Shown here piece by piece: positions 1 to 42,471 of a stretch of 42,471 bases of DNA. Each line of letters starts with the position of its first letter. Positions within the stretch are counted from its first letter, which is position 1. The stretch is from NCBI GenBank assembly GCA_003599485.1, contig QZKM01000028.1:1-42471 (forward strand). The letters are read 5' to 3'. The stretch is from Gammaproteobacteria bacterium (lineage in GTDB: Bacteria; Pseudomonadota; Gammaproteobacteria; SURF-13). Below the pieces are notes generated by a model. It made no database searches. It was not told where the DNA came from and worked only from the letters and a program-made list of their open reading frames with translations. The position numbers were made by a program, and so were the translations under genes.

Positions 1-13
1 GCTCTTCCGATCT
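1..13. other. Illumina adapter remnant at contig edge
   Basis: The first 13 bases (GCTCTTCCGATCT) are identical to the 3' end of the standard Illumina read adapter. The natural sequence probably starts at about base 14. This marks the left edge as a contig end of a short-read assembly, not a biological feature. Confidence 0.9.
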
Positions 14-60
14 ATCGGGGTGGTGCAGGGAAGCACCCCTTGCTTTAGTGTGAACCATGT

Positions 61-89
61 GCGCGGGCCGGGATCAGTCAGGCCCGCGC
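61..89 (-). terminator. GC-rich hairpin downstream of corB-like gene
   Basis: A perfect 9-bp stem (GCGCGGGCC / GGCCCGCGC) with an 11-nt loop sits 20 nt beyond the stop codon of the corB-like gene. There is no T-tract on the minus strand after it, so if it ends transcription it is not a classic intrinsic terminator. Confidence 0.4.
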
Positions 90-109
90 GATGTGTTGTT
101 CTTTCCCCT

Positions 110-1402
110 TTATTCCGGGGCCCGGCTCCGGGTGCTCACTTCCGATTGAGCCAGGCGGCTTATCTTGAGCGTCTTCACGGTGTTGCCGCTGGTCTGGATG
201 ATCTCAAGCAGATAGCCGCCGATACGGAAGCTGACGCCGGGTTCGGGGATGGCTTCCAGATATTCAGTAACCAGGCCATTCAAGGTCTTGGGGCCGCCGG
301 TAGGCAGATCCCAGTGCATGACGCGGTTCAGGTGGCGGATGTTGGCGCCGCCGTCCACCAGAAAACTGCCGTCGCGCTGCGGGCGCACGTCGCGCATCAT
401 GGCGGAAAGATCAGTGGTGAACTCGCCTACGATTTCCTCCAGGATGTCCTCCAGGGTGACCAGCCCCTGGATGTCGCCGTACTCATTCACCACCAGGCCG
501 AAGCGCTGCTTCTGGGCCTGGAAATTGAGCAACTGGGTGTTGAGCGGCGTGCCTTCGGGAACGAAATATGCCTCCTGTAAAATCTGGAGCAGCTTGTCCT
601 TGTCGAATTCACCGCTTGCCAGGAAGGGCAGGGCGTCACGCAGGCGCAGCACGCCGGCGATGTTGTCCAGCCCGTCACGGTACACCGGCAGGCGCGTGTG
701 ACGGCTGGCGCTGATTCGCGCCACGATCCCGGTCCAGGGGTCGTTGAGGTCTATACCCTCCATGTCGCTGCGCGGAACCATGATGTCGTTGACCGTCACT
801 TTTTCCAGGTCCAGAATGCTGAGCAGCATTTTCTGGTGACGGCGCGGAATCAGCGCCCCGGCCTCGTTGACCACGGTGCGCAGCTCTTCGTGGCTCAGAT
901 GATTCTTTTCACTCACTTCGACAGAGGCCCCCAACAGTCTCAGCACACCGTTCGAGAAGGCGCTGATCAACCACACCAACGGATAAAGCAGCTTGAGCAG
1001 AGGGCGCAGCACGTAGGCGGCGGGGAAGGCGACGCGCTCCGGGTAGAGTGCGCCGAGCGTCTTGGGCGCGACGTCGGTGAAGATGGTCCCGGCGATGGTA
1101 AGCAGGCTCACCGCGACGGCGGCGCCCGCTTCGCCCATTAATTGCAGGCCGATAATGGTGGCGACGGCGGTGGCCAGATTGTTGGCGAAGTTATTGCCCA
1201 GGATCAGCAGGCCGATAAGGCGGTCGGTGCGCTGCAGCAGCGCCTGCGCATACATCGCTCCGCGATGCTTGATCTTGGCCAGATGGCGCAGGCGGTAACG
1301 ATTGAGGGTCATCAAGCCGGTTTCGGCGCCGGCAAAAAACGCCGCCAGCAGGATCAACAGCGCCAGAGCGGCAAACATCAGGCTTAATGGGGTGTCATCC
1401 AA
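110..1402 (-). CDS. corB: HlyC/CorC family transporter (CNNM + CBS pair + CorC_HlyC)
   Basis: A 430-residue inner-membrane protein of the CorB/YfjD group, linked in this family to Mg2+/Co2+ transport or resistance. The N-terminal CNNM (DUF21) part (about residues 1-190) has three to four hydrophobic segments and the family motif GAETGLMTLNR near residue 25. A CBS pair follows (about 200-330, starting near DIMVPRSDM), then the CorC_HlyC domain (about 345-420). Length and domain order are normal. It lies downstream of ypjD on the same strand with a 97-bp gap. The corB-ypjD pairing is known from E. coli, where ffh is also next door; ffh is not seen here. Substrate is inferred from family only. 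Confidence 0.9.
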   Translation of the reverse strand: MDDTPLSLMFAALALLILLAAFFAGAETGLMTLNRYRLRHLAKIKHRGAMYAQALLQRTDRLIGLLILGNNFANNLATAVATIIGLQLMGEAGAAVAVSLLTIAGTIFTDVAPKTLGALYPERVAFPAAYVLRPLLKLLYPLVWLISAFSNGVLRLLGASVEVSEKNHLSHEELRTVVNEAGALIPRRHQKMLLSILDLEKVTVNDIMVPRSDMEGIDLNDPWTGIVARISASRHTRLPVYRDGLDNIAGVLRLRDALPFLASGEFDKDKLLQILQEAYFVPEGTPLNTQLLNFQAQKQRFGLVVNEYGDIQGLVTLEDILEEIVGEFTTDLSAMMRDVRPQRDGSFLVDGGANIRHLNRVMHWDLPTGGPKTLNGLVTEYLEAIPEPGVSFRIGGYLLEIIQTSGNTVKTLKISRLAQSEVSTRSRAPE

Positions 1403-1499
1403 AATCCTGCCTCCTGTTGATTGGACGTATCATGTTGTGAATAGCGAATGGATTTCCCGTCCCGCGCGCCGCCATGTTCCTGGCCGGGGCCCGGCGGGG

Positions 1500-2306
1500 T
1501 CAGCGCTGCAGCACCAGTTCCAGGACGAGTTTGCTGCCGAAATAGGCCAGCATCAATACAAAGAAACCAGTCAATGTCCAGCGTATCGCGGTGCGTCCGC
1601 GCCAGCCATAGCGCCGCCGTCCCCACAGCAAAACGCCGAACACGATCCATGCCAGGATGGAAAGCGTGGTTTTGTGGACCAGATGCTGTGAAAAAATATC
1701 CTTTATATAGAGCGCGCCGGTAAGCAGGGCGAGGCTGAGCAGCGCAAAACCCAGCGCGATCATCTGGAACAACAGCGCTTCCATGCTCTGCAGGGGAGGG
1801 AGCGCCCGGATAAATCCACCCGGGTGCTTGTCGCGCAAGTGGGTGTCCTGGATGGCGAACAGCGCCGCCTGCACCGCGGCGACGCTCAGCACGCTGGCGG
1901 CGAGTATCGAGATCAGGATGTGCACGTCCAGGCCGTGCATGCCTTCCTGTAAGATGATGTGGCGGCTGGGGAACATGTTTTCCAGCAGCAGGGCAAGCGC
2001 CGCCAGCGGCAGCAGCCCGATGCCGAGACTCTCCAGCGGTTTCAGAATGGAGGCGGCGAGCAACAGCAGCGCCATCAGGCCGGTCACCAGCGACAGCGCG
2101 TTGAAAAAGCCGAGGTTAAGCCCCTGCGTAATGATCACATTGGAGCTTAACACCCATCCATGCAGCGCAACCGCGCCCAGCCCCAGCGCGATGGCCAGTC
2201 CTTTTACAAGCCGGGTGTTTACCCGCTGCGTCAAACGCACGCTCAACAACCCCGCCGCGATCAGGTACAGAACGATGGCGAGCGCGCTTACGGAGGCGAT
2301 ATTCAT
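1500..2306 (-). CDS. ypjD: YpjD-like inner membrane protein, CcsA/cytochrome c assembly family
   Basis: A 268-residue, very hydrophobic protein with about eight predicted membrane helices, matching the YpjD branch of the CcsA/CcmC-like family. The tryptophan-rich haem-handling motif of true CcsA is not visible, so a haem-export role is not supported; in E. coli the gene is linked functionally to CorB. I chose the ATG at 2306. A GTG six codons upstream (2324) is possible, but neither has a convincing Shine-Dalgarno sequence. It is upstream of the corB-like gene and divergent from nudJ, with hairpin element A between them. Confidence 0.85.
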   Translation of the reverse strand: MNIASVSALAIVLYLIAAGLLSVRLTQRVNTRLVKGLAIALGLGAVALHGWVLSSNVIITQGLNLGFFNALSLVTGLMALLLLAASILKPLESLGIGLLPLAALALLLENMFPSRHIILQEGMHGLDVHILISILAASVLSVAAVQAALFAIQDTHLRDKHPGGFIRALPPLQSMEALLFQMIALGFALLSLALLTGALYIKDIFSQHLVHKTTLSILAWIVFGVLLWGRRRYGWRGRTAIRWTLTGFFVLMLAYFGSKLVLELVLQR

Positions 2307-2340
2307 AGCTAAAAAGGATAACACAGTTAGCAGGCTGTTT

Positions 2341-2495
2341 TAAAACGGCCTGCGTGCGGCGCACGGATGCGCCGCTATTTTTCAAGCACGGTGCAGGTGC
2401 GTGAAAAATGGAGCAAAGCAAAAATGACACTTTTTGCTTTGCGGGTTAAAAAAGGCCATGGACGGCCTTTTTCAACAACCTGTCAGAGCGCTGTT
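2341..2495. repeat. Composite hairpin element, copy A (forward)
   Basis: Four consecutive perfect or near-perfect inverted repeats fill this intergenic space. Module C: stem GCGGCGCA/TGCGCCGC at 2356-2375. Module B: ATTTTTCA..TGAAAAAT with inner GCAC/GTGC at 2377-2409. Module A: GCAAAGCAAAAA/TTTTTGCTTTGC at 2413-2442. Module E: AAAAAGGCC/GGCCTTTTT at 2449-2472. Modules C-B-A recur in the same order near 31.4 kb and inverted near 25.9 kb. No open frame lies in it. It separates ypjD from nudJ. Confidence 0.8.
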
Positions 2496-2513
2496 GGAGT
2501 TTGCATAGCGGGC

Positions 2514-2519
2514 TATAAT
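2514..2519 (+). promoter_or_regulatory. Consensus -10 box of nudJ promoter
   Basis: A perfect TATAAT lies 8 nt before the nudJ ATG. The -35 region is weak (GTTGGA-like). Transcription would be expected to start about at 2526, nearly on the start codon at 2528, so the message would be leaderless or almost so. No Shine-Dalgarno sequence is present before the ATG, consistent with this reading. Confidence 0.5.
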
Positions 2520-2527
2520 ATGAAGCC

Positions 2528-2974
2528 ATGATCTGGAAACCTCATGTAACCGTGGCCGCGGTGGTGGAGCGCGAGGGACGTTTCCTGATCGTGGAAGAGG
2601 AGGCCGATGGGCGGGTGGTGTACAACCAGCCGGCGGGACACCTGGATGAAGGCGAATCCCTGACCACCGCCGTGGTGCGCGAGGTGATGGAAGAAACCGC
2701 GTGGCATTTCAGGCCGGATGGCGTGCTCGGTGTTTACCGCTGGACCAGCCCGGAAACCAAAATAACCTACTTGCGCGTCTGTTTCAGGGGCGAGTGCGAC
2801 GCGCACGAACCCCGGCGTGCGCTGGACAAGGGCATACTGAGGGCGTGCTGGATGACGCGCGCCGAGATTGAAAACCTGAAACCCCGGCTGCGCAGCCCGC
2901 TGGTGTTGCGTTGCGTGGATGATTATCTCGCGGGCAAACGCTATCCGCTGACCCTGCTGACCGATGCGGGTTAA
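2528..2974 (+). CDS. nudJ: NudJ-like Nudix hydrolase
   Basis: A 148-residue Nudix hydrolase. The Nudix box runs from G37 (G-x5-E43-x7-R51-E52-x2-E55-E56), with alanine 58 in place of the usual final glycine. E. coli NudJ (YmfB) hydrolyses nucleoside di/triphosphates and HMP-PP and is also encoded just before mnmA, which supports the assignment. A predicted secreted protein is inserted between nudJ and mnmA here. The start has no visible ribosome site and sits just after a consensus -10 box. Confidence 0.9.
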   Translation: MIWKPHVTVAAVVEREGRFLIVEEEADGRVVYNQPAGHLDEGESLTTAVVREVMEETAWHFRPDGVLGVYRWTSPETKITYLRVCFRGECDAHEPRRALDKGILRACWMTRAEIENLKPRLRSPLVLRCVDDYLAGKRYPLTLLTDAG

Positions 2975-3017
2975 ACATCCTGGCTGACTGATTTGATCTG
3001 AATACCGGCGACGAGCC

Positions 3018-3584
3018 ATGATGAGATGGATTGCGAATGTGTGCATCGTGCTGATGTGTGTGGTGCACACCGCCTGGGGCGCGCCGGAACCGTTCACGGT
3101 CTGTTCCGGTTACGAATGCAGCCGCAGTGACACGCTTACGCTCAGTGACGGGCAATGGCGGGAAATCCGCGTGCTGTTCACGCCGGCGGCCAGCGCCCGG
3201 GAAGAGCGGGTGAGTATCCGGCGCGCGATTGCGCGCATGGAACAGATGGTGGGCGAGCGGAACGGAACCTCCGCCGATCTCGGCGGCAACGTCGCGGGCG
3301 GCGGAATGCCGGGACAGATGGACTGCATAGACGAGTCCCGCAACACCACGACCTATCTTGAACTGCTCCGGCAGGATGGCCTGCTGCGCCGGCACGAGGT
3401 GCGGGAGCGCGCGCAGCGTGGCAAATGGGTCATTGATGTCCACTGGACTGCGGTGATACGCGACACGGACAGCGGCCAATTGTACGCCGTGGACTCCTGG
3501 TTTCTGGACAACGGAGAGGAACCTTATATCCAGAAGCTGGAAGATTGGCTGGACAAAAAGGATTTTGCAAAACAGGATGAGTAG
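3018..3584 (+). CDS. Secreted protein of unknown function, possible transglutaminase-like Cys-His-Asp fold
   Basis: A 188-residue protein with an N-terminal signal peptide (hydrophobic residues 5-20, likely cleavage near AWG-A at 21-22), so probably periplasmic. I do not recognise a named family. Conserved-looking motifs occur in order: [14 protein letters not shown] around C103, VHWTAVI around H142, and YAVDSWF around D159. The Cys, then His followed by Trp and a beta strand, then Asp followed by a Trp, resembles the catalytic layout of transglutaminase-like enzymes; this is inference from motif spacing only. Two further Cys (C29, C34) could form a disulfide. Its last 8 nt overlap the start of mnmA, so the two are probably co-translated. 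Confidence 0.7.
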
Positions 3585-4662
3585 GCGCGTGATCGTCGGC
3601 ATGTCCGGCGGCGTGGACTCGTCCGTCGCCGCCTGTCTGCTGCAACAGCAGGGCCATGAAGTACAGGGCCTGTTCATGAAAAACTGGGAAGGCGACGATG
3701 CAGGTGAGCAGTGCAGCGCCGCGCAGGACTTCCAGGACGCCAAGGACGTATGCGCCAGGCTCGATATTCCCCTGCACGCGGCCAATTTTTCCAGGGAATA
3801 TTGGGAGCGCGTATTCAGTTACTTTCTGGAAGAATACCGCGCCGGACGCACGCCCAACCCGGACGTACTGTGCAACAAGGAAATCAAGTTCAAAAGTTTT
3901 CTCGATCACGCGCTGCAACTCGGCGCGGCCAGCATCGCCACCGGCCACTATGCGCGCGTGCTGCAACGCGACGGCGGATTTTATCTGTTGAAGGCGCGTG
4001 ATTTAAACAAGGATCAAAGTTATTTTCTTTATACCTTGGGGCAAGCACAGTTGGCGAAAACCATCTTTCCATTGGGCGAGATGACCAAGCCGGAGGTGCG
4101 CGCCATCGCCGCGCGCCACGGCTTCGTCAATGCCGCCAAGAAGGACAGCACCGGCATCTGTTTTATCGGCGAGCGCAATTTCAAAAACTTTCTCGCGCGT
4201 TACCTGCCCGCGCAGCCCGGTGAGATACGCAGCGTGGACGGCACATTGCTTGGCAAGCACGACGGTCTCATGTATTACACCCTGGGCCAGCGTCAAGGCT
4301 TGGGTATCGGTGGGCGGCGCGGAGCGGGCGAGGAACCATGGTATGTGGCGGGCAAAGACATGGCCGGGAATGTGCTGATTGTCGCGCAGGGGCATGACCA
4401 CAAGCGCCTGTACAGCCGCTCGCTTACCGCAAGCTGCCTGTGCTGGGTATCGGGCAGAGAGCCGCAAACGCCGCTGCCGTGCATGGCAAAGACGCGCTAC
4501 CGCCAGAGCGATCAGCCCTGTAGGATTACCGGAATCAAAAACGGCGTTTGTGAGGTGACGTTTGATAAACCCCAATGGGCCGTCACGCCAGGCCAGTCAG
4601 TGGTGTTTTACCAGGGTGATGAGTGTCTTGGCGGCGGCGTTATTGAAGCTACAAGGGAATAG
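3577..4662 (+). CDS. mnmA: tRNA-specific 2-thiouridylase MnmA
   Basis: A 361-residue enzyme that thiolates uridine 34 of tRNA-Lys, -Glu and -Gln, using sulfur relayed from IscS/TusE. The PP-loop GMSGGVDSS is at residues 8-16. The two catalytic cysteines are visible in [10 protein letters not shown] (C99) and [10 protein letters not shown] (C195). Length is typical. I chose the ATG at 3577, which overlaps the preceding stop codon (ATGAGTAG); an in-frame TTG at 3565 would add four residues and sits closer to the AAAAGGA at 3556. hflD follows after 1 nt. Confidence 0.96.
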
Positions 4663-4663
4663 T

Positions 4664-5278
4664 ATGAGCTACGCTTACAAAGACATCGTATTGGCCCTGG
4701 CCGGGATCGCGCAGGCCTGCGCCTTGGTGCAGCAGGTTGCGCGGAAAAATAGCGCCGACAGCGTAGCGCTGGAGGTCAGTCTGGAGAGCCTGTTTAAAAT
4801 AAACGCGGACAACACCGAGGCCATATATGGGAGTGCGGCGGACGTGCGTCCAGGACTAAAGGCCGTGCAGGAGCAGTTGGGTGGAAGCCGCGCGCCGGCG
4901 AATCTGGAACTGATGCGCTACGCGGCAAACGTCATGCAACTGGAGCGCGCGCTTGCCAAAAATCCGCGCATGCTGGAGCGGATACGCACAGGTATTGAAG
5001 GCGCACAAGAAAAAAGGCAGGCGCTCGGCGCTGCCCATCCCGATGTCATCGCGCACCTGGCGCAGATTTACAGTGAAACCATCAGCACCCTCACGCCGCG
5101 CATCATCGTGCAGGGCGAGCAGGGTTATCTGTCCAATCCGGACAACGCCAACAAGGTGCGCGCCCTGCTGCTCGCCGCCATCCGCTCGGCGGTGCTGTGG
5201 CGTCAGGTCGGCGGCCGGCGCTGGCAGTTATTGTTTGCGCGCGGCGCCCTGGCGCGGGAAGCGGCGGCTATGTTATAG
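4664..5278 (+). CDS. hflD: HflD homologue (high frequency lysogenization protein, DUF489)
   Basis: A 204-residue, mostly helical protein starting [17 protein letters not shown], matching the HflD/YcfC family in length and N-terminal sequence. In E. coli it is a membrane-associated protein affecting lambda lysogeny through CII. Start at 4664 is one base after the mnmA stop, with AAGGGAA just upstream, so the pair is translationally linked. Its last 11 bp overlap the convergent acnB end. Confidence 0.92.
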
Positions 5279-7823
5279 CCGTCGTTTTATTCTCCGCCGT
5301 TGCAGCATATTCCGCCATCTGGTGGAAGTTGAGGTAGCGGTATATGTTGTCCGACAGTGGCGCGATGCGGTGGGTGTAGTTCATGTATTCCTGCACGGCC
5401 GGGATGCGTCCGAGTTTGGCGGTGACGGCGGAGAGTTCGGCCGAGCCCAGGTAGACGTTGGCGTCCTTGCCCATGCGGTTGGGGAAGTTGCGGGTGGAGG
5501 TGGACATGACGGTTGCGCCATCATGTGTGCGTGCCTGGTTGCCCATGCAGAGTGAGCAGCCAGGCACTTCGGTGCGTGCGCCGGCGCGGCCGAAGATGGC
5601 GTAGTAGCCTTCCTCGGTGAGCTGGTGTGCGTCCATGCGCGTGGGGGGTACGATCCACAGGCGCACCGGCACTTCGCCGCCGTCTTCCAAAATCTTTCCC
5701 GCCGCGCGGTAGTGGCCGATGTTGGTCATGCACGAGCCGATGAATACCTCGTCCACGCGATCGCCCGCGACTTCCGACAGGGGCTTTATCTTGTCCGGGT
5801 CGTTGGGGCAGGCGAGCAGCGGTTCTTTGATCGCGTTCATGTCAATCTCAACCACGGCGGCGTATTCGGCGTCCTTGTCGGCATCGAGCAATTCCGGCTT
5901 GGCGAGCCACGCCTCCATCGCTTTTATGCGCCGCTCCAGTGTTCGCCGGTCCTCGTAGCCGCTGGCAATCATCCACTTCAGTAGTGTGACGTTGGAGTTT
6001 AAGTATTCGATCACCGGTTCTTTGTTCAGACGCACGGTGCAGCCGTTGGCGGAACGCTCCGCCGAGGCGTCGGCGAATTCAAACGCCTGTTCGATCTTGA
6101 GATCGGGCAACCCTTCGATTTCCATCACGCGCCCGGAAAAAATATTCTTCTTGCCTTTTTTGTCGAGCGTGAGCAGGCCTTTCTGCAACGCGACGTAAGG
6201 AATGGCGTTGACCAGATCGCGCAGCGTGATGCCGGGCTGCATCTTGCCCTTGAACGCTACCTTCACCGATTCCGGCATGTTGAGCGGCATCACGCCGAGC
6301 GCGGCGGCGAAGGCGACCAGGCCGGAGCCTGCGGGGAAGCTGATGCCGATGGGGAAACGCGTGTGCGAGTCGCCGCCGGTGCCGACGGTGTCGGGCAGCA
6401 ACATGCGGTTGAGCCAGGAGTGGATGATGCCGTCGCCGGGGTGCAGCACCACGCCGCCGCGGGTGCGGATGAAATCGGGCAGTTCGTGCTGCAACTGGAT
6501 GTCCACCGGCTTGGGATAGGCGGCGGTGTGGCAAAAACTCTGCATGACTAAATCCGCCGAGAAACCGAGGCAGGCAAGCTCTTTAAGCTCGTCGCGCGTC
6601 ATGGCGCCGGTGGTGTCCTGTGAGCCCACCGTGGTCATGCGCGGTTCGCAATACGTGCCGGGGCGCACGCCCTTCACGCCGCAGGCGCGTCCGACCATTT
6701 TCTGCGCCAGCGTGTAACCCTTGCCGCTGTCTTCCGGCGTCTCCGGGCGGATAAACACAGCCGAATGCTCCAATCCCAGATGCTCGCGCGCCTTGTCGGT
6801 GAGCGCGCGGCCGATGATGAGCGGAATGCGTCCGCCTGCGCGCACCTCGTCCGGCAGCGTCGCGGGTTTCAGCTCGAAGCGCGCAAGCTCCATACCTTTT
6901 TCACTGGTGATGCGCCCGGCGCGCGGATGGATTTTTATCACGTCGCCGGTGTTGAGTTGCGTAACGTCACACTCGATGGGCAGCGCGCCGGAATCTTCCG
7001 CCGTATTGAAAAAAATGGGCGCGATCTTGCCGCCCAGTATCACGCCACCCTGGCGCTTGTTGGGCACATAAGGAATGTCGTGCCCCATGTGCCACAGCAC
7101 GGAGTTGATGGCCGACTTGCGCGAGGAGCCGGTGCCGACCACGTCGCCGGCGTAGGCCAGCGGGTGGCCTTTCTTTTTCAGCGTCTCGATGATACTGAGC
7201 GCGTCCGGCATTTTATTGATGAGCATGCTCCTGGCGTGCAGCGGGATGTCCGGGCGGCTCCACGCCTCGGAGGCGGGCGAGAGATCGTCGGTGTTGGTCT
7301 CCCCCGGCGCCTTGAACACGGTGACGGTGATTTCATCGGCAAGCGGCGCGCGGCGCGTGAACCACGCGGCGTCGGCCCATAACTGCAACACCTGCCGCGC
7401 GTGGGGATTATTCCTGGCCTTGTTCGCCACGTCGTGATAGGCATCGAAGATGAGCAGGGTGTGGCCCAGCGCCTGCGCCGCCAATGGAGCAAGTTCCTTA
7501 TCGTCCAGAAGATCAATCAGCGGATGGACGTTGTAGCCGCCCAGCATGGTTCCAAGCAGTTCCACGGCGCGCTGACGCGTGATGAGCGGCGAGTGGGCCT
7601 CGTTCGCGGCCAGCGCAGCGAGAAATCCGGCCTTGACATAGGCCGCCTGATCCACGCCCGGGGGCACCCGCTGGATAATCAGCTCAAGCAAAAACCCACC
7701 CTCGCCGGCGGGCGGATTTTTCAACAACTCGACCAGTTCGGCGGTCTGCCTGGCGTTGAGCGGCAGCGGCGGCAGATGGTGGGCCGCGCGTTCGGCGGCA
7801 TGTTTGCGGTAAGCGTCTAGCAC
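5268..7823 (-). CDS. acnB: Aconitate hydratase B
   Basis: An 851-residue AcnB, the main TCA-cycle aconitase of proteobacteria, interconverting citrate and isocitrate. The N-terminal HEAT-like domain begins [16 protein letters not shown], followed by the swivel domain (about 170-380) and the [4Fe-4S] core. The three cluster cysteines are visible in GSCMTNIGH and [10 protein letters not shown] near the C terminus. The length is close to the 865 residues of E. coli AcnB. It follows a UDG-superfamily gene by 29 bp on the minus strand and is probably co-transcribed with it. Confidence 0.97.
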
Positions 7824-7852
7824 TGTGTGATCCCGGGAGGAAACACTCTATT

Positions 7853-8461
7853 TTAGCGCTTTTGAGCCGGTACAGCGAGCAAGCGCTGTACTTCGGCGCG
7901 CAGCACCGGCGCCACCTCGCGCTCGAACCACGGGTTGCGTCTGAACCACAGCAGATTGCGCGGCGAAGGGTGGGGCAGGGGCAGGTAATGCGGCAGATAG
8001 TCACGCCAGTGGCGCACGGTCTCGGCCAAGGTGGGTTTGATGCGGTCGCCCAGATAATAGCGCTGCGCGTACCGGCCTATGAGCAGGGTGAGTTCGATCC
8101 GGGGCAGCGCGCTGTGCAAGCGCTCGCGCCACAGTGCGGCGCACTCCGGGCGTGGCGGCAGGTCGCCGCCCTTGCCCTTGCCGGGGTAACAAAAGCCCAT
8201 GGGCAGGATGGCGATGCGCGCCTCGTCGTAAAATGTCTCGCGGTCAACTTCCATCCACGCGCGCAACCGGTCGCCGCTGGGGTCGTTCCATGACAGCCCG
8301 GTGTGATGCACGCGCGTGCCGGGGGCCTGGCCTACGATGAGCAACCGCGCCGTGGCGCCGGCGCGCACGATGGGCCTGGGGCCGAGCGGCAGGTCCGCGC
8401 AGGCGCGGCAGGCGCGCACCTCGGCCAGCAGCTTTTGCAGGTTTTCCGGCTTTTTCGCCAT
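7853..8461 (-). CDS. Uracil-DNA glycosylase superfamily protein
   Basis: A 202-residue protein with UDG-superfamily motifs: VGQAPG (motif 1 region) near residue 43, and HPSPRN near residue 163 (motif 2 loop). An N-terminal CRAC (CxxC) resembles part of the iron-sulfur ligands of family 4/5 enzymes, but further cysteines of a full cluster site are not obvious. Predicted role is excision of uracil or related lesions; the exact family is not assigned. It is divergent from purB with a 42-bp gap and lies just upstream of acnB. Confidence 0.8.
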   Translation of the reverse strand: MAKKPENLQKLLAEVRACRACADLPLGPRPIVRAGATARLLIVGQAPGTRVHHTGLSWNDPSGDRLRAWMEVDRETFYDEARIAILPMGFCYPGKGKGGDLPPRPECAALWRERLHSALPRIELTLLIGRYAQRYYLGDRIKPTLAETVRHWRDYLPHYLPLPHPSPRNLLWFRRNPWFEREVAPVLRAEVQRLLAVPAQKR

Positions 8462-8488
8462 GATGGACTAGGATTCTAACGCGTTTGA

Positions 8489-9871
<1,383 letters not shown>

Positions 9872-9884
9872 GGCGCCCCTCATC

Positions 9885-10397
9885 ATGCAAAGCCTGGAGG
9901 GGTTGAAACTCGGAGTGGATGCGGAGCGCGTACTGGTCGGCAGCAGCGCCGAGAACCGCGCCGCCGCCCTTGCCCTGGTGAGCCAGGGCAAACGTTTTCT
10001 GCACATCTACAGCCGCGACCTGGATCACGCCATTTATGATAATCCGCCGTTTGTCGAGGCGGTGCGCAAGCTCGCCCTGTACAGCCGCTACTCGCAAATC
10101 AGAATCTTGGTGCGGAATTCCGAAAAAATCGTGAGCCGCGGCCACGGTCTGGTCGCGCTGGCGCAACAACTCAGCAGTTTTATTCAAATCCGCAAACCCG
10201 CGCCCGATCATGACGGCTATAACGAGGCCTTTCTGGTGGTGGACAAAATGGGCGTGCTGCACAGAAAATTGAGCGACCGCTATGAAGGCGAGGTCAGCTT
10301 CCACGCCCCGGAGCAGGCCGCCGTGCTGGTCAAATTCTTTGACGAGGTGTGGGAGTTGAGCGAGCCCGACCCGCAACTGCGCAGGCTGCATATTTAA
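9885..10397 (+). CDS. Conserved hypothetical protein (DUF7931-like)
   Basis: A 170-residue soluble protein beginning MQSLEGLKLGVDAERVLVG. It looks like the DUF7931 family of small proteobacterial proteins, whose fold recalls phospholipase-D-like or regulator domains (for example HIYSRDLDHAIYDNPPF and RILVRNSEKIVSRGHGLVAL). No catalytic motif can be assigned. It starts 13 nt after purB and is followed 3 nt later by the secretin-like gene, so a purB-led operon is likely. The start is the ATG at 9885. Confidence 0.7.
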   Translation: MQSLEGLKLGVDAERVLVGSSAENRAAALALVSQGKRFLHIYSRDLDHAIYDNPPFVEAVRKLALYSRYSQIRILVRNSEKIVSRGHGLVALAQQLSSFIQIRKPAPDHDGYNEAFLVVDKMGVLHRKLSDRYEGEVSFHAPEQAAVLVKFFDEVWELSEPDPQLRRLHI

Positions 10398-10400
10398 GCC

Positions 10401-11258
10401 ATGCCGCATGGCTGGAAAATTCTGTTTGGCGTCACGGCGCTGGCCGCGCTGCTGTCCGGTCCTTGCCTGGCGCAGGAAGAGACGCTGGAGGTTATCCCGC
10501 TCAAGCATCTCACCGCCGGGCAGGCTGTTTCCCTGGTCAAGCCGTTCGTGGACGGGCCTGGCGCGGTGCAGGGCTACAACAACCGGTTGATCGTGCGCAC
10601 CACTCCTGAAAATCTCGCGCACATAAAAGAAATCCTGGCCAAATTTGATGTCGCGCCGCGCAGCCTGCTGATTACAGTGAAGCAAGACGTGGTGGCCGGC
10701 GGCGCACGCGACGAGGCGGAGATTAAAGGCGAAGTCCGCTCCGGCGACATACGGGCGCGCGCGGGAAAAACGCCGACTGACGGCGTGGAGGTGCGCATCA
10801 CGCGCAGCGACACGCGGCTTGATGACAAGAACGCCCGGCAGGTAAAAGTGCTGGAGGGCAATCCGGCGCTGATTCAAATCGGCCAGTCCATTCCGGTGGT
10901 GGAGCGCATTGTGGATCCGGCTGGGCCGGATCCCAAGGCGTACAACACCGTCATTTACAAAGACGTCACCACCGGCTTCAGCGTGCTGCCGCGCGTCAAC
11001 GGCGACAGTGTCACCCTGGAAATCAGCCCGCAGCGCGCCGAGCCGGATCAGCGCGATGGCGGCGCAATCAACATCCAGCGCATACACACCACGGTGTCAG
11101 GCAAGCTCGGCGAGTGGATAGACATCGGCGGCGCAGTGCGCGCACAAAGCTCAGCGGACAGCGATATCCTGTCCTCGATCCGCGACCTGCGCAACGAGCA
11201 ACGCCGGGTTTTGATTAAAGTCGAAGAGGCGCCTGCTAACAGCCCAGCACCGCCGTAA
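10401..11258 (+). CDS. Short secretin-like protein (N1-type domain plus partial secretin core)
   Basis: A 285-residue exported protein with a signal peptide (residues 1-25, cleavage near LAQ-E). Residues about 28-95 look like a secretin N1 (STN/secretin_N) domain (LEVIPLKHLTAGQAV, then HIKEILAKFDV). Residues about 150-270 resemble the start of the secretin core (GQSIPVVER, DVTTGFSVLPRVNGDSVTLEISPQ). It is far shorter than pore-forming secretins such as PilQ or GspD (600 residues or more) and lacks an obvious full beta-barrel and S domain. No other secretion or pilus genes are adjacent. It overlaps the convergent marC-family gene by 23 bp. Confidence 0.75.
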   Translation: MPHGWKILFGVTALAALLSGPCLAQEETLEVIPLKHLTAGQAVSLVKPFVDGPGAVQGYNNRLIVRTTPENLAHIKEILAKFDVAPRSLLITVKQDVVAGGARDEAEIKGEVRSGDIRARAGKTPTDGVEVRITRSDTRLDDKNARQVKVLEGNPALIQIGQSIPVVERIVDPAGPDPKAYNTVIYKDVTTGFSVLPRVNGDSVTLEISPQRAEPDQRDGGAINIQRIHTTVSGKLGEWIDIGGAVRAQSSADSDILSSIRDLRNEQRRVLIKVEEAPANSPAPP

Positions 11259-11862
11259 CGCCGCGCAGAATAAACTCCATCGCCACGGCCAGCAGCAGCA
11301 TGCCCATGATGCGCGTGGTGACGCGCGCGCCCGTGGGACCTATCTTATCGAACAATGGCCCCGCCATGCGGAACATTACGTACAGCGTGAGCGCCGTGAG
11401 CAGTATCACGCCACTCAGTTGCGCGTGCCCGGCCACGCTTGCGCCTTGCTGCTGGGCGTAAAGCACTACTGCGGTGATGGTGCCGGGGCCGGCCAGCATG
11501 GGAATGCCGAGCGGCACGATGGAGACGTCGTCGCGCTGCGCGGCATCGTCCCCGTGCAGACTTTGCAGACGCGACGGCGTGGCGTGCAGCATGGACCAGG
11601 CCATCGAGGCGAGGATCAGACCGCCCGCGACCTGAAAGCTCGGCAGGCTGATGCCGATCAGCGTGAACAGATACATGCCACCGTATTGAAAAAATAACAA
11701 TGTCGCCAGCACGGTGACGATCATGCGCAATAAAACCCTGCGCCGCCGCGCCGCCTCCATGTCGTGCGTGAGAGAAAGATAGATCGGTATCACGTCGAGC
11801 GGCGCAAGCACCACCATCAACGAGACGAATTGCTTGATAAGCAGTATGGTGTCGAAGTCCAT
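11236..11862 (-). CDS. MarC family integral membrane protein
   Basis: A 208-residue protein with about six predicted membrane helices, of the MarC/UPF0056 family. Typical features are the PLDVIPIYLSLT segment near residue 22 and the PLGIPMLAGPGTITAVV segment near residue 117. The biochemical role of the family is unknown; early links to antibiotic resistance were not upheld for MarC. The start codon overlaps the stop of yheT (TGATG), giving translational coupling. Confidence 0.88.
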   Translation of the reverse strand: MDFDTILLIKQFVSLMVVLAPLDVIPIYLSLTHDMEAARRRRVLLRMIVTVLATLLFFQYGGMYLFTLIGISLPSFQVAGGLILASMAWSMLHATPSRLQSLHGDDAAQRDDVSIVPLGIPMLAGPGTITAVVLYAQQQGASVAGHAQLSGVILLTALTLYVMFRMAGPLFDKIGPTGARVTTRIMGMLLLAVAMEFILRGVTAVLGC

Positions 11863-12869
11863 CAGGCCGTTTCCCGCATGTTGCGTGCATTATAGGATGT
11901 GAATGCGCTTTCGAGATAGTCCGGGATGCGCTGCTCCAGCCAGTAACGGGCCTCCCAGGGCGCGCCGCCTACAAATCCCACATGGCCGCCGCGCTCGGAA
12001 AGCTCCAGCGTCACGTGGCGCGAAAGCTCGCCCTCTGCGGGAATGGCGGCAGGCGTCATGAACGGATCATCGGCGGCGTGCAGAATGAGCGTAGGCGTGC
12101 CTATCCGGTTCAGGAACTGGCGGCAGCTTGATTGGGTATAGTACTCGTCCACGCCGGAAAAGCCATGCAACGGCGCGGTGATTTTATCATCGTACTCGCG
12201 TATCGTCCTGATCCGGGCGAGATCGTCCAGGTTAATGGGCGCAGGTATGCGCCTGAATTTCTCCTGTACCGCCATGCGCAGCGAACGCAGCAAGCCATAC
12301 TGGTAAACCCTGGAGAACCCGCACTCCAGACGCCGCGCGGCATCATGTAAATCAAACGGCACGGATACCGTCACCGCGCATGCCAATGGGGCGCTGTCGC
12401 CATGTTGAGCCAAGTATTTCAACAACACATTGCCGCCCAATGAATAGCCGACCGCGGCCATCGGCGTGCGCGGCTCGCGAGCGCGCAAGGCATGAATCAG
12501 GGCGCAGAGATCGCCGGTGTCCCCGGCATGATAAAAGCGCGGCAGGCGGTTCGGCTCGCCGCTGCAACCGCGAAAATGCATGAGCACGGCGCGGTAGCCG
12601 TGTTGGTGCAGCGACTCCAGCAAGCCGCGCGCATAGTTGGAGCCGCTAGAACCCTGCAAACCGTGCAGGATGATGACCACCGGGCCGCTCAACCCGGTGG
12701 TCCAGTCCAGATCAACAAAATCTCCGTCCGGCAGTTCCAGCCGCTCGCGCCGCAACGCAGGCTGAGGCGCGCGGCGCACAAGGGCCGCCCACAGCGTTTG
12801 CAGGTGAGCGTTGCGCAGCCACCAGGGCGGCGTGAATGCGCCGTTGAAATGATGAATGGGACGTCGCAT
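11862..12869 (-). CDS. yheT: YheT-family alpha/beta hydrolase
   Basis: A 335-residue COG0429 hydrolase. The nucleophile elbow is GYSLGGN with S143, the oxyanion region HGLQGSSGSNYARG lies near residue 69, the acid is likely in LHAADDPFM, and the catalytic His in RGGHVGF. The N-terminal TPPWWLRNAHLQT is typical of the family. Substrate is unknown (ester or thioester). It starts immediately after the stop codon of the ceramidase-like gene (TAG-ATG) and overlaps marC, so the three form a tightly packed operon. Confidence 0.88.
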   Translation of the reverse strand: MRRPIHHFNGAFTPPWWLRNAHLQTLWAALVRRAPQPALRRERLELPDGDFVDLDWTTGLSGPVVIILHGLQGSSGSNYARGLLESLHQHGYRAVLMHFRGCSGEPNRLPRFYHAGDTGDLCALIHALRAREPRTPMAAVGYSLGGNVLLKYLAQHGDSAPLACAVTVSVPFDLHDAARRLECGFSRVYQYGLLRSLRMAVQEKFRRIPAPINLDDLARIRTIREYDDKITAPLHGFSGVDEYYTQSSCRQFLNRIGTPTLILHAADDPFMTPAAIPAEGELSRHVTLELSERGGHVGFVGGAPWEARYWLEQRIPDYLESAFTSYNARNMRETA

Positions 12870-13661
12870 CTACGCGGCTCTGTACATTTTCCGCCGGCTC
12901 AGCATCCAGGCGATTTGCGCCGCGGCCATCGCTGCCAGCAGGTGCTTGAGCGTGTGGCCGCTGACCACGCCGCCTAACTGATACACCCAGCCATCCAGTG
13001 CTTCAAATAGTTTGGCCAGCACGTACCACCCGGCCCCCAGCAGTAACGCCCAGCCGTGGCTATAGCGCGGAGAATACAACAGCAACAGTAATGGAATCAG
13101 CAGCAGAGGCAAAAGCTGCACCAGAATATAGGGGCGCAGGTCGCTACGCCCCCACGTTTCGCTCACATACCAATAGGTCACGCTGCCTGCCGCGTATACC
13201 AGCATGGGCAGCAAACTCCATGCCGCGAGCCGCGTTGACATCCTCTCGGCCAGCACAGCGGAAAACAGGCAGATAAAAGACAGCGTAATGGGCAGGCGGT
13301 CCCACACCAGACGCAGGTTATCGGGTTGCCAGTGATAATAGGCGGAGCCTAAAGACGTCAGCAACACGCCCAGAAAAAACCCCGTCCACGCCAACCGCTC
13401 AAAGCGGGTGATGACGGCAAAGCGCGGTAAACGCCAAAGACCCCACAACGCCACCGGGAAAAACAGCAGATTGGAGAGCACGTTCTGTGCATTGGGCAGC
13501 CCCCACCAAGGCCGTGTATCAGCGAAGTGGTTATAGCTGGCGGGTTGCGGAATGCGTCCATGGGTAAGCAGGGCAATGACGACTGCCGCCGCTATAGCAA
13601 GCAGTATCACGGCGCGGGCGCTTGCGGGCCAGCGTCGCGCATAATTCAAAATAGGGCGCAT
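12870..13661 (-). CDS. Ceramidase-like (CREST superfamily) integral membrane hydrolase
   Basis: A 263-residue protein with about seven membrane helices. It carries the CREST/alkaline ceramidase residues in order: S106 and H110 (SAYYH), D121 (WDRLPIT), and H236/H240 (HTLKH). From memory these spacings (Ser-4-His, His-11-Asp, His-4-His) equal those of the zinc site of human ACER3. This supports a zinc-dependent membrane amidase, but the bacterial substrate is unknown. The last residues (SRRKMYRAA) are basic. It leads the operon with yheT and marC. Confidence 0.78.
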   Translation of the reverse strand: MRPILNYARRWPASARAVILLAIAAAVVIALLTHGRIPQPASYNHFADTRPWWGLPNAQNVLSNLLFFPVALWGLWRLPRFAVITRFERLAWTGFFLGVLLTSLGSAYYHWQPDNLRLVWDRLPITLSFICLFSAVLAERMSTRLAAWSLLPMLVYAAGSVTYWYVSETWGRSDLRPYILVQLLPLLLIPLLLLLYSPRYSHGWALLLGAGWYVLAKLFEALDGWVYQLGGVVSGHTLKHLLAAMAAAQIAWMLSRRKMYRAA

Positions 13662-13697
13662 TCGGTTTGTGTGATTGATTGTGAGTCAGTTTTGTAG

Positions 13698-13721
13698 GAT
13701 GGGTTGACAGCGATACCCATC
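13698..13721. repeat. Small inverted repeat in 165-bp intergenic region
   Basis: GATGGGT and ACCCATC form a 7-bp stem with a 10-nt loop, preceded by TGTAG. It resembles a short GTAGGATGGGT-type dispersed repeat common in gammaproteobacterial intergenic DNA (recognised from memory). Only one copy is in this window. The rest of the gap to acs shows no open frame I can support. Confidence 0.4.
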
Positions 13722-13826
13722 ATCGCTCACTCACCGAAACCGCCCTCGGTGTCGTCCTCACGCCACGTCTAATCCGCTGGGTACAAGCCAAGCTACGTTG
13801 CTCGTTCTAATGGTAGTGGACAGTCG

Positions 13827-15791
13827 CTACGCCTTCCCCTGCAACTGCAACAATATCGCCTCGTTCTCCAGCGTCGAGGTGTCCTGCGTGATGGCTTCGC
13901 CGGCGGCGATGGAGCGGAGGAGGCGGCGCATGATTTTGCCGGAGCGGGTTTTGGGGAGATTGTCGGCGTAGCGGATGTCGTCGGGGCGGGCGATGGGGCC
14001 GATTTGTTCGGTGACCCAGGCGCGCAGTTCCTTGGTGAGCGCTTCATCCACGCCGCCTGTGGGGCGTGCGCCTTTTAACACCACGTAGGCGAATACGGCT
14101 TCGCCTTTGATCTCGTCGGGTTTGCCGACCACGGCCGCCTCGGCGACGCGCGGGTGGGCGACGAGGGCGGATTCGATTTCCATTGTGCCCAAGCGGTGGC
14201 CGGAGACCTTGAGCACGTCATCAGCGCGGCCCATGATCCAGAAGTAGCCGTCTTCGTCCTTGTGCGCGGTGTCGCCCGCGACGTAGTACTTGTTGTTGAA
14301 TTTCTTCCAGTAGGTGTCAATATAACGCTGTTCGTCGCCCCAGATGCCGCGCAGCATGAACGGCCACGGTTTCCTGATGACGAGATAGCCGCCCTGGTTG
14401 GGTTGGGTGATGCTGTTTCCTTCTTCGTCCACGACGTCCGCCGCGATGCCGGGCAGGGGCAAGGTGCAGGAACCGGGTTTGGTGGCTACGGCGCCGGGGA
14501 TGGGGGCGATGAGGTGCGCGCCGGTCTCGGTTTGCCACCAGGTGTCGGTGATGGGGCAGCGTTCGCGGCCGATGTGTTTGTGGTACCACATCCACGCCTC
14601 CGGGTTGATGGGTTCGCCGACGGTGCCGAGCAAACGCAGCTTCGATAAATCATATTTTGCGGGGAGGTCGTCGCCCAGTTTCATCAGGCCGCGTATTGCG
14701 GTGGGCGCAGTGTAGAAAATCGTGACACCGTGGCGCTGGCAGATGTCCCAGAAACGTCCGCCGTCGGGTATGGTCGGCGCGCCTTCGTACATCACCATGG
14801 TCGCGCCGGTTGCTAATGGCCCGTAGGCGACGTAGCTGTGTCCCGTGACCCAGCCCACGTCGGCGGTGCACCAGAAGATGTCGTCATCGTGGATGTCGAA
14901 CACCCACTGCATGGTGACGATGGCGCCGAGCAGATAACCGGCGCTCGAGTGCTGGATGCCTTTCGGTTTGCCGGTGGAGCCGGAGGTATAGAGCAAAAAC
15001 AATGGATGCTCGCTTTCCACCCACACCGGTTCGCACTGATCGGATACATTTTTTACCGCGTCGTGCCACCAGACGTCGCGCCCGCTCTGCATGGGGATGG
15101 TTTGGCCGCTGCGCTTCAAGACGATGACCGACTCGATGGTGGAACAGCCTTTGGCGAGGGCCTGGTCGGCGGCGAGTTTCAATTCAATGACCTTGCCGCC
15201 GCGCGTGCCGCCGTCGGCGGTGATGAGCATCTTCGCTCCGGCGTCTTCGATGCGATCTTTCAGTGATTGTGCGGAGAAGCCACCGAACACCACCGAGTGT
15301 ATCGCGCCGATGCGCGCGCACGCCTGCATGGCGACGACGACTTCCGGCGCCATCGGCATGTAAATGACCACGCGGTCACCTTTTTTAATGCCTTTGGCCT
15401 TGAGCGCATTGGCGAAGCGGCATACGTCACGATGCAGTTCCGCGTAAGTGACGCGGCGCACGTCGCCCTGTTCGCCCTCGAAAATAATGGCGGTTTTGCC
15501 GGCCTTGTCCTTGAGATTCCGGTCCAGGCAGTTGTAGGAGACATTGAGCAGCCCGTCGCCGAACCAGCGGAAATGCGGCGCGCGGCGGCTGTCCAGAATT
15601 TGCGTGAAGGGTTTATGCCAGCTTATCTGTTCGCGCGCGAGACCGGCCCAGAACTTTTCATGATCCTGCACGGCTTGCTGTTGAAAAGTCTCCAATTCAT
15701 GCTTTTTGATGCGTGCGTGTTCGACGAACGCCGCGGCCGGCTGAAACAGCCGCTGCTCATGCAGGACAGATTCGATGGTTTGGGCCGCCAT
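13827..15791 (-). CDS. acs: Acetyl-CoA synthetase
   Basis: A 654-residue AMP-forming acetyl-CoA synthetase, activating acetate via acetyl-AMP. The ANL motif [15 protein letters not shown] is at about residues 265-280, the DTWWQTETG motif in the middle, and the C-terminal [14 protein letters not shown] contains the lysine that is reversibly acetylated in this family. Length is typical (652 in E. coli). The gene lies downstream of hicB on the same strand. Confidence 0.97.
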
Positions 15792-15796
15792 GATTT

Positions 15797-16006
15797 TTAT
15801 GCGGCGTCCACGTACTCAACCTGACTGGTGGGTTCAGGAATGGGAAGGCCGTCTTCACGCATTCCGCGCAAATGAAGCACAATAGCCTCACGAATTTGAT
15901 CTTCAACCTCTTGTCGGGTTTTGCCGGTGGCCACACAGCCCGGTAAGTCAGGGACATAAGCGGCATAGTTGTTCTCCGCTTTTTCAATGACTACGGCATA
16001 ACGCAT
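15797..16006 (-). CDS. hicB: HicB family antitoxin
   Basis: A 69-residue HicB with the characteristic N-terminal fold: [28 protein letters not shown], followed by an amphipathic helix ([17 protein letters not shown]). It is the short form without a recognisable C-terminal DNA-binding domain. A good ribosome site (AGGAGG) precedes the ATG at 16006. It neutralises HicA. It ends 5 nt before the acs start. Confidence 0.85.
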
Positions 16007-16024
16007 ATTAATCCTCCTGTTTCT

Positions 16025-16207
16025 TTAAACCCGCTTGACGCAGGATACTACTTTTAGTGTGCCGGAGGGCAGATCATCCCCCGGCTTTCCTGGGACAGTT
16101 ACACGACCTGATTTTACAGGATGTTTAAATTGGCGGTGACTGCCGTGAGTGACGACTAAATACCAACCATCCTCGTGAAGCCGTTTAAGTATATCGCGAA
16201 CCTTCAT
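16025..16207 (-). CDS. hicA: HicA family toxin with frameshifted C-terminus
   Basis: A 60-residue HicA mRNA interferase. The double-stranded-RNA-binding-like fold has catalytic H24 in GSHRQFKHP and the motif VTVPGKPGDDLPSGTLK. After LK the encoded tail is VVSCVKRV and ends at once. In the frame reached by skipping 2 nt (a GT near 16052-16056) the DNA reads SILRQAGLKKQED, which is the normal HicA C-terminal helix, and its stop falls just before the hicB ATG. The gene has therefore probably lost its last helix through a small indel, or the assembly has an error. It starts 9 nt after fabI. Confidence 0.78.
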   Translation of the reverse strand: MKVRDILKRLHEDGWYLVVTHGSHRQFKHPVKSGRVTVPGKPGDDLPSGTLKVVSCVKRV

Positions 16208-16216
16208 GCAGGACGC

Positions 16217-16999
16217 TCACAGGGACCCCATCCCCACGATGTGATACCCGCTGTCCACGTGTATGACTTCACCGGTGATGCCGGCGGCGAGGTCGGAGCA
16301 GAGGAAGGCGGCGGCGTTGCCCACGTCTTCGATGCTGACGTTGCGGCGCAGCGGGGCGGTTTTTTCCACGTAGTCGAGCATTTTGCGGAAGCCACTGATG
16401 CCGGCGGCGGCGAGGGTTTTGATCGGGCCGGCGGAGACGGCGTTGACGCGGATGCCTTCCGGCCCCAGGCTGTCGGCCATGTAGCGCACGTTGGCTTCGA
16501 GGCTGGCCTTGGCAAGTCCCATCACGTTGTAGTTGGGCATGGCGCGCTCGGCGCCGAGATAGCTTAAGGTGAGCAGCGCGCCGTTGCGGTTCTGCATCAT
16601 GTTGCGCCCGGCCTTGGCGAGCGCGGCGAAGCTGTAGGAACTGATGTCGTGCGCGGTGAGGAAGCCCGCGCGCGTGACGCTGTCCATATAGCTGCCTTCC
16701 AATTGTTCGGCAGGGGCGTAGGCCACGGAGTGTACGATGATATCGAGGTGATCCCAGTAGTCATCCAGATGCTCGAACACCGCGCTGATTTCCGTGTCGT
16801 TGCTGACGTCGCAGGGCAGGGTGATGACCGAGCCGCACTCCGAGGCCATTTTCTCCACTCTGTCCTGGAGCCGCTCGTTCTGATAGGTAAAGGCGAGTTC
16901 CGCGCCTTCGCGCTGCATCGCCTGGGCGATGCCCCAGGCGATGGAGCGGTTGCTGGCCAGCCCTACGATAAGCGCGTTTTTACCGGTTAAAAATCCCAT
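16217..16999 (-). CDS. fabI: Enoyl-[acyl-carrier-protein] reductase (NADH) FabI
   Basis: A 260-residue short-chain dehydrogenase-type enoyl-ACP reductase performing the last step of each fatty-acid elongation cycle. The FabI-type nucleotide motif [13 protein letters not shown] is at 13-25 and the active site is Y157-x6-K164 (NYNVMGLAK) with Y147 upstream. AMPNYNVMG and [11 protein letters not shown] are hallmark segments. This family member is the target of triclosan and isoniazid-like inhibitors. It is divergent from the ABC importer operon. Confidence 0.96.
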
Positions 17000-17091
17000 G
17001 CGGATGTCCTTAAAAGTGGTGTGTGATGGATAATAGAGTATCTAAAATTGAGCGCAACGCATAGGGCGGCGCTTGGTGTATTCTTATAGAG

Positions 17092-19248
17092 ATGAAATTT
17101 CGTTTACACTTCGTGCTGTGCCTGTGCGCGGCGCTGGCCGGGGGCTGCGGCGAGCGGCCGTGGAACAACCCCTATCCCGCGGCGGACGACGCGCAAAACA
17201 TCCTGTACTCGTCTTTTGAGCAGCGTCCCAAGCATCTTGACCCGGCCCAGTCCTACGTGGAAAACGAATATGCCCTGATCGCGCAGATTTACGAGCCGCC
17301 GCTGCAGTATCATTACCTGAAGCGCCCCTATACGCTGATCCCGCTCACCGCGGCGCACATGCCCAAGGCGGTTTACCTCGACCGGGATAACCGCCCGCTG
17401 CCCGGCAACGCCGCTCCCGAGCGGATTGCCTACAGCGTATACGACATCACCATCCGGCCCGGTATTCGTTATCAGCCGCACCCCGCGTTCGCGCAGGATG
17501 CTTCCGGGGCGTATCTCTATCATGCGCTCAGCGCCGCGCAGCTGGGAGACATCCGCACGCTCGCGGATTTCCCGCAACAAGGCGCGCGCGAGCTGGTCGC
17601 GGCGGATTATGTATACCAGATCAAGCGCCTCGCCCACCCCGGCCTGCACTCGCCGATCTTCGGCCTGATGAGCGAATATATCGTGGGGCTGAAACAGTAC
17701 GGCGAATTATTAAGCCGTGCGGCAAAGGAGCCGGGCAACCGGCCCTACCTTGATCTCGACCGCTACCCCCTGGAGGGCGTCACGGCGCTGGATCGTTATA
17801 CCTATCGCATCAAGCTGCACGGCAAATACCCGCAACTTTTGTATTGGCTGGCGATGCCGTTTTTCGCGCCAGTGCCGCACGAGGCGGACCGTTTTTATTC
17901 GCAGCCCGGGCTGATCGAAAAAAATATCACGCTGGACTGGTATCCGGCCGGCACCGGGCCCTACATGCTGACGGAAAACAATCCCAGTCAGCGCATGGTG
18001 TTGGAACGCAATCCGAGTTTTCACGGAGAAACGTACCCTGAGGAAGGCGAACCCGGAGACCGCGAGCGCGGTTTGCTCGATGACGCCGGCAAGCCGCTGC
18101 CGTTTATTGACAAGGTGGTGTACAGCCTGGAAAAGGAAAGCATTCCGTACTGGAATAAATTCCTGCAAGGCTATTACGATGCCTCCGGCATCAGCTCCGA
18201 CAGTTTCGATCAGGCGGTGCGCGTCACAACACAGGGAGACGCGACGGTCAGCGAGGCGATGCAGGAGAAAGGCATACGCCTGTTGACCAGCATCGGGGCC
18301 GATATTTCCTATATCGGCTTCAACATGCTCGACCCGGTGGTGGGGGGTTTAAGCGAGCGGGCGCGCAAATTGCGCCAGGCGATTTCCATCGCGGTAGATT
18401 ACGAAGAGTTCATCTCCATCTTTCTCAACGGGCGCGGCATTCCGGCGCAGGGCATCATTCCGCCCGGCATTTTCGGCTACGTCGAGGGCGAGGCGGGCGT
18501 CAATCCCCATGTCTATGACTGGGTGAACGGACGGCCGCAGCGGAAAGCTATCGAAACCGCACGCCGCCTGCTGGCCGAGGCGGGTTATCCCGATGGCCGT
18601 GACGCCCGGACCGGCAAACCATTATTGCTGCATTTCGACACCGCGCTCCGGGGCCCGGACGACAAGGCTTATCTCGACTGGCTGCGCAAGCAATTCCAGA
18701 AGCTTGATTTACAACTCGACATCCGCAACACCGATTTCAACCGCTTTCAGGAAAAAATGCTGAAGGGCAGCGCGCAGATTTGGCAGTGGGGCTGGAACGC
18801 CGACTATCCCGATCCGGAGAATTTCATGTTCCTGCTTTACGGCCCGAACGCCAAGGCGGTAAAAAACGGAGAAAACGCAGCGAACTACGATAATCCGGAG
18901 TTCAATAAACTGTTTGAACGGATGAAAAACATGGACAACGGCCCCGAGCGCCAGGCGATCATCCATCAGATGATGGACATCGCGCGCCGGGACGCGCCGC
19001 TGCTGTGGGGGTTGCATCGCAAGAAGTTCGGCCTGTATCACGCCTGGTACAAAAACGCCAAGCCCAACGAGATGGCCAATAACGAATTGAAATACGTGCG
19101 CATAGACGCCGAACTGCGCAGCCGGAAGCGCGCGGAATGGAATCAGCCCGTCCTGACGCCGCTGTTTATCATTGGCGCGCTGCTGCTGGCCGGGCTGCTG
19201 CCGGCCGTGCTCCGCTACCTGCGCAAGGAGCGCAGTCCCGCACCATGA
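17092..19248 (+). CDS. yejA: ABC transporter substrate-binding lipoprotein (SBP_bac_5), C-terminally membrane anchored
   Basis: A 718-residue family-5 peptide-binding protein, first gene of a four-gene importer operon. The N terminus is a lipoprotein-like signal (residues 1-18, then C19 in ALAGGC). The SBP_bac_5 domain spans about 45-670 (for example KHLDPAQSYVENEY and LLTSIGADISYIGFNM). Unusually, the C terminus has a hydrophobic helix (about 687-705, TPLFIIGALLLAGLLPAVL) and a basic end, as if it were also anchored by a membrane span. It is larger than typical DppA/YejA (about 535-605). The next gene starts within its stop codon (ATGA). Confidence 0.87.
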   Translation: MKFRLHFVLCLCAALAGGCGERPWNNPYPAADDAQNILYSSFEQRPKHLDPAQSYVENEYALIAQIYEPPLQYHYLKRPYTLIPLTAAHMPKAVYLDRDNRPLPGNAAPERIAYSVYDITIRPGIRYQPHPAFAQDASGAYLYHALSAAQLGDIRTLADFPQQGARELVAADYVYQIKRLAHPGLHSPIFGLMSEYIVGLKQYGELLSRAAKEPGNRPYLDLDRYPLEGVTALDRYTYRIKLHGKYPQLLYWLAMPFFAPVPHEADRFYSQPGLIEKNITLDWYPAGTGPYMLTENNPSQRMVLERNPSFHGETYPEEGEPGDRERGLLDDAGKPLPFIDKVVYSLEKESIPYWNKFLQGYYDASGISSDSFDQAVRVTTQGDATVSEAMQEKGIRLLTSIGADISYIGFNMLDPVVGGLSERARKLRQAISIAVDYEEFISIFLNGRGIPAQGIIPPGIFGYVEGEAGVNPHVYDWVNGRPQRKAIETARRLLAEAGYPDGRDARTGKPLLLHFDTALRGPDDKAYLDWLRKQFQKLDLQLDIRNTDFNRFQEKMLKGSAQIWQWGWNADYPDPENFMFLLYGPNAKAVKNGENAANYDNPEFNKLFERMKNMDNGPERQAIIHQMMDIARRDAPLLWGLHRKKFGLYHAWYKNAKPNEMANNELKYVRIDAELRSRKRAEWNQPVLTPLFIIGALLLAGLLPAVLRYLRKERSPAP

Positions 19249-20222
19249 TCGCCTACATCATCCGCCGCACGCTCTACGCCATTCCGATATTGATCGGCGT
19301 GAACCTGCTTACCTTCGTACTATTCTTCGTCGTCAACAGCCCGGATGACATAGCGCGCGCGCACCTCGGCGTGAAGCACGTCACCCAGGATGCGATAGAA
19401 AAGTGGAAGGCCGAGCGCGGCTACGACAAGCCGCTGATTATCAACGAGCGTGCCGCCGGTGTAGAGAAAATCACCGGCACGATCTTTTTTGAAAAGTCAC
19501 TGGCCCTGTTCGCATTCGAGTTCGGGCGCTCCGACGATGGCCGCAGTATCGGCCAGGAGATCAGCACCCGGATGTGGCCGAGTCTCGCCATCGCGGTGCC
19601 CACGCTTATTATCGGCATTGGCGTGGCGGTCAGCTTTGCCCTGTTGCTGGCGTTTTTCCGTGGCTCCTATATTGATCTTTGGGGCGTGGTGATCTGCATC
19701 ATCATGATGTCCGTCTCCGGCTTGTTTTACATTATCGGCGGACAATACCTCGTCGGCAAGCTTTGGCACTTGGTGCCGATCTCCGGTTACGATGTGGGCG
19801 TGCACGGCTTCAAGTTTATCGTGTTGCCAGTGGTCATCGGGGTGATCGGCGGACTGGGTGCGGGGATACGTCTCTATCGCACCTTCTTTCTGGAGGAACT
19901 GGGCAAGGATTATGTGCGCACCGCGCGCGCCAAGGGGTTATCCGAGTCGCGCGTGCTGTTCACCCATGTTCTGAAAAACGCCATGATCCCCATACTCACT
20001 GGTGTGGTGGTGATACTGCCCACGCTATTCATGGGCAGCCTGATACTGGAATCCTTTTTCGGCATCCCCGGCCTCGGCAGTTACACTATAGATGCGATTC
20101 AGGCGCAGGACTTCGCCGTCGTGCGCGCCATGGTGTTTCTGGGTTCGGTGCTCTATATCCTCGGCCTGTTGCTCACCGATATTTCCTACACCCTGGTGGA
20201 TCCGCGCGTGAGGCTCGCCTGA
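19245..20222 (+). CDS. yejB: ABC transporter permease, YejB/DppB type
   Basis: A 325-residue inner-membrane permease beginning MIAYIIRRTLYAIPILIGVNLL, the typical start of the DppB/YejB family. About six membrane helices are seen, and the EAA-loop region is GKDYVRTARAKGLSESRVLFTH-like near residue 223. It forms the translocation pore with the YejE-like protein. The start at 19245 overlaps the upstream stop (ATGA) and its stop overlaps the next ATG (TGATG), so translation is coupled. Confidence 0.93.
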   Translation: MIAYIIRRTLYAIPILIGVNLLTFVLFFVVNSPDDIARAHLGVKHVTQDAIEKWKAERGYDKPLIINERAAGVEKITGTIFFEKSLALFAFEFGRSDDGRSIGQEISTRMWPSLAIAVPTLIIGIGVAVSFALLLAFFRGSYIDLWGVVICIIMMSVSGLFYIIGGQYLVGKLWHLVPISGYDVGVHGFKFIVLPVVIGVIGGLGAGIRLYRTFFLEELGKDYVRTARAKGLSESRVLFTHVLKNAMIPILTGVVVILPTLFMGSLILESFFGIPGLGSYTIDAIQAQDFAVVRAMVFLGSVLYILGLLLTDISYTLVDPRVRLA

Positions 20223-21634
20223 TGCCGTTTCAGCCCGTCATCCTCTGGACCGATGCCCTGATCTTTCTGCTGCTCGCGCTGGTGATCGCGTTCATCCTGA
20301 TCGCGCGCCGCAGGGAGCATCTGCGCGCGCCGTGGCGTGAAGTGATGCGCAGCAAGATGGCGATGGGTTGCCTGGTGGTTTTGCTGGCTTATTTTACGCT
20401 GGGCCTGCTCGACTCGCTGCATTTCCGTCCCGCGCTGCCCAGCGCCGACGCAAGCAACGGGCGCGTGGATTATTCCACCGAGGTGCTGAGCGTGCTGGAT
20501 CTCGCCGCCGCACCGCTGCGCAGTCGCGTCGAAAAAACCTATTCCGCGCCCTTCGCCGCCTATTCCTACGCCAGGGAGACCGTCACGCGGCTGGACGGGA
20601 CGCAGGTGCGGGAGTTTCCGCGTTTGCAATTCGGCGGCGCTCACCTGCAAGACCCGGCCGCGGAGCGGGGCCGGGACATCCTGCTGCGCTCGCTGCGCGC
20701 GCTGCTGGTGGGGGGCATAATCTGGCTGCTGTCCGGTGCGTTATTGGTCGCATTGCTTGCGCGGCGCGCGAACACTCCTTTTCGCCTGATGCTTGCTAAT
20801 ATCATGCGCGGCCGCACCGCTATTCCCTGGCACGTGATGCTGTACACGTCCGGCGCGATGATGCTGCTCGCCGCCTGGTGTGTTGCGCTGAGCGGCGCTT
20901 ACCACATCCTCGGCACTGGCAAGGTGGGGCAGGACGTATTTTACGAGGCGATAAAGAGCATCCGCACCGGGCTGGTGATCGGCACCCTCACCACCCTGGT
21001 CACGCTGCCGTTCGCCATGCTCGGCGTGCTGGCGGGATATTTCCGTGGCTGGGTGGATGACGTCGTGCAATACGTTTACACCACGCTCAATTCCATACCC
21101 GATGTGCTGCTGATCGCCGCCGCCATACTCATGTTGCAGGTGTACATGGCCAATCACCCCGATCAGTTCGACACCATCGCCCTGCGTGCCGACGTGCGCC
21201 TGCTGTTTTTGTGCCTGATCCTCGGCATCACCAGTTGGACCGGGCTTGCGCGCCTGCTGCGCGGAGAGACGCTGAAACTGCGCGAGATGGATTACGTGCA
21301 GGCGGCCGTTGCGCTCGGCGCGGGCCACGCCGCCATCATCCGGCGTCATCTCATCCCTAACGTCATGCACATCGTTTTAATCACCATGGTGTTGAGCTTC
21401 AGCGGCCTGGTGCTGGCCGAGGCGGTGCTCTCCTACGTGGGCGTGGGCGTGGACCCCTCCACCATGAGCTGGGGCAACATGATTAACAGTGCGCGGCTGG
21501 AGATGGCGCGCGAGCCCATGGTGTGGTGGCTGTTGCTGGCGGCCTTTGTGTTTATGTTCACCCTGGTGCTGGCGGCCAATCTGTTTTCCGACAAGGTGCG
21601 CGATGCCTTTGATCCGCGTCTGAGAAAGCTATGA
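20222..21634 (+). CDS. yejE: ABC transporter permease, YejE/DppC type, with enlarged N-terminal part
   Basis: A 470-residue permease. The C-terminal two thirds match DppC/YejE: LGTGKVGQDVFYEAI near residue 230, the EAA-type MDYVQAAVALGAGHAAIIRRH near 358, and the VRDAFDPR end. E. coli YejE has about 341 residues; the extra 100 or more lie N-terminally, with a predicted helix at about 10-26, another at about 45-60, a periplasmic-looking stretch (about 70-150), and further helices at about 160-180 and 210-230. Start at 20222 overlaps the yejB stop. Its stop overlaps yejF. Confidence 0.9.
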   Translation: MPFQPVILWTDALIFLLLALVIAFILIARRREHLRAPWREVMRSKMAMGCLVVLLAYFTLGLLDSLHFRPALPSADASNGRVDYSTEVLSVLDLAAAPLRSRVEKTYSAPFAAYSYARETVTRLDGTQVREFPRLQFGGAHLQDPAAERGRDILLRSLRALLVGGIIWLLSGALLVALLARRANTPFRLMLANIMRGRTAIPWHVMLYTSGAMMLLAAWCVALSGAYHILGTGKVGQDVFYEAIKSIRTGLVIGTLTTLVTLPFAMLGVLAGYFRGWVDDVVQYVYTTLNSIPDVLLIAAAILMLQVYMANHPDQFDTIALRADVRLLFLCLILGITSWTGLARLLRGETLKLREMDYVQAAVALGAGHAAIIRRHLIPNVMHIVLITMVLSFSGLVLAEAVLSYVGVGVDPSTMSWGNMINSARLEMAREPMVWWLLLAAFVFMFTLVLAANLFSDKVRDAFDPRLRKL

Positions 21635-23499
21635 AGCCGTTGCTCAGCATAAAAAATCTCAGCACCTGGTTTGAAACCAGCCAGGGACGGCTGCGCGCGG
21701 TGGATGACATCAGCCTCGACATCGCGCCGGGCGAAGTGTTCGCGCTGCTGGGCGAATCCGGCAGCGGCAAGTCTCTCACCGCGCTTTCCCTCATGCGTCT
21801 GTTGCCTGGCACGGCGCGCAGCCGCGGCGAGATATGGCTGCACGATGAAGACCTGCTGCGGCTGCCGGAGATCAGGATGCGCGAAGTGCGCGGCGGGCGC
21901 GTCGCCATGATCTTTCAGGAACCCATGACCAGCCTGAACCCCGTGCTCAGCGTGGGCACGCAGATCGGCGAAGCGCTCAGGGCGCATCGCGGGCTCAAGG
22001 GCAAACACGCCGAGCGGCGCGCCGTCGCCCTGCTGGATGCGGTCGGCATCGCCGAGCCGCAGCGGCGCATCCATGATTATCCGCACCAGTTCTCCGGCGG
22101 CATGAAGCAGCGCGTGATGATCGCCATCGCCCTGGCGGGCGAGCCGGAGCTGCTGATTGCCGACGAACCGACCACCGCGCTCGACGTCACGATCCAGGCG
22201 CAGATTCTGGAATTGCTGCGCACGCTGCAAAAGGAGCGGAACATGGCGATACTGCTCATCACCCACGATCTCGGCGTGGTGTCGCAGATGGCGGATCGCG
22301 TGGCGGTGATGTACGCCGGAGAAGTCGTGGAGCTTGCATCGCGCGCGCAATTTTTATCCGCCCCGCGGCATCCCTACTCGCAGAAACTGTTCGATTCGCT
22401 GCCCGGCCGCGCGCAACGGGGGAAGAGCCTTGCCGTCATCCGGGGCATGGTGCCGCCGCTCACGCAAACCTTCAGCGGCTGCCGCTTCGCGCCGCGCTGT
22501 GACCTTGCATGGCAGACCTGCCGTGACGTTACCCCCGCGCTGCTGGCGGCTGAAGGCGGAGGGAAGGTTCGCTGTCATCTTTATGATGCGAACTATAGCG
22601 TGATGCGCCCTGCCGCGCCGCCGGCGCGCCTGTCTGCGTGCAACGTACAGGCAGGTGCGGCCGTGGGGCCGGCTGCCCCCGGGATGCGCGCCGGAGCGGA
22701 CGAGGTTCTGCTCAAGGTCACCGGCCTCAAGGTGCACTTTCCCATCCGCAAGGGCCTGTTCAAGCGCAAGGTGGGCGAGGTGCGGGCGGTGGACGGCGTG
22801 TCGCTTGCGCTGCGCGCCGGGCGGACACTGGCGCTGGTGGGCGAATCGGGTTCCGGCAAGACCACGGTGGGGAAAAGCATCCTGCGCCTGCTGCCCATCA
22901 CCTCCGGTGACGTGCATTACGGCGCGGTGGATCTTGACAGCCTGCGCGGCGGGGCGCTGCGCGCCCAGCGCGGCGCGTTACAGATCATCTTTCAGGATCC
23001 GCACTCCTCCATGAACCCGCGCATGATGATCGCCGACATCGTCGCCGAGGGCATGATCGCGCAAGGCATGGGCGGGGATGAACGCGCGCGCCTCGCGCGC
23101 ATTGACCGCCTGCTGGAGCAGGTGGGCTTGTCTCCGGACGTGAAATACCGCTACCCGCACGAATTCTCCGGCGGCCAGCGCCAGCGCGTGTGCATTGCAC
23201 GCGCCCTGGCGGTGAATCCCAGGATCATCATCTGCGACGAGCCGACCAGCGCGCTGGACGTCTCGGTGCAGGCGCAAATCCTGAATTTACTGAAGCGCCT
23301 GCAAGACGAGCTCGGCCTCGCCTATCTTTTTATCACGCACAACTTCGCCGTGGTGGAATACCTGGCGCACGACGTGGCGGTGATGCATCAGGGACGCATC
23401 GTGGAGCACGGCGGCGCGGAGCAGGTGCTGAGCAATCCGCAGCATGACTACACCCGCCGCCTGCTGAGCGCCGTGCCTAAGATCGCGCACCACGCTTGA
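21631..23499 (+). CDS. yejF: Dipeptide/oligopeptide-type ABC ATPase with two nucleotide-binding domains
   Basis: A 622-residue fused ATPase. NBD1 has Walker A GESGSGKS at 41-48, signature FSGGMKQR near 154 and Walker B LLIADEP near 174; its oligopeptide-type C-terminal region carries the Cys pattern CRFAPRC..C..C. NBD2 has Walker A GESGSGKT from 404, signature FSGGQRQR and IICDEP. It energises the importer. The linker between the domains (residues 332-342) is encoded by a 32-nt repeat also found in frame in the histidine kinase gene at 38.9 kb. Start overlaps the yejE stop (ATGA). Confidence 0.95.
22624..22655 (+). repeat. In-frame coding repeat, copy 1 (YejF linker)
   Basis: A 32-nt segment identical at 29 positions to 38872-38903. 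It starts on codon position 1 in both genes and encodes [11 protein letters not shown] here against ARPSACDAQAG in the kinase. The outer ends GCCTGT/ACAGGC can pair. It lies in the linker between the two ATPase domains. Confidence 0.8.
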
Positions 23500-23549
23500 G
23501 CGCGCGGCTGTAAAATCTCTTGATAATGCTCTGCTCGCACTGCATCTGG

Positions 23550-24070
23550 AAATGGGCGGCCGGGGCAATTCGGCGCGCTGTTTGCGCAGCGCTGACAAGA
23601 AGGTGCTGGTGGCCTGGAAAAGCAGGACCTGCCTCGCGCTCGGTGTCAGCACAGCTTCTTGCACCCCGATCTCAAGGGCTTGCGTGAGCTTCCGTCGGCC
23701 CTATCCGGTCAAATGCGCCGTGCCGTTCCACACTGCCGATGGATGCGGCAAGTCGCGTTGCCAGATGCTCGACGGAAACGGGCAGGGTTCCGATGATGTC
23801 CAGCCGGCGATCCTCGAAAACATCACCCTCCGGGTACATCGCCCGCCAGGCGGTCACGACGGCATCCCGGTGATGCAGCATGCCCTCGATGAAGGGGCGC
23901 TGCAAACGCAACATGGCCGTGATCCAGCGGTTGGTCGGCCAGAAAGGAAACGCGTGGTCAATCTCAAAGTGACGGAGCAACGTGATCGCGTCCCCGGCGT
24001 GGCGCCAAGTTTCACCGGTTACCCACCGATTGGTGGTGAACAAGCTTAGCGGATAGCCCCAGGCATCCAT
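23550..24070 (-). pseudogene. Broken gene of unknown family
   Basis: The minus strand reads as coding-like protein from the ATG at 24070 (MDAWGYPLSLFTTNRW, with a second TNRW, then VFEDRRLDIIGTLPV) for 132 residues to a stop at 23672. In the neighbouring frame the next stretch also looks coding (RKLTQALEIGVQEAVL, then FQATSTFLSALRKQRAEL), so a frameshift near 23690-23705 probably splits one gene. I do not recognise the family. No upstream part of the gene or ribosome site is visible before 24070. It sits between the importer operon and the mer-type genes and may be the remains of an insertion. Confidence 0.4.
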
Positions 24071-24211
24071 CGAGCACGATTAGGCAACAGGTTAAATACA
24101 TTCACGACAACGGACTATTAAACTAGCCTCTTCATATCACGCGCCGCTCGCAAAATGATCATGATTTTATAACATCACGCCCCGGACTCCCGATAAGCAT
24201 TTGCAAAGCCC

Positions 24212-24243
24212 TTGACTCCGTACCCTACTCCGGGGTTTATAGT
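24212..24243 (+). promoter_or_regulatory. MerR-type promoter/operator
   Basis: A -35 TTGACT (24212-24217) and a -10 TATAGT (24238-24243) are separated by 20 bp, the overlong spacing used by MerR-family activators. TTGACTCCGTAC is very like known mer and heavy-metal promoters, although the right half of the dyad (CTCCGGGG) is imperfect. merR itself lies downstream in the same direction, so merR and the transport genes probably share this promoter. Confidence 0.75.
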
Positions 24244-24271
24244 TGGGCCAATCTGGAATGGAGGTCAGCCC

Positions 24272-24676
24272 ATGGAGAGTTTAAGCATCGGCCAGTTGGC
24301 CAAGGCGGCGCAGGTGAACGTCGAGACGGTACGTTATTACGAGCGCGAGGGTCTGTTGCCGCGGCCCGCGCGCCGCGCCTCCGGCTACCGGCGCTATCCA
24401 TCCGCAACGGTCACCCGCCTGCAATTCATCAAGCGTTCCAAGGAACTGGGCTTTTCGCTCAAGGAAATCGCGGAATTGCTGGCGCTGCGTATCGATCCGC
24501 ACAGCGGCTGCGCCGACGTCAAGCGGCGCGCTGAGGCCAAGCTCGCCGACATCGAGCGCAAACTCACGGATCTACGCCGCATGCGCCGGGCGCTCACGCA
24601 ACTGGTGCACGACTGCGGAGGCGAAGGGCCGAGCAGCGCTTGTCCTATTTTAGACACCTTGGAAGGTTTGAGATAA
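24272..24676 (+). CDS. merR: MerR-family mercury-responsive regulator
   Basis: A 134-residue regulator with an N-terminal winged helix-turn-helix (SIGQLAKAAQVNVETVRYYE, residues 5-24) and a long dimerisation helix. The three Hg(II)-binding cysteines are present at C80, C115 and C124; their spacing (35 and 9) equals that of C82, C117 and C126 in Tn501 MerR. I chose the ATG at 24272, with GGAGGT seven bases upstream; the longer reading frame before it covers the promoter. It is followed directly by the MerC-like gene. The operon has no intact merA in view. Confidence 0.92.
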   Translation: MESLSIGQLAKAAQVNVETVRYYEREGLLPRPARRASGYRRYPSATVTRLQFIKRSKELGFSLKEIAELLALRIDPHSGCADVKRRAEAKLADIERKLTDLRRMRRALTQLVHDCGGEGPSSACPILDTLEGLR

Positions 24677-25438
24677 ATGCTAACACCACGCGTGGAATTG
24701 ATTTACGACCGCGACTGCCCCAACGTGGCTGCGGCGCGCGCACAGTTGCTGCGCGCCTTTGTCCAGGCCGGCCTTATACCGAGCTGGCGGGAGTGGGAGC
24801 GCCACGACGCGCAGAGTCCGCGGTACGCGCATGAGTACGGCTCGCCCACTTTATTGATCGACGGCGCGGATGTCGCGGCGGACGACGCGCAAACGGACGC
24901 CAACTGTTGCCGCCTCTACGCGGACCAGGGCCGTTTGAGCGGTATCCCAAGCCTTGCTGTGCTCACCGCCAAATTGCGCGCTGCGCGGGCGGTAAGGCCG
25001 CCGCGTCCACGCGCTCCGGCGCGTACCACATGGGCCATGCTGCCCGCCGTCGGTATGGCGATGCTGCCCAAGCTCACCTGTTCGGCTTGCTGGCCGGCCT
25101 ATACCAGCCTGTTGAGCGCCATGGGCCTGGGATTTATCAATTTCACGCCGTATCTGTTGCCGCTTACCGCGCTGTTCCTGGGGATCAGCCTGGCCGCGCT
25201 CGCCTACCGCGCCCGATCGCGGCGCGGCTATCGGCCGCTGTTCCTGGGCACGGTGGCCAGCGCCGTGCTGCTCATCGGCAAGTTCATCTACGATTCGGAA
25301 GCCGCCTTATATAGTGGCATCGTTCTGCTTATCGCTGCCTCGCTGTGGAATGCCTGGCCGCGCGCGGCGCGAGCATCCTGCCCGGCCTGTGTCCCCGCTG
25401 CGCCGGGTGCATCACTCCAGGGGGATCGTTTAACGTGA
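24677..25438 (+). CDS. Thioredoxin-like domain fused to MerC-like membrane domain
   Basis: A 253-residue two-part protein. Residues 1-110 resemble small thioredoxin-like proteins with DCPN (C14) and the later motifs GSPTLLIDGADV, NCCRLY and GLSG-like RLSGIPS. Residues about 118-253 have about four membrane helices with KLTCSACWPAYTSLLSAMGL, like the cysteine pair of MerC, and end with a further CPAC pair (SCPACV). Predicted role is uptake or handling of Hg(II), by context and similarity. The ATG directly follows the merR stop codon (TAA-ATG). Confidence 0.75.
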   Translation: MLTPRVELIYDRDCPNVAAARAQLLRAFVQAGLIPSWREWERHDAQSPRYAHEYGSPTLLIDGADVAADDAQTDANCCRLYADQGRLSGIPSLAVLTAKLRAARAVRPPRPRAPARTTWAMLPAVGMAMLPKLTCSACWPAYTSLLSAMGLGFINFTPYLLPLTALFLGISLAALAYRARSRRGYRPLFLGTVASAVLLIGKFIYDSEAALYSGIVLLIAASLWNAWPRAARASCPACVPAAPGASLQGDRLT

Positions 25439-25450
25439 GGGAGTATTATC

Positions 25451-25717
25451 ATGCAAACTCAACGCCGTATTGAAATCTTCAGCGCTGGCTGTCCGGTCTG
25501 TGAAGAAACTATTAATTTGATTAACCGTATCGCCTGTCCATCCTGCGACATCAGCGTGCTGGACATGCGCGAGGCCCAGGTGGCCGAACGCGCCCGCAAG
25601 CTAGGCATCGGAGTAGTGCCCGCCGTGGTTATTGACGGCCAACTCGCCGAATGCTGCGCGGGACGCGGCCCCGACGAGGCCGCGTTGCGACAGGCGGGCA
25701 TCGGTGAGCCGATGTAG
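25451..25717 (+). CDS. Small thioredoxin-like protein of mer-type operon
   Basis: An 88-residue protein with C14-P-V-C17 at the start of the first helix, then C29-P-S-C32 and a C68-C69 pair, and the cis-proline-like loop GVVPAVVIDG near residue 55. This is the fold of small glutaredoxin/thioredoxin-like proteins. In place it could act as a cytoplasmic metal or thiol carrier similar in role to MerP. It starts 12 nt after the MerC-like gene, with GTGAGGGAG upstream. Confidence 0.78.
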   Translation: MQTQRRIEIFSAGCPVCEETINLINRIACPSCDISVLDMREAQVAERARKLGIGVVPAVVIDGQLAECCAGRGPDEAALRQAGIGEPM

Positions 25718-25799
25718 GAATCTGCATTCCGGGATATCTGAAAAACCGGACGTAAGAAAGTTCCCGGAACGGGCCTCGAAGCAAGGAGGCAAGAAGAGC

Positions 25800-25916
25800 A
25801 TGGGGCACTTCAATTTCATCGTGCTCGGCGGTGGCCGGTGCATCGCCACCGTACGCGCCTTACCCCCTCTTTTAAAAGGTGGATTGGCCTGTCGCAACTA
25901 TTTAAGGAAGCTCTGA
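25800..25916 (+). pseudogene. Remnant of a flavoprotein disulfide reductase, possibly merA
   Basis: An AGGAGG ribosome site (25784-25789) is followed by an ATG and 38 codons. The start MGHFNFIVLGGG looks like the FAD-binding beta-alpha-beta start of pyridine nucleotide-disulfide reductases (IVLGGGSAG type), but the motif is already damaged (GGGRCIATVRA) and the frame loses similarity after about 20 codons. The TGA lies inside the first palindrome of hairpin element B. Given merR and MerC-like genes just upstream, a lost mercuric reductase is a reasonable guess, but any related flavoprotein is possible. Confidence 0.45.
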
Positions 25917-26210
25917 ATAAGTCCATCCTGGACTTCTCAGAGCACGAAAAGCAAAAACATGGTTTTTGCTTTTCTTCATTTTTCAAACACTTTCGTGTTT
26001 GAAAAATGGCGGTGCGTCCCTGCACCGCACGGAACCTCTGACTTAATCAGAGGTTCCTTAACAGTTTGTTGAAAAACGCCGTCCCTGGCGTTTTTCAACT
26101 CGCTCGCCGCGGTACACGCCCGCGGCTCGCTCCGAAAATCAAACACTGGCGTGTTCGATTTCCGATGCGGCACATCCTTGTGGGGTCTGGCAGTTCGTTT
26201 TTCAACGAAC
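25910..26210. repeat. Composite hairpin element, copy B (inverted, longest)
   Basis: A run of palindromes with hardly any spacing: GCTCTGA/TCAGAGC (25910-25943); AAAAGCAAAAAC/GTTTTTGCTTTT (25947-25973, module A); CATTTTTCAAACAC/GTGTTTGAAAAATG (25977-26008, module B); GCGGTGC/GCACCGC (26009-26028, module C); GGAACCTCTGA/TCAGAGGTTCC (26031-26057, module D); GTTGAAAAACGCC/GGCGTTTTTCAAC (26068-26099, module E); and GTTCGTT/AACGAAC (26193-26210). The order A-B-C-D is the reverse of copies A and C. It fills the gap between the merA-like remnant and the convergent MDR gene. Confidence 0.85.
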
Positions 26211-26212
26211 CG

Positions 26213-27145
26213 CTAATCCGCCACGCGCAGCACAACCTTTCCGCGCGTATGGCCGCCCTGCACGGCGGCGTGCGCCCTGGCCGCTTCATGCAGGGGAAAG
26301 ACGTTTTCCACCACGGGTTTGACTTTGCCCGCGTCTATCAATTCGGCAATCCGGGTGAGCTGCGCGGCGTTGGGCTGTACGAACACGTAAGCCGAGCGCC
26401 AGCCGTGCTGTTCGGCTTCGCCGGGCACAGTGAGCGCCAGGATGGAAACCAATATGCCGCCTTGCCGTAACGCCTTCCAGGAACGCGCCTGCACCTCGCC
26501 GCCCACCGTGTCAAACACCATGTCCATATCGCGCACCGCGTCCTCGAAGCGCGTCGCGGTGTAATCTATCGCTTCATCGGCGCCGAGCGAGCGCACGAAG
26601 CTTGCATTGCGCGCGGAGGCGGTGGTGACCACGTGCGCGCCCTTCCAGCGCGCGAACTGCACGGCATAATGGCCTACACCGCCCGCGCCGGCGTGTATCA
26701 GAATCTTCTGGCCCGGTTGCAGATCGCCCGCGTCAAACAGCGATTGCCAGGCGGTGAGCGCCGAGAGCGGCACGGCGGCGGCGTGAATGAAATCGAGAGA
26801 TTTTGGCTTCAGGGCCGCTTCACTGGCGCGCACCGCGATATATTCGGCATAGGCGCCGTCGCGCGCGAGATCAGGGCGCGCGTACACCGCATCGCCAACG
26901 TTAAACTGCGTCACGCCGGGGCCGGGTTGCTCAATCACGCCCGCCACGTCCCATCCTAAAGTGAGCGGCAGGTGATGGCTGATGCGCCCTTGCAGACGCC
27001 CCTCGCGGATTTTCCAGTCCACCGGATTGACGCCGGCGGCGTGCACGCGGATCAGCACTTCGCCCGGACCGGGCACGGGACGCGGCGCGTCTTCGTAGCG
27101 CAGCACTTCCACGCCGCCGAATTGATGGATGCGCACCGCCTTCAT
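26213..27145 (-). CDS. NADP-dependent quinone oxidoreductase-like MDR protein
   Basis: A 310-residue medium-chain dehydrogenase/reductase of the zinc-free quinone reductase type. The N-terminal GroES-like part (MKAVRIHQFGGVEVL, NPVDWKIREG) is followed by the Rossmann motif HAGAGGVGHYAVQFARWKGA near residue 150. No structural or catalytic zinc cysteines are seen. Predicted to reduce quinones or enones with NADPH; substrate is unknown. It follows the pirin gene by 16 bp on the same strand, a pairing that suggests a shared redox role. Confidence 0.87.
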   Translation of the reverse strand: MKAVRIHQFGGVEVLRYEDAPRPVPGPGEVLIRVHAAGVNPVDWKIREGRLQGRISHHLPLTLGWDVAGVIEQPGPGVTQFNVGDAVYARPDLARDGAYAEYIAVRASEAALKPKSLDFIHAAAVPLSALTAWQSLFDAGDLQPGQKILIHAGAGGVGHYAVQFARWKGAHVVTTASARNASFVRSLGADEAIDYTATRFEDAVRDMDMVFDTVGGEVQARSWKALRQGGILVSILALTVPGEAEQHGWRSAYVFVQPNAAQLTRIAELIDAGKVKPVVENVFPLHEAARAHAAVQGGHTRGKVVLRVAD

Positions 27146-27161
27146 GATTCCGTCTCCTCCT

Positions 27162-27860
27162 TTAAATCAGATCAAACAACAAGACTTCCACCTCCCTGGT
27201 GTGACTGAATCTCAGTTCCGGTTCGGCGGTCAATTTCGCGCCGTCGCCCGCGCTGAGCGGATGGCCGTTCACGTTCAGCGCGCCGCGCGCGACGTGTACA
27301 TAGCCTTGACGGCCGGGGGCGAAGGTATGGCTCAGGGTGTCGTTTGCGCCGAGCAGGGCCGCATAAATCCGGGCGTTCTGGTGGATGGTCACCGAATTGT
27401 CGCGTCCGTCGGGCGAGGCGATGAGGCACAGGCGCGCTTGCCTTTCCTGCTCCGTGTAGTGCTTTTGTTCATAACCCGGCGGCACGCCGGTTTTGTCCGG
27501 CGCAATCCAGATTTGCAGCAGGTGTACGGGCTCGGTCTTGGAAGGGTTGTACTCGCTGTGCGTGACGCCCGTGCCCGCGCTCATGCGCTGCACATCGCCG
27601 GGACGGATCACCGAACCATTACCCAGGCTGTCCTTGTGTTCCAGCGCGCCTTCTAGAATATAGGTGATGATCTCCATGTCGCGGTGGCTGTGCGGCGCGA
27701 AGCCGCGCCCCGGCGCCACCCTATCCTCGTTGATGACGCGCAGGCTGGCAAAGCCCATCTGCTCCGGATCGTAGTAGCCGGCGAAGGAAAACGTGTGCCA
27801 GGTGTCGAGCCAGCCGTGATTAAAATGGCCGCGCTCGCCGGCCTTGCGCAAACTGATCAT
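27162..27860 (-). CDS. Pirin family protein (YhhW type)
   Basis: A 232-residue bicupin beginning MISLRKAGERGHFNHGWLDTWHTFSF-like, typical of YhhW. The metal ligands are in PHSHRDMEIITY (His at about 57 and 59), and GTGVTHSEYN with a further His near 101 and a Glu after it. E. coli YhhW has quercetin 2,3-dioxygenase activity; the physiological role here is not known. First gene of a two-gene unit with the MDR protein. Confidence 0.88.
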   Translation of the reverse strand: MISLRKAGERGHFNHGWLDTWHTFSFAGYYDPEQMGFASLRVINEDRVAPGRGFAPHSHRDMEIITYILEGALEHKDSLGNGSVIRPGDVQRMSAGTGVTHSEYNPSKTEPVHLLQIWIAPDKTGVPPGYEQKHYTEQERQARLCLIASPDGRDNSVTIHQNARIYAALLGANDTLSHTFAPGRQGYVHVARGALNVNGHPLSAGDGAKLTAEPELRFSHTREVEVLLFDLI

Positions 27861-27931
27861 GGCCGTCTCCTGTTATTGCCCCACAGGGAATTATACCGCA
27901 CCTCACGGCGCAGCGCGGGCAAAAGCCCGGT

Positions 27932-29284
27932 TCAGGAATTATGAGCGACCAATGTGGGCCGGGGATAGAGCGTGAGCGTGGCGCCGGCTTGCAGCGGCTT
28001 ATCTTTCAGCAGCTTGAGCAACGCGGCGTTCCAAGCGCGCAAGTCGTTCACGCTCACGCGGAAGCGCGCCGCGATGTCCGTCAGAGTGTCGCCGGCGCGC
28101 ACTGTGTAATAGGCCCGCTGTCCCGTGGGCGCGGCGGTGTCTGCTGTCCGCTGCTGGGCCAGCTTGTTGTTGAAAACCTTCACCTTGTGCACCGGCAGCA
28201 GCAAATGATACGGGCCATGGGGTCCGGTGGCGTCGCGCACATAACCGGGGTTGAGGCGCGAGAGTTCGGCGCGCGACATGCCGGCCAGCCTGGCGGCGGT
28301 GTCCAGGTTGATCTGAGAGCCGAGCTTTACCTGCGTCAGATAGCGCTGATTGGGTATGCTGTTCAGGTTTACGCCAAACAGCTCCGGCGCTGCGATGACG
28401 GCCGTGACGGCGAGCAGCCGCGGCACGTAGGTTTCAGTCTCGCGCGGCAGATCGAGTGACCAGAAGTCCGTGGGTTTGCCCGCCTCAAGGTTACGGGCGA
28501 TGGCGCGCTGCACCATGCCCTCGCCTCCGTTATAGGCCGCAAAGGTGAGCAGCCAGTCACCCCCGAAATCCTTGTTGAGCCTTTCCAGATAATCCAGCGC
28601 GGCCTTGGTGGAGGCCATGATGTCGCGCCGCCCGTCGTACCAGAAGGTTTGCTTGAGACCGAGTTGACGCCCGGTGGCCGGGATAATCTGCCAGATGCCG
28701 GCGGCCTGCTTGGGCGACTCAGCGTGCGGGCTGTACGTGCTTTCCACCACCGGCAGCAGGGCGATCTCGCCCGGCAGACCGCGCTTTTCGACCTCCTGCA
28801 GCACATAGTATAAGAATGGCCGAGCGCGCGCCGTGACCTTGTTCAGATAGTTCTGTTCGCCGGCGTAGCGCTCTATTTCCCTGAACACCCTGGGGTGATC
28901 GCGCCCGGGCAGGCTGAGTCCGCTGCGCAGCCGCGCCCATAGGTCGGCTGGTGATTCTGTGCCATCGCCCGGCTGGTCTTTCGCTTGCGGCGCCAAAGCC
29001 GCAACACCCTCCCTATTCAGGGAGGTGGAAGGTGAAGAGGCGGCGAGGGGAGAGGCGGAAGGGACTACGAGGGAATCGGGAGCAGGTTCGGCGGCGGCCG
29101 CTTGCGGGGGAGGTTTTTTAATCGCCTCCTTTAATGAATTCAATGAGTTATAATCTCCCTCGGACGTGGTTTGGGTGGCCTCCGAAGGGAAGGTTTGCGC
29201 TTGCGCGTAGGCAGAAAACAGCAGCACCCCCAAGCCGAGGAGCCCGCCACTTACTAAGGGTAGTAGGTGCCTGCCGTTTAGCAT
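27932..29284 (-). CDS. mltD: Membrane-bound lytic murein transglycosylase D-like
   Basis: A 450-residue MltD-family lytic transglycosylase that cleaves the peptidoglycan glycan strand to 1,6-anhydro ends. It has a hydrophobic signal segment (residues 8-28, ending AYAQAQ) without a clear lipobox, a low-complexity Ala/Pro/Ser linker (about 55-110), the SLT domain with catalytic Glu in VVESTYSPHAESPKQAAG near residue 180, and one clear C-terminal LysM (YYTVRAGDTLTDIAARF). E. coli MltD has two LysM repeats; a second, degenerate one may lie before it (NLDTAARLAGMSRAELSRLN). It lies downstream of gloB as in E. coli. Confidence 0.92.
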   Translation of the reverse strand: MLNGRHLLPLVSGGLLGLGVLLFSAYAQAQTFPSEATQTTSEGDYNSLNSLKEAIKKPPPQAAAAEPAPDSLVVPSASPLAASSPSTSLNREGVAALAPQAKDQPGDGTESPADLWARLRSGLSLPGRDHPRVFREIERYAGEQNYLNKVTARARPFLYYVLQEVEKRGLPGEIALLPVVESTYSPHAESPKQAAGIWQIIPATGRQLGLKQTFWYDGRRDIMASTKAALDYLERLNKDFGGDWLLTFAAYNGGEGMVQRAIARNLEAGKPTDFWSLDLPRETETYVPRLLAVTAVIAAPELFGVNLNSIPNQRYLTQVKLGSQINLDTAARLAGMSRAELSRLNPGYVRDATGPHGPYHLLLPVHKVKVFNNKLAQQRTADTAAPTGQRAYYTVRAGDTLTDIAARFRVSVNDLRAWNAALLKLLKDKPLQAGATLTLYPRPTLVAHNS

Positions 29285-29328
29285 CTATATATGGTAGTGG
29301 GAACAGGGTTGGAGGTCAACCCAAGAAT

Positions 29329-30111
29329 TCAGGCTCTGGCATCCAGCTCGTTTTTCCATTGCCGGACCACTGCAAATACTTGATCTGGCCTGGAAAGCCG
29401 GCGACCGGCGTATTTTTCAGCCGCGTCAATGACTTGCTGGATATGACAGCGTAAAAAGGGGTTGGTTCGGCGTTCCTCCTCCAATGTAGAGGGCACGGTG
29501 GGCAGTCCTTGTGCGCGCAAGCGGCGGGCGGCCGCGATGCGCGCGTGCAAATCGGGGTTGTCAGGCTCGACGTGCAGGGCAAAGCCCAGGTTTTCCAGGG
29601 TATATTCATGGCCGCAGTAGACTTGCGTCTCTCCAGGCAGGGCCGCGAGGCGGGTCAACGAGGCATGCATCTGCGCGGCCGTGCCCTCAAACAGGTAACC
29701 GCAGCCGCCGGTGAACAGGGTGTCGCCGCAGAACAGCATGCCTGCGCCTGCGTAAGAAAGAGGCGCGCGGGTGTGGCCGGGCAACTCCATTACCTGTAGA
29801 GTGAGTCCTATTTCAGGGAGGGTGACGCGCGCACCTTCGCCCAGCGGATGAGTCAAACCGGGAATGGTCTCGTGCACCGGGCCGTAGACCGGCACATCAT
29901 AATAGTCGAGCAATTCGCGCACCCCGCCCGCGTGATCGCGGTGATGATGGGTGATGAGGATGACGCAAGGCTCCAGTCCGTGCGCGGCGCAATAACCCAG
30001 CAGCGGGCGCGCATCCCCGGGATCCACCGCCGCCACCTTGGGAGTGCCAGTGCGGCCGATGAGCCAGATATAATTGTCTTTGAAGGCGGTAACGGGGTGG
30101 ACACGGAGCAT
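29329..30111 (-). CDS. gloB: Hydroxyacylglutathione hydrolase (glyoxalase II)
   Basis: A 260-residue metallo-beta-lactamase-fold enzyme that hydrolyses S-lactoylglutathione in methylglyoxal detoxification. The binuclear metal motif THHHRDH is at residues 54-60, the second-metal region GHTRAPLSY near 132, and GDTLFTGGCGYLFEG near 152. The C-terminal glutathione-binding HxRxxKNxF-like part (RRTNPFLRC) is present. Length is typical. Divergent from the methyltransferase gene. Confidence 0.95.
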   Translation of the reverse strand: MLRVHPVTAFKDNYIWLIGRTGTPKVAAVDPGDARPLLGYCAAHGLEPCVILITHHHRDHAGGVRELLDYYDVPVYGPVHETIPGLTHPLGEGARVTLPEIGLTLQVMELPGHTRAPLSYAGAGMLFCGDTLFTGGCGYLFEGTAAQMHASLTRLAALPGETQVYCGHEYTLENLGFALHVEPDNPDLHARIAAARRLRAQGLPTVPSTLEEERRTNPFLRCHIQQVIDAAEKYAGRRLSRPDQVFAVVRQWKNELDARA

Positions 30112-30144
30112 GACCTCAGCAACTTAACATGATTCAAGCCGGTT

Positions 30145-30918
30145 ATGAAACCTGTGCATAAATGCGGTTCTACCGCCCAGGCGCGACGCAGCCAGCGCGC
30201 CTGGCACAGCCTGCCACTGGGGCGGCGCCTGCTTGCGGAGGAATGCGCACAGCTGGAGCGCGCGCTGCCGGATCTGTTTGGCTATCACCTGCTGCAGCTC
30301 GGCCACCCCGCCGGCGCTGATCTCACCGGCGCAAGCCGCGTCAGGCACCGGATGGTGATGGAGAGCGAGCCGGGCGGCGTGGGGCGCCATTATCAGGTTG
30401 GGCTGATCGGCGCGGCGCAGGCGCTGCCGGTTGCCGCCGACAGCGTGGACGTGGTGATTCTGCCGCACAGCCTGGAGTTTGAGGACGAGCCGCACCAGGT
30501 GCTGCGCGAGGCGGAACGGGTGCTGATCCCGGAAGGACATCTTGTGGTGCTGGGCTTTAACCCGTGGAGCCTGTGGGGTTTATGGCGTATTGTGCTGCGG
30601 CTGCGCGGGCGGCCGCCGTGGCGCGGGCGGTTCCTGAGCACGGTGCGCCTGAAAGATTGGCTGGCGCTGCTCGGTTTTGATACGCTGGGGGTGCGTTATT
30701 ATTTTTTCCGCCCGCCGTTACAGAGCGAGACCGTGATGCAAAAACTGAATTTTCTGGAACGCCTGGGCAAGCGCTACTGGCCGCACTTTGCCGGCGGCTA
30801 CCTGCTGCTGGCCAAAAAGCGCGTGGCCACGCTCACCCCCATCAAGCCGCGCTGGAGCGCGCAGCGGCTGGTGCGCGCGGGGGCGGCAGAGCCTACCGCC
30901 CGGGTCGGACATGAATGA
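30145..30918 (+). CDS. yafS: YafS-like class I SAM-dependent methyltransferase
   Basis: A 257-residue protein with a methyltransferase type-11-like core. The acidic strand is [29 protein letters not shown] (about 91-119) and the following strand [18 protein letters not shown]. The glycine-rich SAM loop at the N-terminal side is not well conserved. Position between gloB and rnhA is the same as yafS in E. coli. Substrate is unknown. Its final 8 nt overlap rnhA. Confidence 0.85.
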
Positions 30919-31366
30919 TGTGGTGGAGGTTTATACCGACGGCGCCTGCCGCGGCAATCCCGGCCCCGGCGGATGGGGCGTGCTGCTGCGCTATCAGGGA
31001 CATGAGAAAACCCTGCGCGGCGCGGAAGAACTCACCACCAACAATCGCATGGAGATGACGGCGGTGATCAAGGCGCTGGAATCGCTGAAACGGCCATGCA
31101 CGGTGCGCGTGACCACCGACTCGCAATACGTGAAGCACGGCATCACCGAGTGGCTGCCGCAGTGGAAGCGTCGCGGCTGGAAGACGGCGGATAAAAAGCC
31201 GGTGAAAAATGTGGAACTGTGGCAGGCGCTGGAACGTGCCGCGGCGCGCCATAAGGTAAGCTGGCACTGGGTGCGCGGGCATCAAGGCCACCCGGAGAAC
31301 GAGCAGGCGGACCGGCTGGCCAATCAGGCAATAAATGAAATGCTGGAAATGACAGGGAGCCCCTGA
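30911..31366 (+). CDS. rnhA: Ribonuclease HI
   Basis: A 151-residue RNase HI that degrades the RNA strand of RNA-DNA hybrids. Catalytic acidic residues are visible in [16 protein letters not shown] (first Asp), NNRMEMTAV (Glu), [11 protein letters not shown] (Asp) and NEQADRLAN (Asp). Start at 30911 overlaps the upstream gene by 8 nt. The last codons and the TGA stop lie inside the first palindrome of hairpin element C, so insertion of the element may have replaced the original 3' end. Confidence 0.96.
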
Positions 31367-31498
31367 TTTAATCAGAGGCTCCGCGGCACAGTGACGTGCC
31401 GCCATTTTTCAATCACGCATTGTGATTGAAAAATGAAGAAAAGCAAAAATTGCATTTTTGATTTTCGTCTCTGAAAAATTCAGGGATGAATTTTTCAG
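31357..31498. repeat. Composite hairpin element, copy C (forward)
   Basis: Five successive inverted repeats: GAGCCCCTGA/TCAGAGGCTC (31357-31381, module D, one mismatch); GCGGCAC/GTGCCGC (31383-31402, module C); CATTTTTCAATCAC/GTGATTGAAAAATG (31403-31435, module B); AAAAGCAAAAAT/ATTTTTGATTTT (31439-31465, module A, one mismatch); CTGAAAAATTCA/TGAATTTTTCAG (31471-31498). It fills the gap between rnhA and dnaQ. Confidence 0.85.
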
Positions 31499-31519
31499 AA
31501 CTTTTATAGGAGTGCCGTG

Positions 31520-32242
31520 ATGCGCCAAATCGTACTGGATACCGAAACCACCGGCCTGGAGGTGAGCGAAGGCCATCGCATCATCGAAATCGGCTGCGTG
31601 GAACTGGTGAACCGGCGCAAGACCGGAAACTCGTTCCATTACTACGTGCAGCCAGAGCGCCCGGTGGACCCCGGCGCATTTCAGGTGCACGGCATCAGCG
31701 ACGAGATGCTGGCCGGCAAGCCGAAGTTCGCCGACATCGCGCGGGAGTTTCTGGAGTTCGTGCGCGGCGCGGAACTGGTGATCCACAACGCGCCGTTCGA
31801 CGTCGGATTTCTCAATCAGGAATTGAGCCTGCTGGGCGAGGACAAGGGCAAGATCACGGACCATTGCAGCGTGACCTGCACCCTGGAGATGGCGCGCCGT
31901 CTGCATCCGGGTTTGAAAAACAATCTGGACGAACTGTGCAAGCGTTATCATGTGGACAACTCGCAGCGCAAACTGCACGGCGCGCAGACCGACGCCGAGA
32001 TCCTGGCCGAGGTGTACCTTGCCATGACCGGCGGGCAGGTGAGCCTGTTGAGCGACGCCGCCACCCCCGGCGCAAAGGCGCCGCCGATCAGGCGCGTGAA
32101 TGAAAACCGCAAACCGCTGCCGGTGATTGCGCCGGACGCCGAGGAACTGGCCGCGCATCAGGCGCAGCTTGCATTGCTGGACAAAGCCAGCGGCGGCAAC
32201 TGTTTGTGGAAAAAACTGGAACCGGATCAATTACTGCAATAA
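31520..32242 (+). CDS. dnaQ: DNA polymerase III epsilon subunit (proofreading exonuclease)
   Basis: A 240-residue DEDDh 3'-5' exonuclease. ExoI motif is VLDTETTG at residues 5-12, ExoII is HNAPFDVGFL near 94, and ExoIII is HGAQTDAEIL near 156. The C-terminal part (from about 185) would bind the alpha subunit. I chose the ATG at 31520, seven bases after AGGAG; a GTG one codon earlier is possible. In E. coli dnaQ and rnhA are divergent; here they run in the same direction with element C between. Confidence 0.95.
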   Translation: MRQIVLDTETTGLEVSEGHRIIEIGCVELVNRRKTGNSFHYYVQPERPVDPGAFQVHGISDEMLAGKPKFADIAREFLEFVRGAELVIHNAPFDVGFLNQELSLLGEDKGKITDHCSVTCTLEMARRLHPGLKNNLDELCKRYHVDNSQRKLHGAQTDAEILAEVYLAMTGGQVSLLSDAATPGAKAPPIRRVNENRKPLPVIAPDAEELAAHQAQLALLDKASGGNCLWKKLEPDQLLQ

Positions 32243-32277
32243 CCCTCATCACCTAATCTTCGTCACCAGGAGCAAGG

Positions 32278-33951
32278 ATGTCTGACAATCGCAGAAGCAA
32301 GACCGTCACCCAGGGCGTGCAGCGTTCGCCCAACCGCGCCATGCTGCGCGCCGTGGGATTCGGCGACCAGGATTTTGAAAAACCCGTCGTGGGCGTGGCC
32401 AACGCGCACAGCACCATCACGCCGTGCAACCTGGGGCTGGGCGCGCTCGCCGCGCGCGCCGAGGCCGCGCTGAAAAAGGCCGGCGCCATGCCGCAGGTGT
32501 TCGGCACCATCACCATCTCGGACGGCATCTCGATGGGCACCGAGGGCATGAAATACTCCCTGGTGTCGCGCGAGGTGATCGCCGACTCCATCGAAACGGT
32601 GTGCAACGGCCAGAGCATGGACGGCGTGATCGCCATCGGCGGCTGCGACAAAAACATGCCGGGCGCGATGATCGCCATGGCCCGCTTGAATATCCCCGCC
32701 ATTTTCGTTTATGGCGGCACCATCAAGCCCGGCCATTATAAAGACCGCGACCTCACCATCGTGAGCGCGTTCGAGGCGGTGGGGCAATACACCGCGCATA
32801 AAATAGATGAAAAGGAATTGCTGGAGATCGAGCGCCGCGCCTGTCCCGGCGCGGGCTCCTGCGGCGGCATGTACACCGCCAACACCATGTCCTCCATCTT
32901 CGAGGCCATGGGCATGAGCCTGCCGTATTCCTCCACCATGGCCGCGGAAGACGAGGAAAAGGCCGAAAGCACGGCGCGCTCCGCGGAAGCTCTGGTCAAC
33001 GCGATCAAAAAACAAATCCTGCCGCGCCAGATACTCACGCGCAAGGCGTTCGAAAACGCGATTGCGGTGACCATGGCGGTGGGCGGCTCCACCAACGCCG
33101 TGCTGCACCTGCTCGCCATCGCACACGCCGCGCAGGCGCCCCTGGTCATTGATGATATCGAAATGATGCGCGCGCGCGTGCCGGTGCTGTGCGACCTCAA
33201 ACCCTCCGGGCGTTATGTCGCCACCGATTTGCATAAAGCGGGCGGCATCCCGCAGGTGATGAAGATGCTGCTCGCGCACGGGCTGTTGCACGGCGACGCG
33301 CTCACCATCAGCGGCCGGACTATCGCCGAAGTGCTCAAGGACGTGCCTGATGAGCCGCGTAAAAATCAGGACGTGATCCGCCCCTGGAGCAATCCCGTTT
33401 ACACGCAGGGGCATCTCGCCATCCTGAAGGGCAATCTCGCCCCGGAAGGCGCGGTGGCCAAGATCACCGGCATCAAGATGCACACGATCACCGGACCGGC
33501 GCGCGTGTTCGACTCCGAAGAGGCGTGCATGGAGGCCATCCTGGCGCAGAAAATCAAGGTGGGTGACGTGGTGGTGATCCGCTACGAAGGCCCCAGGGGC
33601 GGCCCCGGCATGCGCGAGATGCTGTCGCCCACCTCCGCCATCATCGGCGAGGGCCTGGGCGACAGCGTGGGCCTCATTACCGACGGCCGCTTCTCCGGCG
33701 GCACCTACGGCATGGTGGTGGGCCACGTCGCGCCCGAAGCCGCAGCGGGAGGCAACATTGCGCTGGTGCAGGAGGGCGACTCCATCACCATAGACGCCGA
33801 TGCGCGTCTGCTGCAACTCAACGTGTCCGACGCCGAACTCGCACGCCGCCGCGCCGCATGGAAACCGCCCGCTCCGCGTTACACGCGCGGCGTGCTGGCG
33901 AAATACGCCAAGCAGGTATCAAGCAGCAGCCTGGGGGCAGTGACGGATTGA
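32278..33951 (+). CDS. ilvD: Dihydroxy-acid dehydratase
   Basis: A 557-residue IlvD of branched-chain amino acid synthesis, dehydrating 2,3-dihydroxy-3-methylbutanoate or its pentanoate homologue. The iron-sulfur cysteines are in the [16 protein letters not shown] and [16 protein letters not shown] segments. The C-terminal [19 protein letters not shown] motif is typical. The ribosome site CCAGGAG precedes the ATG by 7 nt. It is a complete single gene, 35 nt after dnaQ. Confidence 0.97.
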
Positions 33952-33995
33952 ATTGCCGGGTTTAGATCACGGCAGGCGCTTTAGCGCTTGATGTT

Positions 33996-34010
33996 TAACG
34001 CATTGCGTTA
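33996..34010 (+). promoter_or_regulatory. Palindromic operator at higBA promoter
   Basis: TAACGCA-T-TGCGTTA is a perfect 7-bp inverted repeat with a one-base centre. It overlaps the start of a TATAAA -10-like box (34009-34014), 12 nt before the higB ATG. The position suits an autoregulatory site for the HigA antitoxin. Confidence 0.5.
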
Positions 34011-34021
34011 TAAACTACAAT

Positions 34022-34303
34022 ATGATAAAAAGCTTCAAGTGCAAGGAAACGGAAAAGATATTTAATCGCCAATTTTCGAGGAAACTACCGCATGACATTC
34101 AACATTTGGCGCTGCGTAAGCTCAGGATGTTGAATCGCGCAGTTACATTGAATGATCTGCGTATTCCGCCCGCCAATCGCCTGGAGGCATTGAGAGGAAA
34201 CCGGAAGGGGCAGCACAGTATCCGCATCAACGATCAGTGGCGCATATGTTTTTTCTGGAAAAGTAATGCATGCTACGACGTTGAGATTGTTGACTATCAC
34301 TGA
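34022..34303 (+). CDS. higB: HigB family toxin (RelE superfamily)
   Basis: A 93-residue RelE/HigB-type ribosome-dependent mRNA endonuclease. The family motifs are LRKLRMLNRA, LRIPPANRLEALRGNRKGQ and the C-terminal RINDQWRICFFW with a final EIVDYH. Toxin precedes antitoxin, the usual HigBA order. AT-richer upstream region with a palindromic operator fits autoregulation. Confidence 0.92.
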   Translation: MIKSFKCKETEKIFNRQFSRKLPHDIQHLALRKLRMLNRAVTLNDLRIPPANRLEALRGNRKGQHSIRINDQWRICFFWKSNACYDVEIVDYH

Positions 34304-34312
34304 GATTCGCGC

Positions 34313-34612
34313 ATGAAAGCAAAAAAGCTCAGCCCTGTTCATCCCGGTGAAGTGCTGCTGGAGGAGTTTTTGCTGCCCCTTGGTCTCAGCCAGAACCGGC
34401 TGGCGCTTGATATCGGGGTTCCGGCGCGCCGCATCAACGAAATTGTGCACGAGAAGCGCGCGGTAACGGCCGATACGGCATTGCGCCTCGCGCGATATTT
34501 CAATATGTCCGCTCAATTCTGGAGCGGCTTGCAGATGGACTATGATCTTGACATGGCTGAGGATCGTCTGGCGAGCCGGTTGGATCGGGAAGTACGGCCG
34601 CGCGCGGCCTGA
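34313..34612 (+). CDS. higA: HigA family antitoxin (XRE-type)
   Basis: A 99-residue antitoxin. The start HPGEVLLEEFLLPLGLSQNR is typical of HigA/VapI and leads into a helix-turn-helix (LALDIGVPARRINEIVHEKR, about 30-50). It binds HigB and represses the operon. Starts 9 nt after higB with no strong ribosome site, so translation is probably coupled. Confidence 0.93.
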   Translation: MKAKKLSPVHPGEVLLEEFLLPLGLSQNRLALDIGVPARRINEIVHEKRAVTADTALRLARYFNMSAQFWSGLQMDYDLDMAEDRLASRLDREVRPRAA

Positions 34613-34646
34613 TGGCGCCGCAATCCTTACGGAAGGAGATTTCGCG

Positions 34647-35045
<399 letters not shown>

Positions 35046-35091
35046 TCTTGCGGGGGCTGGCGGGTATAATAAGGCCCTCATCGAGAGCCCC

Positions 35092-36414
35092 ATGCCGGAA
35101 AAGAACAACAACGCCGCGTTTGTAAACTGGTTCCGCCATGCCGCGCCTTATATCAAGGCGCATCGCGGGCGCACGTTTGTCATCGCCTTCGGCGGCGAAT
35201 TCGTCGCCGATGCGCGCTTTCCCCATTTCATCCACGATGTCGCGCTGCTTAATACTTTGGGCGTGCGGCTGGTGCTGGTGCACGGCGCCCGCCCGCAGAT
35301 TGAACAATGCTTGCGTGAACGCGGCGTTAAAGCCCGCTATCACAACGGCCTGCGCGTAACGGACAGCGCTTCGCTCGCCTGCGTGAAACAGGCGGCGGGC
35401 GCGCTGCGGGTGGAGATCGAGGCCCTGCTCTCGATGGGCGTGGCCAATTCTCCCATGGCGGGCGCGCGTATCCGCGCCGCCTCAGGCAACTTCATCACCG
35501 CGCGCCCGCTCGGCGTGCGCGGCGGCGTGGATTTCGAGCACACCGGCGAGGTGCGGCGCGTGGACGCGCAGGCCTTGCAAAAGGCGCTGGACGACAACGC
35601 CGTGGTGTTGATTTCGCCCCTCGGCTATTCGCCCACCGGCGAGGTGTTCAACTTGAGCGCGGAAGACGTCGCCACCGCCGTGGCGGTGGAATTGCGCGCC
35701 GACAAACTGTTATGCCTGACGGAAGGACCAGGCTTGGTGGACGGGAAAAAGCGCTTGGTGCGCCAAGTGACGCTCAATGAGGCGCAAAAGCTGTTGTCCG
35801 GCAAGTGCGCGCTTGACGCCGGTATGAAGCGTCACCTTGCCTGCGCCGTGCAGGCGTGCCGCAACGGCGTGCGGCGCGCGCATCTCATCAGCCGCCGCGC
35901 CGACGGCGCACTGCTGCTGGAATTATTCACGCGCGACGGCATCGGCACGCTCATCGCGGGCGACGCCTACGAAGACACGCGCGCCGCGACGATAGAAGAC
36001 GTCGGCGGCATACTGGAGCTTATCGCGCCGCTGGAACAAGAGGGCGTGCTGGTGCGCCGCTCGCGCGAGCGGCTGGAAACCGAGATCGGCCATTTCACCG
36101 TCATGGAACGTGACGGCGCGGTGATCGCCTGCGCCGCGCTCTATCCCTACGCCAGGGAACACGTTGGAGAACTCGCCTGCCTGGCCGTGCACCCGGATTA
36201 CCGCGACGCCGGACGCGGCGAGGCGCTGCTGGAGCAAGTCGAACGCAAGGCCAGGCAGCAGAAAATCAAACGCCTGTTCGTGCTCACCACCCACGCGCCG
36301 CACTGGTTCGCTGAGCGCGGCTTCCACCCAGGCAGCCTGCAAGATCTGCCGGTGGATCGCCAGCAGCTTTACAACTACCAGCGCAACTCGAAGGTGTTTG
36401 TGAAAAAAATATGA
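35092..36414 (+). CDS. argA: N-acetylglutamate synthase (classical ArgA)
   Basis: A 440-residue ArgA with an N-terminal amino-acid-kinase-like domain (about 1-290; FVIAFGGEFVAD and VLVHGARPQIEQ), which binds arginine for feedback inhibition, and a C-terminal GNAT acetyltransferase domain (about 295-440; ELACLAVHPDYRDAGRGEALL). It makes N-acetylglutamate from glutamate and acetyl-CoA, the first step of arginine synthesis. The final nt touches the tRNA-Ser gene on the opposite strand. Confidence 0.96.
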   Translation: MPEKNNNAAFVNWFRHAAPYIKAHRGRTFVIAFGGEFVADARFPHFIHDVALLNTLGVRLVLVHGARPQIEQCLRERGVKARYHNGLRVTDSASLACVKQAAGALRVEIEALLSMGVANSPMAGARIRAASGNFITARPLGVRGGVDFEHTGEVRRVDAQALQKALDDNAVVLISPLGYSPTGEVFNLSAEDVATAVAVELRADKLLCLTEGPGLVDGKKRLVRQVTLNEAQKLLSGKCALDAGMKRHLACAVQACRNGVRRAHLISRRADGALLLELFTRDGIGTLIAGDAYEDTRAATIEDVGGILELIAPLEQEGVLVRRSRERLETEIGHFTVMERDGAVIACAALYPYAREHVGELACLAVHPDYRDAGRGEALLEQVERKARQQKIKRLFVLTTHAPHWFAERGFHPGSLQDLPVDRQQLYNYQRNSKVFVKKI

Positions 36415-36504
36415 TGGCGGAGGCGGTGAGATTCGAACTCACGAAGGGCGTAAGCCCTTGCTGGTTTTCAAGACCAGTGCCTTAAACCGCTCGGCCACGC
36501 CTCC
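36415..36504 (-). tRNA. tRNA-Ser (anticodon UGA)
   Basis: A 90-nt tRNA with a long variable arm, as expected for serine. The acceptor stem pairs GGAGGCG with CGCCTCC, followed by discriminator G and an encoded CCA. The anticodon stem is CTGGT/ACCAG with loop CTTGAAA, giving anticodon TGA, which reads UCN codons (mainly UCA). The T arm has GTTCGAATC. A T-rich run follows the 3' end on the minus strand. Confidence 0.97.
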
Positions 36505-36512
36505 CGGCAGGC

Positions 36513-36518
36513 AGGATA
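36513..36518 (-). promoter_or_regulatory. Possible -10 box of tRNA-Ser gene
   Basis: TATCCT on the minus strand lies 8 nt before the mature tRNA 5' end. A -35 box is not convincing (TGGCGA at 17-nt spacing). The rest of the roughly 140-bp gap to the BI-1 gene shows nothing else I can name. Confidence 0.35.
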
Positions 36519-36646
36519 CCGAAAACCGCCCGCTATCGCCAGCTATTGATCTTTGCGCAAAGTTACGTATGCTATGAACCTGAGCCGTTTCGGCTGGTCC
36601 AAACATACTGGTAAATAACCCTTTGAAATTCAGGAGTTCAGCAGCC

Positions 36647-37321
36647 ATGAGCACATACCCCTATCAGACCGCTGCCGCACGCGCTACGGAAGCGGTTGCC
36701 GTCAGCAACAAGCTGATCCGCAACACCTATCTATTGCTGGCGATGACGTTGTTGTTCAGCGCCGCGAGCGCGGGGATTTCGATGGCGCTGAATCTGCCGC
36801 ACCCCGGCATTTTGATTACTTTGCTAGGCTATTTTGGGCTGTTATTCCTCACTTACAAGCTGCAGAACAGCGCCTGGGGCCTGGCCTCCGTGTTCGCGCT
36901 CACCGGCTTCATGGGCTTGACCCTGGGCCCGATACTGAATGTCTATCTCAATTTGCCGAACGGCGGGGAAATCGTGATGATGGCGCTGGGCGGCACGGGC
37001 GCGATCTTCATCGGGCTGTCGGCGTATGCGCTGACCTCGCGCAGGGATTTCAGCTTCATGGGCGGTTTCCTCATGGCCGGAATTCTGGTGGCGTTTCTGG
37101 CCGGGCTGGGCGCGATATTTTTCAGCCTGCCGGGACTGGCGCTGGGCGTGTCGGCCATGTTCGTATTGTTGATGTGCGGCCTGATCCTGTATGAAACCAG
37201 CCGGATCGTGAACGGCGGCGAAACCAATTATATTCTGGCCACGGTTACGCTCTACGTGAGCATTTACAATCTCTTCACTAGCCTGCTGCACCTGCTTGGC
37301 GCCTTCAACAACAACGAGTAA
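36647..37321 (+). CDS. Bax inhibitor-1 family membrane protein (YccA-like)
   Basis: A 224-residue protein with seven predicted membrane helices (from about residue 25 on) of the BI-1/YccA/YbhL family. Residues such as NTYLLLAMTLLFSA at the first helix and YETSRIVNGGE before the last are typical. E. coli YccA interacts with the FtsH protease; other members act as calcium leaks. I chose the ATG at 36647, ten nt after CAGGAG. A strong intrinsic terminator follows. Confidence 0.9.
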   Translation: MSTYPYQTAAARATEAVAVSNKLIRNTYLLLAMTLLFSAASAGISMALNLPHPGILITLLGYFGLLFLTYKLQNSAWGLASVFALTGFMGLTLGPILNVYLNLPNGGEIVMMALGGTGAIFIGLSAYALTSRRDFSFMGGFLMAGILVAFLAGLGAIFFSLPGLALGVSAMFVLLMCGLILYETSRIVNGGETNYILATVTLYVSIYNLFTSLLHLLGAFNNNE

Positions 37322-37343
37322 GTTCTGTACACGGTATTCTCAC

Positions 37344-37379
37344 AAAGCCCCGGCGGGCAACCGCCGCCGGGGCTTTTTT
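37344..37379 (+). terminator. Rho-independent terminator after BI-1 gene
   Basis: A perfect 13-bp stem (AAAGCCCCGGCGG / CCGCCGGGGCTTT) with a 7-nt loop, followed by a run of six T, 23 nt after the stop codon. The A-run at the other side means it could also work on the opposite strand. Confidence 0.93.
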
Positions 37380-37460
37380 ATTGCCTGTGTGATGCTTTTG
37401 TGAAGGTTGGGCCGTTATTCTATTCATGCGGTAAACTGATCTGAAGCGGGTGGAACGGGC

Positions 37461-38189
37461 ATGGGCCGGAAAATACTGGTGATTGAGGATGACCGCGACA
37501 TCGCGCACCTGGTGCAGATGCACCTGCGCGACATGGGTTGTCAGGTCACTGTGACGCACAACGGCCAGCAGGGATTGGATCTGGCCATGGCGCAGCAGTT
37601 TGACCTGATCGTGCTGGACTTGATGATTCCAGGCATGGACGGGCTGGAGGTGTGCCGCCGGCTGCGCGCGCGGCCGCCGTACACGCCGATACTGATGCTG
37701 ACCGCGAAATCCACCGAGCTGGACCGGGTGCTGGGGCTGGAGGTGGGGGCGGACGATTATCTCACCAAGCCGTTCAGCATCCGCGAGCTGCTCGCGCGGG
37801 TGAAAGCGTTGTTCCGGCGCGTGGACGCGCTCGCCGCACAGCCGGCCACCGCGCCGCCGGTCACGCTGCGTATCGGCGAGCTGTTTATAGATACCGAGCG
37901 GCGTAAGGTCACATTGCGCGGTGAGCCGGTGGAACTGACCGCCAAGGAGTTTGCGCTGCTGTTACAGTTCGCCCGGCATCCGGGCAAGGTGTACACGCGC
38001 ACGCAATTGCTCGATCAGGTGTGGAATTACGGCCACGACGGCTATGAGCACACGGTGAACTCGCACATCAACCGGCTGCGCGCCAAGATCGAGCAAGACC
38101 CCGCGCGGCCGCATTACATCCGCACCGTCTGGGGCGTGGGCTACAAGTTCGCGGAGCCGGACGAACTGCAAAAATCCACCGATGTTTAA
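37461..38189 (+). CDS. OmpR/PhoB-family response regulator
   Basis: A 242-residue regulator. The receiver domain has the acidic pair ED/D at 9-11, the phospho-acceptor D53 in IVLDLMIPGMDG, T81 in MLTAKS and K103 in YLTKPF. The C-terminal winged helix (about 135-232; ELTAKEFALLLQFARHPGKVYTR-like and RLRAKIEQD) binds DNA. It is closest in style to PhoB/CreB-type regulators; the target genes are unknown. The kinase gene overlaps its end by 8 nt. Confidence 0.93.
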   Translation: MGRKILVIEDDRDIAHLVQMHLRDMGCQVTVTHNGQQGLDLAMAQQFDLIVLDLMIPGMDGLEVCRRLRARPPYTPILMLTAKSTELDRVLGLEVGADDYLTKPFSIRELLARVKALFRRVDALAAQPATAPPVTLRIGELFIDTERRKVTLRGEPVELTAKEFALLLQFARHPGKVYTRTQLLDQVWNYGHDGYEHTVNSHINRLRAKIEQDPARPHYIRTVWGVGYKFAEPDELQKSTDV

Positions 38190-39681
38190 AACCCTTGCCG
38201 CCAAGCTCGCCGCCGTGCTGCTCGGTTTGTTGTGCCTGATCGGCGCGCTGTACAGCGCGCTTACGTTTTTCAGCAGCGAGATGTATCAACAGGAAGTCAC
38301 CCAGAAGCTCAACTGGAAGCTGGCGGAGCACCTGGTGTCGGAAAAGACGCTGATGCTGGAGGACAAGGTCAACCAGGGCGCCCTGGATGAGTTGTTCAAG
38401 ATGCTGATGGTCATCAATCCCAACATCGAGATTTATCTGCTGAACACGGAAGGCGCGATACTCGCCTGTTCCGTGCCCGTCGAGCAACTGCAACGTAAGC
38501 AGGTAGCGCTGGCGCCGCTGAAAAATTTTATGGAGGGGAGTCAGCATGCGCCCATACTGGGCGACGATCCGCGCGACACGCGCGCGCGCAAGATATTTTC
38601 CGTTTCCCGCGTGCCGGTGGACGGTGTGACGCAAGGCTATCTCTACGTGGTGCTGGGCGGCCAGGCCTACGATTCTGTAGCCCAGATGTTGCAGGGCAGC
38701 CATATAGTAAGAATGAGCACCTGGGCCCTGGCGGCGAGTCTGGTGCTGACCTTGCTCGCCGGGCTGCTGTTGTTCCGTTCCCTGACGCGCCGCCTCACGC
38801 GGCTGGCCGTGGGCATGGAGTCATTCCAGCGCACAGAGTTGCGCGATGAACCGTCTGCCATGACGCCGGCTGCGCGCCCGTCTGCGTGCGACGCACAGGC
38901 AGGCGGCGATGAGATAGACCGGCTGGGCGCGAGTTTTAATCAAATGGCGGCGCGCATTAAACGGCAGATGGATGCGCTCAAGGAAACGGATACATTGCGC
39001 CGCGAGCTGGTGGCCAACGTGTCGCACGATTTGCGCACGCCGCTGGCGTCTTTGCAGGGTTATCTGGAGACCCTGCTGCTGAAAGAAGGCGAGCTCAGCG
39101 CGGAGGAGCAGCGGCACTATCTGGAGATCGCCTGCAGGCACAGCGAAAAGCTGGGCAGGCTGGTGGAGGAATTGTTTGAGCTTGCCAAGCTCGACTCCAA
39201 TGCCGCGCCGGTGCGGATGGAGCCGTTCGCGCTGGATGATCTGGCGCAGGACGTGGCGCAGAAGTTTCAGCTTGCGGCGCGCGACAAGGGCGTGGTGCTG
39301 GAGGTGATTTGCCCGCAGCGCCTACCTTTGGTGCAGGCCGATATCGGGTTGATGGAGCGCGTGCTCGCCAATCTGATTGAAAATGCGCTGCGCTATACGC
39401 CCGCGGGCGGGCGCGTGACGCTCGGTCTCAGTCACGAGCAGGATGCAGTGACGGTGCGGATGCAAGATACTGGTTGCGGCATTCCGCAGGAAGACCTGCC
39501 GCATGTCTTCGAGCGGTTTTACCGCGTGGAAAAAACGCGCCAGGAGCACACGGGCGGCGCGGGACTGGGGCTCGCCATCGCCAAGCGCATCCTTGATCTG
39601 CACGGCGCCGGGATCAGCGTGGAGAGCAGTTTAAATGCAGGAACTACATTCACTTTCAAACTGCCCGCATACGCGGCATGA
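38182..39681 (+). CDS. Membrane sensor histidine kinase with inserted repeat peptide in HAMP domain
   Basis: A 499-residue kinase. Membrane helices at about 10-29 and 182-200 flank a 150-residue periplasmic sensor domain with a PAS-like feel (NIEIYLLNTEGAILACSVP). The HAMP domain (about 200-262) has a connector lengthened by about 15 residues encoded by the 32-nt repeat. The phospho-acceptor is H282 in NVSHDLRTPLASLQGYLE; N box LIENALRYTP, G1 DTGCGIP and G2 GAGLGLAIAK are intact. Partner of the upstream regulator. The signal is unknown; the next gene is a bufferin-type peptide, which may hint at metal sensing. Confidence 0.93.
   Translation: MFKTLAAKLAAVLLGLLCLIGALYSALTFFSSEMYQQEVTQKLNWKLAEHLVSEKTLMLEDKVNQGALDELFKMLMVINPNIEIYLLNTEGAILACSVPVEQLQRKQVALAPLKNFMEGSQHAPILGDDPRDTRARKIFSVSRVPVDGVTQGYLYVVLGGQAYDSVAQMLQGSHIVRMSTWALAASLVLTLLAGLLLFRSLTRRLTRLAVGMESFQRTELRDEPSAMTPAARPSACDAQAGGDEIDRLGASFNQMAARIKRQMDALKETDTLRRELVANVSHDLRTPLASLQGYLETLLLKEGELSAEEQRHYLEIACRHSEKLGRLVEELFELAKLDSNAAPVRMEPFALDDLAQDVAQKFQLAARDKGVVLEVICPQRLPLVQADIGLMERVLANLIENALRYTPAGGRVTLGLSHEQDAVTVRMQDTGCGIPQEDLPHVFERFYRVEKTRQEHTGGAGLGLAIAKRILDLHGAGISVESSLNAGTTFTFKLPAYAA
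38872..38903 (+). repeat. In-frame coding repeat, copy 2 (HAMP connector of histidine kinase)
   Basis: 29 of 32 nt are identical to 22624-22655, with the same codon phase, encoding ARPSACDAQAG (residues 231-241). The segment CTGCGTGCGACGCAC also resembles CTGCGTGCGGCGCAC at 2350-2364 at the edge of hairpin element A. Confidence 0.8.
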
Positions 39682-39741
39682 ACCGTGCAATGTTATAAAA
39701 CCGTGACCATTTTGTGAGCGGCGCGCGAGAGCGAGCCGGTA

Positions 39742-39775
39742 ATCTCCCGGTCTGATGCAGGTACGCATCGGAGAT
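39742..39775 (+). promoter_or_regulatory. Hairpin in leader of bufferin-like gene
   Basis: ATCTCC/GGAGAT forms an outer stem and GATGC/GCATC an inner stem with loop AGGTAC, separated by a 6-nt one-sided bulge. It lies 37 nt before the chosen start codon, so could be part of the leader RNA or an operator. No consensus promoter is clear in the 130-bp gap. Confidence 0.35.
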
Positions 39776-39812
39776 GTTCCTTTAACCGACCATTAATATG
39801 GAGATGAGCCAC

Positions 39813-40085
39813 ATGACTACCAACAAATCTTCCGGCCTGCTGCTGGCCGCCGCTGCAGCCGGTTTGTTCGCCGCCGCGCCTTTTGCCACCGCCCATGCCG
39901 CTGAAATGGGCAAGGTACATTGCGAGGGTGTGAACTCCTGCAAGGGCAAGAGCGATTGCAAGGGTAAAAACGACTGTAAAGGCAAAAATAGCTGCAAGGG
40001 CAAAGGCTTTCTTGAGATGACCCAGGAAGAGTGCGATGACGCCAAGGCCAGGATGATGATGAAAGACGAGATGATGAAGCAGTAA
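39813..40085 (+). CDS. Bufferin-like (BufA2-type) secreted Cys/Lys-rich peptide
   Basis: A 90-residue exported peptide with a clear signal sequence (hydrophobic 9-22, cleavage near AHA-A at 29-30). The mature part has six cysteines (C37, C43, C49, C55, C61, C74) in four 6-residue repeats NSCKGK-SDCKGK-NDCKGK plus NSCKGK, then FLEMTQEEC. This matches the BufA2-type bufferins, periplasmic metal-buffering peptides whose cysteines are modified by MNIO (DUF692) enzymes. No DUF692 or DUF2063 partner gene is seen in this window. I chose the ATG at 39813, nine nt after GGAG; in-frame ATGs at 39804 and 39798 are possible. Confidence 0.82.
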   Translation: MTTNKSSGLLLAAAAAGLFAAAPFATAHAAEMGKVHCEGVNSCKGKSDCKGKNDCKGKNSCKGKGFLEMTQEECDDAKARMMMKDEMMKQ

Positions 40086-40094
40086 GTTGCACCG

Positions 40095-40126
40095 GACGGC
40101 CGGGGCGTGATTGCCCCGGTTCCGTC
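40095..40126 (+). terminator. Hairpin after bufferin-like gene
   Basis: CCGGGGC/GCCCCGG (7 bp, loop GTGATT) is extended by GACGG/CCGTC across a 2-nt bulge, starting 9 nt after the stop codon. There is no T-run after it. A second palindrome, CCCGGCGCC-T-GGCGCCGGG, follows at 40141-40159. Confidence 0.45.
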
Positions 40127-40192
40127 TATAAAACGAACTTCCCGGCGCCTGGCGCCGGGCACGCTCAAGCCTCCCCGCCGCGCCTCCACGAC

Positions 40193-40207
40193 TGGCATAT
40201 AAATTGC
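40193..40207 (+). promoter_or_regulatory. Sigma-54 (RpoN) promoter for fliK
   Basis: TGGCATATAAATTGC matches the -24/-12 consensus with exact spacing (GG at 40194-40195, GC at 40206-40207). Transcription would start near 40219, 28 nt before the fliK ATG. Flagellar sigma-54 control by FleQ-like activators is known in polarly flagellated Gammaproteobacteria. Confidence 0.65.
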
Positions 40208-40246
40208 CTCCTTACTCAAGCATTCAGATTGAATCAAGGAGCAATC

Positions 40247-41470
40247 ATGCCGGAGGTTATATCTTCCCTCCCTGTTCAGCCGCAGGCGGCAAACCCGCCG
40301 CAGGCGGATGGCGCTGTGTCAGCGCCGGGCGGCGCGCAGGCCGGCGGTGCCTTCGCCGAGGTATTGACCGCGCGGCTCGCCGCACACACCACGCCGGAAG
40401 GCGGCGGACTGAGCCCGGACGGAGAAGTGGCGGGTGGCAATAACGTCCAGCCTGATGGCCGGGTTTTGCCGGAGCCGTCTTTCGCAGCCGCTTCCGGCAT
40501 GTCGGCGGGTGACGGCGCAGAGGGTTTGATTAATCCTCCGCCCAGCGCAGCCGATAAAGGCATTATGCAACCGGACGAGGCGATAGATAATGTGCGCGGC
40601 GAGGCGGCGGAACAGGCGTTGCCCTTGCCGGCGTCCGCCGTCCCGGCAGTTTTACCCGCCGCGGTGCAGGCGCCGCCTGTAAATGTGGCGGAGGACGATA
40701 ATGTTGCCGCGCTGCGCACGGCCGGCGCTAAAATCTTGCCGCCCAAAGGCATGTTGCAAGACCGGGATCAAACGGCGTCATTCGGTCTGACGCAGGAAGC
40801 GGCGCAAGACGGACAAGTGGAGCGCTCCACCCTTGAGTTGATCAAATCCAGGCACGACATTGCCGCATCGCCCGCCCGGGTAGACGCACCGGACGCCGCT
40901 GGGCAAATCAGCGCACCGTTGCTTTTGCCGGCGAATTCACCGGCAGACTCCAATGGGCAGGCAACGGCCGGCGTCGCCACGGCGCCAGCAGTGCCCGTGA
41001 TGCAACAAACCAACCCTGCCCCCGTTAATGCGCCAGTCAGTCTGCAACTGCCGCTGCCGCTGGAGCAACGCGGCTGGGGTGAGTCGCTGGGCCATCGCGT
41101 GCTGTGGATGGTGAGACAGGAACACCAGATTGCGGAACTGCAACTCAACCCGCCGCACCTGGGGCCGCTCGAATTGCGCGTGACCGTGGACCAGGATGAG
41201 GCGAGCGTCGCCTTCAGCACCCAGCATGCCATGGTACGCGACGCGCTGGAGGCCGCCCTGCCGCGGCTGCGCGAAATGCTGGGCGCAAGTGGCCTGACCC
41301 TGGGGCAGGTCAATATCTCACAACAGTCGTTTGCCGAACAGCGTGAGTCCCGTTATGGCGGCAATGATTATCCGCGCTCCGCGGTTCGGAACGGGAACAA
41401 CGTGACGGATGAAACGCCTTCAATGGGCTTACTGCGCCCCTCCCATGGGGTGATTGATCTTTACGCCTAG
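40247..41470 (+). CDS. fliK: Flagellar hook-length control protein FliK
   Basis: A 407-residue FliK. The long N-terminal part is low-complexity and rich in Ala, Pro, Gly and Gln, as usual for the molecular ruler region. The C-terminal Flg_hook domain (about 265-365) has LEQRGWGESLGHRVLWMV, IAELQLNPPHLGPLELRV and VRDALEAALPRLREML. It is secreted through the flagellar export gate and switches export specificity when the hook is complete. Start at ATG 40247, five nt after AAGGAG. No other flagellar structural genes are in the window; a chemoreceptor follows. Confidence 0.92.
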   Translation: MPEVISSLPVQPQAANPPQADGAVSAPGGAQAGGAFAEVLTARLAAHTTPEGGGLSPDGEVAGGNNVQPDGRVLPEPSFAAASGMSAGDGAEGLINPPPSAADKGIMQPDEAIDNVRGEAAEQALPLPASAVPAVLPAAVQAPPVNVAEDDNVAALRTAGAKILPPKGMLQDRDQTASFGLTQEAAQDGQVERSTLELIKSRHDIAASPARVDAPDAAGQISAPLLLPANSPADSNGQATAGVATAPAVPVMQQTNPAPVNAPVSLQLPLPLEQRGWGESLGHRVLWMVRQEHQIAELQLNPPHLGPLELRVTVDQDEASVAFSTQHAMVRDALEAALPRLREMLGASGLTLGQVNISQQSFAEQRESRYGGNDYPRSAVRNGNNVTDETPSMGLLRPSHGVIDLYA

Positions 41471-41511
41471 CGTTGATTTTGTGAAACGGAATTTTTAACG
41501 AGGATAGAGCC

Positions 41512-42471
41512 ATGTTTAAAACCATCAGCGGTATATTCGGTATGAAGCGCATGTCGGTGCGGTTCAAGATTAATCTGTCCGTCGCGTTGATCTTCGTGAC
41601 GGTGGCCGTGGTGACCACGGTCTACTCCTACCAGAGCGAACGGCAGCATATGCTGGACAGGGTTGTCGAGGACGTCAAGGACATGACCACGTTCTATTTC
41701 GACAGCCTCAATACGCTGATGCTGGTGGGCGCCATGGACCAGCGCACCCTTCTGCGCGACAAGATATTGAAGCGCCCCGGTGTGCTGGAGGCGCGTGTCA
41801 ATCGCGGCGAGCCGGTGCGTGGCCAGTTCGGCCCCGGTCTGCCGGAAGAGGCGCCGGTGGATGAGATGGACCGGCAGGGTTTGCAAGGCAAGGAGATAGT
41901 GAGCATGGGCAAGCACAACGGCGCACGCACCGTGACCGTGGTGACGCCGTTTCGCGCCACGGAAAATACACGCGGGGTGAACTGCTTGCAGTGCCACACG
42001 GTGCCTTCCGGCAGCGTCAACGGAGCGATCCGCATTACCTATTCGATGGAGGCGCTGGACAGCGCCATGCAACGCAGTCTGTGGTATGACGTGGCCGTCA
42101 AGTCGGCGCTGTTCATTGCCGGTTTGATCGTGGTGAGCTTGCTGCTCGGCAAGGTGGTGGTCAAGCCGCTGCAAATGATGAAAGAGCGCGTCAAGGACAT
42201 TGCGGCGGGTGAAGGCGACCTGACCAAGCGGCTGGACGAGGCATCGTCCGATGAAATGGGCGAACTGGCGCATTGGTTCAACGTGTTTGCCGGCAAGCTG
42301 CGCGACCTGGTGATGGAGGTCACCGGCTTCACCGGCAAGCTTGCCTCCTCCGCCGAGGAGATGGCCGCGCTGACCGAGCAGACCAGTACCGGAGTACGCA
42401 AGCAGCAAGGTGAGACTGATCAAGTAGCGACGGCGATGAACGAGATGTCTGCGACGGTGCAGGAAGTGGCG
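41512..42471 (+). CDS. Methyl-accepting chemotaxis protein with periplasmic haem c motif (partial)
   Basis: The first 320 residues are present; the gene runs off the window. Membrane helices at about 21-40 and 196-214 enclose a periplasmic sensor domain (about 41-195) containing one c-type haem motif, C158-L-Q-C161-H162, close to the second helix. A HAMP domain (about 215-268; VKPLQMMKERVKDIAAGEGDLTKRL-like) leads into the start of the signalling coiled coil (SSAEEMAALTEQTSTGV). Covalent haem suggests sensing of redox state, oxygen, NO or similar. The start ATG at 41512 follows GAGGATAGAGCC. It lies 41 nt after fliK. Confidence 0.9.
   Translation, partial: MFKTISGIFGMKRMSVRFKINLSVALIFVTVAVVTTVYSYQSERQHMLDRVVEDVKDMTTFYFDSLNTLMLVGAMDQRTLLRDKILKRPGVLEARVNRGEPVRGQFGPGLPEEAPVDEMDRQGLQGKEIVSMGKHNGARTVTVVTPFRATENTRGVNCLQCHTVPSGSVNGAIRITYSMEALDSAMQRSLWYDVAVKSALFIAGLIVVSLLLGKVVVKPLQMMKERVKDIAAGEGDLTKRLDEASSDEMGELAHWFNVFAGKLRDLVMEVTGFTGKLASSAEEMAALTEQTSTGVRKQQGETDQVATAMNEMSATVQEVA

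Follow-up and report, generated by a model that had tools for sequence, protein, structure and literature searches.

A five-hairpin MITE of the IS5 subgroup dispersed among Gammaproteobacteria

Results

A single ordered element occupies three intergenic regions

The hairpin clusters in three intergenic regions of the window (the whole stretch of gammaproteobacterial DNA analysed here, 42,471 nucleotides) are copies of one ~150-bp MITE of the IS5 subgroup. Very probably it is a non-autonomous element that is moved in trans, with its folding selected in the lineages that spread and its inserted copies left to decay. It is short (150-165 bp), has no coding capacity, carries terminal inverted repeats (TIRs) that are mainly either GGAAGCTCTGA (type 1) or CAGGTTGTTGA (type 2), and is flanked by 4-bp YTAR duplications.

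The palindromes and stems quoted in the initial annotation were found where it had placed them, and its observation of tightly packed palindromes with covarying stems in three intergenic regions is confirmed. It had read the modules as D-C-B-A, C-B-A and A-B-C-D; the conserved order stands but the differing module sets do not, for a complete element of ~150 bp is present in each region, its five hairpins in a single order, E-A-B-C-D, running on the plus strand at 25906-26057 and on the minus strand at 2331-2482 and 31356-31505. Similarly, the palindromes taken to form a single copy at 25910-26210 are real, but the region (25906-26212 in our delimitation) consists of two adjoining elements, one of type 1 (25906-26057) and then a degraded one of type 3 (26062-26212). 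The features are as follows.

2327-2330: TTAG, left target-site duplication of copy A (from the sequence and the YTAR rule; the right side is TCAG, one change)
2331-2482, minus strand: copy A, complete type-2 element (covariance model match, E=9.1e-26)
Hairpins of copy A, on the plus strand: D 2331-2352, C 2356-2375, B 2377-2409, A 2413-2442, E 2445-2476
2483-2486: TCAG, right flank of copy A, a decayed duplication (from the sequence)
25902-25905: TTAA, left target-site duplication of copy B (from the sequence)
25906-26057, plus strand: copy B, complete type-1 element with TIRs GGAAGCTCTGA / TCAGAGGTTCC (covariance model match, E=6.8e-39)
25910-25943, plus strand: copy B hairpin E, formed on the left TIR, with an ATCC loop
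25946-25974, plus strand: copy B hairpin A
25977-26008, plus strand: copy B hairpin B, perfect 14-bp stem
26009-26028, plus strand: copy B hairpin C, GC-rich, with a TCC loop (AGGGAC on the minus strand)
26031-26057, plus strand: copy B hairpin D, the palindrome formed by the right TIR
26058-26061: TTAA, shared by copy B, as its right duplication, and the type-3 element, as its left flank (from the sequence)
26062-26212, plus strand: degraded type-3 element adjoining copy B, TIR CAGTTTGTTGA (covariance model match, E=2.3e-6)
26213-26216: CTAA, right flank of the type-3 element (from the sequence)
31352-31355: ACAG, left flank of copy C, a decayed duplication (from the sequence)
31356-31505, minus strand: copy C, a complete element of type 1 that lies between rnhA and dnaQ (covariance model match, E=1.2e-30)
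Hairpins of copy C, on the plus strand: D 31356-31382, C 31383-31402, B 31403-31435, A 31438-31466, E 31470-31499
31506-31509: ATAG, right flank of copy C (from the sequence)

When folded as RNA, the minus strand of copy B (25906-26057) reached -87.3 kcal/mol, compared to -35.5±3.7 in dinucleotide shuffles (z -14), and the plus strand gave z -13 against shuffles, so that folding of its hairpins is not due to chance. Copies 97% identical to copy B are present in two other genera, and the type-3 element at 26062-26212 is 94% identical to a sequence on contig 4 of the window's own genome (G000:C4:44040-44196).

Some loci depart from this plan around hairpin A. In L006, L010, L011 and L014 its loop encloses a further palindrome, CCATAAGATTTCTTATGG or similar, and in L017, L010, L023, L037, L048 and L088 a GC-rich insert (GGCCGCTCCTGCGCATCCCTGCGC...GTACATCCTGTACGGCA) to its left replaces part of the hairpin and contains more small hairpins with TCC loops.

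Target duplications, an uninterrupted site and a recent burst

Among copies with YTAR at both flanks, the same four bases were present on the two sides in 57 of 63, compared to 18.6±3.5 in shuffles, none of 5000 shuffles reaching 57; the search for target duplications proposed in the initial annotation was thus positive. A site uninterrupted by the element was found at rnhA-dnaQ in a relative (G002), where the two genes overlap with no element in between and where the window has copy C. The rnhA stop codon in the window comes from copy C, and at 31352-31516 rnhA and dnaQ are set apart by the element with this new stop, whereas stop and start overlap in G002; the element may uncouple translation of the two genes. 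In another relative (G001; L249, ~1300-1400) the same gap has a lone palindrome, GGGATCTCTGATTTATTCAGAGTTTCCC, resembling hairpin D by itself.

The closed genome G148 contains 11 near-identical copies in two versions one base apart, most with an identical 4-bp repeat at both sides (CTAA, TTAG, TTAA, CTAT, TTGT). Two closely related versions, mostly with a duplication of their own at each site, indicate a recent burst.

Distribution of the family

DNA searches combined with the covariance model located ~30 copies in the draft genome (1.69 Mb) to which the window belongs. The proposal that the palindromes form a dispersed family moving as a unit is therefore borne out, the further copies found genome-wide having the conserved hairpin order. 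All six genomes of the window's order carry the element. A pattern search with hairpin B had matches in at least 108 stretches of named genomes of Gammaproteobacteria, including Ca. Muproteobacteria, Acidiferrobacterales, an Olavius algarvensis symbiont and Ca. Thiosymbion, and the covariance model detected the family in 49 of 274 genomes sampled over Gammaproteobacteria, belonging to 38 genera and, by their family labels, to 32 families. No copies were found in the viral contigs searched, and the plasmids searched gave matches to the ends only. In the window, the only Rfam match above the gathering score was a tRNA, and the element was unmatched.

Insertion sequences with matching ends

Insertion sequences sharing the ends of the element have in common the NF033581 transposase and the YTAR target of IS5 (IS5 subgroup; E. 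coli insH1), YTAR being the known target of IS5 (PMC10359306). An IS5 on a Methylomonas plasmid ends in GGGAATCTCTGA / TCAGAGGTTCC, the type-1 repeats, and its transposase fits NF033581, the same model as that of E. coli IS5. Two genomes that carry the element have IS5s with YTAR duplications, the ends being GGAACCTCTGMAAAA (type 1) in G015 and CAGGCTGTTGAAA, the type-2 terminal repeat, in G022. In G148, five insertion sequences of the IS5 subgroup with matching ends are present in addition to the 11 element copies; two of the five (L300 and L306) adjoin a five-hairpin element with a YTAR common to both, an arrangement like that of the element pair in the window. Moreover, the ends of the element appear to follow the local IS5 transposase, judging from two cases: insertion sequence and element both read CGCTGA in G284, the reading elsewhere being CTCTGA, and both read CTGCA in G015.

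A search of the draft assembly of the window's genome (96% complete) gave no IS5-type transposase; repeats such as insertion sequences may have been lost from this assembly. With none in the draft, the element looks stranded in this genome. A search of the window's order for an IS5 transposase with matching ends also gave none. We rejected the three IS5-type transposase loci of G001 as the source of the element, as their ends differ. The element is also not a deletion derivative of the IS5s seen, with which it has only ~10-15 bp of the ends in common, and no source for the inner hairpins A, B and C was found in any IS5 examined.

Paired arms change together, mostly on internal branches

Across 38 type-1 copies, 95.7% of cells were paired, and 26 pairs had changed on both sides, compared to 11.3±1.9 in column shuffles and at most 9 when the partner column was slid. 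The arms hence change together, as first noticed in the window, and arm covariation in type-2 copies agrees with type 1 for four helices (E, A, B and C). The hairpin B search pattern fixed some B positions, so that B in the loci fetched with it is informative only at the free positions; the pattern placed no such constraint on A, C, D and E.

On the type-1 tree we counted 87 compensated changes, compared to 0 to 11 with slid partners. In type 1, internal branches had 42 double-compensated changes to 34 single breaks and terminal branches 45 to 111 (odds ratio 3.0, p 1.5e-4); in type 2 the figures were 32 to 16 and 34 to 49 respectively (p 0.006). These are counts on trees of 150-bp sequences whose copies are not independent. 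Consistent with this, copies 0-5 bases apart differed by 28 single changes but only 2 double ones. That compensated changes lie mostly on internal branches and uncompensated ones mostly on terminal branches suggests that folding matters for the spreading lineages and not at each site, each copy being free to decay. The simplest reading is that inserted copies decay freely and that the lineages that continued spreading retained intact folds. This narrows the initial alternative, in which structure is either selected or copied.

Arm covariation could also be mutational, with template switching within a hairpin copying one arm to the other and so producing perfect stems without function. Around 40% of the compensated changes are of transversion types (AT to TA, for example) that are impossible via a G-U pair, and few intermediates were seen at some B-stem pairs, both as expected from such copying. 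Yet near-identical copies differ by uncompensated single changes, compensation is enriched on internal branches where arm copying predicts an equal double share at all ages, and the conserved loops are left unexplained. We therefore regard a purely mutational origin as unlikely, and favour selection on folding in the spreading lineages.

Conserved loops and a possible CsrA/RsmA connection

Loops were initially thought to differ freely. This holds for hairpin B but not family-wide: across 37 genomes the inner stems vary greatly, but the E and C loops retain TCC and the A loop YGYG (32 of 34 aligned). Of 116 distinct elements, 110 have TCC in the C loop, 105 have it in the E loop, and 81 have YGYG in the A loop. 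Read on the D-to-E strand, the TCC loops become GGA, the commonest E loop being CAGGATG and the C loop CANGGATG or similar. The loops of CsrB carry repeats of CAGGA(U/A/C)G, and the CsrA site obtained by selection is RUACARGGAUGU (PMC7652899); only 14 of the 116 distinct elements have the full ACARGGATGT core.

A D-to-E transcript would thus resemble the CsrB/RsmZ RNAs in showing GGA, on one strand, in the loops of several of its hairpins, although those RNAs are not dispersed mobile repeats (PMC7652899). On this analogy, the transposon might spread putative CsrA/RsmA-binding hairpins into gammaproteobacterial transcripts, and such binding, or other loop-specific recognition, would keep folding and loops selected, a proposal that we find rather doubtful. 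The element stems are longer than those of selected CsrA ligands (PMC7652899), and a search of the element for a promoter-like site gave none. Looking for csrA in the genome stretches analysed also gave none, but these cover part of each genome only, so that the result carries no weight either way. When wobble pairs were used to look for a strand-specific RNA, stem breaks giving A.C outnumbered those giving G.T (78 compared to 54 in E-to-D coordinates, p 0.045), an asymmetry that is weak and split between hairpins and on which we hence do not rely. Taken with the lack of strand preference described below, these results make a CsrA-type role a candidate and not an explanation.

Placement of copies between genes

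Copies are enriched between convergent genes, with 25 of 65 there compared to 26 of 174 gaps of ≥60 bp (p 1.6e-4), counts that are rough since genes around copies were called by longest ORF only. Between co-directional genes the element showed no preferred orientation (15 to 14). Enrichment together with indifference to orientation is as expected if insertions survive where they are least harmful.

The convergent enrichment, and two terminator-like sites in copy B (25906-26057), would also fit the element being kept because at each site it serves the host locally, terminating transcription or stabilising mRNA at gene ends. Harmless insertion between convergent genes, however, gives the same enrichment, and neither the even orientation between co-directional genes nor the accumulation of stem breaks in single copies fits such use, which we hold to be improbable. 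Free decay of inserted copies remains our preferred reading at the level of the single site.

Relation to known dispersed repeats

The nearest described relative of the element is MITEPsy1 of Pseudomonas syringae, likewise an IS5-related MITE with short inverted ends, which duplicates CTAG/YTAA and whose transposition has been demonstrated; in contrast to the element, it is 100 bp long with no five-hairpin body described (PMC3189936). A 107-bp MITEPsy1-like element with GGAAGSTCTGAAAAAGCCC ends, also lacking a five-hairpin body, occurs in Citrobacter and Klebsiella plasmids and is probably the one that the MITEPsy1 paper mentions as a relative. In the Citrobacter plasmid pBKPC18-1 (L168, 2490-2620) the ends of this MITE, common on Klebsiella and related plasmids, are nearly those of the element. 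IS5 of E. coli, with ends GGAAGGTGCGAAYAAG, is autonomous and about 1.2 kb long, unlike the element. BOX elements of Streptococcus pneumoniae are similarly composite, modular, structured dispersed repeats, but have variable numbers of boxB modules and belong to a different phylum (PMC3049150).

A link to REP/BIME palindromes dispersed by a RAYT (Y1) transposase, raised at the outset, is hardly credible: REP/BIME are dispersed intergenic palindromes like the element, and the window's genome has two Y1 transposase genes, but REP/BIME lack the terminal-repeat and YTAR-duplication architecture and belong with another transposase class, whereas our unit is 150 bp long with five different hairpins, IS5-type ends and 4-bp YTAR duplications, and neither Y1 gene is adjoined by an element in the manner of 20-40 bp palindromes beside such a gene. 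The two Y1 (RAYT-like) genes, at L265 and L266, lie in positions unrelated to the element; a 26-base palindrome adjoins the first.

A literature search, subscription papers and ISfinder apart, revealed no description of the element or its end sequences. New here are the five-hairpin body conserved with stems replaced and loops kept, its breadth, and the two kinds of ends on a shared core.

Discussion

In the mechanism that we propose, the element, itself without genes, would be mobilised in trans by an IS5-subgroup transposase supplied by a resident insertion sequence. This transposase would recognise the short terminal inverted repeats and insert the element at YTAR, duplicating 4 bp; insertion of the whole element would account for its fixed hairpin order as well as for its dispersal. 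The body is made up of five back-to-back hairpins, with the terminal repeats in the two outer ones and A, B and C as the inner three. Folding of a single strand, whether DNA or RNA, would be selected in the lineages that go on spreading, and copies, once inserted, would decay.

MITEs are usually regarded as passive scraps of insertion sequences. Here, a five-hairpin fold has lasted, along with its loop motifs, in at least 32 families of a single class while the inner stem sequences were replaced. With its natural comparative data set and a closed genome bearing a fresh burst, the family lends itself to the question of whether a MITE spreads better for having single-strand structure in its body. 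For annotators, it supplies a cause for many intergenic arrays of hairpins that are so far unexplained.
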